Part shown: one piece after another, positions 1 to 64,000 of the stretch
How positions within the stretch are numbered: the first letter of the stretch is position 1
How the letters are laid out: the number at the start of each line of letters is the position of its first letter
NCBI RefSeq assembly: GCF_002554795.1
Contig: NZ_PDEQ01000002.1
Location: forward strand, 1-64,000
Direction of reading: 5' to 3'
Length of the DNA: 64,000 bases
Source of the DNA: Longibacter salinarum
GTDB lineage: Bacteria > Bacteroidota > Rhodothermia > Rhodothermales > Salinibacteraceae
The notes under the pieces: model-generated
Database searches by the model: none
Seen by the model: the letters and a program-made list of their open reading frames with translations, nothing else
What the model was told of the DNA's origin: nothing
Made by a program: the position numbers and the translations under genes

Positions 1-79
1 TCCGGGTCTTACGCAGTGGAGGAAGCTGTTGGCAAATGGCTCGCTCGATGCTATCTTGAAGGCGTCGGCTGTTGCTCAT
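1..79 (-). CDS. Possible N-terminus of a leftward gene cut by the window edge
   Basis: On the minus strand an ATG at 79 opens a frame beginning MSNSRRLQDSIERAICQQ that stays open to the window edge (26 codons visible). The residues would make a charged amphipathic helix and the direction matches the next gene. This is too short to assign a family, and the two other open frames across the same stretch cannot be excluded. I see it only as a candidate. Confidence 0.2.
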   Translation of the reverse strand, partial: MSNSRRLQDSIERAICQQLPPLRKTR

Positions 80-147
80 CGGTCCACACGGAGAAGTGAG
101 TGGGTGTCCACCCTCAACCTTCGTGTGCGTCGCCGGTGATGCAACAG

Positions 148-186
148 CCGTTTTGTATCAAATCTGAAACTGTCCGGTAGCTAGCC
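148..186 (-). repeat. Solo terminal fragment of repeat family A
   Basis: The stretch ends in ACTGTCCGGTAGCTAG and is preceded by a TATCAAA motif. It matches the reverse complement of the left end of the complete A element at 34307 (CTAGCTACCGGACAG, then GATATCAAACCGG). Only about 39 bp of the element are present. A short heptamer tract (TTGAACC CTGAACT) follows immediately, as it does at the ends of the other copies. Confidence 0.6.
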
Positions 187-203
187 TTGAACCCTGAACT
201 AAC

Positions 204-3497
<3,294 letters not shown>

Positions 3498-3568
3498 AGG
3501 GGTGAGCAGCAGTTACAGAAGAACGGGGGACAGCAATCTACAAAGCGCTTCCGAGGAAAGGAAACGGG

Positions 3569-3652
3569 GAACGTTCAGAGTTCAAGGTTCAGAGTTGAAA
3601 CGCCGCAATGCACCGCGTTCTAACGAGCCTACGTTCAACGTTTCAACGCACA
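3569..3652. repeat. Degenerate 7-bp tandem tract (GTTCARR)
   Basis: Between the amidohydrolase and the Lrp-like gene the sequence reads GTTCAGA GTTCAAG GTTCAGA GTTGAAA, and later GTTCAAC GTTTCAAC. This is the same heptamer, in reverse orientation, as the GAACCCT/GAACTAT tracts that border the A elements at 8.5, 8.7, 34.3 and 34.5 kb. The other intergenic sequence here (3498-3690) shows no gene. Confidence 0.55.
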
Positions 3653-3690
3653 GACCCCAATCCCCAATCCGAAATCCTGAATTCGATCGA

Positions 3691-3969
3691 TCATCCCATT
3701 CCGATCGAGAACATATTCTCCAGGTCGTGGCTCGAGTGGACGCGGAAGCCGATGAGCGTCTCGGAGTCTGTGATGCCCTTAATGTGACGGATGCGACCGG
3801 TGACGAGCTCGGCCAGATCTTCGTTTTTCGGCACTCGGAGGATCGCGACGAGGTCGACACGGCCGGCGACGGAGTGCACCTCGCTGACGCCCTCCAGTCC
3901 GGCTAGTTCGTCGGCGACATCGTTGACGGCGCCACGTTCGGTGTTGATGAGAACAATCGCGGTGACCAT
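3691..3969 (-). CDS. Stand-alone Lrp/AsnC ligand-binding (RAM) domain protein
   Basis: A 92-residue protein starting MVTAIVLINTERGAVNDVAD. Its whole length matches the C-terminal effector-binding/dimerisation domain of Lrp/AsnC regulators: an alpha-beta plait with ADELAGLEGVSEVHSVAGR and the VDLVAILRV strand, then LVTGRIRHIKGITDSETLI. There is no helix-turn-helix, so it cannot bind DNA as Lrp does. Stand-alone versions are known and are thought to bind amino acids or modulate partner Lrp proteins. I chose the ATG at 3969 because the upstream extension of the frame is low-quality arginine/cysteine-rich sequence overlapping the promoter of the divergent GIY-YIG gene. Confidence 0.85.
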   Translation of the reverse strand: MVTAIVLINTERGAVNDVADELAGLEGVSEVHSVAGRVDLVAILRVPKNEDLAELVTGRIRHIKGITDSETLIGFRVHSSHDLENMFSIGMG

Positions 3970-4103
3970 AGCGAAGAGAATAAATGAGGGAATGGAGAAG
4001 GGCGGAAAGGTTGCGTCGTCCGCGCGTGAAATGCGGCGCGTTCTGCAACATACGTCTGCAGCGTGGCAGTCCCAAGTGCTCCACCGAACGATCACGATTC
4101 CCG

Positions 4104-4382
4104 ATGAGCGACACCCCTTCCCCGGACGACACCGGTCACTACGTCTACATTCTCGAATGCTGCGATGGCACGTACTACACCGGCTACACGACCGACGTGG
4201 AACGACGCGTGGAGGAGCACAATGCGGGAACGGGAGCTCGGTATACCCGGGGACGCACGCCCGTCGACGTGGTCTACACGGAATCGTACGATTCGCAGTC
4301 GGCGGCGATGTCACGAGAGTACGCGATCAAGCAACTCCGCCGAGGGCAGAAGGAACGACTTGTTTCGGGGGACGATGTGTGA
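4104..4382 (+). CDS. GIY-YIG nuclease superfamily protein (UPF0213/YhbQ-like)
   Basis: A 92-residue single-domain protein. HYVYILECCDGTYYTGYT is the GIY-YIG signature (the two tripeptides are YVY and YTG), followed by the conserved Arg in DVERRVEEHNAG and the REYAIKQLRRGQKERL helix typical of small YhbQ/UPF0213 proteins. Family members are DNA-structure nucleases or of unknown role; the function here is not established. The ATG at 4104 directly precedes the domain; a longer in-frame start at 3984 would add arginine-rich non-homologous sequence. The stop codon abuts a long 8-bp tandem array that starts three bases later. Confidence 0.85.
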   Translation: MSDTPSPDDTGHYVYILECCDGTYYTGYTTDVERRVEEHNAGTGARYTRGRTPVDVVYTESYDSQSAAMSREYAIKQLRRGQKERLVSGDDV

Positions 4383-4384
4383 AC

Positions 4385-4520
4385 GTGTGGACGTGTGGAC
4401 GTGTGGACGTGTGGACGTCTGAAAGTATGAACGTGCGGACGTATGAAAGTGTGGACGTATGAAAGCGGGAAAGTGTGGAAGTATGAAAGTACGAAAGTGT
4501 GGAAGTGTGAGAGTGTGAGA
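4385..4520. repeat. Degenerate 8-bp tandem array, 17 units (GTGTGGAC-like)
   Basis: Starting just after the GIY-YIG stop codon, seventeen consecutive octamers keep exact 8-bp phase: four of GTGTGGAC, then variants such as GTATGAAA, GTGCGGAC, GTGTGGAA and GTGTGAGA. The consensus is GTGTGRAM. No spacer-repeat alternation is present, so this is not a CRISPR. The same octamer occurs inside A elements and at 33569. Confidence 0.9.
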
Positions 4521-4559
4521 ATAGTACGCAGAGTTGAGCTTGAAATCGAGGCGTTCCTA

Positions 4560-4615
4560 CCTAAACACGTTCGCACCTAAACACCTAAACACCTTCACAC
4601 CTCCTCACTCTTCCA
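4560..4615. repeat. Second 8-bp tandem array in opposite sense (CCTAAACA-like)
   Basis: Seven octamers in phase: CCTAAACA, CGTTCGCA, CCTAAACA, CCTAAACA, CCTTCACA, CCTCCTCA, CTCTTCCA. The C-rich strand pairs approximately with the GTGTGGAA units of the array 40 bp upstream, so the two arrays form a large imperfect inverted repeat. The array runs into the last codons of the DUF4112 gene. Confidence 0.7.
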
Positions 4616-5051
4616 GCCAGTCCTCAAGCATCTCGACGTTGCGGCGGTTGGCTTTGTACGCGAAGTCGAATACGTCACCAAGCACCGGGACGACGCCAAC
4701 CAGGGCGTCGACGGCGATGATGCCGACCATTTTGCCGATGAGCCGCTTCGGGGCGCCCTGTCGCCACGCCTCGATGGGGACGTAGGCACTGACGATGAGA
4801 CCGGCCGCATCACCGACACCCGGAATCAGGCCGATCAGCGGTTCGAGGCCCACCCGAAAGCCCGTGCCCGGGATCGTAAATACATCGTCTGACCATTTCG
4901 CGAACCACTCGAGTCGTTTCTCAACGGGATCGGCCGGCGTGTTCGATATAGCATCTGGAGATCGCGATGTGCCCCGAGACCGGCGTCGATTGGATACCTG
5001 TGGGTGAGACCGCCGAGGAGCATTGCGAGTGTCGTCAGTTGAGTCAGGCAT
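4605..5051 (-). CDS. DUF4112 family membrane protein
   Basis: A 148-residue protein, if started at the ATG at 5051 (MPDSTDDTRN). The conserved DUF4112 core is visible: RLEWFAKWSDDVFTIPGTGF, GLEPLIGLIPGVGDAAGLIV, and DALVGVVPVLGDVFDFAYKA followed by NRRNVEMLEDWL. The family has a few hydrophobic segments and no known function. The chosen start overlaps the stop codon of the upstream antiporter gene by a few bases (stop 5044-5046), which argues for translational coupling. An in-frame start at 5093 would lie deeper inside the antiporter gene. The 3' end lies in an octamer repeat array. Confidence 0.85.
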   Translation of the reverse strand: MPDSTDDTRNAPRRSHPQVSNRRRSRGTSRSPDAISNTPADPVEKRLEWFAKWSDDVFTIPGTGFRVGLEPLIGLIPGVGDAAGLIVSAYVPIEAWRQGAPKRLIGKMVGIIAVDALVGVVPVLGDVFDFAYKANRRNVEMLEDWLEE

Positions 5052-7146
5052 CGACAATATCGGGTTCGTCGAAGAAGCGGAAGATGTCGGCACATCCCGC
5101 GAACGCGGCAGCGGGGCCGACCAGAACGAGTCGATCGCCCGAAAGCAGTTCCTCGGAGCCGTCGGGGGAGCCGATCACGTCGCCGTTGCGGCGGATTGCG
5201 ATAACCGTGAGGTCATAATCTTGCCGGAGCGCAAGCTCGCCAAGCGTTCGTCCGGCGGCCGCTGCACCGTCGCGAACGGTCACGGTGCGCGTGTGGAGAC
5301 CTTCCTCGCTCAGCCCGTCGAGCACCATGCCAGGCGTTTGGTCCATGCTGGGGTCCGACGCCGGCAGCTCAGGGTCGCAGATGAGGCGGTAGTCATTGGC
5401 GCGGACCTCGCGAATGTGTCGGTTTACCTCGTCACTCGGGACGCGATACGCGTGCAGTACATCACCGAAGAGACGCACGGCGGTTTCGATCTCGGTCGGA
5501 ATAACGATTTCTGCGCCGGCTTTGTGCAGGCGGTCGACGTCGTCGAGGAAGTCTGCACGGGCGATGATCTGCAGCGTTGGGTTTTCGAATGCGGCGTTAT
5601 GGACCGTTCGCTCGGTGGCATCGCGATCGCTGATGACCACGACGCAGAGCTTCGCGTGCTCGATGCCGGCCACCTCAAGGACGTGGGGCCGAGTGGCATC
5701 GCCGTAAACAGCGTTCAACCCCTCCTCCCGAGCTTCACGAATCGACTGTGGGTTCAGGTCGATGATGACAAACGGGATGTCCGTCTGCCGGAGCACGCGC
5801 GCCAGCCTGCGCCCGGCTGGACCGTACCCGACGATGATGACGTGATCTTCGAGCTTGATCGGTTTGTCGTCTGGGAGGTCGGCTGTGTTCAGAGGACCGA
5901 GAACGTCCTGCACGGCTCGTCCCACGCGGCCTCCAACGCTTGCCATGAACGGCGTCAACAGCATGAGGAGTACGGTGGTGGCGATAAACACTTGCTGGCC
6001 TTCGTTTCCGAGGCCCATCGGGGAGAGGCCGACGTCGCGCCCGGCGATGTCGAGAACAAAGGAGAACTCGCCGATCTGTGCCAGCATCAGCCCCGAGGCC
6101 ACGGCGATTCGCAGCGGCATCTTCATGATGAGGAGCGCCACCGACGTGATAACCAGTTTCAACACCAGAACGACGGCAGCAGCTCCCAGCACCAGCGGCC
6201 ACGCATCGAGGAGCACGCGCACGTCGAGGAGCATGCCGACGGACACGAAAAAGGCTGCGTTGAAGACCGTGCGGAGCGGCAGGACTTCGCTTAACGCCTG
6301 CGTCGCGTAGGGGCTCTCACTGACGATCAGGCCCGCGAGAAACGCGCCAAGTGCGAGGCTTACGTCCGCGAGGCCCATGATCCAGGCGATCAGGAAGCAG
6401 AGCGCGACGACCGTTAGCAGGAAGAGCTCGTTGCGTCTGGTCGCGGCGACCCGGGCCAGGAGCGGGGGAATGACCTTTCGTGCGAGGACAACGACGACGG
6501 CAATGATGAGCAGAGCTTTCCCGAGGGCGAGAAGAAGGTCGAGGGTCGAGCCTTCACCTCCGCCGATCAACGGAACCAGCAGGACCATCACGATAATGCC
6601 GAAGTCCTGAAAGATCAGAATGCCGAGGCCGCTCTGTCCGACCGGTGTGTCGGTTTCGCCACGATCCGAGAGGAGCCCAAGGACAATCGCCGTTGACGAT
6701 AGCGCCACGAGTCCGCTCGTGAACAGGGCGGAGCGCCAGTCGACGCCGAGAGCGAGGCAGATGCCCGTCACGACAGCCATCGTTCCAAACACCTGCAGCG
6801 CCCCGCCGCCGAGGACGAGCCGCTTGATGCGAGCGAGTTTGTCCAGGCTGAATTCGATCCCGATCGTGAACAGAAGCAGGATGACCCCGATTTCCGCCAG
6901 CGTGTTGACCAGCTCGATGTCGTCGACCAGCCCGAGTGCGCTGGGGCCGATGATCACACCCGCGATCAGAAACCCGGCAATGGGGACGAGCTTGAGCCGA
7001 TAGCAGACGTAGGCGATGGCGACGCTGACAGCGGCCAGAATCGTGATTTCACCAAACCCGGGAGGGATAGCGCCAGCAGCAAGAGTTGGATAAAGCACGG
7101 CAACAGAAACGTCGAGTGGATAAGAGAAAGCCCCCGCCGGAATCAC
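5044..7146 (-). CDS. CPA2-type cation:proton antiporter with RCK (TrkA-N/TrkA-C) domains, KefB-like
   Basis: A 700-residue inner-membrane transporter. The first ~400 residues contain about twelve hydrophobic segments of the Na+/H+ exchanger fold (LVPIAGFLIAGVIIGPSALG; LLFTIGIEFSLDKLARIKR; LGAFLAGLIVSESPYA). A TrkA-N Rossmann domain follows with the nucleotide-binding loop VIIVGYGPAGRRLARVLRQ and acidic VIIDLNPQS, then a TrkA-C domain ending before the stop. The RCK pair implies gating by nucleotide or ligand, as in KefB/KefC potassium efflux or YbaL. The start used is the GTG at 7146. It is likely the first gene of a pair with the overlapping DUF4112 gene. Ion specificity cannot be read from the sequence; potassium or sodium handling would suit a halophile. 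Confidence 0.9.
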   Translation of the reverse strand: MIPAGAFSYPLDVSVAVLYPTLAAGAIPPGFGEITILAAVSVAIAYVCYRLKLVPIAGFLIAGVIIGPSALGLVDDIELVNTLAEIGVILLLFTIGIEFSLDKLARIKRLVLGGGALQVFGTMAVVTGICLALGVDWRSALFTSGLVALSSTAIVLGLLSDRGETDTPVGQSGLGILIFQDFGIIVMVLLVPLIGGGEGSTLDLLLALGKALLIIAVVVVLARKVIPPLLARVAATRRNELFLLTVVALCFLIAWIMGLADVSLALGAFLAGLIVSESPYATQALSEVLPLRTVFNAAFFVSVGMLLDVRVLLDAWPLVLGAAAVVLVLKLVITSVALLIMKMPLRIAVASGLMLAQIGEFSFVLDIAGRDVGLSPMGLGNEGQQVFIATTVLLMLLTPFMASVGGRVGRAVQDVLGPLNTADLPDDKPIKLEDHVIIVGYGPAGRRLARVLRQTDIPFVIIDLNPQSIREAREEGLNAVYGDATRPHVLEVAGIEHAKLCVVVISDRDATERTVHNAAFENPTLQIIARADFLDDVDRLHKAGAEIVIPTEIETAVRLFGDVLHAYRVPSDEVNRHIREVRANDYRLICDPELPASDPSMDQTPGMVLDGLSEEGLHTRTVTVRDGAAAAGRTLGELALRQDYDLTVIAIRRNGDVIGSPDGSEELLSGDRLVLVGPAAAFAGCADIFRFFDEPDIVDA

Positions 7147-7396
7147 GGTGGACTCCGGGGGAGCATTCGTCCGTCAGTTGCTTAACCTTCGCGAAGATAC
7201 ATCGGGACCTCGCGTCATGACGGCATGAACACTAAAAGGCCTTGGCAGAACGTGCTTCGATGAGCGAGAGCGAGCGGACCGGACGGCATCGAGGCGCGTC
7301 AAGCAGGTGAACCCGACGCGGTTCAGCAATGCAGCGCTCCGGGGGACGTGCCCTTGGGGTGCCGCACGCAGCTCGAATGAGGGATTGTTAGGGCGT
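7147..7396. other. Intergenic region without a recognisable gene
   Basis: About 250 bp between the antiporter start and the small membrane protein stop. It should contain the antiporter promoter on the minus strand. I see no convincing terminator, RNA gene or repeat copy. Confidence 0.5.
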
Positions 7397-7657
7397 TTAA
7401 ATCATCACCATTAACGCGGCGAACAGGGCGCCGAGTCCGACCATCGTGATCCCGATCGCTCGAAGCTTGGACGCAGCCAACGCCGTGTTGGGGTGGTCAT
7501 CCCGATCACTCAGGTACATGCTGGCAGCAAAAAAGCCCGTGCCGGCCATGACGATCAGCCCAGACGTTCCGTAGATCCAGTTGATCCGGAATAGGAAGAC
7601 GGCGATGGTAGCCGCCGTCGCGGCAATCATGATTCCGATGGAAACGCGAGGACTCAT
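7397..7657 (-). CDS. Small hypothetical membrane protein
   Basis: An 86-residue protein with three likely membrane segments: SIGIMIAATAATIAVFLF, a middle GLIVMAGTGFFAASMYL, and a C-terminal GITMVGLGALFAALMVM. A short hydrophilic loop (SDRDDHPNTALAASK) separates the last two. No family recognised. It is followed on its own strand, after about 250 bp, by the antiporter, so an operon is doubtful. The ATG start and the consistent hydrophobic pattern support it as a real gene. Confidence 0.7.
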   Translation of the reverse strand: MSPRVSIGIMIAATAATIAVFLFRINWIYGTSGLIVMAGTGFFAASMYLSDRDDHPNTALAASKLRAIGITMVGLGALFAALMVMI

Positions 7658-7716
7658 AGCAGAACGTACAAAATTTCAGCTCGGGAAGAGGTTCGGCGCC
7701 CGATCAGGGCAAAGAT

Positions 7717-8205
7717 TTATTTTTTCTCAATGGAGACCGATTCGATTGCGTCACCCCCTTCAATTTCGTCGACGACATCCTTTCCGCTTGTTACTTTGCC
7801 AAACACGGTGTGCTTGCCATCGAGGTGCGACTGGGGTTCGTGGGTGATGAAGAACTGGCTTCCGTTGGTATTCGGTCCCGCATTCGCCATGGAGATCACG
7901 CCGGCCTCGTGCGAGAGCGGGTTGCCGCTCAGTTCGTCGTCGAACGTGTAGCCGGGTCCTCCACGCCCTGTGCCCGTCGGGTCACCGCCCTGAATCATGA
8001 AGTTGGGGATGACGCGGTGGAATGTCACGCCGTCGTAGAACCCTTCCTCCGAGAGGAAGACAAAATTGTTGACAGTATTGGGAGCGTGCTCGGGGTACAG
8101 TTCGAGCTCGATCGTCCCTTTGTTCGTCTCGAGCATTGCCGCGTAGACGGCGTCGTCATCGATCTGCATCTCCGGTGGGGAGTCCCACGTCTGGTGGTCG
8201 GCCAT
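7717..8205 (-). CDS. Peptidyl-prolyl cis-trans isomerase, cyclophilin type
   Basis: A 162-residue single-domain cyclophilin, lacking a signal peptide and so probably cytoplasmic. It catalyses cis-trans isomerisation of Xaa-Pro bonds. Seen in order: [19 protein letters not shown], the [17 protein letters not shown] block containing the catalytic Arg and Phe/Met/Gln residues, [19 protein letters not shown], and [12 protein letters not shown]. All core motifs are intact and the length is typical for bacterial PpiA/PpiB. The ATG at 8205 gives a short N-terminal extension ([14 protein letters not shown]) before the domain. About 60 bp separate it from the downstream small membrane protein gene. 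Confidence 0.95.
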
Positions 8206-8518
8206 AAATTGCTTGCGGTTCGGTTGCAGAGAAAGCGCGTACAGTCGTTTGATACGTGAAAGCCAGTCCGCGGAAGTTGTTCGCGACGTGTGTCACGACG
8301 GACCGTTGGATCGTTAGAAGGTTCAACTCTGTGGTCCCAGCAACATCGGTAACACCGAAGGACGATCCTGACTTTTCTTTTCTGGTTCACTTCGATGCTC
8401 GGGCCTCCTTCCCTATTCGAATGGATCAAGCGTCGCACGGCCGTGCAACGCTAATATGTTTTAATGTCTCGGTGGACATTCTCTCCAGGGTATTCGGCAC
8501 TCCGCTGAACCCTGAACC
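8206..8518. other. Intergenic region leading into an A element
   Basis: About 310 bp upstream of the cyclophilin gene. It should carry the cyclophilin promoter on the minus strand. The last 15 bp are two heptamers (CTGAACC CTGAACC) that border the A element. No gene is supported here. Confidence 0.5.
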
Positions 8519-8734
8519 CTAGGTACCGGACAGTTTGGTTCCACCACGGAATGGTTCCGTGCGACTTCGAGAAACGGACCGCGTCAGCCCCACACGTCTC
8601 GGAAACGAGGCGTTATCGTCGAGAAATGACGCACTCTCACACTCCCATACCCACATACTCCCGTCCATGTCGGCGCAGCCGCGCCGGGGAATGTGGACGT
8701 GACGTGGGTACCAGTGAAAGTGTCCGGTAGCTAA
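8519..8734. repeat. Complete repeat element A1 (216 bp, terminal inverted repeats)
   Basis: The left end CTAGGTACCGGACAGTTT and the right end AAAGTGTCCGGTAGCTAA are near-perfect inverted repeats. The interior contains GGAAACGAGGCGTTATCGTC, an 8-bp phased stretch (ACTCTCAC ACTCCCAT ACCCACAT ACTCCCGT) and GCAGCCGCGCCG. The same order and the same 216-bp length recur at 34307-34522. There is no coding capacity, so it is MITE-like. Heptamer tracts (GAACCCT-type) border both ends. Confidence 0.85.
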
Positions 8735-8777
8735 CCCTGAACCCTGAACTATGAACCCTGAACTATGAACTCCCAGA
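8731..8777. repeat. 7-bp tandem tract (GAACCCT/GAACTAT)
   Basis: At the right edge of A1 the heptamers CTGAACC, CTGAACT, ATGAACC, CTGAACT and ATGAACT follow in phase. The same tract type lies at both ends of the A copies at 34.3-34.5 kb and beside the fragment at 186. Confidence 0.75.
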
Positions 8778-8849
8778 TAAAGAGTCTTCCATTCCTTACA
8801 TTTGCCCGTCCGCCCGTCTCGCCTCCTGTCTTCAATGCCGTAACGTTCT

Positions 8850-9839
8850 GTGCCCACGCTTCGCTCCGTTGACATCATTCAGCCCCCAGGTCAGCAGCCG
8901 ATCGTCATTCCGAATGACGACTTTGAGTTGATCGATCACTGGCAGGTCGATACCACAACGGGACGTCATTGGACGCACGTCGTGCTCCGGTCGGCGCAGA
9001 CAGAGGCGTTTACCGATTGGGTGAACAACCACGTCGGGGAGGATGTGCGGATCGTCTGGTCTGCCGTCGAGGCGACCCATCCGCGAATCGACATGGAGAA
9101 CAACGACAACGGCGATGGAAACGAAGATAACGGAACGACGAGTCGCATTGACCGCGAGGAGTTGTATCAGTACGCTCGTGAGTCCGTCGGCGTGAGCGCC
9201 GTTTTCCTTGCTATGGTCGTTTTGTCAACGGTGGTGGCGGCGGGAGGGATGCTGCGCAATAACGTCGCCGTCGTCATCGGGGCCATGGTGATCGCGCCGC
9301 TGATCGGGCCGAATATCGCGCTCGCCCTGGGCACGACGCTCGGCGATACGGCGCTGCTGCGTCGCGCTGTGAGCGTGAACCTTGCGGGCGTCGGGCTCGT
9401 CCTCTTCATGTCGATGCTGTTGGGGGCGGTCGTGACAATCGACGCATCGATTCCGGAGTTGGCGTCTCGAACCGACGTCCACATGTCCGATGTCGCGCTG
9501 GCGCTTGCAGCGGGTGCGGCCGGGACGCTGGCTGTGACACGCGGGGTGTCGACGGCACTCGTTGGAGTCATGGTTGCGGTGGCGCTGCTACCACCACTCG
9601 TCGCGTGCGGGCTCTTCCTCGGGTCCGGGCAGACCGCGCTCGCGGGGAGCGCCGCGGTGTTGACGATGACGAACGTCGTCTGTATCAACCTTGCCGGCGT
9701 CTCGACATTCCTCGTTCAGGGCGTTCGCCCACGACATTGGACGGAGATGGAAAAAGCGCGGGCGTCCACACGGGTCGCGATGACCCTCTGGGTCGTCATG
9801 CTACTCGCGCTCGGCGGCTTGATCTGGTTTCTTCGGTAA
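8850..9839 (+). CDS. DUF389/TIGR00341 family integral membrane protein
   Basis: A 329-residue protein with a cytoplasmic N-terminal domain of ~100 residues and about six membrane segments from residue ~110. The family signature is clear: NNVAVVIGAMVIAPLIGP followed by NIALALGTTLGDTALLRR, then GVSTALVGVMVAVALLPPL. Function of the family is unknown; a transport role has been suggested. Start is a GTG at 8850 (no better ATG precedes the N-domain). An Asn/Asp-rich linker (MENNDNGDGNEDNG) joins the two halves. The upstream A element and heptamers lie within 120 bp of the start, so its promoter must be close to, or inside, the repeat. Confidence 0.85.
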   Translation: MPTLRSVDIIQPPGQQPIVIPNDDFELIDHWQVDTTTGRHWTHVVLRSAQTEAFTDWVNNHVGEDVRIVWSAVEATHPRIDMENNDNGDGNEDNGTTSRIDREELYQYARESVGVSAVFLAMVVLSTVVAAGGMLRNNVAVVIGAMVIAPLIGPNIALALGTTLGDTALLRRAVSVNLAGVGLVLFMSMLLGAVVTIDASIPELASRTDVHMSDVALALAAGAAGTLAVTRGVSTALVGVMVAVALLPPLVACGLFLGSGQTALAGSAAVLTMTNVVCINLAGVSTFLVQGVRPRHWTEMEKARASTRVAMTLWVVMLLALGGLIWFLR

Positions 9840-9865
9840 GGTGCAATACTGCTCGACGCTGCGAC

Positions 9866-10210
9866 TCAGGATATCCCGGTGACGTCTACTACTGCCTCCC
9901 GAAGACGAGAGCTCGCTCCCTTTCGTAGATAGATGACAACGGTTCCTCGCTGGAAGACGGTCCGTGCGTAGTCTGACCGATTATACGCCACACGTCGGGC
10001 GTCTGCGACCGTAGCATATTCACAGGTAACCAGTCGGGCCGATCGAGCCGTGACGATGGCGGTGCAGGTGTTGGCTCCGTGGCGTTTTTCCGCATCGGAC
10101 TGATTCACCACCGAGATGTCACGGGAGCCGATTTCCTCGAGGAAGTCCTCGGTCGTGAACGGGTCGGGGCCAGGCGACAGGATGAGGAGAAGGGAAAGCA
10201 GTGCGATCAC
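9866..10210 (-). CDS. Small secreted hypothetical protein
   Basis: A 114-residue protein with a short hydrophobic leader (MIALLSLLLILSPGPDPF) and a mature part with two Cys (ANTCTAIV and LVTCEYATV) that could form a disulfide. No family recognised. It is convergent with the DUF389 gene, with 26 bp between the stops. Its upstream region is limited by a B repeat element that begins 65 bp away. Confidence 0.6.
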   Translation of the reverse strand: MIALLSLLLILSPGPDPFTTEDFLEEIGSRDISVVNQSDAEKRHGANTCTAIVTARSARLVTCEYATVADARRVAYNRSDYARTVFQRGTVVIYLRKGASSRLREAVVDVTGIS

Positions 10211-10274
10211 GTCGAAAACAGTCGATCGATTCGCAGGTGTGTCGAGGGTGCGGTTTGGTTGGTTCAGACATTAG

Positions 10275-10472
10275 AACCCGTTTGGCGGAAAGCCTTCGGC
10301 CATCCAGAGGTCCGAACCTCCCGGCAATCGGTCCTCGCGGTGCTTGCACGACCAGAATTGGTTGATCTCATGCACCCGGTCTGCTGCATCCATGCGAAAG
10401 GATAACCGTCGGCCCTATGATCGGCATGAACGGCGACGCTTCGTTGTTTGCCACTCATTCGCCAAACAAGGT
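10275..10472 (+). repeat. Repeat element B1 (about 198 bp)
   Basis: The left end AACCCGTTTGGCGGA and the right end TTCGCCAAACAAGGT are imperfect inverted repeats. The interior shares AGCCTTCGGC, GGTCCGAACCTCCCG, TCGGTCCTCGC and TTGGTTGATCTC with B2 (33861) and with the inverse of B3 (40016). There is no coding capacity. The right end stops two bases before the MFS stop codon. Confidence 0.8.
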
Positions 10473-10473
10473 A

Positions 10474-11730
10474 TCAGGCTGTAGAGGGACGTGCGCGCCG
10501 AAGGCTTGGCTCGGGAAGGCCCCGCTTGACGAGGACGGCCATAAAGAGCATAGCGAACGCCCCGGTTAAGGTGTTGCTTACGTACCCGAGTTGTCCGTAG
10601 CCAATGCCCGCAAGGAAGCTTCCGACGCCAAAGCCGGCCTGTCCGACGCTCATAGCGAGTCCCATGAGCAGGCCGCGCCGGTTATCTGGGACGAGAGCTG
10701 TGAGAAGGGATTGTAAGGGTCCGATCCGGATGCCCACACTCGCCATCGCGAGGAAGAACAGGAAGGCGGCCATCCAGAACCCATCGATTGTGTACGGCGC
10801 GATCAGCATGATCACGCCCAGAGCGACCGAGGCCCAGACGACCAGCGGCTTGCGTCCAATCTCATCCGACAGGCGCCCCGCCGAGGGGGCCGCAATGATG
10901 TTGGCTACGCCGCCAATCGCGAAGAGAAGAGCCACCTCATAGCCGGTCAGCCCGACGGTCGACTCCAGCCAGGAGGGGAGGAAGGTCGTGAAGAGGCCGA
11001 AGCCGGCGAACATCAGCGTGTACGAGCCCACGGCGGCGAGCACCGGGCCGTCGAGCATATCCAGATACTTCCGCGTCACGCGGCGGGGCGTCAGTCGACC
11101 GCTGTCCAGCTCCATGTCCGGCTGTGGAACGAATCGCCAGATCATGAAGGCTGCGAGGGCCATCGTGATCGCGAAGAGCAGGAACGGCCACCGGTACCCA
11201 AACTCTGTCGCCAGGATCTTTCCAATCGGAACGCCGGCAACCTGGCCAAACGCCGTTCCGCTCATGATCCAGCCGTTTGCCCAACCGCGTCGATCGTACG
11301 GGAAATAGTCTCCAACGTATGCCACGCTGCCTCCACTCAGCATCCCGCCCCCAATTCCGGCGAGGATCCGCATGAAAATAAGGAGCTCGTAGTCCGCCGC
11401 CACGGTGTGGAAGACCAGCGTGATCGACATCAGCACGGTCCCGCCCAGAAGAATATTCCGGCGCCCGATGCGATCGGAGGCCGGACCCGTGATGAGGGCA
11501 GAGACGCCGAGCGCGACCGCGTAGGACGTCAGTAGCATGCCCCGCCAGAATTCGTTGACTCCCAGCGTAACCTCGATCTCCGGAAGGATCGGAACCATGA
11601 TGATGAGCTGGCTACTTGCCGAAAACATCATCAGCCAGAGAGCAGCCAGGATCAACGTCGTATTTCCGGGGAGCGACCGTCCTTCATCCTTCGGGCTCTG
11701 GTCGGGGCGAGATGTGGACGAGGATGGCAC
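10474..11730 (-). CDS. Major facilitator superfamily transporter
   Basis: A 418-residue protein with 12 predicted membrane segments. The loop 2-3 signature is present (GPASDRIGRRNILLGG), as is its repeat in the second half (AGRLSDEIGRKPLVVWA). The central loop (QPDMELDSGRLTPRR) separates two six-helix bundles. It resembles the Bcr/CflA-like and arabinose-efflux-like drug/metabolite exporters, but the substrate cannot be assigned. The N-terminus (MPSSSTSRPDQSPKDEGR) is hydrophilic and cytoplasmic. The gene stands alone. A B repeat begins immediately after the stop, so any terminator must lie in that repeat. Confidence 0.9.
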   Translation of the reverse strand: MPSSSTSRPDQSPKDEGRSLPGNTTLILAALWLMMFSASSQLIIMVPILPEIEVTLGVNEFWRGMLLTSYAVALGVSALITGPASDRIGRRNILLGGTVLMSITLVFHTVAADYELLIFMRILAGIGGGMLSGGSVAYVGDYFPYDRRGWANGWIMSGTAFGQVAGVPIGKILATEFGYRWPFLLFAITMALAAFMIWRFVPQPDMELDSGRLTPRRVTRKYLDMLDGPVLAAVGSYTLMFAGFGLFTTFLPSWLESTVGLTGYEVALLFAIGGVANIIAAPSAGRLSDEIGRKPLVVWASVALGVIMLIAPYTIDGFWMAAFLFFLAMASVGIRIGPLQSLLTALVPDNRRGLLMGLAMSVGQAGFGVGSFLAGIGYGQLGYVSNTLTGAFAMLFMAVLVKRGLPEPSLRRARPSTA

Positions 11731-12260
11731 GAGGAGAGAGGAGTGTGGAAAAGAGTCAATCTAGAGATCTGTGCATTTCCGATTGCCATCTACGGACGCT
11801 GCACAAATCAGGTTCGCAAAGGTCTTAATGGGTTGGAGTGCAATGTACAGGAGCGCGCGAAGAAATCGAACAGGAAATGTTAACCCAAGCTCATGACGTC
11901 TTCATCGCTCCCTGACAGAAGGTGAACCGATCGTGATCCACACGTGAACAAACGCGGAAGACAGACCCATTAATCCAGCCGTAATCACCGGGTAATCGTC
12001 ACGTAACACTGCGGCCTTACCGTGTGATTGGTCATCTCGCGGACGGCGGTCGCGGTGCGTCTGCCAAGCGCGCGCGGGCCAGCACCGAGAACCGGTGGGC
12101 TCGAACCTTGGCCGGGTTCGGGCCCGATCCGCGAGCTAATGCTCGGTGCACGAAGCAGTACGTCCGCGCGACGATGACCTGATGTTGAGGCGACGGCTCG
12201 AACGACTGAGTTGTGCTGTCGCTGCGCGCTCTCAATCTGTTCGGAATATACGGTTTTCAC
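11731..12260. other. Divergent intergenic region carrying a regulatory repeat
   Basis: About 530 bp between the divergent MFS and TonB-receptor genes. It contains the four 11-bp direct repeats described separately. The part nearest the receptor (12050-12200) is very GC-rich with several short inverted repeats (CCGGGTTCGGGCCCG), and could be a structured leader. Small frames here lack support. Confidence 0.6.
11970..12013 (+). promoter_or_regulatory. Four 11-bp phased direct repeats, Pho-box-like
   Basis: Units begin at 11970, 11981, 11992 and 12003: TTAATCC-AGCC, GTAATCA-CCGG, GTAATCG-TCAC, GTAACAC-TGCG. A conserved 7-mer plus a 4-bp spacer with exact 11-bp phasing is the layout bound by OmpR/PhoB-family response regulators. 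The downstream gene on the plus strand is the TonB receptor (ATG 250 bp away); on the minus strand it is the MFS gene. Phosphate control is inference from the spacing, not from the bases. Confidence 0.55.
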
Positions 12261-15083
12261 ATGCTGCCATCTTCTAGATTACGGATCGCTTTTGCGACCC
12301 TCTTTCTATGCGTCGGTTTCGGCGCAACGTCCCTCTTCGCGCAAGATACAGGATCCATCTCCGGAGTCGTTGTCGACCAGGCAAACGGAGAAAGTCTCCC
12401 TGGTGCCAACGTATCGATCGCGAGCACGACCACCGGTACCGCGACGGACCTCAACGGACGGTACACGCTCAAAGACCTCGCGCCCGGAGCGTACGAGGTG
12501 GTCTTCAGCTTCGTCGGGTTTCAGAAGAAAACAATTACCGGCGTGGAAGTCACAGCGGGTGAGACGACGGAACTCAACGTCACGCTCGGTGAGCAGACGG
12601 CAAAGCTCGACGAGGTAATCGTTGAGGCTGAAGCGTCTCGCTCGTCCGAAGCTGGACTGCTGAAGGAGCGCGCCCGCGCGGCGTCCGTCAGTAACGCCAT
12701 CGGCGCGGAGGAGATCAGCCGGGCCGGAGCGGGCAACATGGCGGATGCCATGAGCAAGGTCACGGGCGCGTCGATCGTCGAGGGCAAATACGTTAACGTC
12801 CGCGGCTTGCAGGGGCGGTACGTTCAGGCTCAACTGAATGGCTCGAGCCTACCGAGCACGGACCCGGACGGCGAGAGCGTCGCGCTTGACCTTTTTCCCG
12901 CGAACCTGGTGGAGAACGTGGTCACGTCGAAATCCTTCACACCGGATAAACCCGGCAATTTCACGGGCGGCGCGGTCAACGTTTCGACCAAGTCCTTCCC
13001 GAGTAGCTTCTTTCTCGAGGCATCCGCTTCCTCGTCTTACAATAGTGCCGTCGGACTCGGTGGCACGGTTTTGCAGCCAACCGGCGGTCTGAGTAGCGTG
13101 CCAACTGCTGCATCGAACGGCGTGCCCTCGCTATCTGCCGCCTTCACCGACGAGCAAGCCGCCCAGCAACTGGATCAGGTCACACAGGCCTTCGGATCGC
13201 AGATTGCCCCCGTCACATCTGACGCAATCGCCAACCGGAGTGCAGAAGTCTCCTTCGGAAATCAGTTTAGCGTTCTGGATGATCGAGCCATCGGCGTGAT
13301 TGCATCCGCCTCGTACGACAAATCCTACAGCGGATATTCAGACGGCGTCACGGCACGCTTCGAGCAGACCGCGACCGACGTGGAGGAGCTTCAGGCGACC
13401 GCTCGCTTCGACGAGACCAGCAAGGGAACGCAGACGACGCAGTACGGCGGTCTCTTCGGTCTCTCGTTTCAGCCAAATCCGAAGAACGAAGTTGGGGTCC
13501 AGGTCCTCTACAATGCCAACAATGAGGAGTCCGCTCGCTTCGATTCGGGGCTACTCCCGAGAGATCAGCTTCCCGGCACGTTCCAGACGCGCACGCTGCA
13601 GACCATCGAGCGCTCCATCATGTCCGGTGAACTACGCGGGTCGCATCAGATCGGCGAAGGCAAGCGCCCGCTCCGGATCGAGTGGAAGTCGTCGTTGTCG
13701 GAAGCGAATCGGGACGAGCCGGACTTCCGGGTCTTCTCAAACAACGTCGAGGCGACAGATAGCGACACCACGTACTCGATCGTTCGGTCCGTTTACAACC
13801 CGGCCGTGGCGCGGTACTTCCGCAATCTCGACGAGCAGATCTGGGCCAACAACCTGTCGGTTGAATTCCCGCTGTCGACTGCGACGGTGAAAGTCGGAGG
13901 GACGTACAACTACAAGGAGCGGACGTATCGGGAGCAGCGGTTCGACCACGTCGAAGACGTTACGAGCGAAGCCCGGTATGCCGGTAGCCCCAACGGCTAC
14001 ATCAACGACCAGGCGGGTCTCATCGGTCAGCAGAACGGCCTCTACCGATTCGGCACGTACATCGAAGACCAGTTTCAGCCGAATAACAACTACGACGCCG
14101 ACCAGACCATCGGCGCCGGCTTCGCCATGGTTGATTTCCCGATTCCGGGAGTTCCGGGCGTGAAGTTCATCGGCGGGGCACGTGCCGAATACACCCAGCA
14201 GTCGATCATCACGCTGAAGGATACGCGGGGTGACTTCGAGCAGCTCGATATCCTGCCGTCGGCAAACGTCGTCTGGACACTGAAGGACAACATGAATGTC
14301 CGCGGTGCCTACGGCCGGACGATCGCACGCCCCACGTTCCGAGAGTTCACTCCGGCGGAGACGTTCGACTTCATTGGCGACTACGTCGTGCAGGGAAATC
14401 CTGAATTGAATCGGACGCTCGTCGACAACTTCGACCTTCGCTGGGAATGGTTCGTCCGTCCGGGTGAAGTGCTGTCGGTCAGTGCGTATTACAAGCACCT
14501 GGACGACCCGATCGAGCGAACGATCGACCCGAGCCGCTCGGCGAACGTCACGGTCACTTACGAAAACAAGGAAACGGCAGAGGTCTACGGTCTCGAGGTC
14601 GAGGCTCGCAAGCGGCTCGATTTCGTCCACCCGGCGCTGCAGTACGTCCAGATTGGCGGCAACCTGACGCTCACGCAGTCAGCCGTCACGCGGGATTCCC
14701 TCGAGCTCGTCGCGATTGGCGCTTACAGGGACAACCCGTCTGACACACGTCAGCTGCAAGGACAGTCGCCCTACATCGTGAACCTCAATGCCGGTTACGA
14801 AAATCCTGAAATCGGAACCAGCATCAATGTCTTCTACAACCGCTTCGGCGATCGCATCGATACGGTGACGCGCAACGGCGTCGACCTTGAGGAGCAGGGG
14901 CGCAACATCATCGACGTGATGGCTTCCCAGCGCCTCTTCGACGGGCTCACCCTGAAAGCATCCGTCAAGAACGTTCTCGACGAGAATGAAGTGATCGCCC
15001 AGGACTTCAAAGGACAGCAGTTCGTCAACGATCTTCGCCCTCTCGGACGTAGCATCTCGATGGGCGTCTCCTACAGCTTCTAA
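12261..15083 (+). CDS. TonB-dependent outer-membrane receptor
   Basis: A 940-residue receptor with a signal peptide (to about residue 27, GATSLFAQ), a carboxypeptidase-regulatory-like domain (SISGVVVDQANGESLPGANV, with LNGRYTLKDLAPG), a plug domain (NMADAMSKVTGASIVEGKYV, then VNVRGLQGRYVQAQLNGSSL and GGAVNVSTKSF), and a long beta-barrel ending in the aromatic GVSYSF typical of Omp85-inserted barrels. It lacks the SusC signature, so it belongs to the general TonB-receptor group. I start at the ATG at 12261, next to the signal peptide, rather than the GTG 48 bp upstream. Two beta-helix proteins follow, and the three may form one uptake unit. The substrate is unknown. Confidence 0.93.
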   Translation: MLPSSRLRIAFATLFLCVGFGATSLFAQDTGSISGVVVDQANGESLPGANVSIASTTTGTATDLNGRYTLKDLAPGAYEVVFSFVGFQKKTITGVEVTAGETTELNVTLGEQTAKLDEVIVEAEASRSSEAGLLKERARAASVSNAIGAEEISRAGAGNMADAMSKVTGASIVEGKYVNVRGLQGRYVQAQLNGSSLPSTDPDGESVALDLFPANLVENVVTSKSFTPDKPGNFTGGAVNVSTKSFPSSFFLEASASSSYNSAVGLGGTVLQPTGGLSSVPTAASNGVPSLSAAFTDEQAAQQLDQVTQAFGSQIAPVTSDAIANRSAEVSFGNQFSVLDDRAIGVIASASYDKSYSGYSDGVTARFEQTATDVEELQATARFDETSKGTQTTQYGGLFGLSFQPNPKNEVGVQVLYNANNEESARFDSGLLPRDQLPGTFQTRTLQTIERSIMSGELRGSHQIGEGKRPLRIEWKSSLSEANRDEPDFRVFSNNVEATDSDTTYSIVRSVYNPAVARYFRNLDEQIWANNLSVEFPLSTATVKVGGTYNYKERTYREQRFDHVEDVTSEARYAGSPNGYINDQAGLIGQQNGLYRFGTYIEDQFQPNNNYDADQTIGAGFAMVDFPIPGVPGVKFIGGARAEYTQQSIITLKDTRGDFEQLDILPSANVVWTLKDNMNVRGAYGRTIARPTFREFTPAETFDFIGDYVVQGNPELNRTLVDNFDLRWEWFVRPGEVLSVSAYYKHLDDPIERTIDPSRSANVTVTYENKETAEVYGLEVEARKRLDFVHPALQYVQIGGNLTLTQSAVTRDSLELVAIGAYRDNPSDTRQLQGQSPYIVNLNAGYENPEIGTSINVFYNRFGDRIDTVTRNGVDLEEQGRNIIDVMASQRLFDGLTLKASVKNVLDENEVIAQDFKGQQFVNDLRPLGRSISMGVSYSF

Positions 15084-15133
15084 TCCGCACCCCCACGCTT
15101 CACCACCTGTGGTTTGCCACAGTTTGTTCGATC

Positions 15134-15165
15134 GAAGGGATGAACCAGCGATGGTTCGTCCCTTC
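15134..15165 (+). promoter_or_regulatory. Strong intercistronic hairpin
   Basis: GAAGGGATGAACCA, loop GCGA, then TGGTTCGTCCCTTC: a 14-bp stem with a single G-U pair and a GNRA-type tetraloop. No T-run follows, so it is not a classic terminator. It lies 50 bp after the receptor stop and about 90 bp before the lipoprotein start, where it could set unequal expression of the two genes by protecting mRNA ends. Confidence 0.75.
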
Positions 15166-15253
15166 GGCAGTTAAAAAGGGCATGTTACGGAATCATCATC
15201 CTGCCCTGGTTTTCCTCCTCGCGCGCTACACCCTCTCATACAACGTCTGCATC

Positions 15254-16861
15254 ATGCAAAACACAGAAACGAACCAGCAGAGCCCGTGGTCGGTCGCACT
15301 GCGGCTTCTCGGTCTCTTCCTCCTCGTCCCGGCGCTCGTCCTAACCGGATGTGACAGCAGCGGCGACAATGGCAGTGACGATGACGGCGACGACAACGAC
15401 ACCCCGTTCACGGTCGAAGCCTACGACACCACGACCGTTGATGGTCAGGATGCTATCCGCGTGACGGATGTTAACAGCGGCGGCATCGGCTATGTCGATG
15501 AGAACGGCGATGACGTCACGTCGGTCACCTGGACGAACGATTTCGTCTACATCCTTGAAGAGTACATCTTCGTCAACTTGGGCCAGACGCTGAACATCGA
15601 GCCGGGCACGGTCATCAAAGGCGCGCCGGGTTCCGGCGAAAACGCGACGGCCCTCGTCGTCGCCAGTGGCGGTACGATCAACGCGGATGGTAACCCCGGA
15701 AGCAGTGACCCCTCCGCAGCCGATCCGATTATCTTCACCGCGCAGGCAGATGACGGCAGCGGTCTCGGGCGCGATGTCCGCGGCCAGTGGGGCGGTATCA
15801 TTCTCCTCGGAGATGCCCCGCTCAACACGGTTCCGGCCACGCAAAGCGTTGAAGGTGTGCCGGGCGATGATCCGCGCGCAGAGTACGGTGGAAGCAACGC
15901 CGGTCACAACGTCGGTACGTTCCGTTTCGTCCAGATCCGTCACAGTGGCTCCGCTCTTGCTGCGGGTGATGAGATTCAGGCGCTCACGCTCGGTGGCGTC
16001 GGAAATGGATCCACGATCGAGTACGTGGAGGCCTTCGCCAGCTCGGATGACGGCTTCGAATTCTTCGGTGGCACGGTCAATACGCGCTACCTGGTCGGTG
16101 CATTCAACGCCGACGATACCTTCGATATGGATCAGGGGATGACGGGCAACCACCAGTTCTGGCTCGGCATTCAGTCGCCCGTTGAAGCCGGTCGTATCGC
16201 GGAGATGGATGGCGGAACGGATCCGGAAGACGGAACGCCGCTCGCTACGCCGCACATCTTCAATGCGACGTACATCGGTATTGGCCCGGGCGAAAACGCT
16301 CAGGGTGACAACAACAGCCCGTTCCTGATTCACCGCGACAACAACGCGTCGTCCTACTACAACTCGGTCTTCCTCGAGGGAGGGCGCGACGCCGGTCTTC
16401 AGGTGGAAGATCTCGCCTCTGGCGCAGACAGCCGTGCACGTCAGGAAGCCGGTGACCTAAATCACAAGAACAATCTCTGGTGGAACATCGGCCCGAGCTG
16501 GGATCCGGGTGCGACGACCAATCCGACCACGTTCGAGGACATCATCCAGCTCACGGAAGATGACCAGGGCAATGAGATCAACCCGAGCTACCGTGGCGAC
16601 CTCGCGCAGTACCTGCGTGACAATGGCAACCAGCTGCTCACGTCCTCGCCGATCCAGAGCGTGAGCCGTGAGTCAGGCACGAACGGCCTGAATCCGCTCG
16701 CTTCTGGCGATGCGACATCCGGTGCCCCGACCCCTGATGCGGCGCTCGAGAACAGCGGCGTGAACGGGAGCCTGGAAGATACAGGCTACTACGGTGCCTT
16801 CGGGACCACGAACTGGGCCAAGGGCTGGACGCTGCTCGACCAGAACGGATACTTCAACTAA
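15254..16861 (+). CDS. Beta-helix surface lipoprotein following a TonB receptor
   Basis: A 535-residue lipoprotein: ATG at 15254, hydrophobic leader and lipobox LVLTGC, then an Asp/Gly-rich linker. The body has repeated short strands typical of a right-handed parallel beta-helix: TLNIEPGTVIKGAPGSG, ALVVASGGTINADGNPG, GQWGGIILLGDAPLN, and the Asp-rich block SSDDGFEFFGGTVNTRYLVG with DDTFDMDQG, a possible Ca2+ site. The next gene is a paralogue. The upstream frame up to 15140 is not leader-like. I infer that it works on the cell surface with the TonB receptor, in the manner of SusD or a substrate-binding lipoprotein, but no enzymatic motif is evident. Confidence 0.8.
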   Translation: MQNTETNQQSPWSVALRLLGLFLLVPALVLTGCDSSGDNGSDDDGDDNDTPFTVEAYDTTTVDGQDAIRVTDVNSGGIGYVDENGDDVTSVTWTNDFVYILEEYIFVNLGQTLNIEPGTVIKGAPGSGENATALVVASGGTINADGNPGSSDPSAADPIIFTAQADDGSGLGRDVRGQWGGIILLGDAPLNTVPATQSVEGVPGDDPRAEYGGSNAGHNVGTFRFVQIRHSGSALAAGDEIQALTLGGVGNGSTIEYVEAFASSDDGFEFFGGTVNTRYLVGAFNADDTFDMDQGMTGNHQFWLGIQSPVEAGRIAEMDGGTDPEDGTPLATPHIFNATYIGIGPGENAQGDNNSPFLIHRDNNASSYYNSVFLEGGRDAGLQVEDLASGADSRARQEAGDLNHKNNLWWNIGPSWDPGATTNPTTFEDIIQLTEDDQGNEINPSYRGDLAQYLRDNGNQLLTSSPIQSVSRESGTNGLNPLASGDATSGAPTPDAALENSGVNGSLEDTGYYGAFGTTNWAKGWTLLDQNGYFN

Positions 16862-16915
16862 TCAATCCAAGCTGCGCCCCGCGTAGCATGGGTTGATCCA
16901 TCCGTGACACCAGTG

Positions 16916-16943
16916 CGCCGGGTTCTCTAAGGAGGGCCCGGCG
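16916..16943 (+). terminator. Possible stem-loop after the beta-helix lipoprotein
   Basis: CGCCGGG at 16916 pairs with CCCGGCG at 16937 across a 14-base loop, followed by only TTGCTGT. The position after the lipoprotein stop fits termination or attenuation before the second beta-helix gene, but the T-run is weak. The surrounding gap 16862-17181 otherwise shows no gene. Confidence 0.45.
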
Positions 16944-17181
16944 TTGCTGTGTCGCCTTGCCATCGAAGCGAGTTTCTCACCTGTGTCCACTCCTTTGGGT
17001 GGTGGGCGTCAGAACATCCTGTACGGTTTCGCTGCGAACGTTGTGGATGCTCTCACGCTCATTTCTCAAACAGATTCTCACGGTGCAATGCGACCCTGAC
17101 GCCGCTTCAGCCTTCTTTAACCTCCCCTGGACATCTGCTCTCATGCTCTTTCCCACTTCGACTCCCATTTCTATCCCCGAG

Positions 17182-18636
17182 ATGCAAACCCTCGTTCTGG
17201 TCGTTTCTCTATCTCTGTTTGCCGCGTTGACCCCCCGCGCGATGGGGCAGGCGACGTACGAGTCGACCACCCATAATGGAAAACCAGCCGTCGTCGTGGT
17301 TGGCGGAGATGACGGAATCGAACATCCGGAGCAGGGGACGAACGTCACATGGACCGCGGATCGAGAGTGGATTCTCGATGGGCTTGTGTTCGTAAACGAA
17401 GGCCAGACTCTGACCATTGAACCGGGCACCGTCATCAGAGGGAAAAGCGGTCAAGGCGTCGAGGCGAGTGCTATCGTCGTCGCTCGCGGCGGAACGATTA
17501 ACGCGAGTGGGACGGCTCAGAAGCCGATTATCTTTACAGCAGAAAAGGATGACTTAAGCACCGTAGACGATCTGCCAGCCAATGCGCGGGGGCTATGGGG
17601 CGGAATGATCATCATGGGACGCGCGCCCTTAAACACGACGCCGAACGTGCTAAACGTGGAAGGGATCACCCTCAACGAGATCCGTAATCAGTATGGTGGA
17701 ACGGACGAAAATGACAGCTCTGGTACTCTACGTTACGTGTCGATTCGGCATGGCGGCACAGTGCTCGACAAGGGCAATGAGATCAACGGCTTGACGCTCG
17801 CCGGTGTAGGTCGAGGCACCACCATTGAGTACGTTGAGGTGTTCAATAATCAGGATGATGGCATCGAGTTTTTCGGAGGAACGGTCGACGCCAAGTATCT
17901 GATCAGCGCCTTCACGACCGATGACTCGTTTGACTTCGATCAAGGATATCGCGGCCGTGGGCAGTTCTGGCTGGCGGTGCAGAACTCCGTCTACGCCGAC
18001 CATGCCGCTGAGCACGACGGCGGTGAATCGGACTTCGGCGGGGAGGATAGCAAGCCGTACGCGTCCCCAACCTTGTTCAACATGACGTACGTGGGATCTG
18101 GCCTCGACGGCGCGGGCTCAACGGCACTTCACATCCGAGATAACTTTGCGGGATCATACTACAATTCGATTATAGCAAGCTTCCCGAGTGGTGCTGTCTA
18201 TATCGAAGATGTACCCGGTAACGATTCTGGCGATAGCCGTGCACGCTTCGAACGTGGAGACCTCGCTATATCGAACAATCTGTTTTATGAGATTGGCGGG
18301 ACGTTCGTCGCCGGGACGGGGTCGAGTTTTGGAGGACTGGTCGCGAACGACGGTACATTCGCAGAATCGCTTGCAAAGGCTCTCGAAACGGACAACTCGA
18401 TCGTCTCGCTCTCACCTCTCAAGGATCTGTCTCGTGATAGCTATGGTGTGATAAGCAACCTTGACCCTCGAGCGACGCGCGATGCTCTGAGCTCCGAGCG
18501 CATCCCAGTCCCATCAGCGTTTTTTGAAAATGTGTCGTACATGGGCGCCGTCGGGCCCGAGGATAATTGGGCAGAATCCTGGTCCTTTCTCGGGAGGGGA
18601 GGCGAACAATTTCCCGGCCTGGATCTGATGGAGTAA
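17182..18636 (+). CDS. Secreted beta-helix protein, paralogue of the preceding lipoprotein
   Basis: A 484-residue exported protein (ATG at 17182, leader ending TPRAMGQ). It matches the preceding lipoprotein along its length: LTIEPGTVIRGKSGQG, ARGGTINASGTAQKPIIFTA, RGLWGGMIIMGRAPLN, QDDGIEFFGGTVDAKYLI, DDSFDFDQGYRG and NWAESWSF near the end. Unlike its neighbour it has no lipobox, so it is probably periplasmic or released. Alternative ATG starts at 17143 and 16957 exist. The pair looks like a tandem duplication with divergence of localisation. No T9SS sorting domain is seen at its C-terminus. Confidence 0.8.
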   Translation: MQTLVLVVSLSLFAALTPRAMGQATYESTTHNGKPAVVVVGGDDGIEHPEQGTNVTWTADREWILDGLVFVNEGQTLTIEPGTVIRGKSGQGVEASAIVVARGGTINASGTAQKPIIFTAEKDDLSTVDDLPANARGLWGGMIIMGRAPLNTTPNVLNVEGITLNEIRNQYGGTDENDSSGTLRYVSIRHGGTVLDKGNEINGLTLAGVGRGTTIEYVEVFNNQDDGIEFFGGTVDAKYLISAFTTDDSFDFDQGYRGRGQFWLAVQNSVYADHAAEHDGGESDFGGEDSKPYASPTLFNMTYVGSGLDGAGSTALHIRDNFAGSYYNSIIASFPSGAVYIEDVPGNDSGDSRARFERGDLAISNNLFYEIGGTFVAGTGSSFGGLVANDGTFAESLAKALETDNSIVSLSPLKDLSRDSYGVISNLDPRATRDALSSERIPVPSAFFENVSYMGAVGPEDNWAESWSFLGRGGEQFPGLDLME

Positions 18637-18753
18637 TGTGCTGCTCTAAAATATCTATCGGCAGCGTTCTTTACATTGGGAAGTGAGCGTGCAACCCAGG
18701 CCGGAATTTTGTGTACGTTTCGGTCCCGAAGACTTTTCTAGAATGATCACAGC

Positions 18754-19968
18754 ATGTCGCTACGCTGTCTATTCGTAGTCCAGGGCGAAGGCCGCGGGCA
18801 CATGACCCAGGCCCTCGCGCTTCGTCGATTACTTATTGCAGCCGGGCACTCCATTACAGGTGTCGTGATGGGGCGGAGCGACCGTCGCGACGTTCCGGAT
18901 TTCGTCCAGGATCGGCTGGATGAGCCGATCTCGTTTATCAAAAGTCCCAACTTTGTTGCGGACCCGGACGAGCGAACGGTTCGCCCCTTCGCAACAGCCA
19001 TTCGTGGGCTCCGCGACACGCGTCAGTTGTATCGCGAGACGCGGTCGTTGCGGGATCGAATTGAGGCGCACGACCCGGATGTCGTGATCAATTTCTTCGA
19101 GCCGATGGTCGGCTGGACGTACCTTCGACACGCACCGGACCCGCCTCTCGTCTGTGTCGGGCACCAGTACATGTTTCTGCACTCGGGATACCGATTTCCG
19201 CCTGGGCGACGGCTCAGCCGGTGGATGGCGCGCGCGTTTGCACGATCGACGGCGTGGCGTGCCGACCGGTGTCTCGCTCTGTCGTTGTACCCGGTGGATC
19301 CGGTAGGGGAAGCCGATGCCGGTTCCACCCTGCGCGTGATGCCGCCGCTCTTGCGGCAAGAGCTTTTCGCGCAGCCGGTCGATCGCACGGAGCCGTTCTT
19401 TCTGGTGTACCTCGTGAATCGGGGATATGCGGAGCAGGTCGTTCGGTGGCACGAACAGCATCCTGAGGTTCGGCTTCACTGCTTCTGGGATCGCCCCGGG
19501 GAGGAGCTCGTCGAAGAATACGACGAAACGCTGACGTTTCATCAACTCGACGGCCAGAAATTTCTATCGATGATGGCTCGCTGTCGTGGATTGGTATCAA
19601 CGGCGGGATTCGAGTCGGTTGCCGAGGCTATGTATCTCGGAAAACCGGTTCAGGTCGTTCCCGTGGAGGGGCATTTCGAGCAGTGGTGCAATGCCTTCGA
19701 TACGGTCCGCGCGGGTGCGGGTGTGCGAAGCGAACGGTTCAACCTCTCGCTTTTGGACGAGCATCTGACGTCGCTCGAAGCAGCACAACACAACCTCGAG
19801 TCCTTTCGCTCGTGGCTCCACCGGGGGCGAGATCGATTTGTCGCCGAGATCGAAGCGGCGGCGGGGGGTAAACAAGTTTTTCAGCGCGAAAATGGCGAAG
19901 TCATTTCTCCCACAGCCGGAGCCGACCAGACTGGCCCCTGGGCCAAGACCGAGTCGCAACTTGCGTAA
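18754..19968 (+). CDS. GT-B glycosyltransferase (TIGR00661-like)
   Basis: A 404-residue cytosolic protein. The N-terminal half starts with the GT-B loop VVQGEGRGHMTQALALRRLL and the C-terminal half has the donor-binding region with GLVSTAGFESVAEAMYLG, then KPVQVVPVEGHFEQ. This is the MurG/UDP-glucuronosyltransferase-like arrangement of the TIGR00661 family of predicted glycosyltransferases. Donor and acceptor are unknown; a role in glycolipid or surface-glycan synthesis is inference. An endonuclease/exonuclease/phosphatase-fold gene follows 82 bp downstream on the same strand, perhaps co-transcribed. Confidence 0.85.
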   Translation: MSLRCLFVVQGEGRGHMTQALALRRLLIAAGHSITGVVMGRSDRRDVPDFVQDRLDEPISFIKSPNFVADPDERTVRPFATAIRGLRDTRQLYRETRSLRDRIEAHDPDVVINFFEPMVGWTYLRHAPDPPLVCVGHQYMFLHSGYRFPPGRRLSRWMARAFARSTAWRADRCLALSLYPVDPVGEADAGSTLRVMPPLLRQELFAQPVDRTEPFFLVYLVNRGYAEQVVRWHEQHPEVRLHCFWDRPGEELVEEYDETLTFHQLDGQKFLSMMARCRGLVSTAGFESVAEAMYLGKPVQVVPVEGHFEQWCNAFDTVRAGAGVRSERFNLSLLDEHLTSLEAAQHNLESFRSWLHRGRDRFVAEIEAAAGGKQVFQRENGEVISPTAGADQTGPWAKTESQLA

Positions 19969-20050
19969 GAGACGTCAGTTGCCAGCGTCCCCTCTTTTTC
20001 GCACGGCACTCGTCCGAGTTCGTCTCATTTCTCGTCTGTTTGTTCGATAA

Positions 20051-21229
20051 ATGCCCACAGAGGTTGACATCCGCCGGGCCTCCACGCTTGGAGCGGCCGT
20101 AGAGTTCGCGCTTCGGGCCGTCCGACGGGGCGCGTTTCTGCTCGTCACAATCGTTCTGCTGGGCCTATTCCTACTCGGGTACGCCACGGCATATCTGCCT
20201 CCCTCTCACTTCTGGTGGACGAGTCCGTTTGCCGTTCTGCTGCCGTATGTTAGCATCCTGCTGGCTCCCTTGGCGTTTGTCCGCATGGTCGCCGCGATCC
20301 GAGGACGCGAGTTGGTCGGATTCATGCTCAGCATCGCGGTTCTGGTGATGATCGCGGGCCGATTCGGACCTGTGCTATTTTCGGATCCGAAAACAGCACA
20401 CGAAGACGATCTGACGATCACGTCCTTCAACGCCCCCACCCACGGGCCGAGTCGAGCAAAACTTGCCAATGCCTTCGTGTCGGTCGTAGATGCAGTGGAA
20501 CCGGACATGCTCGCGCTGCAGGAGACAAATGCCTATGTCCGTACCGAGAACGGCCCGCTGTTCGAACGCCGCACGGCTCCGCATCTCTACGAGCTCGTGC
20601 AGAATCGCCCCTTTCGCCTTCCGGATTCGTTTCCGCCCGGACACCGCATTCCACAGCCCGTGGTCAGTCGCTTCCGAACGGATTCTCTCACGCTGGTCGG
20701 CGAGCACGATCCCATCGACCGGACACGCATCGCGCCGGCCAGTCGGGTCACGTTTACGTGGAAGGGACAACCGCTCGTGCTGTACAACCTGCACCTCTAT
20801 ACGGTCAGCAAGCGCAAGCCGTGGCGAGAATCGGGGTTTCAGTGGCTATCGCCGGGAACGTGGGGCCCGTACCTCGCTGCCTATCGGGAGGCGACGCTAC
20901 GCCGCGCCGAGGAAGCCCGGGCCATTCGATCGGAGATGGAGAAGGAGACCGTTCCCGTGATCGTGGCCGGCGATTTTAACAGTACCGTCCACCACTGGGA
21001 GTACCGGCATATCGCCCGCGGCATGCAGAATGTTATGCACGATGCGGGGACGGGGTGGCCGGCCACGTACCCATCCCGTTCGCCGCTGGTTGGAATCGAT
21101 CACGTGCTGGCCGATCCGGAGATCGTAGTGGTCTCGGGTACCGTGGGCGAGAGCTACCCGTACACCGATCACCGACCCGTTCACGCCCGACTCCGTGTGC
21201 GCCCGATCGAAGACGCGACGACTCGTTGA
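20051..21229 (+). CDS. Membrane-anchored endonuclease/exonuclease/phosphatase-fold protein
   Basis: A 392-residue protein with three N-terminal membrane segments (about residues 30-110) and an EEP catalytic domain facing outward or into the periplasm. The conserved metal and catalytic motifs are all visible: ITSFNAPT at the first strand, MLALQETN (metal-binding Glu), VIVAGDFNSTV, GIDHVLADPE and the closing YTDHRPVHARL. The family includes nucleases, sphingomyelinase-like phospholipases and phosphoinositide phosphatases. The membrane anchor and lack of a nuclease partner favour a lipid or extracellular DNA substrate, but this cannot be settled from sequence. It follows a glycosyltransferase gene and is convergent with the next gene. 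Confidence 0.88.
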   Translation: MPTEVDIRRASTLGAAVEFALRAVRRGAFLLVTIVLLGLFLLGYATAYLPPSHFWWTSPFAVLLPYVSILLAPLAFVRMVAAIRGRELVGFMLSIAVLVMIAGRFGPVLFSDPKTAHEDDLTITSFNAPTHGPSRAKLANAFVSVVDAVEPDMLALQETNAYVRTENGPLFERRTAPHLYELVQNRPFRLPDSFPPGHRIPQPVVSRFRTDSLTLVGEHDPIDRTRIAPASRVTFTWKGQPLVLYNLHLYTVSKRKPWRESGFQWLSPGTWGPYLAAYREATLRRAEEARAIRSEMEKETVPVIVAGDFNSTVHHWEYRHIARGMQNVMHDAGTGWPATYPSRSPLVGIDHVLADPEIVVVSGTVGESYPYTDHRPVHARLRVRPIEDATTR

Positions 21230-21247
21230 CAGGCCAGACGATTGGTT

Positions 21248-21835
21248 TTAAACCGCAGGCGTGATGACGTACTGGTCCGGCGGCAGGTGCAGGGCGTCGG
21301 TTGCAAACGTGCGAGCCCGCTCTTTCGTCGTGTCCGATAGTCCTGATTCGAGGCGCTCCAGAGCCGTCTCCGTCATAACGACCGGCATTCCCGCGAGTAG
21401 CAGCCATTCGCCGACGGCATAAGCCATCACACGGAACCGGGTGGCATCCTCCACACTCATTCCTGTCACCGCGCACCGCTCGACCCACGCGTCGATATTA
21501 GGGATCTCGTCGGACGATGTGTCGGCAAGTAGCTGTTCTGCTCGCACGTTGAGGTCAATCACGTCGGAGTAGAACTGCGCGATGTGCTCCTGCGAGTCGG
21601 GTGAATACGATGCGTCCTGATCCGCCAGACAGGACTCGCAGATCGTAAATTCGTACGCAAGCTCGGCGGGGGCACCGGGTTCAGTCCGGGTAAATTCTCG
21701 CTCGATGACGTACTGTGGCGTATCCTTCTTGATGGACCGACCGCACGCCCGGCACGATTCGAATCGGTCATTTTCGTCCGACGGCGTGAACAGGTCCCAG
21801 GTGTCGACGGGAACGGCGAGGGGCTCGATGGACAT
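21248..21835 (-). CDS. Hypothetical protein with a four-Cys zinc-ribbon-like pair
   Basis: A 195-residue protein started at the ATG at 21835 (MSIEPLAVPVDTWDLF). Two CxxC pairs, CRACGRSIKK and ICESCLADQ, are spaced about 40 residues apart and probably bind zinc. The rest is helical and acidic (DLNVRAEQLLADTSSDE). I do not recognise a family. The longer frame to 21985 is arginine/serine-rich and unconvincing. It is convergent with the EEP gene, 18 bp from its stop. Confidence 0.7.
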   Translation of the reverse strand: MSIEPLAVPVDTWDLFTPSDENDRFESCRACGRSIKKDTPQYVIEREFTRTEPGAPAELAYEFTICESCLADQDASYSPDSQEHIAQFYSDVIDLNVRAEQLLADTSSDEIPNIDAWVERCAVTGMSVEDATRFRVMAYAVGEWLLLAGMPVVMTETALERLESGLSDTTKERARTFATDALHLPPDQYVITPAV

Positions 21836-21911
21836 GGGGAGGGAGCGGAGGTGGGCAATACGACTCCCCTTTTGTATTGTCGCTACCGGTGCGCGATCCG
21901 CAACATAGATT

Positions 21912-22334
21912 TTACTCGGCTGCAGCGTCGGAAGAGCCTGCGTCCGGGAACGTGAGGTCGAACGTGTAAGCCGCGCGGTCGCCAAGGGGGGCCGTAAAAC
22001 CTCCCTGTCCGGTCACGCCGCGGAAGTCTTCGGTGCCCGTTCCGTCTACCACCGTCCACGTGGCCTGGGCCGTCTCCCCGTCGAATGTGCCGCTGATCTG
22101 GAGGACGACGCTTCCTGTTCTCTCTCCCACGTGACCGCTGATCCATTGCTGTCCGACGAAGCGGGCCGTTGTGTCATCGGAGTACGCCATCAGGTACTCG
22201 ACCTGTCCGTCGCCTTCAAAGTCGCCCTCGAACGATTGGGATACCGACGCTCGCGTCATTTTGGCTCTTTCGCCCACGTTGGAATACGTTTCTTCGTCCC
22301 AGGATATGATCTCGAAGTCGCCGTTGATGATCAT
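21912..22334 (-). CDS. DUF3224 family protein
   Basis: A 140-residue protein matching DUF3224 along its length: FEIISWDEETYSN, AKMTRASVSQSFEGDFEGDG, VEYLMAYSDDTTARFVGQQ, GERTGSVVLQISGTFDGE, and TEDFRGVTGQGGFTAPLG. The family forms an allene-oxide-cyclase-like beta-barrel of unknown function. There is no signal peptide, and a short acidic Ala-rich tail ends the protein. It starts at ATG 22334 and is separated from the zinc-ribbon gene by about 75 bp. Confidence 0.85.
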   Translation of the reverse strand: MIINGDFEIISWDEETYSNVGERAKMTRASVSQSFEGDFEGDGQVEYLMAYSDDTTARFVGQQWISGHVGERTGSVVLQISGTFDGETAQATWTVVDGTGTEDFRGVTGQGGFTAPLGDRAAYTFDLTFPDAGSSDAAAE

Positions 22335-22483
22335 AGCTACGGAATGGGTTGAATATGGTAGGCGATACGGCTGATCGGTGTAAGGACGTTCCTTTCTAGG
22401 ATGTTATCACCAGAAAAAAGATAGCAAGTTCGCACGGGACCTGCCCGGGCGGTGCGTCGAGGATGGCGTGCCGTGAGCAGTGG

Positions 22484-22915
22484 TCATTCGACCGTTCCGA
22501 CATCGAGTTGTAGGGCCTGCAGTCGACCCCGGGCCGTGTCGTCGAGTGGCTGTGCTGAGCGGGACGCGGTGTCCACCTGGACGATGACCGTTTCAGCTCG
22601 TGCTACGCATTGGTCATCCTGAAAGATCGCCTGGGAGATCGTTACCGAACTCGTACCAATCTCTTCGATGCCGGTGCCGATCGAAACGGATCCTGGCCAC
22701 TGGATCTCTCCCTCAAAATTCAGTGTGAGACGGGCGATAACAAACTCCGCGTCATCTGCTACGAGCGGGTCGTCGGGATGATAGAGGACTTCGACCCGGC
22801 CGGTCTCGAGGTAAGTTGCGAACCGCGCATTGTTTACGTGTCCTTGCCGGTCGGTGTCAGCGTATCGGATTTTGTCGGTGGCGTGACAGGGGAAATGATT
22901 CAGGGTCAGATCCAT
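22484..22915 (-). CDS. Acyl-CoA thioesterase, hotdog fold (4HBT family)
   Basis: A 143-residue hotdog protein from ATG 22915. The 4HBT motif is clear in KIRYADTDRQGHVNNARFAT, where the Asp in the YADTD position is the usual catalytic acid, followed by YLETGRVEVLY. Then come the long beta-strand region (FVIARLTLNFEGEIQWPG) and a final strand (CVARAETVIVQVD). It resembles YbgC/FcbC-type acyl-CoA thioesterases. Substrate unknown. The longer frame to 23008 lacks domain sequence. The upstream DNA also holds the SusC promoter region on the other strand. Confidence 0.88.
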   Translation of the reverse strand: MDLTLNHFPCHATDKIRYADTDRQGHVNNARFATYLETGRVEVLYHPDDPLVADDAEFVIARLTLNFEGEIQWPGSVSIGTGIEEIGTSSVTISQAIFQDDQCVARAETVIVQVDTASRSAQPLDDTARGRLQALQLDVGTVE

Positions 22916-23229
22916 GGATAAGCGCTGAGAGAAAGTAGAAGTGGATTGGCGAACGTGACACTGGCATGGGACAAAGATATGGCGACGTGAGAACATGACG
23001 AGTTGCAACGCGCTTGAGCGGGTCTAATTCGTCGAGCCTTGATTGATGACGACATATCCATTCCTTAGACTTAATCTAAATTGGTTGCGAACAGTCCCTG
23101 TCCAGCCGGTGCCGTACAGTAGTTTCGATAGACCGACAGGTTCGATGGGCCGACTCTTCTTTACGTTCAATCGGCTTCTGCGCGCTCCCATTTCCCCTGA
23201 CGATTGACCACGACCGCGTACCACTCCGA
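22916..23229. other. Divergent intergenic region with a palindromic operator candidate
   Basis: About 314 bp between the thioesterase and SusC genes. It holds the TTAGA-N5-TCTAA palindrome given separately. I see no gene of its own. Confidence 0.6.
23064..23081. promoter_or_regulatory. Palindromic operator candidate upstream of susC-like gene (TTAGA-N5-TCTAA)
   Basis: CTTAGACTTAATCTAAAT: TTAGA at 23065 pairs with TCTAA at 23075 around CTTAA. The same arms and spacing recur at 63014 (TTTAGA-ATGAG-TCTAAA), 20 bp before an iron-binding-type lipoprotein gene. The shape resembles DtxR/MntR-family metal-responsive sites. That assignment is inference; two sites in one window make the motif itself credible. 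It lies about 150 bp before the SusC-like ATG. Confidence 0.55.
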
Positions 23230-26200
23230 ATGAACGTTCTCGTCACGAAACGTGCTGCCGCCTGTGGGCTTCTCTTGTGTGGACTTTGTGTCGCGTTCCT
23301 GAGCACATCGGCGCGCGCGGCCCACGAGGGCGCCAGCCGGACGTCGGATACGATCACCATCAGCGGGATCGTCATTGATGAAAATGCGGACCCGCTTCCC
23401 GGCGTCAATGTCCGGATTAAGCAGACCGGTCGCGGGACGGCTACGACATCGGATGGTACCTTCTCGATCACAATCGGCGAGAGGCAGAGCCGGACCCTTG
23501 TGTTCTCCTTCGTGGGCTATGAAACCGTCGAGCGGACATTCGACGAGAGCCGGACAGACGTCGTCGTCGAGATGGAGGTCGACCAGCAGGAGCTGTCGGA
23601 GGTTGTCGTGACCGGGTACGGAATCGAGAAGACGCGCACGGAATTGGTCGGGAGTGTCACCGAGATCAGTGGGGAGGAGCTGGAGCCTTTGCGGCCCGAG
23701 GCGTCGTTCCAGACGCTGCTTAGTGGAAAAATCGCCGGCCTGAAGGTCAACAATCCGTCCGGCGGGGAAGCCGGAAAACCCATCTCCGTCAAGATTCGGG
23801 GTCAGGGTAGCCTGCCAACGCCCCAACTGCGTCGCTCGACGTCCTCTCAGCCGCTCTACATCATCGACGGTGTTCCGCTCTACGACATTCAATCCGAACA
23901 GTTTAACCAGGCCGCAGGGCGGGAGGAGCTCCTGAACCCGCTCGCCTCCATCAACGCCGACGACATCGAGAGCATCTCGGTCCTGAAAGATGCCTCCGCA
24001 GCGGCCATTTACGGCGCGAATGCGGCCAACGGTGTGATTCTCATCGAAACGAAGGACGGCGCGACGGACGGCTTCGATGTGGAGGCCCGCGTCAGTAGCG
24101 GCATGTCGAACTCCATCAACGAGGTGATGCTGCTCAATTCGGAGCAGTACGTCCGCCTGTACCAGGAAACGCTCATCAACGACGGCGCCACACCGGAGGA
24201 GGCGGCGCAGGAAGTGGGAAGCGACAGCGTTTACACGAACTGGGACGAGGTGCTGAAGCGACGGGCCATGTTCACCAACGCCACGCTCAGCTTTAGCGGC
24301 GGCACGGAGACCCTGTCGGCCCGCGTGTCGCTGAACTACAACGATCAGGAGACCATCTCGCGCGGGAATTCCTTCCAGAAGTACGGTTTCCGTTCGCGGA
24401 TTGACTATCAACTAGGGGATTTGGCGCGGGTCAACCTGAGCAACGGCGTGACCGGTATCGAAAAGGTGTCGCTCGGCAGCTTCAGCAACGTTCCGCTTCC
24501 CCCAAACATTTCCCCGTACGACGCAGACGGCGGATTCAACGACGCCACCATTTTTCAGGATCGGCCTAACCCGCTGGCGGTCATCGTGCAAAACGACAAC
24601 GACCACAACAGCCTTTCCACGACGAACAGCCTTCAGGTCACGGTCGAACCGATCAACAACCTGAATCTGCGTGCGCTCGGCGGGATCGATTACTACCAGA
24701 ACCGCAATTTTATTTACCGATCGAAAAAGAATGCGACGGGCAACGACAGCGGCGGCGGCCTGACGATTGTGAACCGACGCAATCGGAAGTGGATCACGAA
24801 CCTGACGGGCGACTACTCCTTCCGGCTCGGGGAGGCGCACGCGTTTTCTACGCTCGGCGGAGTCGAGGCGCAGGAGAAGAATACGAAGGTCCTCCGCGGC
24901 TCCGGATCTAATTTTCTGAACGATAACCTTCGTGTGCTTCAGGCTGCGGGCGATCGGGAGGACCGCGACGCTGCGTCGTCGGACGACAACGTCACCACCC
25001 TCTCGACGTTTGGGGAGATCAGCTATAACTATAACGGGAAGTTCAACACCTCGCTGAATGCGCGACGCGACGCGTCGTCCATCTTCGGCGGCGACGTGCG
25101 CAACGCCAACTTCGCATCGCTGGGCGTCTCGTATGTGCTGTCGGAAGAGCGCTTCTTCCGCGATCTCTCGTTTCTTGATTTTCTGAAGATCAAAAGCTCT
25201 TTCGGTAGCACCGGTAACTCCCGGATCGGGTCGTACGCCGCGCGGGGGCTTTACTCCGTCAGTTCGCAGAACGCGTACGCCGGACAGATCGGCCTCGTCC
25301 CGTCCACGCCGCAGAACACGCGGCTCACGTGGGAAAAGAATTACAAGTTCAACGCCGGCATCGACGCGACGCTGTTTGGCCGACTGGATGTTCTGGTCGA
25401 GTACTACCGGAACGAAATCGTCGACGCCATTTCCTCCATTGCCGTCCCGCACGAGTCCGGCTTTACGATCGGTGACGTGAATGCGGCCGACATGCGAAAT
25501 ACGGGGATCGAGGTGACGCTCGGCTATTCTATCTTCCAGGACGGCGACTTCACCTGGGACGTCGACGCCAATGCCGCCACGAATCGGAATGTCGTGACCG
25601 AGTTGAAGCTCGAGGACGCCGACATTTCCACGGTGAGCGGCATCGGATACCGCGTAGGGGAGGATGTGCGGACGATTTACGGGGTGAAGTACGCGGGTGT
25701 CGACCCCGAGAACGGCGAGGCTCTCTTTGAGCTGCCCGACGGGACGGTGACCGACGACTACAGTGTCGCCAGTCGGATCGAGAACCGGCAAAGGATCGGC
25801 GATGGGAATCCCAATGTGTTCGGCGGGTTCTCCAGCACCGTCTCCTACCGAAACCTGTCCCTACGCCTGGTCGGGGAATATTCGTTCGGCTCCGACATTC
25901 TCGTGTCGAACCTGTATGCCACGGATGGGCGCCAGATTTCGTTTAACAACCAGAGTGTCAACCAGCTCGACCGATGGCAGGAGCCGGGAGACCAGACCGA
26001 CGTGCCCCGTCTGTCGGAGAACGCGCCGCCGTATTCGGTCACCGACCGCTACGTTTACAACCTCGATTACGTCAAGCTCGCGAATATGACGCTTCGATAT
26101 TCGTTGCCCCAGTCCCTGGCCGAGCGCGTCGGCGTGGAGCGTGCCGGTGCCTTCATCAACGCCTCCAACATCGGCTACATCTACTTCGGCGACGCTCCCG

Positions 26201-26283
26201 ATGGTCGAAACGGGGCGGCCGAGTACCGCTATCGCTTTCCTGAGGCGCGCACGATCACCGCAGGCATTGACGTCACGATATGA
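23230..26283 (+). CDS. SusC/RagA-family TonB-linked outer-membrane protein
   Basis: A 1017-residue outer-membrane transporter. Signal peptide to about residue 35; carboxypeptidase-like domain (ISGIVIDENADPLPGVNVRI, SFVGYE); plug domain with the diagnostic SusC signature DASAAAIYGANAANGVILIE; then the barrel. The barrel ends in TITAGIDVTI. Together with the SusD-like gene, which overlaps its stop by four bases (ATGA), it forms the usual translationally coupled pair. The substrate cannot be read from sequence. No polysaccharide hydrolase is adjacent; instead a Calx-beta lipoprotein and a dihaem peroxidase follow, and a palindrome shared with an iron-uptake gene lies upstream. Confidence 0.95.
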   Translation: MNVLVTKRAAACGLLLCGLCVAFLSTSARAAHEGASRTSDTITISGIVIDENADPLPGVNVRIKQTGRGTATTSDGTFSITIGERQSRTLVFSFVGYETVERTFDESRTDVVVEMEVDQQELSEVVVTGYGIEKTRTELVGSVTEISGEELEPLRPEASFQTLLSGKIAGLKVNNPSGGEAGKPISVKIRGQGSLPTPQLRRSTSSQPLYIIDGVPLYDIQSEQFNQAAGREELLNPLASINADDIESISVLKDASAAAIYGANAANGVILIETKDGATDGFDVEARVSSGMSNSINEVMLLNSEQYVRLYQETLINDGATPEEAAQEVGSDSVYTNWDEVLKRRAMFTNATLSFSGGTETLSARVSLNYNDQETISRGNSFQKYGFRSRIDYQLGDLARVNLSNGVTGIEKVSLGSFSNVPLPPNISPYDADGGFNDATIFQDRPNPLAVIVQNDNDHNSLSTTNSLQVTVEPINNLNLRALGGIDYYQNRNFIYRSKKNATGNDSGGGLTIVNRRNRKWITNLTGDYSFRLGEAHAFSTLGGVEAQEKNTKVLRGSGSNFLNDNLRVLQAAGDREDRDAASSDDNVTTLSTFGEISYNYNGKFNTSLNARRDASSIFGGDVRNANFASLGVSYVLSEERFFRDLSFLDFLKIKSSFGSTGNSRIGSYAARGLYSVSSQNAYAGQIGLVPSTPQNTRLTWEKNYKFNAGIDATLFGRLDVLVEYYRNEIVDAISSIAVPHESGFTIGDVNAADMRNTGIEVTLGYSIFQDGDFTWDVDANAATNRNVVTELKLEDADISTVSGIGYRVGEDVRTIYGVKYAGVDPENGEALFELPDGTVTDDYSVASRIENRQRIGDGNPNVFGGFSSTVSYRNLSLRLVGEYSFGSDILVSNLYATDGRQISFNNQSVNQLDRWQEPGDQTDVPRLSENAPPYSVTDRYVYNLDYVKLANMTLRYSLPQSLAERVGVERAGAFINASNIGYIYFGDAPDGRNGAAEYRYRFPEARTITAGIDVTI

Positions 26284-27704
26284 AATCCCCCTCCCTCTAT
26301 TTCAGCCTGATCCTGGTTTTCTGCCTGGCCTCGTGCGATGGCTTTCTATACCAGGAGCCGACAACCGAGATCGCGCGGACCGAAGCGCTTTCCGACATCG
26401 AAAGTGTGGAGAGCTCGCTCTACGGCGCATACAACCTCACGATGCGCAGCGGGGACGCGTATCGCGGCTTTCTGACGTATTATGGCGACCTGACCGGCGG
26501 CAACGTTACGATCAATCCGGGGCTCACGACTGAGGCCGAGACGGAGCTGCGTCGGATCGAGGCGTTCAACAGCATTCCGGATCTCACGGTCGAGACCTAC
26601 ACGGATCTATACGCGATTCTGAACGCAGTCAATAACGTGATCAATGCGGTGCCGACGGTCCCTGACGGAACGCAGGCGCAGAAGGATCGCATCCTCGGTC
26701 AGGCGCTCGGTCTCCGCGCGCTCGTTCACTTCGATCTGGTTCGCATCTTTGCGCAGCCCTACAACTACACCGACGATGCGTCACACGTAGGCATTGTTGT
26801 CCTCACCGAGTCGCCGCGCCCGGATGAGGAAGTGCCGCGCTCGACCGTTCGGGATGCCTACGAGCAAATCGTGGACGACCTGGAGCGATCGATCGACCTG
26901 TTAGAAGGCGAGTCGTTCGACCCGGTCTTCGTTTCCGCCACGAGCGCACAGGCGCTGCTGGCACGAGTTCGCCTGTATCAGGGGGAGTGGGCGAAGGTTG
27001 TGACGCTCAGCAACGCGGTAATCGAGAGCGGGGCCACGGACCTGGCTCCGACCGAGGACATGCGGGAGATGTGGCAAAACGACTACGTCCGCAATGAATA
27101 CCTGCTGCGCCTGGACGGGTCTGGCTACGCCACGTACACGCTGTCGAGTGACTGGGGCAACCGCGTATCCGACACCAGTCCGGTACTCAGCGCGACGACT
27201 GACATCATCGATCTGTATGATGACGCGGACGTTCGGGGCCGGGGCCCGGACGGGCTGATTCAGCCGGTGGTCGATGAGGGCGACACGCTCCTTAGCACAC
27301 AGAAATATCCCGAGCCGTCGACGCAGGAGCCGAACGACATCGGCGTTCTGCGGCTGTCAGAGGTGTACCTCAACCGGGCGGAGGCCTACGCCAACCTGAA
27401 TCGCCCGGACCCGGCGCGCGAGGACCTGAACACGATTCGGCTCCGCGCCAATCCCGATGCCGATCCGGTGACAGCATCCGGTGACGCCCTTCTCGAGGCG
27501 ATCCTAGAAGAGCGGCGTCGCGAACTCGCGTTCGAGGGACACCTCTTGTTCGATCGGACGCGCTACGAGGAAGATGTGACTCGCCGGTACTGTTCAGGCG
27601 AACCATCCTGCAACGAGGCGTACCCGAGCCCGCGGTTCGTCCTCCCGATCCCGCGTGACGCGATGAACGCCAACGACGCACTCCGGCAAAACGACGAGTA
27701 CTGA
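26280..27704 (+). CDS. SusD/RagB-like surface nutrient-binding lipoprotein
   Basis: A 474-residue lipoprotein with lipobox LASC (residues about 16-19), the SusD N-terminal motif FLYQEPTTEIARTEALSD, helical TPR-like central region (ALGLRALVHFDLVRIFAQPY is the family hallmark), and the C-terminal RagB part (LRLSEVYLNRAEAYANL, LEERRRELAFEGHLLFD). It forms the lid of the SusC barrel on the outer membrane and captures ligand. The ATG overlaps the SusC stop. The closing region has a Cys pair (YCSGEPSCNE). Confidence 0.93.
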   Translation: MKSPSLYFSLILVFCLASCDGFLYQEPTTEIARTEALSDIESVESSLYGAYNLTMRSGDAYRGFLTYYGDLTGGNVTINPGLTTEAETELRRIEAFNSIPDLTVETYTDLYAILNAVNNVINAVPTVPDGTQAQKDRILGQALGLRALVHFDLVRIFAQPYNYTDDASHVGIVVLTESPRPDEEVPRSTVRDAYEQIVDDLERSIDLLEGESFDPVFVSATSAQALLARVRLYQGEWAKVVTLSNAVIESGATDLAPTEDMREMWQNDYVRNEYLLRLDGSGYATYTLSSDWGNRVSDTSPVLSATTDIIDLYDDADVRGRGPDGLIQPVVDEGDTLLSTQKYPEPSTQEPNDIGVLRLSEVYLNRAEAYANLNRPDPAREDLNTIRLRANPDADPVTASGDALLEAILEERRRELAFEGHLLFDRTRYEEDVTRRYCSGEPSCNEAYPSPRFVLPIPRDAMNANDALRQNDEY

Positions 27705-27806
27705 TCCAGTGGCGCGCCGACCGTCCGACCACATGTTTAGCACCATGAAAATCGCATTCGGTCGGCCGGACCGGGTTTGGCGCCCTTGTCAATGTCCTGA
27801 TGTGCC

Positions 27807-27831
27807 CTTATCTATATCTAATCCAGATAAG
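27807..27831 (+). promoter_or_regulatory. Hairpin or operator-like inverted repeat before the Calx-beta lipoprotein
   Basis: CTTATCT at 27807 pairs with AGATAAG at 27825 around an 11-base loop containing ATCTAATC. No T-run follows. It lies 40 bp before the lipoprotein ATG and about 100 bp after the SusD stop. It could be an intercistronic processing site or an operator half-related to the TCTAA motif upstream of the operon. Confidence 0.4.
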
Positions 27832-27870
27832 AGCAGTCCCTTGTTGCCGTTCCGTACAATCGCCCCGACG

Positions 27871-29271
27871 ATGACGTACCGTTCCATGTTTTCCGCGCTT
27901 CGCCGATCGCTATTGCCGGCCTGTCTCCTGTCCATCGCTCTGTTGTTCGCCGCGTGCGACAGTAACGACATGGCCATGCAAACCACTGTAGAGTTTGGTC
28001 AGGACACCTACCAGGTGTCGGAAGCCGGGCAGAGTCTCGACGTAGAGGTCGTGCTCGATTCGCCGGCCTCGGAAGAGGTAACGATTCCGATCACTGTGGG
28101 CGGCTCGGCCATTGCCGGCGTCGATTATGAGGAACCCGCATCCGACGACGTGACCATCGCGTCCGGTAGCACGTCTGGCACGTTCACGATTACGCCGATC
28201 GACAATGCCTCCATCGACGATCAGGATCGAACCATTGAGCTTCTGATCGACGCCGACGAAGTGGACGGCTACACCGGTGGCGCGACCGCAGGGGCAACGG
28301 TGACCATCACCGACGATGAGATGGTGGGCTCTTTCACCGTCTCGTTCCAGGAGGCGAGCTACGAGACGAACGAATACAATCAGGACACGCTCGACGTGCT
28401 GGTTGAAGTGAACCAGCCGGCCCCGGCAAATCTGCAGCTTGACTTCCAGACCGGTGGAACCGCAACGAGTGAAAACTATGAGCTCCTGAACAACTCCATC
28501 GAGATTCTCGCTGGCGAGACGCTGGATACCATTCAGGTCGCTGTTAAAGACACACGCAGTTACGGGGAAAGCGAAACCCTGACGTTGACGCTGCAGACGC
28601 CTGCGAACGACGCCGTCACGATCGGTGGGACAACGGAGACGGACATCACAATCGTGAACCCGGTCGCCGACATCGCGACGTACGCTCCCGATGAGGACTT
28701 CGCACGCCTCTACACCTACAACACATTCAGCGACGTCGCCGTCCCGGAGACCGGCCGACTCAATACGGATCCTTCCGCAGGGGTCATCTTCGATGAGTCG
28801 TTTGCCTTCACGATCGTCCCCGTCCGAGAAGATCCATCGGCCGACCCGAATGTCTTCGGCTTTGGCTCCTTCCTCTGGAGCGAAGATGACTTCACCCGCA
28901 GCACCAATATGCTGAACATGGTGGAGTTCTACGACGACGGCGAGCAGCCGAACACCGTCGATGAAGGCGTCTCTTCTGCATCGGCCGGTCTGTACTACCC
29001 GAGCCTTTTCCGTCTCACACCCGATGGACCGGGCGCGACGACCGGAACGGTTGAGTTAGTGCAAGACGAGATCCGTGTGTACAAGCCCGATCAGACGGAT
29101 GATGGCGTCACGAATCCTGAAAGCTTCGTGATTGGCATCAGCAGCGAGGGCGGCACCTACAACGAAACCGAAGGTACGATCAACATCACGATCACCTTCG
29201 ACGAGACCGCCGTGAACAACGGCTTCGTGACGCGGCGCTTCGAGCTAAGTGACCGGCGCCCGAGCTCCTGA
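27871..29271 (+). CDS. Lipoprotein with Calx-beta-like domains
   Basis: A 466-residue lipoprotein from ATG 27871, lipobox LLFAAC. Residues of about 40-160 and 160-275 are two Calx-beta-type Ig-like domains, each with the typical pattern of a strand, an acidic turn and an allowance for excess (VSEAGQSLDVEVVLDSPASE; ITVGGSAIAGVDYEEP; TVTITDDE at the end of the first). The C-terminal ~190 residues have no recognised fold but are Ser/Asp-rich with a final strand RRFELSDRRPSS. It sits third in a SusCD cluster, a place often occupied by surface ligand-binding lipoproteins. A ligand cannot be assigned. Confidence 0.8.
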   Translation: MTYRSMFSALRRSLLPACLLSIALLFAACDSNDMAMQTTVEFGQDTYQVSEAGQSLDVEVVLDSPASEEVTIPITVGGSAIAGVDYEEPASDDVTIASGSTSGTFTITPIDNASIDDQDRTIELLIDADEVDGYTGGATAGATVTITDDEMVGSFTVSFQEASYETNEYNQDTLDVLVEVNQPAPANLQLDFQTGGTATSENYELLNNSIEILAGETLDTIQVAVKDTRSYGESETLTLTLQTPANDAVTIGGTTETDITIVNPVADIATYAPDEDFARLYTYNTFSDVAVPETGRLNTDPSAGVIFDESFAFTIVPVREDPSADPNVFGFGSFLWSEDDFTRSTNMLNMVEFYDDGEQPNTVDEGVSSASAGLYYPSLFRLTPDGPGATTGTVELVQDEIRVYKPDQTDDGVTNPESFVIGISSEGGTYNETEGTINITITFDETAVNNGFVTRRFELSDRRPSS

Positions 29272-29311
29272 CGGAAATATACACGTACGTAGTTTAGATA
29301 CTCGTTGAAGG

Positions 29312-29343
29312 AGGGGCTCGTCGCTACGATTTGCCCCTTTTTC
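29312..29343 (+). terminator. Rho-independent terminator after the Calx-beta lipoprotein
   Basis: AGGGGC at 29312 pairs with GCCCCT at 29333 across 15 bases, followed by TTTTTC. It marks the end of the SusCD-lipoprotein transcript. The peroxidase gene that follows therefore probably has its own promoter or is reached by read-through. Confidence 0.75.
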
Positions 29344-29460
29344 TTTACCGTTTCTCAATCCTTCCCGCCGGGCCATTTTTCTACCTATTCCGTCTCATCG
29401 ATGTGATGAGACCTCGGGACGTTCTTACAATCGCAGCGATCTGCGACTTACTCTCGTATT

Positions 29461-30630
29461 ATGGACCCACGGTTCGCCATAATGAGATCTAGCCTCCTGA
29501 TCGGCCTGGTCGTGGTCGTCTTGGGTGTCTTCTTCTATCAAATGAGCAGCTGGCCGATTCAGGCCGATGCCGTTCCTGCCATCATCCGGACCTACAAAGG
29601 ACCGCAGGGCGGGTGGCCAGCGCCTCATCTGTCCGAGGACGTTTCCCATCGACCTCTTGCCCCGCTTCCGGACGTGGAGTATCCAGCGAATAACCCGTAC
29701 TCAGAGACAAAAGAGGATCTCGGAAAAAAGCTCTTCTTCGACCCGCGGCTCTCTTCATCTGGTACGCTCGCTTGCGCAAGTTGCCACGATCCGGATCTTG
29801 GTTGGAGTGACGGACGACGACGCTCGTTTGGCCATGCCCGGCGTGAGGGACAGCGAAACAGTATGACGGTCCTGAACGCGGCATACTACGATCACCTTTT
29901 CTGGGACGGACGCGCGGAGGACCTTGAAGAGCAGGCCATGACCGCCATCGCGGGCCCGCGCGAAATGAATCAGGGTCTCGACCTTGTTGGGGAAGGCATC
30001 CGTGACCTACCGGACTACCCTCGCTTATTTCAGCAGAGCTTCGGCGATTCGACCATCAACGCGCAGCGCATCGCGAAGGCGATTGCAACGTTCGAGCGCG
30101 GCATCACCAGTCGGAGGAGCGACTTCGATCGTTTCCTGCAGGGGAATCGTGACGCCATGACCGATCGTCAGATTTACGGCCTGCATGTCTTCCGCACGAC
30201 GGGGCAGTGTATGAACTGCCACAACGGCGCCCTGCTGTCCGACGACAAATTCCACAACCTGGGCCAGTCCCATCTCGGACGACCTTCGGAGGACTTGGGT
30301 CGGTTCCTGGTCACAGGGGATACATCCGACGTCGGCAAATTTAGAACGCCGTCCCTTCGGGATGTGACGTACACCGGTCCCTACTTGCACCACGGATTGA
30401 TCTTTAACCTGCGGGAGGTAATTGACATGTACGACCGCGGCATGCCGCAGGTTATTCCGAAAAAGGAAGCGGGAAACCCGCTGTACCCGGAGACCTCGCC
30501 ACTGCTTGAGCCGCTGGATTTATCGGAGCGAGAGATCGAGGCGTTACTCGATTTTTTGGAGGCAATCTCGACTCGTCCACGCCGGATGTCGGCACCGGAA
30601 CTGCCGGGGATGGAGCGAAACGACGCGTAG
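29461..30630 (+). CDS. Dihaem cytochrome c peroxidase/MauG-family protein
   Basis: A 389-residue membrane-anchored or exported protein (hydrophobic segment residues about 10-27). Two CXXCH haem sites are visible: CASCH near residue 105 and CMNCH near residue 253, with the family motif GKKLFFDPRLSSSGTLACAS before the first and GKFRTPSLRDVTYTGPYLHH after the second. LFWDGRAEDLEEQAMTAI lies between. This is the bacterial cytochrome c peroxidase/MauG superfamily: peroxide reduction or oxidative modification of a partner protein in the periplasm. It lies after a SusCD-lipoprotein cluster, separated by a terminator; a joint role, for example in oxidative release or modification of a ligand, is inference. 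Confidence 0.93.
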   Translation: MDPRFAIMRSSLLIGLVVVVLGVFFYQMSSWPIQADAVPAIIRTYKGPQGGWPAPHLSEDVSHRPLAPLPDVEYPANNPYSETKEDLGKKLFFDPRLSSSGTLACASCHDPDLGWSDGRRRSFGHARREGQRNSMTVLNAAYYDHLFWDGRAEDLEEQAMTAIAGPREMNQGLDLVGEGIRDLPDYPRLFQQSFGDSTINAQRIAKAIATFERGITSRRSDFDRFLQGNRDAMTDRQIYGLHVFRTTGQCMNCHNGALLSDDKFHNLGQSHLGRPSEDLGRFLVTGDTSDVGKFRTPSLRDVTYTGPYLHHGLIFNLREVIDMYDRGMPQVIPKKEAGNPLYPETSPLLEPLDLSEREIEALLDFLEAISTRPRRMSAPELPGMERNDA

Positions 30631-31055
30631 TGGGGATATGACGTGAGTCTTGGAGAAAGCAAATGCGCATTTATTTGTCGAGACTGCCCTTCCCTTCCGA
30701 CCTCGCTGTTCATCTCCGGGGTTTGGCGTGACGCGGTAGCGGACGAAATGATCGTTCTGGGATGTGTGGTAATCCACCGCGCTGCAATCCGTCTAAAAAT
30801 TGAACGAGCTGCTGGTACTCATGGTCTGCACGCCGTGCAGGATAGCCGGATTAGCGTCCTCGCATGGGTTGGAAAAGGGAAGCGTCCGTCGCGCGAAAGG
30901 AAAGGCTTCCGTTGCATCCCCTTCTCGTTGATCTGGACATGCGTCGGTGTGGGAAAGCGTCATCAGTTGGACATGCGCGCTTCCCCGCCGGATCGACGGA
31001 TCACTTGCAGGGCCAGGTCTCCTGTCCTGCGTCGATCGCCCACAGCGCGTTGCGT
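30631..31055. other. Intergenic region without a recognisable gene
   Basis: About 425 bp between the convergent peroxidase and glycosyltransferase genes. I see short inverted repeats (CTGCACG...CGTGCAG near 30827) and no convincing reading frame. The frames present have no homology I can name. Confidence 0.5.
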
Positions 31056-32204
31056 TTATCTGTGCCCGTCGGTGAGTCCTCGGAGCACCTGGATGTACTG
31101 CTCCGCGACCGCTGGCCAGCCGAAGGTTGCCTGCGTATGGGTGCGAGCGCGACGGGAGAAGCCGGCAAGTTCATCCGGCGCGTCGTGGTACCGGAGGATG
31201 GTCTGCCGGAAGGCGCTTGGTGACTCCGGCTCGACGAGGTGGCCATTCATGCCGTCGGTGATCACGTCGCGGATGCCCTCCAGTCGGGAGGCGATCGCCG
31301 GCGTTCCACACTGACCCGCTTCCAGCATCACCACGCCGAATCCTTCCATGTCGCCCGGCACCGGCACATTCGGCATCACGAACAGATCGGCGCCGCGGTA
31401 CAGTCGTGCGAGATCCGCGTCGGATATGCGTCCCAGCAGTCGCACCCGGTCGCCAAGCCCGTTTTCACGGATGGCGGCGTCGATGGACTCGGTCTGCGGT
31501 CCGTCGCCGGCCAACCAGTAGTGCACGTCCTCGGGGAGGTCGGGCATCACGTTTCGGATGAACCACTCGAAGCCCTTGCGTTCGACCTGCCGCCCGACGC
31601 TGCAGAGGAGAAGCGCATCGTCCGGGAGCGGACCGAGGGCGTCCGTGAGAAGGTGGCGACGCGTCGCGCGGTCGGACGGCGCCCGGAAGCGGTCGGGGTC
31701 GATGCCGTTTGGGACCACCTGCAGCTTGTGATCGGGCAGTCCTCGTTGGGTGCACGCCTCTCCCGTTGCCCGGCTGACGGGGAGAACGAGGTCAAGAGCG
31801 TCGAAGACCTTCGGTACGAACCACTGATACGGCGGAAAGGGTGTCGTGACGTCCAGGCCGTGAACAATTGCGGCCGTGCGTACGCCGTATCGACGGAGAA
31901 GGGGGCGCAGGGGAACGGCCAGAGCGGCTGTGACCATGGAGGAAAACAACACGACATCGACGTCATCGCGCCGCGCCTTCTTCGCAATCACCCAGGCAGC
32001 CCATAGCAGGAAGGGTAGGACCTTGACGTGCGTCCAGCTCCATGAGGAGCGAAGGAGGACGGCGTCGTAGTCGAAGGCCGAGCTTTCCGCGTCGCGAAGG
32101 TTCAGCGATTCGTGGAGCTTCATGGCGACTCGCTGCATGCCGCCGATGTTGTCCATCGGTCGACCTTCAGGCGGGAGCGAGTGAGATACGAAGAGAAGGC
32201 GCAC
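31056..32204 (-). CDS. Glycosyltransferase family 4
   Basis: A 382-residue GT-B enzyme. The N-domain begins RLLFVSHSLPPEGRPMDNIG. The C-domain holds LLCSVGRQVERKGFEWFIRN, YWLAGDGPQTESIDAAIREN, RVRLLGRISDADLARLYRGA and the E-x7-E region MEGFGVVMLEAGQCGTPAIA that binds the nucleotide-sugar donor. It is likely cytosolic, using a GDP- or UDP-sugar for lipopolysaccharide or exopolysaccharide-type acceptors. It lies 46 bp after another GT4 gene on the same strand, so the two may be co-transcribed. Confidence 0.92.
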   Translation of the reverse strand: MRLLFVSHSLPPEGRPMDNIGGMQRVAMKLHESLNLRDAESSAFDYDAVLLRSSWSWTHVKVLPFLLWAAWVIAKKARRDDVDVVLFSSMVTAALAVPLRPLLRRYGVRTAAIVHGLDVTTPFPPYQWFVPKVFDALDLVLPVSRATGEACTQRGLPDHKLQVVPNGIDPDRFRAPSDRATRRHLLTDALGPLPDDALLLCSVGRQVERKGFEWFIRNVMPDLPEDVHYWLAGDGPQTESIDAAIRENGLGDRVRLLGRISDADLARLYRGADLFVMPNVPVPGDMEGFGVVMLEAGQCGTPAIASRLEGIRDVITDGMNGHLVEPESPSAFRQTILRYHDAPDELAGFSRRARTHTQATFGWPAVAEQYIQVLRGLTDGHR

Positions 32205-32250
32205 AGTCAGCAGGGGCGGTCGGTGACAAGATGGAAGCGGCGAGTGGCGA

Positions 32251-33429
32251 TCACACGGAGAAGGTAGTATCGCCGACGAGGGCGGCGTCGTAGTAGTCGT
32301 TCATCTTTGAGAGGATGGCCTCCCATCGAAAATCCTGTGCTCGTTCCAGTGCAGCCTCGCCCATCGCAGTGCGACCACCGGCGTCGGTCAGGAGGTGACG
32401 CACGGCATCGGTGAAGGCGTCGGTGTCATCCGGTGGGCAGAGGTGACCGGTCGTGCCGTCTACGACAAGGTCGCGGCTCCCGACGGCATCTGCGCAGACG
32501 GTCGGGAGTCCGGAGGCCATGGCTTCGAGTGTCACGTTGCCGAATGTCTCCGTATCGCTGGGGAAAAGGAAGACATCGGACGAAGCGTACGCGGTGGCAA
32601 GCTCGGTTCCCTCAAGGTATCCGGTAAAGACGGTGTTCGGAAGCTTCTCTTCGAGCTCGGCACGGGCTGGACCGTCGCCCACGATCAGGCTTTGATGCGG
32701 CACATTCTCGTCTTCAAGGCGCCGCACGACATCGGCGAAGACATGCAGGCCTTTCTCCCAGACGAGACGACTGACAAATGCTAGCACCGGACGATCGTCC
32801 AAATCGTGTTGCTGTCGCCATTCGTCAGAGCGACGCGACGGGTTGAATCGGTCGGTTTCGACGCCTCGCTGCCACAGGTGAAGTCCATCCGTGATGCCGT
32901 GGTCCTTCAGGATGTTCGCCATGGCGGTGGACGGTACGTACGTGTGGCGGCATTTCTGGTAAAAGTGCCGGAGATACGCCCAGACCGCTCGTTCCAACCA
33001 GCCGAGTCGGTAGTACCGGAGGTACGAACTGAAGTGCGTGTGGTAGGACGCCACGACCGGTACGTGCCACGACTGCGCCGTACGGAGCGCGTGGTAGCCG
33101 AGAATATCCGGCGTCGCGATATGGAAGAGCGTGGGGGCGAAGTCGTCGAGTGCCCGCCGAACCGATGGCGTGATCCCGAGAGAGAGTCGGTACTCGCTGC
33201 GTCCGGGAGCAGAAATGGAGGGCACCGGAATGAGCGTCCCGGCGTGATCGACCGGCGGATTCTCGACGGTCGGGGCGAAAACTCGAACCTCGACGTGCTC
33301 CTTCGTCTCCAGATGCCGCACGAGCCGGTTGAGCGTCAGCGACACGCCATCCGCGATGTGATTGTAGGCGCCGGTAAAAAGCGCGACGCGCTTCGGGCTG
33401 GATGACGGAGCTGGGACGGAGTCAGTCAT
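32251..33429 (-). CDS. Glycosyltransferase family 4 (alpha-mannosyltransferase-like)
   Basis: A 392-residue GT4. N-domain: RVALFTGAYNHIADGVSLTL, the acceptor-side loop and ATPDILGYHALRTAQ with SYHTHFSSYLRYYRL, typical of the diacylglycerol/phosphatidylinositol alpha-mannosyltransferase-like group. C-domain: VLAFVSRLVWEKGLHVFADV, LIVGDGPARAELEEKL, VFTGYLEGTELATAYASSDV and the donor site FPSDTETFGNVTLEAMASG. I infer a glycolipid glucosyl- or mannosyltransferase. It is the first gene of a leftward pair. Its 5' flank leads straight into the repeat island at 33.5-34.5 kb. Confidence 0.92.
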   Translation of the reverse strand: MTDSVPAPSSSPKRVALFTGAYNHIADGVSLTLNRLVRHLETKEHVEVRVFAPTVENPPVDHAGTLIPVPSISAPGRSEYRLSLGITPSVRRALDDFAPTLFHIATPDILGYHALRTAQSWHVPVVASYHTHFSSYLRYYRLGWLERAVWAYLRHFYQKCRHTYVPSTAMANILKDHGITDGLHLWQRGVETDRFNPSRRSDEWRQQHDLDDRPVLAFVSRLVWEKGLHVFADVVRRLEDENVPHQSLIVGDGPARAELEEKLPNTVFTGYLEGTELATAYASSDVFLFPSDTETFGNVTLEAMASGLPTVCADAVGSRDLVVDGTTGHLCPPDDTDAFTDAVRHLLTDAGGRTAMGEAALERAQDFRWEAILSKMNDYYDAALVGDTTFSV

Positions 33430-33568
33430 GCTGCGGGAGGAAAGGCGGAGTCATACGAGTCGCCGCACCAAACGACCGACTGGGAACAGGGTTCGTGCCT
33501 CCGGCTCCCTCGCCATGCTACGACCTACGGGTTCTGCCATTCTTGACGCACGCCGGGGCGGATTGGAG

Positions 33569-33640
33569 GTGTGGAAGTAGGGAAGTGTGGACGTTTGAAA
33601 GTGTGAGAGTCTGAGAGTGTGAGGGTAGGTAAGTGTTGGG
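33569..33640. repeat. 8-bp tandem array, nine units (GTGTGGAA-like)
   Basis: Nine octamers in phase: GTGTGGAA, GTAGGGAA, GTGTGGAC, GTTTGAAA, GTGTGAGA, GTCTGAGA, GTGTGAGG, GTAGGTAA, GTGTTGGG. The motif is the same as that at 4385. The array lies about 70 bp to the left of the composite A element. Confidence 0.85.
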
Positions 33641-33796
33641 ATGGAAATGACACGTAGAGCATGGGCTCTACCGCTCCCGAAGCTGCGTGGTACCCCAGAA
33701 CTCTGAACCCGATCTACCGGAGCGTTTGATTTTAAACCGGAATGTCTTCGTATGTCTTCGAGAAGCGGACCTCATGCGTTGCGGAAACGAGGCGTT

Positions 33797-34169
33797 GTAC
33801 CAAATCCAAATGATAATGTCGGGGTCACGATCATCTGTGGAAGCGATTCGCGGGCTTGACAACCTGTTTGACGGACAGCCTTCGGCGATCCAACGGTACG
33901 GACCTCCCGCCGGTCGGTCCTCGCTCCGTTCGCAATCCAAGGCTTGGTTGATCTCGCGAGCCGGGTCGACGACGTCATTGTGAAAGGCTCCCCGATTCAG
34001 GCCTGCGAATCAGCATATAAGACGGCGCTCACGTTTTCGCGATCCATCCGCCAAACAGGTTGTGAGGGTCCCCAAAAACGTTGATTCCTGCGTCTCTTTC
34101 CCTTGTTTCGGTCGAATCGACCCCACAGCCGACGCACGGCATCCAGACACGATCATTTGGATTCAGTAT
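33797..34169. repeat. Element C: long inverted-repeat element inserted into A3
   Basis: AATCCAAATGAT at 33803 is exactly inverted as ATCATTTGGATT at 34153. Beyond these 12 bp, alignable inverted similarity continues inward for roughly 50 bp (left GATCATCTGTGGAAGCGATT, right AATCGACCCCACAGCC). The flanks suggest a TT target duplication. Without the internal B2 copy, C is about 170 bp. No coding capacity. Confidence 0.65.
33861..34061 (+). repeat. Repeat element B2 (201 bp), nested inside C
   Basis: Ends AACCTGTTTGACGGA and TCCGCCAAACAGGTT are inverted repeats of 15 bp with one mismatch. Internal matches to B1 and inverted B3: CAGCCTTCGGCGATCC, GGTACGGACCTCC, GTCGGTCCTCGCT and GGTTGATCTCGCG. 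Preceded by TTGAC, as is B3. Confidence 0.8.
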
Positions 34170-34306
34170 TATCGTCGAAAACGACGAACACTCACACTTC
34201 CATACCCACATACTTCCATGCATTTTGGAGCAGCCGCGCCGAGGGAGTGCTGAAATGACACACCCTCTATTGAACGTGTCCAGTAGGTAGCTCTGAACCC
34301 TGAACC

Positions 34307-34522
34307 CTAGCTACCGGACAGTTTTGATATCAAACCGGACTGTCTTCGTATGTCAACGAAAAACGGATCTCGTGCGTCTCATGCGTCCTGGAAACGAGAC
34401 GTTATCGTCGAACATCACGCACTCACACTCTCCCATACCCACATACTCCCATCCATCTCAGAGCAGCCGCGCCTAGGAATGCTGAAATGACACACGCTTC
34501 AATGAAAGTGTCCGGTACCTAG
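34307..34522. repeat. Complete repeat element A2 (216 bp, terminal inverted repeats)
   Basis: Left end CTAGCTACCGGACAGTTT, right end AAAGTGTCCGGTACCTAG: an almost exact inverted repeat of 18 bp. The interior has GGAAACGAGACGTTATCGTC, an 8-bp phased stretch (ACTCTCCC ATACCCAC-type) and GCAGCCGCGCC, in the same order as A1. It is separated from A3 by two heptamers. Its right end is 31 bp from the uvrA stop codon, so it may supply or alter the 3' end of uvrA mRNA. Confidence 0.85.
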
Positions 34523-34553
34523 CCCTGAACCCTGAACTTTGAACCCTGAACTT

Positions 34554-37466
34554 TTATAGCACGTCCTTCAGGAATCGTCCCGTGTGGCTGTACGGGTGCG
34601 CTGCTATCGTTTCCGGCGTACCGGTTTCGACAATCTGGCCGCCTTCATCACCACCCTCCGGTCCGAGGTCGATCACGTGGTCAGCGTATTTGATGACGTC
34701 CAGGTTGTGCTCGACGATGAGGACGGAGTGGCCGTTTTCGACGAGCTGATCGAACGCGTCGACGAGTTTCTTGATGTCGTCGAAGTGGAGGCCCGTGGTT
34801 GGCTCATCAAAGATGTATAGCGTCCGGTCCTTGTTGCGGCCACCGAGGTGACTGGCCAGTTTGATGCGCTGGGCCTCGCCGCCGGAGAGCGTCGTGCTGG
34901 GTTGACCGAGTGTCAGGTAGCCGAGACCAATATCCTGCAGGACCGTCAGCTTGTTAATGATCGTCGTTTCGCCCTCGAAGAAGTCCGCGGCCTCGTCGAC
35001 GGTCATCTTCAGGACGTCCGCGATGTTTTTGCCCTGATAGGTGACGTCGAGGACTTCCTTCTTGTATCTCTTCCCTCCGCACGCCTCGCATTCGAGGTAA
35101 AGGTCGGCGAGGAATTGCATTTCCACCTTGACCACGCCCTCGCCCTTGCACTCCTCACAGCGCCCGCCTGGCACGTTGAAGCTGAAGAAGCCGGGCTCAT
35201 AGCCGTGAATTTGCGACGGCCGCGTTTCGCTGAAGAGCTTCCGGATGCCATCAAACGCGTTGGTGTACGTCGCCGGATTGGACCGCGGCGTGCGTCCGAT
35301 CGGCTGCTGGTCGACCATCTCCACCGCGTCAATATTTCGGTGCCCGCGGATGGCGTCGTGCTTGCCGACTTTGCCGTCTCCACTGCCGCCTTTGAGCCGG
35401 TGCAGTCCCTCGAAAAGCGTCTGGTTTGTGAGAGTCGACTTTCCGCTGCCGCTGACGCCCGTCACGCAGACGATCATATCGAGCGGAATGTCGACATCGA
35501 TGTTCTTGAGGTTGTGCTGTCGTGCATTCTCGATCGTCAGCACCCGGTCTGGGTCGACCTCGCGCCGCTTGTCCGGAAGCGGAATCGTTTTTCGGCCACT
35601 GAGGTACTGCCCCGTGAGCGACTCGTCTGACTCGAGCGCCTCATCGTACGTGCCCTGAAAGGTGACCTGTCCGCCGAATGAACCGGATCCGGGGCCGAGG
35701 TCGACGATTTCATCGGCTGCTTCCATGGTCGCCGGATCGTGTTCTACGACGAGGACGGTGTTTCCGAGGTCTCGCAGCCGCTCGAGAATGCCGATCAGCC
35801 GGTCGTTGTCGCGAGGATGGAGACCGATCGTTGGTTCGTCCAGCACGTAGAGCGACCCGACGAGCGAAGAGCCGAGCGACGTCGACAGGTTGATTCGCTG
35901 CGTCTCGCCCCCGGACAACGTCTGCGCGAGGCGGTCGAGCGTCAGGTAATCGAGGCCGACATCGACCAGGTAGCGACTCCGTTTGCGAAGCTCGTCCATC
36001 ACGCGACCTGCGACCTCCTCTTCGTACTCGGTCAGCTCGAGCGCTTCGAAGAAGTCGCGGGCCTCGCGCGTCGTCATCGCGCACACCTCTCCGATGTGCT
36101 TCCGCCCGGTCGTCTCCTCACTGCCGATCTTGACGTAGAGCGCGTCGTCGGCGAGCCGGTAGCCATCGCATTTCGGGCAGGTTGAATAGCCACGGAAGCG
36201 AGCACGAAAGATCCGATAATGCGTCTTGTACGAGCGTTCGTCGAGGAAATCAAAGAAGCCGCGGATCCCGATGTAGTCGTCTTTGCCATCCCAGACGATT
36301 TCCTTCTCCCAGTCCTCCAGTTCGCGGTACGGGCAGTCGACGTTGATTCCTTCCTGCGCGGCAAGCTTGATGAGCGACTTGAAGTGTTTCGACCACTTGT
36401 CCGTGCGAAAGGGAGCGATGGCGCCCTGTTTGATCGACAGCTCCTTGTTGGGAACGATGAGGTCGGGGTCAAGGCCGGGGACGCGACCGAATCCCTGGCA
36501 CTTGGGACAGGCGCCGACGGGGCTGTTGAAGCTAAACATGAGCGGCGTCGGTTCCTTGAACCGCATGCCGTCGCGCTCGAAGAAGTGGCTGTACTCCAGT
36601 GCCGCCGGGATTGGCCTCTCGCGCGGGACCTCCTGGATCGTGCACCGTCCTTCTCCCTCCTTGAAAGCCTGCTCGACCGAGTCGGCAATCCGATCGCGTG
36701 TCGCGTCGTCTCCTTTCTTTACCTTCAGGCGGTCGACGAGCACGAGCAGCCGGTTGCGCCCGTAGTTGTTGACGGAGCTTGGCTCGGTGTCATTTAGGTC
36801 GAGGATCTCGGGGCGTTCGCCGCGTTCGGCCTGCTTCTCCGTGGGCAAGAGAACGATCCGGAAAAAGCCACGCTCGCGCAGGCTCTTGAGTTCGTCGCGG
36901 AGGGCGATGCCGGAGTGCTCCGGGACAGGAAAGCAGAGGTAGAATCGTGCGCCGTCATCCAGTTCATCCTCCACGTCGAGAGCGACGCTCCGCGGTGTGT
37001 CTTTCGATACCGGACGACCGCTGATGGGAGAATATGTGGTGCCAATGCGAGCGAAGAGAAGTCGGAGATGGTCGTAAATCTCCGTTTGCGTCGCGACCGT
37101 CGAACGCGGGTTCTTCGCCGTCGTCTTTTGCTCGATGGCTATCGCCGGAGCCAGACCCGTGATCAGGTCGGCGTCCGGCTTGTCCATGCGCTCCAAGAAC
37201 TGCCGGGCGTACGCCGAGAGACTCTCGACGTAGCGGCGCTGTCCCTCTGCGTATATCGTGTTGAAGCAGAGAGAGGATTTACCGGAGCCCGAGGGGCCGG
37301 TGAATACGATCAGCTCGTTCCGGGGAAGGTCGAGATCGACATTCTTCAGGTTGTGCTGTCGCGCTCCGCGGATCACGATGCTGTGCTTGGCGGTCTCGCG
37401 TGCCGAAACCGAGGCGTTCGCGATAACCGGGTCCTGCGTGGGGGCGGTGTCAGTCGTCTGCGTCAT
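34554..37466 (-). CDS. uvrA: Excinuclease ABC subunit A
   Basis: A 970-residue nucleotide-excision-repair ATPase that, with UvrB, finds bulky DNA lesions. Visible in order: Walker A of the first ATPase (FTGPSGSGKSSLCFN), the first zinc module (ACPKCQGFGRVPG and STCPKCDGYRLADD), ABC signature LSGGETQRINLSTSLG with VLDEPTIGLHPRDND, the second Walker A (VTGVSGSGKSTLTNQTL), the second zinc module (RCEECKGEGVVKVEM with LECEACGGKRYKKE), and the second signature LSGGEAQRIKLASHLG with FDEPTTGLHFDDIKK. All catalytic and zinc residues are present. I use the ATG at 37466, just before the conserved body; a start at 37547 would add non-conserved sequence. It stands alone, with A2 just after its stop. Confidence 0.98.
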   Translation of the reverse strand: MTQTTDTAPTQDPVIANASVSARETAKHSIVIRGARQHNLKNVDLDLPRNELIVFTGPSGSGKSSLCFNTIYAEGQRRYVESLSAYARQFLERMDKPDADLITGLAPAIAIEQKTTAKNPRSTVATQTEIYDHLRLLFARIGTTYSPISGRPVSKDTPRSVALDVEDELDDGARFYLCFPVPEHSGIALRDELKSLRERGFFRIVLLPTEKQAERGERPEILDLNDTEPSSVNNYGRNRLLVLVDRLKVKKGDDATRDRIADSVEQAFKEGEGRCTIQEVPRERPIPAALEYSHFFERDGMRFKEPTPLMFSFNSPVGACPKCQGFGRVPGLDPDLIVPNKELSIKQGAIAPFRTDKWSKHFKSLIKLAAQEGINVDCPYRELEDWEKEIVWDGKDDYIGIRGFFDFLDERSYKTHYRIFRARFRGYSTCPKCDGYRLADDALYVKIGSEETTGRKHIGEVCAMTTREARDFFEALELTEYEEEVAGRVMDELRKRSRYLVDVGLDYLTLDRLAQTLSGGETQRINLSTSLGSSLVGSLYVLDEPTIGLHPRDNDRLIGILERLRDLGNTVLVVEHDPATMEAADEIVDLGPGSGSFGGQVTFQGTYDEALESDESLTGQYLSGRKTIPLPDKRREVDPDRVLTIENARQHNLKNIDVDIPLDMIVCVTGVSGSGKSTLTNQTLFEGLHRLKGGSGDGKVGKHDAIRGHRNIDAVEMVDQQPIGRTPRSNPATYTNAFDGIRKLFSETRPSQIHGYEPGFFSFNVPGGRCEECKGEGVVKVEMQFLADLYLECEACGGKRYKKEVLDVTYQGKNIADVLKMTVDEAADFFEGETTIINKLTVLQDIGLGYLTLGQPSTTLSGGEAQRIKLASHLGGRNKDRTLYIFDEPTTGLHFDDIKKLVDAFDQLVENGHSVLIVEHNLDVIKYADHVIDLGPEGGDEGGQIVETGTPETIAAHPYSHTGRFLKDVL

Positions 37467-37700
37467 CCGGAAAGGGTCGGATGTTCGATTCTTGGAAACG
37501 GAGCGCCGGTTCCCGGTTGACGATTTGATCGAGAGATCGACGCGCAACCCTTTCTAACGTCATTGCCTCGTCATTGATGCCGGCGACACGATAACGAAGT
37601 TCGAATGTCTGATCACGATTGGAGCAAGGCGGGGAATCGCTCTGCAAAAATGTTCATGTCATCCATCAGGATCCGGGTGGCTCGCACAAGATCGTATGGG

Positions 37701-37749
37701 AGAAAAGAAACGGCTGCGTCCGTGTGAGAGCGTCACACAGAAGCAGCCG
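37701..37749 (-). terminator. Rho-independent terminator for the leftward lipoprotein gene
   Basis: On the minus strand: CGGCTGC, then an inner TGTGA-CGCTC-TCACA stem, then GCAGCCG followed by TTTCTTTTCT. It lies 28 bp after the stop of the lipoprotein gene and prevents read-through toward uvrA. The remaining gap 37467-37700 would hold the uvrA promoter. Confidence 0.85.
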
Positions 37750-37776
37750 CAAGGGACGACCGATGATAGCAAACCC

Positions 37777-38334
37777 TCAAGCCGCGGGCGAGTCGGGGTC
37801 CGACGTATCCGGATTGACCTTGTCGATCATCGCTCGAAATGGGGCGCGACTATCGTAGAACAACGTAAATTCAAATCCACCAAGTTTGCCTCGTACTTCC
37901 TCACTTTCGGCGATTTTCTTGAACTGATCTTTGGTCGCTGTGATCTGGACAAGCGTTCCGCGGACGCTTCGGCGTTCGTCTTCCGGATAGGGAAACGGAT
38001 TCTCCCAGTCCAACCGCTCCCCGTCGACCCACAGACGTACGTCCGTAGATGTGATTTCGACACGCTCCGCACCCGAGTCGAGGCGAAACCGAAGGACGTA
38101 CTCCTCGGGCGGGCACTGCGTGTCTGGGCACTCCGCTCGCGCATCGACCTCGAAGTTCGGCTCATTAAGCCCGGAAGAGTAGGTCACGTCGCTAAGCCGG
38201 ACGCTGCTCGTTTCATATACCCACGCGTTTTCTCCGCCCCTGTAGGACTGCGTAACCTGCTCGGATGGTGCGCACGCAGTGACTGCAAAGGCCAGGAGTA
38301 CGAGGACAAGAGCTAATTTGCTGAGGCGGTTCAT
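37777..38334 (-). CDS. Hypothetical lipoprotein
   Basis: A 185-residue lipoprotein from ATG 38334, with leader MNRLSKLALVLVLLAF and lipobox AVTAC. The mature part contains a Cys pair (ECPDTQCPPEEY) near residue 70 and alternating strands (YVLRFRLDSGAERVEITSTD, VRLWVDGERLDW). No family recognised. It is likely attached to the outer or inner membrane. A strong terminator follows it. The longer frame to 38391 has no sensible leader. Confidence 0.75.
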   Translation of the reverse strand: MNRLSKLALVLVLLAFAVTACAPSEQVTQSYRGGENAWVYETSSVRLSDVTYSSGLNEPNFEVDARAECPDTQCPPEEYVLRFRLDSGAERVEITSTDVRLWVDGERLDWENPFPYPEDERRSVRGTLVQITATKDQFKKIAESEEVRGKLGGFEFTLFYDSRAPFRAMIDKVNPDTSDPDSPAA

Positions 38335-38671
38335 TGGAGCAGTTGGTATTTGCGGGGAGTGCGAGAATCTCAGTACTAGACCCACCAGCATTGATGATCA
38401 AGCGAGGTATATGACTTTTTTAAGGTATGTGGACAACCCTGTAATGTCAATCATATCCTGTGTCATTAAACGCTCAGACATCGATGTTATGTCTAGTAAG
38501 ACACGGCTGAACGGCAAAATCGTGATCGGTTCGAGGAACGGGGGCTCGTTCTATTGCGTCGGGTTTGATACTCGTGAGTTGAATATCTGATGCCACAATT
38601 CAGGGTGTCCGCGAACATCCGGGGCGCCAGACGACACATAACATATTTGCTCGTTTACTCAAGTGAAGGCG
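38335..38671. other. Divergent intergenic region, AT-richer than its surroundings
   Basis: About 337 bp between the lipoprotein and dehydrogenase genes. It should contain both promoters. There are small imperfect inverted repeats (GAACGGGGGCTCGTTC near 38535) and a TTTTTTAAGG run, but no gene. Confidence 0.5.
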
Positions 38672-39820
38672 ATGCGCATGCTGACAATTATTTTGGCTTT
38701 GATCCTAACGGGTTGTACGAACGGTACGCCGTCCCCCGATAGCGCTGCTGTTCCTGACCCCGACGTCGTGATCGAGCGCGTGGAGTCGGAAGAAGCAACG
38801 TTCCGCGTGGTACGGCTCGTCGATGACCTTGAGCATCCGTGGGCTGTGGCGTGGCTTCCGGACGGGAGAACGCTGATTACCGAGCGACCCGGGCGTCTGC
38901 TGGTCGTCGAAGGCGACTCACTTGACGAGGTTTCGGGTTTGCCACTGATCTCTCCGCGTGGGCAGGGTGGACTGATGGATATCGCACTTCACCCGGAGTA
39001 TGAGTCGACGGAATGGATCTACTTCACGTACGTTGCCGAGACGGATGACGGTCATGGAACCGTACTCTCCAGGGCCCGAGTGGATGGCACGTCCCTGATC
39101 GATGTACAGGAGTTGTACCGGCAAACGCCCTTCGTTTCGGGAGGTCGACACTTTGGCTCGCGGATCGTTTTTCCCGGAGATGGGACGCTGCTTTTCAGCA
39201 TCGGGGATCGAGGGAAACGGGATCCTGCTCAGGACCGTGGCTCGTCGATCGGCAGCGTGATCCGGCTCACGCTCGACGGGCAGGTGCCAGACGACAACCC
39301 GTTCGTCGGCATGGAAGGCGTATTGCCGGAGATATACAGCTACGGCCACAGAAACATTCAGGGTATGGCCGTTCATCCGCAAACAGGCGACGTATGGTCT
39401 CATGAGCACGGTCCACGAGGCGGAGATGAACTCAACCTCATTCGCCGGGGCATCAATTATGGCTGGCCGGAGATCACGTACGGACGTGAGTACATGTCAA
39501 ATCGCGAGATCGGAGGGTTCGAACAGGAGGGTATGGAGCAGCCGGTCACGTACTGGGATCCGTCGATTGCACCGTCAGGGCTCGCTATTTACAATGGCGA
39601 TCGCTTCCCGAACTGGAAGGGCAACTTTTTCGTTGGCGCGCTCGCACACCAGAAGATCCAGCGTGTCGTTTTAGATGGAAGGACAGTTGTGCATCAGGAA
39701 ACGCTTCTCGAGAACGATCTGGGACGAATCCGCGACGTACGCACAGGTCCAGACGGCTATCTTTACCTTCTGACCGACGCGAGCGACGGAGGCCTTTTCC
39801 GATTGGAGCCTGTAGAGTAA
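38672..39820 (+). CDS. PQQ-dependent sugar dehydrogenase lipoprotein (YliI/aldose dehydrogenase-like)
   Basis: A 382-residue six-bladed propeller of the glucose/sorbosone dehydrogenase family. Lipobox ALILTGC anchors it in the periplasm or at the surface. Family motifs: LEHPWAVAWLPDGRTLITER, RGQGGLMDIALHPEY, RHFGSRIVFPGDGTLLFSIG, YGHRNIQGMAVHPQTGDVW, EHGPRGGDELNLIRRGINYG and WDPSIAPSGLAIYNGD. The His and Arg residues in HFGSR and EHGPRGGDE are positions that bind PQQ and Ca2+ in characterised members. It oxidises soluble aldoses; electron acceptor and substrate are not readable here. I start at ATG 38672; a GTG nine bases earlier is in frame. A strong terminator follows. Confidence 0.93.
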   Translation: MRMLTIILALILTGCTNGTPSPDSAAVPDPDVVIERVESEEATFRVVRLVDDLEHPWAVAWLPDGRTLITERPGRLLVVEGDSLDEVSGLPLISPRGQGGLMDIALHPEYESTEWIYFTYVAETDDGHGTVLSRARVDGTSLIDVQELYRQTPFVSGGRHFGSRIVFPGDGTLLFSIGDRGKRDPAQDRGSSIGSVIRLTLDGQVPDDNPFVGMEGVLPEIYSYGHRNIQGMAVHPQTGDVWSHEHGPRGGDELNLIRRGINYGWPEITYGREYMSNREIGGFEQEGMEQPVTYWDPSIAPSGLAIYNGDRFPNWKGNFFVGALAHQKIQRVVLDGRTVVHQETLLENDLGRIRDVRTGPDGYLYLLTDASDGGLFRLEPVE

Positions 39821-39863
39821 TTCATTCGTGGACGTTTCCCGACGTTGCGCGGCTATCCTGGAC

Positions 39864-39898
39864 CGGGTGATCTTCCTCGCGAAGATCACCCGTTTTCT
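39864..39898 (+). terminator. Rho-independent terminator after the sugar dehydrogenase
   Basis: CGGGTGATCTTC at 39864, loop CTCGC, GAAGATCACCCG to 39892: a perfect 12-bp stem followed by TTTTCT. It ends the dehydrogenase transcript 44 bp after the stop. Confidence 0.95.
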
Positions 39899-40553
39899 AT
39901 GGTACCGTGAGCGTTTGGCAGACCGGCCTCTGTAATACCGTTTCGACGTTAAAATGTCGGTGTCTCCGACGGCTTCGATTCGGCGGACGCCTCCCCTGAC
40001 AGAAGAACGTTTGACAACCTGTTTGGCGGATGGGTCTCGAAACGTAACGACGGGTGTTCATGCCTATCATACGTTTGACAGTGATCTTTTCGCGATGACG
40101 GAGTGGACACAGCGCGAGATCAACCGACCCAGTATTGCAAACATAGCGAGGACCGACTATCCGGAGGTCCGTACCATCGGATCGCCGAAGGCTGTCCGGC
40201 AAACAGGTTCTGAACGTATATGGTTGAAACGTTGCTCTTTCCAACTCGGAGCCACTGCGAAGACACGGGTTGGGCGATCCCGACAATATCACTCAGAAGA
40301 CGGATGAACATGTCTTTCGCTTCTAACATGAGGCCGCAGTAACTGCAACGTGTCGATAATGAGCGACGAGTTTACCGAGGAGTCACATTGATCCGTGTGG
40401 TGCACGGTATCTTCATATTGCAATCCATGTCCGTTGCATCCGGCTTCTCGGTCGGAGGTCGCTGAACATATGCGACCAACCCGTCGGCGGACCTCGGCCC
40501 CTCACCGACCGACGGCTCTTCGTCCCACATATCCACGTTCAATTATTGGAGCT
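39899..40553. other. Intergenic region with an inverted B element
   Basis: About 655 bp before the DUF4397 gene, holding B3 (40016-40209). Flanking segments resemble parts of C (AATGTCGGTGTC at about 39955 and CCCGACAAT near 40280), so B3 may sit in a decayed C copy. The remaining 340 bp should include the promoter of the DUF4397 gene. No gene seen. Confidence 0.6.
40016..40209 (-). repeat. Repeat element B3 (194 bp), opposite orientation to B1 and B2
   Basis: Left end AACCTGTTTGGCGGA and right end TCCGGCAAACAGGTT are inverted repeats with one mismatch. The reverse complement reads CAGCCTTCGGCGATCC, GGTACGGACCTCC, GTCGGTCCTCGCT and GGTTGATCTCGCG, as in B2. Preceded by TTGAC. No coding capacity. 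Confidence 0.85.
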
Positions 40554-43112
40554 ATGTTTCGATATTTGCAACAGTTCGCGTTACCGTTTGCGGTGACCGT
40601 GCTTACCCTAGCCATCGGTTTACTTGGATTTGTCGCACCTGCTCATGCACAGGATGCCCAGGTTCAAATCATTCATAACTCGCCAGATCCGGATGCATCC
40701 ACGGTCGACATCTACATTGAGGAACTGGATGGAACGCCGGTCACAGACATACAGGACGTCGACTTTCGTACGGCCACCGGCTTTCTCTCGCTCGCACCGG
40801 GCGACTACAACATCTTTGTCGCCGGGCCGCAAAGCACTGGATCTGGCGATGCGATCGTCGGACCCGTTCAGGTTACGCTCGCTGCAGGCATGAACTACAC
40901 CGTCGTGGCGAATGGCGTGCTCACGCCTGGTGACTTCAGCGATGGAGGGACAGGCAACTCGCTAGGTTTTACTCTCGATGTCGCCGCGGACGCGCGCCCT
41001 ACAGTTGACTCACAGGACGGAGATGTCGAAATTCGGGCCGTCCATGGTTCGCCCGATGCTCCGACGGTGGATGTCCTGGCCGGAGGAGCCGTATTTGTCA
41101 ACGACGCGGCATATAATGCGATTACGGGCTATGCCAATGCAGGTGCGGGCCCCGTCACGCTTGAGGTGACGCCCGGTAACGATAACAGCACGGTCGTCGC
41201 ATCCTTTGATGTCGACCTCACCGGGTTTGCGGATGAGACGCTCACGGTCGTTGCGTCCGGCTTTCTGACGCCAGGTAACCAGACGCCTTCCCCCGTCGCT
41301 CCGTTTACGTTGATCGCGGTCGATGCGGAGGGGAATGTCATCGACTTAGGCGCAGCACGCGTCCAAATCATCCATAATGCGCCGGATCCGGCTGCCGAAA
41401 CCGTCGACATCTACGTCGACGGAGAGCTGGCACCAGCGCTGGACGACTTCGCGTTTCGTAGCGCAACGCCCTTCATCGATCTGAACTCCGGCGTTCGGTC
41501 CGTTGCCGTAGCTCCGGGTAACAGCACCGGCGTGGGGGATGCTATCGCGACCTTCGATCTTCAGGTGGAAGCGAACGCCTCCCTGGCCATCATAGCAAGC
41601 GGGGTTCTTACGCCCGCCGACTTCGAGACGAACCCAGATGGAGAGGCGACCGGTTTTGAGCTACTAATTGAGGCAGGTGTTCGTGAGGTGCCAGCAACGG
41701 CTGGTAACGCTGAAGTCCTTGTCGTCCACGGTGCGCCCGACGCGCCGACCGTCGATGCGTTCGTGCCGGGAGCCGGGGTCACGCTTGCGGATGGAGCGGC
41801 ATATACCGGCATCACCGATTACACGAGCGTTCCAACCGGTACGTATCCGGTTTCGATCACCGACGATTCGCGCGCCGTAACCGTCGCTACCTTCACCGCG
41901 CCGCTCACTTCAGCCACTACGGCACTCGTTCTGGCCTCCGGGTTCTACACTCCGTACAACGATCCCGTCGGGGGGAGCGGCACGGAGCCCGCTCTCGGAC
42001 TGCTCGCCGTGTTTCCAAATGGTGATACTGCGTTGCTTCCCGTGGAGAACACGCTCTCGATTAACGAATTCCTCGCCGATCCAACGGTTACGGATGGGGG
42101 CGTTGATGCAAATGGTGACGGCACAATCGACACCGGAGATGACTTTGTCGAGATCATGAACATCTCGAGCGCCCCGGTCGACATCAGTGGCTATGAGCTA
42201 GATGACGAAGCGGGAGGTGGTGGAGCACCGTACGTCTTCCCCGCTGGAACGACGCTTGAGCCCGGCGAGGCGGCCGTCATATTCAGCGGCGGTACGCCCG
42301 CAGGCATCGCGGGCTTCGTTGATGTTGGACTTCCGGCACTGAACAACGGAGGCGACGATATCATCCTGAGAGACGACGGAGGCAACGTCTTGCAGTCGCT
42401 GACTTACCCGGTGCCGGGAGCGGTACCAGAAGCTGATGGTGTCTCCACGGCTCGCAACGTAAACGGCGTCGGAGGCTTCGCGCTGCAGGCGGACTTCGGC
42501 GTAATGACCGATGCCTCGGCTGGCATCAATAACGACAACGGCGTGCCGCTTCCGGTCGAGTTCGGCGCGTTTACGGCCTCGATCGACGGCAATGACGTCG
42601 TGCTCAACTGGACGACGCTGTCGGAGACGAATAACGCCGGCTTCGACATCCAGCAAAAATTTGCTGGCAGCGGCTTCCGGTCCGTCGGACAGGTGGAGGG
42701 GCAAGGGACGACCTCGGAGCCGACGGAGTACGCCTTCCGCGTCACAGACCTGGAGTCCGGGACCCACCAGTTCCGCCTCCGCCAGGTGGACATCGATGGA
42801 GTTGAAAGCTTCAGTTCCACGGTGACGGCGACGATCAATCTGACGGAGCGATACACGCTGTCGAGCGTCGCACCGAATCCGGTCACCTCGAAGGCAACGG
42901 CGACGCTGCAGGTGAAGACGGCGCAGCCGGTGACGGTGGAGTTGTACGATCTCCTCGGTCGGCGGGTGAGCACGCTGTTTTCCGGCTCAATGTCGGGGCA
43001 GGAGACGCGAACGCTCAGCGTTGACGCGTCCTCGCTTCCGAGTGGCGTGTACTTCCTCCGCGTACAGGGAGAGCAGTTTGACGGCGTGCAACGCTTCGTT
43101 GTCACGCGGTAG
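40554..43112 (+). CDS. T9SS cargo protein with DUF4397 repeats and a lamin-tail-like domain
   Basis: An 852-residue secreted protein from ATG 40554. Signal peptide ends GFVAPAHAQ. Four DUF4397 modules follow, each opening like VQIIHNSPDPDASTVDIYI and closing with VVANGVLTPGDF or VVASGFLTPG; modules alternate between IIHN and VHGAPDAPTVD types. A lamin-tail-like domain follows (SINEFLADPTV, VEIMNISSAPVDISGYELDD). The C-terminal ~190 residues contain the VLNWTTLSETNNAGFDIQQ module and a type A T9SS sorting domain (LSSVAPNPVTSKATATL, LYDLLGRRVSTLF, LPSGVYFLRV, FVVTR). Probably exported and attached to the cell surface, with an adhesive or binding role. The longer frame from 40395 is not leader-like. 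Confidence 0.9.
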   Translation: MFRYLQQFALPFAVTVLTLAIGLLGFVAPAHAQDAQVQIIHNSPDPDASTVDIYIEELDGTPVTDIQDVDFRTATGFLSLAPGDYNIFVAGPQSTGSGDAIVGPVQVTLAAGMNYTVVANGVLTPGDFSDGGTGNSLGFTLDVAADARPTVDSQDGDVEIRAVHGSPDAPTVDVLAGGAVFVNDAAYNAITGYANAGAGPVTLEVTPGNDNSTVVASFDVDLTGFADETLTVVASGFLTPGNQTPSPVAPFTLIAVDAEGNVIDLGAARVQIIHNAPDPAAETVDIYVDGELAPALDDFAFRSATPFIDLNSGVRSVAVAPGNSTGVGDAIATFDLQVEANASLAIIASGVLTPADFETNPDGEATGFELLIEAGVREVPATAGNAEVLVVHGAPDAPTVDAFVPGAGVTLADGAAYTGITDYTSVPTGTYPVSITDDSRAVTVATFTAPLTSATTALVLASGFYTPYNDPVGGSGTEPALGLLAVFPNGDTALLPVENTLSINEFLADPTVTDGGVDANGDGTIDTGDDFVEIMNISSAPVDISGYELDDEAGGGGAPYVFPAGTTLEPGEAAVIFSGGTPAGIAGFVDVGLPALNNGGDDIILRDDGGNVLQSLTYPVPGAVPEADGVSTARNVNGVGGFALQADFGVMTDASAGINNDNGVPLPVEFGAFTASIDGNDVVLNWTTLSETNNAGFDIQQKFAGSGFRSVGQVEGQGTTSEPTEYAFRVTDLESGTHQFRLRQVDIDGVESFSSTVTATINLTERYTLSSVAPNPVTSKATATLQVKTAQPVTVELYDLLGRRVSTLFSGSMSGQETRTLSVDASSLPSGVYFLRVQGEQFDGVQRFVVTR

Positions 43113-43581
43113 AGAGACACGAAATACAGGGCGTGAAGCCGTTGCAATAGTGAATCAGAGGGGCGGTCCCATCCGGGGCTGCCCCTTTTGTGTGCTCGAA
43201 AGGAATCTTGATCGAGTGGGGCCGTCATGCCATCGACTGGCGCTCTACGACGAGTATTCGGACGTGGGTAGAAAGTACTATTTCTGAGTACATTCGAATC
43301 TCACCCCCTCGATTCTTTGTGCCTCGATATATCGTGTATCATTACCAATCGAATACAGGCTGGATAATTCGAAACGAATGTATGTCCAGGCATGGACTGC
43401 GGAATAAGGTTAACGACAGCTTGGTGTGTATCTGTTTGAAGCACGTCAGTTTTCGACGGAGGGGAACCAAGCTGGCACGGTCCTTTCCTCTGTTTAGCTC
43501 GACACGTTGAAGCGGCAATCCCCAGATCCTGGTTCAGCGCGTCCCCCCACACCCCTTTCGTTCTAATGAAGTGACGGCACG
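43113..43581. other. Intergenic region with a terminator, no gene
   Basis: About 470 bp between the two T9SS cargo genes. The terminator at 43158-43190 is given separately. The rest is AT-richer than its neighbours and probably contains the promoter of the LamG-type gene. No supported frame. Confidence 0.6.
43158..43190 (+). terminator. Rho-independent terminator after the DUF4397 protein gene
   Basis: AGGGGC at 43159 pairs with GCCCCT at 43181 across 16 bases, extended by partial inner pairing, and TTTTG follows. It closes the transcript 46 bp after the stop. Confidence 0.8.
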
Positions 43582-44904
43582 ATGAACTGGCAACAACTGG
43601 TTGCGCTCTGGTGCGTGCTTATGATTAGTTCCGCACCAGCGACCGGCCAAAAACTGCTTACATACTACTCGTTCGATCGCCCGCCTGAAGCTGGCGTGGA
43701 TGCGGAATACCGAACGGGCGAGGTCATCGCGGACGACAGCGGAAACGGTCGCTACCTCCGAGTAACGGGTAAAGGTGTAAGCTGGACAACGGAAGGACGT
43801 CTAAATGGCGCGGTTCGGTTGACTGGTGGTCCCGGCTTTCTGAAAGATCCGAACGCCAACAAATATCTCAACGGGCTCGATGCATTTACGATTACCGTGT
43901 GGGTTCGATCGGATGAGATCCCAACAGATTCGGGTATTCTGAATACCCGGCCCCCAGACGGTAATGATCAGAACATTTCTCTTCGGTATGACGCAGAAGG
44001 CCTTTTTGGCGGAGCCCCTAACGTAATCAAGGGAGGCGTGCGTACCGTGAACGGCAAACAAGAGTATGAGAGCAGGATGTACGCGCAGGCGTCGCAGTGG
44101 CAGCACATCGCGTTGATCTACGAGAGCGGAAAGCCTCTGGTCTTGTTTATCAACGGGACCTTTGACAAGGCGACCTATTCCCCATTGAAAACGTCGGGCC
44201 CTACGGTGGGGAACGTGCATCTTCGCGTGGGAGAAGGCGCGAAACGACGCAGCGATATCTGGAACGGGGGCCTCGATGAGCTGCGAATTTACTCTGGTGT
44301 ACTATCTCCAAGGGAGGTGCGGGCGACCATGAGCCAGGAGCTTCCAGTGGAACTGTCTGGCTTTACGGCCACGTCGGACGACGACGCTGCTGTACTGCAG
44401 TGGGAGACTGTGTCGGAGACGAACAACGATGGCTTCCACATCGAGCATAGCGCGCCCGGTGCGACGACATTCAAAACGATCGGATTTCGCGCCGGTCAGG
44501 GCACGACCAGTGAAGCCACGCGATACTCGTTCGAGACGATAGATCTCGCCCCCGGACGTCATACCTTTCGACTTCGGCAGGTCGACGTAGACGGGCAGGA
44601 AACCGTATTCGACCCCGTCACCGTCGACGTTGCGATGTCGAAGCCTCTGGCCATGACAACCTACCCGAACCCGTTACGGGAGAGTGGGACGGTGCAGATC
44701 CAGGTCGAAGATGCAGCCGATGTCAGCGTGGAGGTGTTTAATCTTCTGGGACAGCGCGTCAAGACACTCCATGCTGGTCCCATTCGTCCCGGAGCACCGC
44801 TTCACCTGCGCCTTACTACAGACCAACTCCCGAGTGGGACATACTTCGTCCGCGCACGCACCGCCGGGACGACAATGACACGCCGAGTCTCGGTCGTTCG
44901 CTAA
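43582..44904 (+). CDS. Secreted LamG/concanavalin-like protein with T9SS sorting domain
   Basis: A 440-residue exported protein (leader ends SSAPATGQ). Residues about 25-225 form a LamG/laminin-G-like jelly roll (LLTYYSFDRPPEAG, GNGRYLRVTG, AFTITVWVRSDEIP, SQWQHIALIYESGKPLVLFI, NGTFDKATYS, GGLDELRIYSGVLSPREV). Residues 245-350 match the ALQWETVSETNNDGFHIEH module of the preceding T9SS gene, and the C-terminus is a type A sorting domain (TTYPNPLRESGTVQIQVED, VEVFNLLGQRVKTLH, LPSGTYFVRA, RRVSVVR). It probably binds glycans at the surface. The two proteins share their C-terminal halves but have different N-domains. Confidence 0.9.
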   Translation: MNWQQLVALWCVLMISSAPATGQKLLTYYSFDRPPEAGVDAEYRTGEVIADDSGNGRYLRVTGKGVSWTTEGRLNGAVRLTGGPGFLKDPNANKYLNGLDAFTITVWVRSDEIPTDSGILNTRPPDGNDQNISLRYDAEGLFGGAPNVIKGGVRTVNGKQEYESRMYAQASQWQHIALIYESGKPLVLFINGTFDKATYSPLKTSGPTVGNVHLRVGEGAKRRSDIWNGGLDELRIYSGVLSPREVRATMSQELPVELSGFTATSDDDAAVLQWETVSETNNDGFHIEHSAPGATTFKTIGFRAGQGTTSEATRYSFETIDLAPGRHTFRLRQVDVDGQETVFDPVTVDVAMSKPLAMTTYPNPLRESGTVQIQVEDAADVSVEVFNLLGQRVKTLHAGPIRPGAPLHLRLTTDQLPSGTYFVRARTAGTTMTRRVSVVR

Positions 44905-45562
44905 CGGCGCCGCGGTTACAGCGATGTACCGTGAAGGATGAGCTTCCTGTTCGCCCTGAGTCTGCGGCTCATTTGCCTCAAGAGCCGCTTTCGTTCATTC
45001 TGCGTATGTATAGAAATTCTGGGCATGCACCGAAAGCCGTTGAGGCGCGTCGCTTTCGGCGTAACATTCTGTTCTCTGTGACGGAAAATCCAGGGAATCG
45101 GATGACAGTCCCACGTTTCTTTCGTATACTTTCGTCGGATGGATGAATCGGGACGACGGGTGTGTCTCAACGGTTGCGGTCTGTGGCCCTGCAGCTAGAG
45201 AGCACCCGTCGTCGCTGTTTGTGCCCGCCACGCTGTTAAATCGAGGGTGCGGGATCAGATGAGAGATGTCGAAATCCCCCGCAACACCTCGTTTCCCGAT
45301 AGAGATACCTCACCGATTGTTTTCGAGCCGTCCGGAGACGAGAGACGGTTCCCGAGTGACGGGCTCCATGTGATCGGGCGGCCATCAAGCGTGCGCCCGC
45401 TGATGTTGGAACGGTGGGCTGCCGCGGGCGGTAGCGACACTAACCGGTCAAGATGTCCAGCCCTGTTCAAACTCCGCGGGGTCGCATGGCGTCACGGCCG
45501 GATTCGTACCTGTCGGCTTAATATCTGCGCCGACTGATCCATTCGATTCGCTTTCTCTGCTG
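44905..45562. other. Long intergenic region rich in inverted repeats
   Basis: About 660 bp without a supported gene. It holds the terminator at 44964, an 8-bp inverted repeat (CCGAAAGC at 45030, GCTTTCGG at 45052) and an 11-bp inverted repeat (GACGACGGGTG at 45152, CACCCGTCGTC at 45203). Small frames are present but lack domain or leader features. It may hold a structured RNA. Confidence 0.5.
44964..44993 (+). terminator. Rho-independent terminator after the LamG-type gene
   Basis: GCGGCTC at 44964, 11-base loop, GAGCCGC to 44988, followed by TTTCG. The stem is perfect and the place, 60 bp after the stop, fits. Confidence 0.75.
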
Positions 45563-46144
45563 ATGTCCACAGATTCTTCCTCCGCCGGATCGTCGACCGG
45601 CACCGCCCAATCGTCCCTGCTTCGCCGCGTTGGCCGCTTCGTCTGGGACTACTGGCACTGGCCCGTGCTGCTGGGTGCAGCCGTCTACCTCTACCTCCAG
45701 CTGATGCCACCGATTGATCTCTCGGAGCCCAGTTCGCCGGCACCGTCCGTCACAGCGCAGACGCTTGACGGAGACACATTCCGGCTATCGGATTACCGGG
45801 GCGACATTGTCGTCGTCAACGTGTGGGCAACGTGGTGTCCGCCGTGCCGCGTAGAGATGCCGGGATTTGTCGATCTGCAGGCGGAAATGAAGGAGCAAGA
45901 CGTGCAATTCATCGGCATCTCCGTCGACCGTACCGGCGACGATCTGGTTCGCGACTTCGTCACCGAGTACGAAATCAACTTTCCGACCATCCACGATCCC
46001 CGGGTGGCCGCCCGGCATTTTCCCGGGAATACGGTTCCCCGAACGTATCTCATCGATCGGGAGGGGCAGATCCGGTACGAGCATACGGGGCTCATCCTGA
46101 AGCCGGCACTGCGAGACGCAATTGAAGACCTTCTCGCCGAGTGA
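45563..46144 (+). CDS. TlpA-like membrane-anchored thiol-disulfide oxidoreductase
   Basis: A 193-residue protein with one N-terminal membrane anchor (WPVLLGAAVYLYLQLMP, residues about 35-52) and a periplasmic thioredoxin-fold domain. The active site is WCPPC in NVWATWCPPCRVEMPGFVD (Cys 92 and 95), with the cis-Pro region NTVPRTYLIDREGQI further on. The family reduces disulfides during cytochrome c maturation or in other redox relays. The Asp/Glu-rich surface fits a halophile. It is convergent with the Doc-like gene. Confidence 0.9.
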   Translation: MSTDSSSAGSSTGTAQSSLLRRVGRFVWDYWHWPVLLGAAVYLYLQLMPPIDLSEPSSPAPSVTAQTLDGDTFRLSDYRGDIVVVNVWATWCPPCRVEMPGFVDLQAEMKEQDVQFIGISVDRTGDDLVRDFVTEYEINFPTIHDPRVAARHFPGNTVPRTYLIDREGQIRYEHTGLILKPALRDAIEDLLAE

Positions 46145-46190
46145 GCTTCGGGAATAATCGTGATTACGGTATAGACGAAGCTATCGCTTC
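46145..46190. terminator. Possible shared stem-loop between convergent genes
   Basis: GCTTCG at 46145 pairs with CGAAGC at 46176, and the latter can pair instead with GCTTC at 46186. The two alternative stems lie between the TlpA-like stop and inside the 3' end of the Doc-like gene. No clear T-run, so a terminator is only probable. Confidence 0.35.
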
Positions 46191-46696
46191 TTCCAACGCT
46201 CCCGGATCCACGACGCAAGGGTTTCTGGACCATTGCTGGCGACGCCCCGAATCAGCTTGGGAATCTGAGCGTCCGGCTCGACCTCCAGCCGCCGGCCATT
46301 CAGGTCGAGAAAGACGTTCATCGCCATAAATGCGACGTGGAGATTGCAGTCGCGGTAGCCGGCATTTTTCGAAAGGGCGTACACATATGTGGACGCCAGA
46401 TCTGCGAGGTCCGGACGCTGCTCTTTCGTTGCCCACCGGTCTCGGGGCCGAGCGAGGGCCAGACTGATGAGTCCATCGGCATTGACGCCGGGAAGGCCGC
46501 CGTACGTTCGTACCAGGTCAGCGTGCATTGCATCTAGCATTGGCCGAGTGATCCACCGCGGTTCGGCACTCCCCTCTTCCCGAGTGCGTGGCTCGGAGCT
46601 GTTCGGCTCCTCCACGTTTTCGCCCAACGGGTCCGGCGGAGGACGATCTTTATCAGATGTGTCGGGCGAACGATATGATGATCCAGCGTCAGGCAT
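46181..46696 (-). CDS. Doc/Fic-fold toxin-like protein with a degenerate active site
   Basis: A 171-residue protein from ATG 46696; an in-frame ATG at 46840 would give 219 residues and bring it 10 bp from the antitoxin. The Doc fold is clear from MLDAMHADLVRTYGGLPGVN, LALARPRDRWATKEQRPDL, ADLASTYVYALSKNAGYRDC and AFMAMNVFLDLNGRRLEV. The canonical Doc/Fic motif (HxFxDxNKR) is replaced here by AGYRDCNLH at about 46337-46366: the catalytic His and the Lys/Arg are gone. Known Doc toxins phosphorylate EF-Tu; this protein should lack that activity. It follows an AbrB-like antitoxin. It may be a decayed toxin, or a repurposed binding protein. Confidence 0.75.
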   Translation of the reverse strand: MPDAGSSYRSPDTSDKDRPPPDPLGENVEEPNSSEPRTREEGSAEPRWITRPMLDAMHADLVRTYGGLPGVNADGLISLALARPRDRWATKEQRPDLADLASTYVYALSKNAGYRDCNLHVAFMAMNVFLDLNGRRLEVEPDAQIPKLIRGVASNGPETLASWIRERWKKR

Positions 46697-46850
46697 GCGG
46701 CGGAGGGCGGTGGGCAAAAGACGCGTTGTCAGCAAGACCGTCGGCCGAGAAAACCGGTGATCGGTGAGCGCCAGCGCTGGAAGCGAAGAGAGGAAGACAT
46801 CGGAAGGCCGACACAGACGTGCCCCATTGGTCGACGACATACCTCCGGGG

Positions 46851-47078
46851 TCATCCGGAAAGCGCGCGGAGAACATCGCTATATTCCGCTTTGCTTTCGT
46901 TGTAAAACGTCATCGCTTCCTCGAAATCCGCATCGAATGGGACGATGAGAATGCCGCTGGACGTTTCGATGACGTGGACACGGTCGCCCTCCTCGAGATG
47001 GCGGTGGTCGAGCATATCCTCGGGGATCGCGACCTGCAGATCGCCGTCGACGCGTTCGATGACAGAAACCGTGGGCAT
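46851..47078 (-). CDS. AbrB/MazE-type antitoxin-like DNA-binding protein
   Basis: A 75-residue protein with the swapped-hairpin AbrB motif: MPTVSVIERVDGDLQVAIPE, then DMLDHRHLEEGDRVHVIETS and the closing strand GILIVPFD. The tail (EEAMTFYNESKAEYSDVLRA) would contact the toxin, as in other AbrB-Doc or AbrB-PIN pairs. It precedes the Doc-like gene on the same strand, in normal antitoxin-first order. Such antitoxins usually repress their own operon. Confidence 0.85.
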   Translation of the reverse strand: MPTVSVIERVDGDLQVAIPEDMLDHRHLEEGDRVHVIETSSGILIVPFDADFEEAMTFYNESKAEYSDVLRALSG

Positions 47079-47194
47079 AGCAGTCGAAAGCGCGAGGCAA
47101 TGAGTGGACTGAAGGTCAACTGTAGCGGTATGGAATAGTTCGGCGCAGTGTGTACGTTTAGGCCTGCCATGTTTCTGACAAACCGCATATCGTC

Positions 47195-48991
47195 ATGACG
47201 TCTGTTTGCTGTGCAGGAAATCGGAGATCCGCGTCTGTTTCGGCCAGGACGGGCATATGGCGTCGGTTGATGCTCTATCTGATTCTTTCTGTGGCAATGC
47301 TGCTTCCCGCCATCGATTCAGCTGCGGCCCAGAGCAAGGGCGTCGAGTCTCGGGCACTCGTCAACGGAACCCTGATCCAACTGGGACAGGCGCCGCTGGC
47401 CGATGCTGTGATCGTCATCCGAGGCGACGAGATAGCCGCGGTTGGGTCTGGAGATAGCGTCGACATTCCCGAGGATGCACAAGTCATCGATGTGTCCGGT
47501 CGCTACGTCATGCCGGGGATGATCGACGGCCACGTTCACTTCTTTCAGAGCGGAGGCCTGTATGCCCGGCCGGACGTCGTCGATCTTCGTAACGTGCGAC
47601 CGTACGAGGAAGAGATTGCCGGAATTAAGGAGCGTCTTCCTGATACCTTCCGCCGTTACCTTGCCAGCGGGGTCACGTCGGTGGTTGACGTCGGTGGGCC
47701 GATGTGGAACCTGGACGTTCGTGCGCAGACCGACACAATGACTGCGGCACCGACGGTTGTTACAGCAGGTCCGCTTATTTCCAGTGTCGAACCCGACGAG
47801 TTCACGGTTGATGATAAACCGATCCTGCGATTCGAGTCGCCGGAGGCCGCGCGGGAGGAGGTCCGCCGGCAGATTGACGCGGGCGTTGACATCGTCAAGA
47901 TCTGGTACATCGTGCGTGGGGACGGACCGGAGGCCTTCCGCCCGGTGGTGGATGCGGTGATCGAGGAGGCGCACGGTCGGGATACGCGTGTTGCGGTTCA
48001 TGCGACGCAACTGGAGACGGCCCATGCAGCCGTCGAAGCCGGCGCCGACATTCTCGTGCACAGTGTGTACGACCAGCCGGTGGACGACGCGTTCGTACGG
48101 CAGCTGGTGGAGCAAGACGTCATCTATGTGCCGACGCTGATGGTGAGCGAGCGGTATCGCGAAACGTTCGCGCAGACGCTGGACCTCACCGTCGCGGAGC
48201 ACCGGATTGGACAGAAAGACGTCATCGGATCTCTATTCGACCTCCAGGTGATCGCGGATTCGCTGGTTCCGAATCGAATCCAGCAGATGATCTCGAGTCG
48301 GCCGGACATTCCGTCGGACTCGGTGGCCATCCGCAATCTGAAGGCGGTACACGATGCGGGCGTTACGATCGCTGCAGGAACGGATGCCGGTAACATCGGC
48401 ACACTTCACGGGCCGTCGCTCTCCCGGGAATTCGAGCTGATGCGGGCCGCGGGATTGACGCCCGCCGAAGTACTTGCTACAGCGACGGTTGGCGGTGCGG
48501 CGCTCATGGGGCAGGACAATCTGGGCCGGATCGAGCCGGGCATGCAGGCCGACCTCGCGATCGTGCGGGGTAATCCACTTGAGGATCTGCAGCACGCGTT
48601 TGAGGTCGATGCTGTGATGCGCCGCGGCAACCTGATGAAGATTCGCGCGCTGGTTCCACCCACGGCGGAAGCGGCCGTTCAGCAGCAACTCAATGCGTAC
48701 AATGCACACGACCTGGATGGCTTCATGGACGCCTACGCAGACAGCGTTCAGATCTACACCTATCCGAATCGGCTCGACGCCGAGGGTAAGGAGGCAATGC
48801 GCGAGCCGTATGCCGGCATGTTTAAGGATTCACCGAACCTCTTCGCGAATGTCACCAAGCGCATGCAGCAGGGCGAGTTCGTGGTCGACTACGAGCGTGT
48901 GACGGGGCTCGGAGAGGACGAACTCACCGTCATCGCGATGTATCACGTCAACGAGGACGGAAAAATCGACCGCGTGGAGTTCGTACGGTAG
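47195..48991 (+). CDS. Secreted amidohydrolase with C-terminal NTF2/SnoaL-like domain
   Basis: A 598-residue protein. An Arg-containing n-region precedes the hydrophobic leader LMLYLILSVAMLLPAIDSAAAQ-like (residues about 25-46). Amidohydrolase domain: metal HxH in MPGMIDGHVHFF near residue 110, VAVHATQLETAHAAVEAGAD, LVHSVYD, IAAGTDAGNIGTLHGPS and DLAIVRGNPLEDL near 460. The last ~110 residues (VQQQLNAYNAHDLDGFMDAY to the end, HVNEDGKIDRVEFVR) are an NTF2/SnoaL-like fold often used for binding or isomerisation. I use the first ATG at 47195; the ATG at 47270 is an alternative. It stands convergent with a GatZ-like gene. Confidence 0.9.
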   Translation: MTSVCCAGNRRSASVSARTGIWRRLMLYLILSVAMLLPAIDSAAAQSKGVESRALVNGTLIQLGQAPLADAVIVIRGDEIAAVGSGDSVDIPEDAQVIDVSGRYVMPGMIDGHVHFFQSGGLYARPDVVDLRNVRPYEEEIAGIKERLPDTFRRYLASGVTSVVDVGGPMWNLDVRAQTDTMTAAPTVVTAGPLISSVEPDEFTVDDKPILRFESPEAAREEVRRQIDAGVDIVKIWYIVRGDGPEAFRPVVDAVIEEAHGRDTRVAVHATQLETAHAAVEAGADILVHSVYDQPVDDAFVRQLVEQDVIYVPTLMVSERYRETFAQTLDLTVAEHRIGQKDVIGSLFDLQVIADSLVPNRIQQMISSRPDIPSDSVAIRNLKAVHDAGVTIAAGTDAGNIGTLHGPSLSREFELMRAAGLTPAEVLATATVGGAALMGQDNLGRIEPGMQADLAIVRGNPLEDLQHAFEVDAVMRRGNLMKIRALVPPTAEAAVQQQLNAYNAHDLDGFMDAYADSVQIYTYPNRLDAEGKEAMREPYAGMFKDSPNLFANVTKRMQQGEFVVDYERVTGLGEDELTVIAMYHVNEDGKIDRVEFVR

Positions 48992-49015
48992 AAATTGCTG
49001 CGTGGACATCCCCGT

Positions 49016-50281
49016 TCATAGCCGCTCAGTGAGCCCGACCAGGTTGAACGCGTGCATGTAGCGTAGAATCTCGGTGCGCACGCGCCAGTGCACGAAGGCT
49101 TCCGGGTCCCGGTAATCCCGTACGTTATCATACAATCGTCGGCGGGCAGACTGCACGCTCGGATTGGTCCAGACGTACCGGGATCCTGTGTGGACGAGCC
49201 AGTCGCGCCGGTCTTTCGGCAGGTCCATAAAGTCGAGCCCGGCTTCCTCTGGGTGCAGCCACTTCCGCCACCGGCCGCTCTCAATTACTGCGGTACGTAC
49301 GGCGTCGATAAATCCGGAGTCAATATCGAGCCGCTGTTCGAGCTTGACGAGGTCTTTTATGGCATCGAATTCGGCAGCGGACAGGCCAGGCCCCACGTTG
49401 GCTCCACCAACACCACTGAGCGGGTACACCGTGAGGTCGTGGACGGAGTCGGTGTAGTGACCTTTCAGAAGGGCGCCGATCTGGCGTCGAGCCTCCGTCG
49501 TGAGGCGTTCAATGCGCACGCCGTTCACGTGCGAGGTGTCGAGCCGCGTGCCGACATCACCGACGACGAAACGCGGTCGAGGTAGGTTCTTGCGGTCAAG
49601 TTCGGCGCCGAGAAGCCGTAGGAAATCGCAGAATCGATCCTCGCTCTGTAATCCCCCGCCGCTTTCCTCCGTGCCGACTTCGTACGCGATCGGGCCGCGC
49701 TCCGTCTCGTTTCGGTGAGCTTCCGCATCCTGAAGAAGTTCGACTGTTCGCTCGACGATAGTTTCAATGGCGACGGGCTGGCCCGGGGGGAGGCGCAGGT
49801 CCACGGTGGGGTCGAGATGGAGGAGGTCGTAGCCGGCGTCGATGCAGGCGCGAATGGATGTTTTAACTTCCGCGAGAGAGGTTTCGTAGTCCAGTCCGTC
49901 ACGGACGTGCGCGTCCTTCTTCCACGGACCGCCATGGTCGAGGCAGAGGATGACCGGCACGTCAACGCCCAGCCGGTCGACTTCTTTCGATACGAACGCC
50001 GAAAACGTTGCCGGCGTCCAGTCCGTGTAACCCCCGTTGCGATCCACCTGATTAAGGGTCGCAGCGTAGAGGAGCGGCGCGCGCGCTTCGTTCGCGGCCT
50101 GAAGCGCAGACCGCGTCACCGTCTCGGAGTTCGGGCAAACGGCCAGCAGCGTGTGGCGGACCCGCCCGTGATCATCCGCCCATTCCTTCATCAGGCGATC
50201 CGTGAGAAATACCGTCTGCGAGCACTCCGCCGCACGAGCATCGCGCCGGAGCCGGGCAGCGGGTGTGGATGGTGTGGTCAT
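49016..50281 (-). CDS. GatZ/KbaZ-like D-tagatose-bisphosphate aldolase subunit-type protein
   Basis: A 421-residue cytosolic protein from ATG 50281. Family features: LLYAATLNQVDRNGGYTDWT near residue 75, then ILCLDHGGPWKKDAH and GYDLLHLDPTVDLRLPPGQP in the middle, and YEVGTEESGGGL. GatZ and KbaZ stabilise the class II tagatose-bisphosphate aldolases GatY and KbaY and may have their own sugar-phosphate activity. No GatY-like gene is in this window. A lone member acting as a distinct aldolase or kinase-like enzyme is possible. The 24 bp to the preceding convergent stop leave no room for a terminator. Confidence 0.85.
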   Translation of the reverse strand: MTTPSTPAARLRRDARAAECSQTVFLTDRLMKEWADDHGRVRHTLLAVCPNSETVTRSALQAANEARAPLLYAATLNQVDRNGGYTDWTPATFSAFVSKEVDRLGVDVPVILCLDHGGPWKKDAHVRDGLDYETSLAEVKTSIRACIDAGYDLLHLDPTVDLRLPPGQPVAIETIVERTVELLQDAEAHRNETERGPIAYEVGTEESGGGLQSEDRFCDFLRLLGAELDRKNLPRPRFVVGDVGTRLDTSHVNGVRIERLTTEARRQIGALLKGHYTDSVHDLTVYPLSGVGGANVGPGLSAAEFDAIKDLVKLEQRLDIDSGFIDAVRTAVIESGRWRKWLHPEEAGLDFMDLPKDRRDWLVHTGSRYVWTNPSVQSARRRLYDNVRDYRDPEAFVHWRVRTEILRYMHAFNLVGLTERL

Positions 50282-50543
50282 GGCGGCCGAAGCAGCGAGA
50301 TCGACGGATCGGTGATGTCCCACGTGACAACATACGGGCTACGAGGTGGAATTGATGGACGCTTTCGGATCGACACCGAGATGTCACGGTATGTGACGGC
50401 CTGCAAAACGCGTCGGGGAACGGGTCGTCGCTATCCACGACGCGCCAGATGCGAGACGAGCGGTCCGGAACCCGCCGATTCACGGGGAGGTTGCAGCGAT
50501 CCCTCTCTCGAACACTTTTGGAGCGACGCCGCCGACACCTGAC

Positions 50544-52664
50544 GTGAGTTTTCTCAACCCGTTCGTTCTGCTTGCGCTGGCGACGGTAGCCATCCCGCTG
50601 CTCCTGCACCTCTTCAATCTGCGACGGCCGCAGCGTGTCGACTTCAGCTCGCTTTCGTTCGTCAAGGAGCTGCAGAAGTCGGCGGTGCAGCGTGTTCGCA
50701 TCAAGCAGTGGCTGTTGCTAGCTCTTCGGATGCTCGCGATCGCCTGTCTGGTGCTTGCCTTTGCCCAACCAACGCTGACAGGCGGTCTCTCCGGGGTTGG
50801 GCAAAAGGTTCGCACGGCGCACGCTATCGTCATTGACAACTCCCTGTCCATGACGATGTCGGATGCGGACGGAGAGTATCTGAAGCAGGCGCTTGCCCAG
50901 GCCGACGATGTCCTTTCCACCGCATCGGATGGTGACGACGTGATCGTGTGGCCCACGGCCCGGGCCGTGGCTGCGCGTCCCTCGCTGATGCAGAATCTGC
51001 CGGCGGCCCGCGATGCGATTCGGCAGGTCGAACCGGCAGCGGGTGCGACCGAGCTGTCAACAGCAATTGCGCAGGCCGCACAGGCGCTTTCTGAAAGCAC
51101 CGCTCCGCGGAAGGTTGTGTATGTCGCATCGGACCTGCAGGCGTCAATGCTGGGCGACTCAACGGCGACATCGATGCCGGAGGACGTGGTGACGACGCTC
51201 CTTCCGGTCGGGGATCGCTCACACGCCAATGCCGGCGTCACCGATGTGCAGGTCAAAAGCCGCATTATCGAGGTGGGGCAGGCGGTCGAGATCGAGGCGA
51301 CGCTGGTCAATCACGGGAGCGAGACGCTTCCCGGATCGGTTGCGAGCGTCTACCTTCAGGGGGAGCGTGTTGCGCAGGCGACGGCCGACCTTGAGCCAGG
51401 CCAACCCGAGACGGTGTCGTTTACCGTGTCGCCCGCCTCGCGTGGGTGGCTGACCGGCACCGTCGAGATCGAGGATGACGCGTTTTCTCCAGACAATGCG
51501 CGTCCTTTCGTGCTTCACGTGCCGGAGGAGCGTCGTGTTCTCGTCGTCCGAGGGGAGGGTCAGCGAACGCGCTACGTCGACCTGGCGCTGTCGTCTGAGA
51601 TGACATCGGATCGCCTTGCCTTTCAAACAGAAACGATTTCGGAAGCGGCGCTGCCATCCACCGAACTGGGCGGATACGACGCCGTGCTGCTGGTCGGGCC
51701 GCGGAGTCTGTCGAGTGGCGAGATCAGCTCTCTCAAGCGCTACGTGGAGCGGGGCGGCGGCATGATGCTCTTCCCCAGCGCGCAGGCTCGACCCGAGCAG
51801 TACGGCAGCCTCTTCTCTGAACTCGGAGCGGGAAGCTTCCGCGGGTTTAGTGGTGAACTGGGCACGCGCCGCTCCATCGCTACGTTCGACCGCGTGGATC
51901 TTCAGCATCCGCTTTTCGATGGCGTGTTTGACGCGGAGAGCGATCCTTCGTCCTCTGAGGTTGAGAGTCCGGACGTGTACTACGCGATGAATGCACCCAC
52001 CGCCGGCGCCCGGGGACAGACGCTCATCGATCTGTCGAACGGCTATCCGTTTCTGCAGGAGCTTCGCGCGGGGAGCGGCGTCGCCCTGGTTGCCGCCGTG
52101 GCTCCGGACCCGGAGTGGAGCGACCTTCCTGTCCGCGGATTGTTTATCCCTTTACTGTATCGATCCGTGTACTACCTCTCGGCAGGGACGTCCGTCGGCG
52201 GGGAAACTATCACGGCAGGAGCGTCGCACGAGCTGCGCGTCACGGCTGTGCTGACCGAGCAAGAACTTCGACTGGTTGGGCCCGATGGCGTCGACCGCGT
52301 TCCAGAACAGCGATCTCTCTTCGGCGCGACGCTCCTTGAAGTGGGACAAGATCTCCATGAGACCGGAATCTATGACGTTATGTCCGGGGAGACCTTGGTT
52401 CGGCGCCTTGCGGTCGCTCTTCGTGCTGAGGAATCAGATCTGTCTGCGGCGTCCGTCGATGTGGCGCGATCAAAGCTAAGTGAGGCCACCGGACACTCGG
52501 TCGAGCCTCTGGTGACGTCCGACACAGAGAGTGTTGCAGCAGCTCTCGAACAGCAGCGTGCGGGGACGGAAATCTGGAACGTCTTTTTGTTGCTGGCGTT
52601 GATTTTCCTGGTTGCTGAACAGGTTCTCGCACGGCTCTGGCAGCCCGAAACGGTCTCTGCCTAG
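50544..52664 (+). CDS. BatA-domain/VWA membrane protein
   Basis: A 706-residue protein beginning at GTG 50544. The N-terminus is the BatA/TIGR02226 module: FLNPFVLLALATVAIPLLLH, LFNLRRPQRVDFSSLSFVKE, and a second membrane helix (LLLALRMLAIACLVLAFAQP). A von Willebrand A-like domain follows with HAIVIDNSLSMTMSDADGEY (MIDAS-like DNSLS). Two Ig-like segments (VNHGSETLPGSVASVYLQGE) and a glutamine-amidotransferase-like region (GGYDAVLLVGPRSLSSGEIS) are in the middle, and a single membrane helix (FLLLALIFLVAEQVLARLW) ends it. Such proteins accompany MoxR/Bat systems in Bacteroidota for stress or envelope functions; no MoxR ATPase is next to it here. Confidence 0.88.
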   Translation: MSFLNPFVLLALATVAIPLLLHLFNLRRPQRVDFSSLSFVKELQKSAVQRVRIKQWLLLALRMLAIACLVLAFAQPTLTGGLSGVGQKVRTAHAIVIDNSLSMTMSDADGEYLKQALAQADDVLSTASDGDDVIVWPTARAVAARPSLMQNLPAARDAIRQVEPAAGATELSTAIAQAAQALSESTAPRKVVYVASDLQASMLGDSTATSMPEDVVTTLLPVGDRSHANAGVTDVQVKSRIIEVGQAVEIEATLVNHGSETLPGSVASVYLQGERVAQATADLEPGQPETVSFTVSPASRGWLTGTVEIEDDAFSPDNARPFVLHVPEERRVLVVRGEGQRTRYVDLALSSEMTSDRLAFQTETISEAALPSTELGGYDAVLLVGPRSLSSGEISSLKRYVERGGGMMLFPSAQARPEQYGSLFSELGAGSFRGFSGELGTRRSIATFDRVDLQHPLFDGVFDAESDPSSSEVESPDVYYAMNAPTAGARGQTLIDLSNGYPFLQELRAGSGVALVAAVAPDPEWSDLPVRGLFIPLLYRSVYYLSAGTSVGGETITAGASHELRVTAVLTEQELRLVGPDGVDRVPEQRSLFGATLLEVGQDLHETGIYDVMSGETLVRRLAVALRAEESDLSAASVDVARSKLSEATGHSVEPLVTSDTESVAAALEQQRAGTEIWNVFLLLALIFLVAEQVLARLWQPETVSA

Positions 52665-52822
52665 TTCGGGTGCAAGGAGCAGCCTGAACCGGTCTACGCA
52701 GCCTCGGCCTTTGCAGATTAGAGGTTGTCGATCACGGCCGCTAGCGGTTGCTCGCCCCTGCATTCGCCTCTCGGCCTGATCTCCCGATGTCCCTCGGAGA
52801 GCCCACGTGTTCGACGGTAGCC

Positions 52823-53401
52823 ATGGCTGATTTTGCAGAAATCCTTTTCGTCCTGCACGCGGTTGTGCTCTCCGTCTTCGTGGGAGTCACATCCGTGTCG
52901 ATGCTGCTGGCCATTATCAGTCGTCTGCGTATCCGCAAACCGCTTCTTTCCTGGCGGAGACCGTCGTTTCTACAGGTGCCGATCGGCCCATCGCTATTCC
53001 TCCTGGTCGTCTTCGTCGCCTTTGCCCTTTCAATGTGGACCGGGCACAGCATCGACCCTCACGTCATCGTTGGCTACCCGGCCGGGGGCATCTTTTGGTG
53101 GGTGGCGACGTGGTTGTGCCGCTCTGTCGTGGTGACGGAGTATGGCATCATCCATGATATGACCTGCATCAATCGGGCGATTTCGTGGAGTCAGATTACG
53201 GATTACTTTTTTGCGGAAGAGGAGGGGCAGTCGTACCTCGTTTTCTTTTACGAAGACGATGAGGGCAGTCACCGCCGGATCAACCTTCCGGTATCGGAGC
53301 ACGTGCGAGCACCGTTTGAACAACTCATCTCCAGAAAACTCGCACCCCGGTTCCGGTGTACGATGCACAAACCGTACGATGAAGAAACTCTCGACGAGTA
53401 G
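52823..53401 (+). CDS. Hypothetical membrane protein with PH-like domain
   Basis: A 192-residue protein from ATG 52823. There are about three membrane segments (ILFVLHAVVLSVFVGVTSVS; LFLLVVFVAFALSMW; GGIFWWVATWLCRSVVV), then a C-terminal domain of ~90 residues (TEYGIIHDMTCINRAISWSQ, ITDYFFAEEEGQSYLVFFY) that resembles bacterial PH-like domains. No family assigned with certainty. It follows the BatA gene by about 160 bp and precedes the YbjN-like gene. Confidence 0.7.
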   Translation: MADFAEILFVLHAVVLSVFVGVTSVSMLLAIISRLRIRKPLLSWRRPSFLQVPIGPSLFLLVVFVAFALSMWTGHSIDPHVIVGYPAGGIFWWVATWLCRSVVVTEYGIIHDMTCINRAISWSQITDYFFAEEEGQSYLVFFYEDDEGSHRRINLPVSEHVRAPFEQLISRKLAPRFRCTMHKPYDEETLDE

Positions 53402-53485
53402 CTGTCGAGGTCGCGCATGGACGTAGCGACGACCGGAGTGCCCGTCGAGAGGGAATTCCCCCTTTCATTGCTCCCGACCCGCTGC

Positions 53486-53992
53486 ATGCATCAGTCTCCT
53501 TCTTCTCCGTCCAACGGATCGCCGTCGACCGATTCTTCCGGACCGATTCGCTCGGCACTGGAAGCCTTCTTCGAAACCAGCGGATGGCCCGTAGATGCCG
53601 TCGATAAACCGCGCCCGGCGTTGCAAAGCGAGTTCGAAGGCGAAGACGATACGTGGATGTGTTACGCTATTGCCCTGGAAGAGGCCGACCAGGCGCTGTT
53701 TTACTCGGTGTATCCGGACGCTGTGCCGCAGGACCGCCTTGGGGCCGTGGCGGAGTTCATTACACGAGTGAACTTCGACCTGCCGATCGGCAACTTTGAG
53801 CTCGGCTTAGATACCGGAGAGTTGCGGATGAAAACCAGCATTGACGTAGCGGATGACGACGTCTCCGTCGCCCTGGTCCGCAATCTCGTGACGGCAAACG
53901 TTGTAGTGATGAATCGCTACGTGCCCGGCCTGCGCCGTGTCGCCTTCGAGCACGAAGCCCCCGTCGATGTACTCCGGGACCTGTCCGCATAG
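53486..53992 (+). CDS. YbjN-domain (CesT-like fold) protein
   Basis: A 168-residue protein from ATG 53486. After a Ser/Pro-rich N-terminus, IRSALEAFFETSGWPVDAVD starts a YbjN-like domain, with FYSVYPDAVPQDRLGAVAEF, ITRVNFDLPIGNFELGLDTG, LRMKTSIDVADDD and a helix-containing end. The fold is shared with type III secretion chaperones; YbjN proteins have roles in stress and motility regulation in enterobacteria. Function here is unknown. It is soluble, with no leader. Confidence 0.8.
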   Translation: MHQSPSSPSNGSPSTDSSGPIRSALEAFFETSGWPVDAVDKPRPALQSEFEGEDDTWMCYAIALEEADQALFYSVYPDAVPQDRLGAVAEFITRVNFDLPIGNFELGLDTGELRMKTSIDVADDDVSVALVRNLVTANVVVMNRYVPGLRRVAFEHEAPVDVLRDLSA

Positions 53993-54020
53993 CATTCGAG
54001 GTGAGTGTACAGACGGATGT

Positions 54021-54038
54021 CCACAACGGTCATTGTGG
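54021..54038 (+). other. Small hairpin in the HflX upstream region
   Basis: CCACAA, loop CGGTCA, TTGTGG. It lies about 30 bp after the YbjN-like stop in a 255-bp gap that otherwise shows nothing. No T-run, so termination is uncertain. Confidence 0.35.
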
Positions 54039-54249
54039 CCGGGTCGGGTGCAACACCCTGATCGCTAGAAAGTACACATTGTGTAGTTTGGTTGAATCCA
54101 TGCGAATTTGTACTGCTGACTCGTTTTCCCGGTGCGGAGATGTCGGGGCGTACCCGCACTCTGGCATGGAACGCGGCCAGGTGACATGTTCGCACGGAGT
54201 TTGCCATCATTAACAAATCCCATGTAGTATCTCTGGTACAGCATGGTCG

Positions 54250-55800
54250 ATGGGACGGAGCCGGCACGTCGGCGCAGTCCTCACTCAACGGTTCGCTCAT
54301 AAGTTATTATCGCCTTTGTATAAGCCTAAAACAGCGAAGTCAGACGAAACCGCCATCCTCGTCGGTGTCATCAGTGCCGATGAGTCCCGCTGGGATGTTC
54401 GTGATCACCTTAACGAACTCGAACAGCTCGCTAGGACGGCCGGCGCGGAGGTGGTGGACCGGATGACGCAATCTCTCGACCGTCCCGATCCCTCCACATT
54501 TCTCGGGTCAGGAAAGGTCAAAGAACTGAAACGCCGGGTCTCCGAACTGGGGGCAGACCTCGTTATTTTCGATGATGATCTTTCGCCCGTGCAGGTGCGA
54601 AACGTCGAAAAGGAGGTCAACTGCAAGTTGCTCGACCGATCTGGCCTGATCCTCGACATTTTCGCAAGCCGCGCCAAAACAGCAGCGGCGAAAACACAGG
54701 TCGAACTCGCCCAACTCGACTACCTGAGCTCGCGCCTGACAAGACGGTGGACACACCTTTCGCGTCAGTCCGGTGGGATCGGGACGAAGGGGCCGGGTGA
54801 GAAGCAGATTGAGACGGACCGGCGCCTGATCGACAAGCGGATGGCAAAGCTCCGCGAGAAGCTGGAGAAGATCGACCGGCAGCGAACGACGCAGCGGAAG
54901 GGTCGGCATAACTTCACAACCGTCTCGCTGGTCGGCTACACGAACGCCGGCAAGTCCACGCTCATGAACGCGCTGGCCGACGACACGAAAGTATTCGCGG
55001 AAGACCGCCTCTTCGCTACGCTTGATGCCACGACGCGTACCGTCGAGCTCGATTCCAACAAGGAGATTCTGCTGTCGGACACGGTCGGATTCATCCGTAA
55101 GCTGCCTCACCGCCTCATCGAGAGCTTCAAGAGCACGCTCGACGAGGTCCGGGAGGCCGATGCGCTGGTGCACGTCGTGGACGTGACGCACCCTCGCTTC
55201 GAGGACCATATGGAGGTCGTAAACGAAACTCTTGCGGAGCTTGAAGCTGACGAGGTACCCACGTTGATCGTGTTCAACAAGGTTGACGCTCAGGAGGATG
55301 CACACCTGATTCGAGCGCTCAAGCGAGACTACCCCGACGCCTCCTTCGTGTCTGCACTCCGCGGCATGGGGCTGGAGGCGCTCAGGGAAGACATGCTCGC
55401 GCTGATTGAGCGGGACTACGTCGAGCGCGTGTCGTACGTCCCCGTGACCGAGCCGAAGACAATTTCCAGCATCCATCGCCTCGCCGATGTTCTCAGCGAA
55501 GAGTACGTCTACGCGCAGGGCATCCCGTCGGCACGAGGTGACGGATCGGAGGGGGCTACTTTTGATAGTCCACAGGCCGTAGCGCGGATGCACTACCGTG
55601 CGGCGCCCCGAAACGCGGAACGTATTGAGCGGATGGTGAAGTCGTTCGGTCCGCTCCGCGTGATCGGGGCCAACGGCGACCCTCTTCCGCAGGATGACAT
55701 AAATGGTGAAAGCACGCCTGATGTGGCGCCGGACGCCAACGCTGTGGTTTTGGAGGCAGTCGAGCCGCCAACGGACCAGGACGTGCCAGACACGACGTGA
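54250..55800 (+). CDS. hflX: Ribosome-associated GTPase HflX
   Basis: A 516-residue GTPase that splits or rescues stalled 70S ribosomes and binds the 50S subunit. Visible: N-domain (TFLGSGKVKELKRRVSELGA, LSPVQVRNVEKEVNCKLLDR), glycine-rich linker SRQSGGIGTKGPGEKQIETD, then the G domain with G1 GYTNAGKSTLMNAL, G3 LLSDTVGFIRKLPHRLIES and G4 VFNKVD. The C-terminal ~100 residues are longer than in E. coli HflX and acidic. The ATG at 54250 is the only early start in frame. It is followed, after 143 bp, by a CBS-domain gene. Confidence 0.95.
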   Translation: MGRSRHVGAVLTQRFAHKLLSPLYKPKTAKSDETAILVGVISADESRWDVRDHLNELEQLARTAGAEVVDRMTQSLDRPDPSTFLGSGKVKELKRRVSELGADLVIFDDDLSPVQVRNVEKEVNCKLLDRSGLILDIFASRAKTAAAKTQVELAQLDYLSSRLTRRWTHLSRQSGGIGTKGPGEKQIETDRRLIDKRMAKLREKLEKIDRQRTTQRKGRHNFTTVSLVGYTNAGKSTLMNALADDTKVFAEDRLFATLDATTRTVELDSNKEILLSDTVGFIRKLPHRLIESFKSTLDEVREADALVHVVDVTHPRFEDHMEVVNETLAELEADEVPTLIVFNKVDAQEDAHLIRALKRDYPDASFVSALRGMGLEALREDMLALIERDYVERVSYVPVTEPKTISSIHRLADVLSEEYVYAQGIPSARGDGSEGATFDSPQAVARMHYRAAPRNAERIERMVKSFGPLRVIGANGDPLPQDDINGESTPDVAPDANAVVLEAVEPPTDQDVPDTT

Positions 55801-55943
55801 CGGATTCGCGACATTAGCATGACACATTGCCATTCGCGGAGCACCGGCACGAGCATTGCGTCTATGTATTACAACGTGTGCCGAGATTCCCGCACTGGCC
55901 TCGTTGCTGCTTTCCCAGACTTCTGGATTGACCTGTCACGCCG

Positions 55944-56606
55944 ATGAAGGTACAGGATGCTATCAACACCGCCATTCCGGCGCTCAAGACGACCGATACG
56001 GTCGAGGATGCGCTCGGGCTCCTGATGGAGCACCACATCCGTCATCTTCCGGTCGTGAACGAAGATGACCAGCTCGTCGGAATCATATCCGAAGAGCAAA
56101 TGATGAGCGCAGATGGTCCCGACGAAATGATCGGAGACCTCCTGTCCGTTCATCCTGTGAGCGTGCGTCCGCAGGAGCATATCTTCGATGCTGCACGGAC
56201 AATGGTCGAGCACGGGCTCAGCACCGTCCCGGTAACTCCGGCGGACGGTGCGCGATACCTTGGCCTGCTCCGGCGGCACGACATCTTCGACGAGTTCGCC
56301 AAGCTCATGGCGACGCAACGCTCGGGTGCGATCATAGCGCTTGAGGTTGATCAGCGCGACTATGCGCTCGCGAAGCTCGTACACTTGATTGAGCAAAACG
56401 ACGCCAAGGTTCTCGCCGTCGCCTCGGAGGAACCGGATTCATCTACCGAAAAGATTCGGGTCACGCTGAAGCTAAACGTTACGGACACGACGCGCATACG
56501 CCACGTTCTCGAGCACAACGACTATCACGTCGTCGCGAGCTTCGGGGAGGACGATACGGAAATGAAGAATCGGGTGGACGAGTTCATGCGCTACCTTGAA
56601 GTCTAG
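55944..56606 (+). CDS. CBS-pair protein with C-terminal ACT-like region
   Basis: A 220-residue soluble protein. Two CBS domains: AINTAIPALKTTDTVEDALG with HHIRHLPVVNEDDQLVGIIS, and DLLSVHPVSVRPQEHIFDAA with HGLSTVPVTPADGARYLGLL. The last ~75 residues (IIALEVDQRDYALAKLVHLI, DAKVLAVASEEPD) look like an ACT-type ligand domain. CBS pairs bind adenine nucleotides and ACT domains amino acids, so this is probably a regulatory protein of the AcuB type. No partner gene is nearby. It starts 143 bp after hflX and may be co-transcribed. Confidence 0.88.
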   Translation: MKVQDAINTAIPALKTTDTVEDALGLLMEHHIRHLPVVNEDDQLVGIISEEQMMSADGPDEMIGDLLSVHPVSVRPQEHIFDAARTMVEHGLSTVPVTPADGARYLGLLRRHDIFDEFAKLMATQRSGAIIALEVDQRDYALAKLVHLIEQNDAKVLAVASEEPDSSTEKIRVTLKLNVTDTTRIRHVLEHNDYHVVASFGEDDTEMKNRVDEFMRYLEV

Positions 56607-56672
56607 CGGCCGGCCTTTCGATGCAGTGGCTCCGAGCGTCCGTAGTCTGTTTCTTTCATTCTGGTGTCGACG

Positions 56673-57176
56673 ATGAGCAATGCCGATTCGGCTTCGACCA
56701 TAGCGTCTGTTCTTCAATCGATGACGTTGCTGGCTACGCTGTCGACGGCAGAGGACGTACGTCGCTCTGTAGCACAACGGCGGGCCGGGCTCGACCCCTC
56801 GGCGCAGGAGCCGCCGGATCGGGCCCGCGCCTCCCTCCGCAACGCCGGCGATGATCTGATGGACCTGCTGATGCAGGTCATGCTCGGACGAATGCACCTC
56901 TCGCATCAGGACGAACGTCCGATCGCGGCTGCGGTGCGTCACTTCGATCTGCTCATGAAGCTCCGTCGGGCCGAACGGCTTCTCCATTCGATGCATCAGC
57001 GTCTTCTCAGCCTGTACCCCGACGTGTCCGAATCCCTGGTTGAAGAGGCCCGCTCGATCCATGGAGAAGTGGAGTATCTGATTGAGGCGGACGAGGAGGA
57101 AGTTCTGGCGGACCTTGACGTCATCGCCGAGCGGGGGATCAGCTTCGTCGTGTGGGTCCGACATGAGGTGGAGTGA
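56673..57176 (+). CDS. Hypothetical helical protein
   Basis: A 167-residue protein, started at ATG 56673 (a GTG nine bases earlier is in frame). It is mainly helical and rich in Leu, Arg and acidic residues (DDLMDLLMQVMLGRMHLSHQ; LLMKLRRAERLLHSMHQRLL). There is no leader or motif I recognise. It lies between a CBS-domain gene and gyrB, on the same strand as both. Confidence 0.65.
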   Translation: MSNADSASTIASVLQSMTLLATLSTAEDVRRSVAQRRAGLDPSAQEPPDRARASLRNAGDDLMDLLMQVMLGRMHLSHQDERPIAAAVRHFDLLMKLRRAERLLHSMHQRLLSLYPDVSESLVEEARSIHGEVEYLIEADEEEVLADLDVIAERGISFVVWVRHEVE

Positions 57177-59339
<2,163 letters not shown>

Positions 59340-59537
59340 GCTACGTTTGGGCGACGCTCCAGAACCGGCTCGAGTGCGACTGTGAACCGCGAGGGACAAC
59401 TCCTTCAGTCGTCTCGGGCTCGTTCCCTGTAGGGGCGTTGGGCCTAAACATTTCGGCAGGCCCGCCATCTCATGGTGTCCCTCTTCGGTGGCATCTGCCA
59501 TCGTCGGCAAATAGACGTGCGATGATGGACCCGATGA
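59340..59537. other. Intergenic region between gyrB and the GT2 gene
   Basis: About 200 bp. GGGCCT at 59440 pairs with AGGCCC at 59458, but no T-run follows. Nothing else seen. Confidence 0.4.
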
Positions 59538-60611
59538 ATGTCCATCTTCATCCCCTCTGACGAATCTCGACCGCTGATGCCAGGCTCTTCACCACATTCA
59601 GTTGCTGAATCCATCCCGGATGTCTCCGTGGTGGTGCCGGTTTACGATGAGGTAGAGTCGTTGCCCGAACTCGTCGATCGTATTCGGACGGCGTGCACGG
59701 AGCACAATCTCACATTCGAGGTGTGGCTTGTCGACGACGGCTCCCGCGACGGATCATGGGACGAAATCGACCGCCTCCACGACGAGGATGAGCGCATCGC
59801 CGGCATTCGGTTTCAGCGCAACTACGGTAAGTCCGCAGCGCTCGCCGTCGGGTTTGAGCATGCGCGTGGGGCGTACGTCATTACGATGGACGCAGACCTG
59901 CAGGACGACCCGGGAGAAATTCCGGAGCTCGTCGAGATGCTGGAGCAGGGTAACGACCTGGTTAGCGGGTGGAAGAAGCGGCGGAAGGATCCGCTGAGCA
60001 AGACGATCCCAAGCCGATTCTTCAACTTTGTCACCCGGAAGATCTCCGGCCTTGAGCTACACGACTTCAACTGTGGTCTGAAGGCCTACAGACGGGAAGT
60101 CGTCAAGAGTGTCGACGTCTACGGCGAGCTTCATCGCTACATCCCGCTTCTCGCGAAATGGGAGGGCTACGACCGGATCACCGAGAAGCCTGTGAAGCAT
60201 CATCCGAGGAAATACGGTCGGACGAAGTTCGGCCTGGAACGCTTCATTCGAGGCTTTCTGGATCTCGTCACCGTCATTTTCCTCACCCGCTTTGCCGTTC
60301 GGCCCATGCACTTCTTCGGGTCCATCGGCACCGTCGCGTTTCTGTTCGGCTTCCTAACCAGTCTCTGGCTAACGATCGACAAGCTGGTTTTCGGTGAAGC
60401 GCTTAGCGATCGGCCGTTGCTTTTGCTCGGAGCTCTCCTCATTCTCTTCGGCGCGCAGATGTTCACCACGGGTCTGCTCGGTGAGATCGTCATCAAACCA
60501 CGTATGGAGGAAACCGAATCCTATCAGGTGGCCGAGGTGCGGCATGCAGCGGGGGCGCCGTTAGCACAGACGGCGGAATCCAGCACACCGTCTCCGTCCT
60601 ACGAGTCATAA
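59538..60611 (+). CDS. Glycosyltransferase family 2, polyprenyl-phosphate glycosyltransferase-like
   Basis: A 357-residue protein of the DPM1/GtrB/ArnC type. The GT-A domain shows [20 protein letters not shown], the nucleotide-binding [40 protein letters not shown] (DxD metal site) and [20 protein letters not shown]. Two C-terminal membrane helices ([40 protein letters not shown]) follow, as in enzymes that load a sugar onto undecaprenyl phosphate. The lipid acceptor is inferred from that architecture. It lies upstream of an aldo/keto reductase gene. Confidence 0.92.
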
Positions 60612-60760
60612 CGTGGGACGCTGTCCGAGGGGAGGTAGACGGACGAGCACAGCCAGCATTTGTCTTCATCCGTCGTCGTCCGGTCCGCATATCTGAAACC
60701 GGACATTCCGTCGGCGGTAGCCCGATTGAGTTCTCTCCGGTCCTCAACTTCGATGCTGCT

Positions 60761-61741
<981 letters not shown>

Positions 61742-61794
61742 CACGTTGGTCCGGTCTGGCCCGTCGTTCCCTCTCGTACATTCCTTCTGCCTGC

Positions 61795-62931
61795 ATGGCC
61801 CGCATTGCTGTTGTCGGTCCCGTCCATCCGTATCGCGGTGGCATCGCCCACTTCACGGAAATGACGGTGGAGGTACTCGCGCGCCGGGGTCACGATGTTC
61901 GACCGATCAGCTTCTCGCGTCAGTATCCGGAGATGCTTTTTCCCGGGAAGACGCAGTACGAGCCGGACGGGGAGCCGCCGGATGAGGTGAGCGGTGCGCC
62001 ACGCCTCATCGATAGCATCCGACCGTGGACCTGGGCGAAGACCGCTGCCCACCTCGCGCGCTTGAAGCCTGACGCCGTGATTTTTCAGTACTGGATGCCG
62101 TTTTTTGCTCCAGCATACGGGCTGATCGCACGGTGGCTTAGGCGAAAAGGGATTCCGTCCCTCGCCCTCGTGCACAACGCTCTTCCGCACGAGCGCCATC
62201 TGTTCGACGCGCAGTTCAGCCGATTCTTTCTCGCTGCATGCGACAGCTACGTCGTCATGTCCGATGCGGTGGCTGCAGATGTACGATCGCTCTGTGGCGA
62301 GGACGCTGTGATCGAGCAGATCGAGCACCCCGTGTACGAACGGTTCGGTGAGCCGGTCGACCAGGCGGACGCCCGCCGGCAGCTACATCTGCCCGACGAG
62401 GCGCCGGTCCTTCTATTCTTTGGCTTCATCCGCGAGTACAAAGGTCTCCACATTCTGCTCGAAGCGATGCCGCGGATTCGTGACGCGGTGCCGGAGGTGC
62501 GACTTGTCATCGCAGGAGAGGTATATGATGACCCGGAGCGCTACCGCGCACTCATACGGAAGCATGAACTGGAGGAGGCGGTAGACTGGCACAATGGATA
62601 CATTCCGGGCGATGAGGTGCCCGTCTTCTTCGGGGCTGCAGATCTTGTCGTCCAGCCGTATGTCTCCGCGACGCAGAGCGGGGTGGCGCAAATCGCGTTT
62701 CACTTCGAGACGCCGATGGTCGTGACGGATGTTGGCGGCCTTGCGGAAATCGTTCCTGATGGGGAAGCCGGCCTGGTGGTCCCCCCGGAAAATCCCGACG
62801 CTCTAGCAGATGCCGTCATTCGCTTCGTTCAGGAGGACCTCTCGATGCCTCTCCAGGTGGGGGCCCGGCGTCAGAAGCAGAAGCACGCCCCGGATCGCCT
62901 CGGCGAAGCTGTCGAGCGACTCCTGAACTGA
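61795..62931 (+). CDS. Glycosyltransferase family 4
   Basis: A 378-residue GT-B enzyme. N-domain: VVGPVHPYRGGIAHFTEMTV, the GGI-A loop of GT4. The middle has VIFQYWMPFFAPAYGLIARW and SLALVHNALPHERHLFDAQF. C-domain: LLFFGFIREYKGLHILLEAM, RLVIAGEVYDDPERYRALIR, DEVPVFFGAADLVVQPYVSA and the donor-site TQSGVAQIAFHFETPMVVTD. Likely builds a surface glycan or glycolipid. It is 54 bp after the aldo/keto reductase gene. A strong terminator follows. Confidence 0.93.
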   Translation: MARIAVVGPVHPYRGGIAHFTEMTVEVLARRGHDVRPISFSRQYPEMLFPGKTQYEPDGEPPDEVSGAPRLIDSIRPWTWAKTAAHLARLKPDAVIFQYWMPFFAPAYGLIARWLRRKGIPSLALVHNALPHERHLFDAQFSRFFLAACDSYVVMSDAVAADVRSLCGEDAVIEQIEHPVYERFGEPVDQADARRQLHLPDEAPVLLFFGFIREYKGLHILLEAMPRIRDAVPEVRLVIAGEVYDDPERYRALIRKHELEEAVDWHNGYIPGDEVPVFFGAADLVVQPYVSATQSGVAQIAFHFETPMVVTDVGGLAEIVPDGEAGLVVPPENPDALADAVIRFVQEDLSMPLQVGARRQKQKHAPDRLGEAVERLLN

Positions 62932-62943
62932 TCCTGTGTCGTT

Positions 62944-62963
62944 CACTCCGTGTGGAGTTTTTG
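62944..62963 (+). terminator. Rho-independent terminator after the GT4 gene
   Basis: ACTCC at 62945, loop GTGT, GGAGT to 62958, then TTTTT. A short GC-containing stem directly followed by a T-run. Confidence 0.8.
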
Positions 62964-63013
62964 CGAGGAAACGGCCAATCTGCTTTTTGAAACAGACATT
63001 CTGGGTGCGTTAT

Positions 63014-63030
63014 TTTAGAATGAGTCTAAA
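63014..63030. promoter_or_regulatory. Palindromic operator candidate (TTTAGA-N5-TCTAAA) before the iron-binding-type gene
   Basis: TTTAGA, spacer ATGAG, TCTAAA: a perfect 6-bp inverted repeat with a 5-bp spacer. It lies 20 bp before the ATG, a position that would let a repressor block transcription. It matches the site at 23064. The layout is close to DtxR/MntR-type boxes, but the regulator is not identified in this window. Confidence 0.6.
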
Positions 63031-63049
63031 CAAGTCACCCATCGATCGA

Positions 63050-64000
63050 ATGTCTGCTATGATACGTACTCTCGCCACTGTTTTTTCCGCCTTGCTTCTG
63101 GTGTTCAGCCTCAGCGCGTGCCAGTCGGGTGGAGAAGAGGAGAACAAGGAGCTTATCGTATACTCCGGCCGCAGCCAGGCCCTCGTCGACTCTCTTGTTG
63201 AGAAGTACCGTGCGCAGTCGGACGTAAACGTGCAGATTCGCTACGGCACCGACTCGCAGCTATTGGCGGCGCTGCAGGAAGAAGGAGACCAGAGCTCGGC
63301 TGACGTCTTCTGGGCGAACACCGCGGGTGCTCTCGGCAATGCCGTGAATAACAACCTGCTTGCGGACCTGCCGGACACCTTGAACGCGATGCCGGACCGT
63401 TTTGCGTCGGCCAGTGGCAAGTGGACGCCGGTAACGGCCCGCTTCCGTGTTCTCGCGTACAACACAGACCAGGTCGACAGCACCGCTCTCCCGGCCTCAA
63501 TCACCGATCTGCCGAATGCGGACGAGTTCGAAGGACGCATCGGTTGGACGCCCGCCTACTCCAGCTTCCAGGACTTCGTTACGGCGCTGCGCGTCACGAA
63601 AGGCGACTCGACGGCCCGCGCATGGCTGGAGAGCATGAAGGAGCTGAACCCGAAGAGCTACACCTCTAACACCCCGATGATTCGGGCGCTTGCAGCAGGC
63701 GAAATCGATATCGCCCTGACGAACCACTACTACGTGCTCCGTATCACGAATCCGGCGCCGGAGGGTGAGTACGAAGAAGAAGAGCATGAAGAAGAGGAAG
63801 AAGGAGAAGAAGAGTCGATTGCTGCTTCGGCCCCGGTCGCCACGTATCACTTCGAAGATGGGGACGTCGGAAACCTTGCTCTTGTGACGGGAGCGGGCGT
63901 GCTGCAGACGACGGATCAGTCGGCCGCTGCACAGGACTTCATTCGTTTCCTTCTCTCGGAAGAAGCACAGGCCTACGGTGCGCAGACCGTGCACGAGTAT
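63050..64000 (+). CDS. Iron(III)-binding-type ABC transporter substrate-binding lipoprotein (partial, right edge)
   Basis: The first 317 codons of a lipoprotein that continues past the window. Leader MSAMIRTLATVFSALLLVFS with lipobox SLSAC. The mature part begins with KELIVYSGRSQALVDSLVEK, the usual start of the FbpA/FutA-type periplasmic ferric-binding proteins. NHYYVLR at residues 225-231 contains the Tyr pair that binds Fe3+ in this family. An acidic insertion of about 16 residues (residues ~240-255, Glu-rich with a His) follows shortly after and is not typical. The permease and ATPase genes are expected beyond the edge. Regulation by the upstream palindrome is inference. Confidence 0.9.
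   Translation, partial: MSAMIRTLATVFSALLLVFSLSACQSGGEEENKELIVYSGRSQALVDSLVEKYRAQSDVNVQIRYGTDSQLLAALQEEGDQSSADVFWANTAGALGNAVNNNLLADLPDTLNAMPDRFASASGKWTPVTARFRVLAYNTDQVDSTALPASITDLPNADEFEGRIGWTPAYSSFQDFVTALRVTKGDSTARAWLESMKELNPKSYTSNTPMIRALAAGEIDIALTNHYYVLRITNPAPEGEYEEEEHEEEEEGEEESIAASAPVATYHFEDGDVGNLALVTGAGVLQTTDQSAAAQDFIRFLLSEEAQAYGAQTVHEY

Follow-up and report, generated by a model that had tools for sequence, protein, structure and literature searches.

Does one metal-responsive regulator act on two separate loci of the 64-kb window (the whole stretch of DNA analysed), and is the ligand of the SusC/SusD system encoded there a metal or haem complex? The question was raised by two similar palindromes, one upstream of a SusC operon and the other upstream of a gene for an iron-binding-type lipoprotein. 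The explanation favoured here, with moderate confidence and on the evidence of sequence comparison, is an iron-responsive repressor operator combined with iron import by a SusCD–MauG operon. Its observed basis is a motif that is not randomly distributed, is associated with iron genes and is conserved upstream of SusC, together with the linkage between TonB receptors and MauG.

Two palindromes and the genes behind them

The features of the two loci are as follows.

23064..23080, no strand assigned: palindrome CTTAGA-CTTAA-TCTAAA, putative iron operator of the SusC operon
23230..26283, + strand: SusC/RagA-type TonB-dependent outer-membrane receptor, 1017 aa (Pfam Plug and CarbopepD_reg_2; NCBIfam TIGR04056, 660 bits)
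26280..27704, + strand: SusD-type surface lipoprotein, 474 aa (PF07980, PF14322)
27709..29271, + strand: Calx-beta / weakly DUF4843-like lipoprotein (PF03160, weak PF16132; lipobox LLFAAC)
29461..30630, + strand: di-haem CCP/MauG-family protein, 389 aa, two CxxCH (PF03150, 3e-52)
63014..63030, no strand assigned: palindrome TTTAGA-ATGAG-TCTAAA, putative iron operator of fbpABC
63050..64000, continuing to about contig position 64141 beyond the window, + strand: FbpA-type ferric-iron-binding lipoprotein (294 bits to 3wae)

An earlier note had described the same palindrome at both loci. The arms TTAGA/TCTAA and the 5-bp spacing are indeed common to the two, but the full arm on the SusC side is imperfect (CTTAGA...TCTAAA), giving one mismatch to the 17-bp form. 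The SusC-side core, TTAGACTTAATCTAA, occupies 23065–23079 and the fbpA-side palindrome, TTTAGAATGAGTCTAAA, 63014–63030. Two occurrences of TTAGA-N5-TCTAA were found in the window against 0.01 expected from shuffles. The fbpA-side site ends 19 bp before the ATG at 63050 and 28 bp before the ATG at 63059, in agreement with the spacing of about 20 bp first proposed, and its position is the same in most genomes of the family. On the SusC side, the distance to the ATG at 23230 is 149 bp, which exceeds the 20–60 bp usual for sites before fbpA.

The gene annotations of the earlier note also held. The lipoprotein called FbpA/FutA-like shares the tandem tyrosine motif NHYYV with the solved periplasmic iron-binding protein 3wae, and genes for an FbpB permease and an FbpC ATPase lie downstream. 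With its tandem tyrosines and its permease and ATPase genes, fbpABC has the sequence features of a ferric-iron ABC importer. The SusC cluster ends in a di-haem protein, and no glycan-active enzyme was found in it by Pfam. The MauG-like protein scored below the cut-offs of NCBIfam TIGR03791 and TIGR04039, reaching 211.8 of 362.9 bits with the latter, the MbnH model; its alignment is compatible with either Tyr or Met as the candidate axial ligand. The Calx-beta lipoprotein probably starts at an internal ATG near 27871; it has relatives in loci L269 and L270, and its predicted structure was poor (pLDDT 40).

Distribution of the palindrome

Four perfect TTTAGA-N5-TCTAAA sites were found in the 4.4-Mb genome, compared with none for the reversed control and 0.04 expected from base composition. 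The shorter form TTAGA-N5-TCTAA occurred six times genome-wide, against once for its control, and seven one-mismatch sites were seen where about two are expected by chance (estimate from base composition). With two mismatches allowed, the count of 45 sites was close to the 40 of the control genome-wide, so matches this weak must not be counted.

Perfect sites precede fbpABC (63014), a two-subunit 2-oxoacid:ferredoxin oxidoreductase (POR) and a gene for a 108-aa Cys-containing protein; this last site is flanked on its opposite side by a TonB-type outer-membrane protein. A divergent gene pair for small cysteine-rich proteins of 105 and 72 aa carries one perfect and one one-mismatch site. One-mismatch sites stand before each of two TonB receptor and PepSY_TM gene pairs and before a further TonB receptor. 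One site precedes the gene for a 475-aa protein without a Pfam match and one lies in an intergenic stretch, with no iron gene at either. Such a scan had been proposed as the check on a regulon, with random or metal-unrelated placement as the finding that would speak against it; the perfect and one-mismatch sites mostly precede iron-type genes, and the perfect ones are absent from the control.

The metal (iron) regulon suggested for the two palindromes extends beyond this genome. The perfect form occurs 64 times in 23 family genomes, against 0 for the reversed control. Contexts were examined for 60 sites on 55 fetched stretches, and 55 of these sites could be assigned: to fbpA (18), the Cys-rich pair (18), TonB receptors (9), POR (5) and relatives of the 108-aa protein (DUF109; 5). 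The family sites give the extended consensus TTA-TTTAGA-NYNRN-TCTAAA-TAA, that is, TTATTTAGA-NYNRN-TCTAAATAA. Sites in f17, a more distantly related family of the class, stand before fbpA, fbpB, TonB receptors and a small number of further genes, with weaker enrichment over control than in the family of 23 genomes. Another family, f10, has both Fur and DtxR, yet no perfect site was found in 9 genomes. Phylogenetic profiles of the two regulators did not explain this lack, and the operator may have changed there.

Because the sites stand before iron-type genes across family and class, the palindrome is, as judged from its genomic contexts, a conserved iron-regulon operator. Literature searches on the motif, on Fur boxes and DtxR in Bacteroidetes and on SusCD in iron limitation returned no description of this box, the letter-based search being unspecific, and no account was found of how iron genes are regulated in this Bacteroidota-like lineage. 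The motif supplies a ready-made regulon for it.

Conservation of the site before SusC

An orthologue of SusC was found in one sister genome (G192, 93% identity), the other class matches listed having 31–37% identity. At the matching upstream place, G192 has ATTAGA-ATTAG-TCTAAA, in which the 5-bp arms are identical and the centre is changed. The upstream regions of the two species are 67% identical overall, and both 5-bp arms are kept in 4 of 236 windows. In either species the putative operator is the sole 5-5-5 palindrome upstream of SusC. A consensus search around the site found no sigma-70-like promoter.

The SusC-side site probably functions as an operator, although this is less certain than for the fbpA site. 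A regulon that is real but excludes the SusC–MauG operon would require the palindrome here to be a chance one-mismatch match. The imperfect arm and the long distance to the ATG are compatible with this, and neither of the one-mismatch sites C2:186013 and C8:50347 has an iron gene behind it. Nevertheless, chance does not fit well with arms that stay identical while the surrounding sequence diverges and no second 5-5-5 palindrome is present, and iron-type TonB receptors are linked to the MauG subfamily independently of the palindrome. A chance match is therefore considered improbable.

The SusC homologues at 31–37% identity in the class were rejected as counterparts, being different SusCD systems without MauG; weak upstream motif matches at a few of them were left out of the counts.

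Fur and the DtxR-type protein as candidate regulators

The genome encodes exactly one Fur protein (PF01475) and exactly one DtxR-family protein, the latter with DtxR N- and C-domains and a FeoA/SH3-like domain. The Fur ligands His/Glu/His-Asp-His and the Cys pairs align with those of E. coli Fur, with Gln at the E108 position. In the DtxR-type protein and all of its aligned relatives, Asp and Glu occupy the positions of DtxR Met10 and Cys102 (IEDYLK, EEAEHLEHH); solved relatives were among the proteins aligned. Of the NCBIfam models, an MntR matches it best, with a score below cut-off. Met10 and Cys102 are iron-type DtxR ligands, while Asp and Glu at these positions form the MntR (manganese) pattern.

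A Pfam search found DtxR in 182 of the 195 class genomes; among the 159 of high quality, Fur was found in 158 and DtxR in 152. Genome G065 (98% complete, 3 contigs) is without DtxR, yet a perfect site stands 29 bp upstream of its fbpA. G162 and G024, where the motif count gave 4 and 2 sites, are also without it. Absence from the three genomes was given by two agreeing searches, the Pfam search having the 182 genomes as positive control. Sites also occur in genomes without a Fur match (G127, G189 and G160; 85–93% complete). Autoregulation offers no clue: fur has no site nearby, and no convincing one was found at dtxR. The Nramp genes of the family have no site upstream, and their upstream regions showed no alternative palindrome assignable to the DtxR-type protein.

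The Fur box is a 7-1-7 inverted repeat, TGATAATnATTATCA. The 5-bp arms of the palindrome around its 5-bp centre match the outer-arm geometry of this box, and this arrangement appears to suit the outer arms of a 7-1-7 box better than a DtxR/IdeR box. The targets, namely ferric ABC importers, TonB receptors and PepSY_TM proteins, resemble those of a Fur regulon, as does the single Fur with Fur-type metal ligands. The putative site, known from sequence, differs from the Fur box in its arms, which are TTAGA/TCTAA rather than TGATA/TATCA, and in lacking the usual conserved AT centre (NYNRN). According to PMC6613475, PgFur of P. gingivalis does not bind the canonical Fur box of E. coli.

On balance, Fur is the better candidate and would probably be the protein that reads the palindrome. 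Alternatively, the reader of the palindrome in the same iron regulon might be the DtxR-family protein, with Fe(II) and/or Mn(II) as its signal. That protein is a single copy with a FeoA domain and is widespread in the class. The arms recall the TTAGG/CCTAA of DtxR/IdeR boxes, and in one relative (L132) a site lies between dtxR and a divergently oriented TonB receptor gene. Nevertheless, the arm spacing is unlike that of the IdeR box, the ligand residues are of the MntR type, the Nramp genes are without a site, and the protein is missing from the site-bearing G065, G162 and G024, although the G065 point rests on a 98%-complete genome. The DtxR-type protein is thus a serious though rather unlikely candidate. 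A DtxR/MntR-type regulator had been predicted, and the lack of one named as the finding against the idea. One such gene exists, so that objection does not arise; a reading of the palindrome by this protein, however, is not supported and is probably the wrong assignment.

Ligand of the SusC/SusD system

In its SusC barrel and SusD lid followed by a weakly DUF4843-like lipoprotein, the operon resembles the SusC/SusD importers of Bacteroidota. It differs from those for glycans or peptides in having no glycan enzymes, a di-haem enzyme as the last gene and a putative iron operator upstream. Among relatives of the MauG protein, the same SusC–SusD–lipoprotein–MauG operon was found in MAG GSL.Bin3 (84% identity), which probably belongs to the genus studied here, and in a Microscillaceae MAG, where two further genes accompany it. 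In Chryseobacterium, SusC–SusD–MauG adjoins a VIT1 gene.

Of 57 loci in which the MauG gene was readable, 28 have a TonB receptor close by, mostly as the adjacent gene. This neighbour is present at nearly all the MauG loci examined from Bacteroidota and Proteobacteria, and the loci without it are mostly from Planctomycetota, Nitrospinota and similar groups. A FecI/FecR (ECF sigma/FecR) pair was found at six loci and an imelysin-DHOR-imelysin-DUF1513 operon at three. These neighbours are of the iron type and make a metal-chelate or haem ligand likely. The earlier proposal of such a ligand is supported as probable: the SusC/SusD system probably imports iron (or another metal or a haem complex), not sugar.

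The nearest published layout to the TonB receptor–MauG loci appears to be the MbnT-MbnI/MbnR-MbnH arrangement of methanobactin operons (PMC3621798). In both, a di-haem CCP/MauG protein adjoins a TonB-dependent transporter, sometimes with ECF sigma/FecR. Here, however, no MbnP and no methanobactin genes were seen, the MauG-like protein is below the MbnH model cut-off, and the Bacteroidota receptor is SusC-type with SusD and has a different partner lipoprotein. An operon carrying copper (methanobactin-like) or another metal, with a regulator answering to several metals, would be in keeping with the combination of TonB receptor, FecI/FecR and di-haem MbnH in some methanobactin operons (PMC3621798) and with a multicopper-oxidase-like gene near MauG locus L290. 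It is highly improbable given that a search for the MbnP partner among the SusC-operon neighbours gave no match, that the remaining regulon genes are iron-type and that the imelysin/DHOR neighbours of MauG indicate iron.

Proposed mechanism

For an iron-carrying SusCD–MauG operon, the following scheme is proposed. When iron is plentiful, a metal-loaded repressor, most likely the single Fur, would occupy TTTAGA-NYNRN-TCTAAA and block transcription of the iron-import genes, acting by repression rather than activation. Iron scarcity would lead to its release. The SusC–SusD–lipoprotein–MauG operon would be among the genes so controlled, its lid-and-barrel pair importing an iron-containing ligand, which could be haem, a ferric chelate or a metal-binding peptide. 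In the periplasm, the di-haem MauG-type enzyme may then oxidise the ligand or a partner protein, leading to metal release or capture.

It is proposed more tentatively, at somewhat less than an even chance, that SusCD for iron or haem together with a di-haem MauG forms a general module across Bacteroidota and Proteobacteria, placed here under a Fur reading a previously undescribed operator. So far as limited literature searching goes, the operator and the SusCD/MauG variant are new, both being of known kinds. SusC/SusD pairs, usually annotated as sugar importers, gain a putative iron-uptake system, and the di-haem enzyme is indicated as a recurring partner of TonB receptors with a testable substrate.

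Additional observations

The POR enzyme is an odd, unexpected target for an iron-loaded repressor; its operator lies 8–143 bp upstream in several genomes (L023:3869-7166; L130, L140, L146, L158, L162). Few members of the regulon are as well conserved as the Cys-rich pair (L024:5377-6225; no Pfam match), which often has two palindromes 110–190 bp apart.

On contig C8, at about 50347–50645 (L029:4848-5145), a one-mismatch palindrome has no ORF directly behind it, and a strong terminator-like inverted repeat lies about 270 bp downstream. No Rfam match was found in this interval; the two elements could possibly delimit an iron-responsive small RNA.

In Marinobacterium (L277, L279 and L289), a MauG–TonB receptor pair lies directly 3' of the imelysin-DHOR-imelysin-DUF1513 operon, an arrangement which suggests that the two may form one iron-uptake unit.
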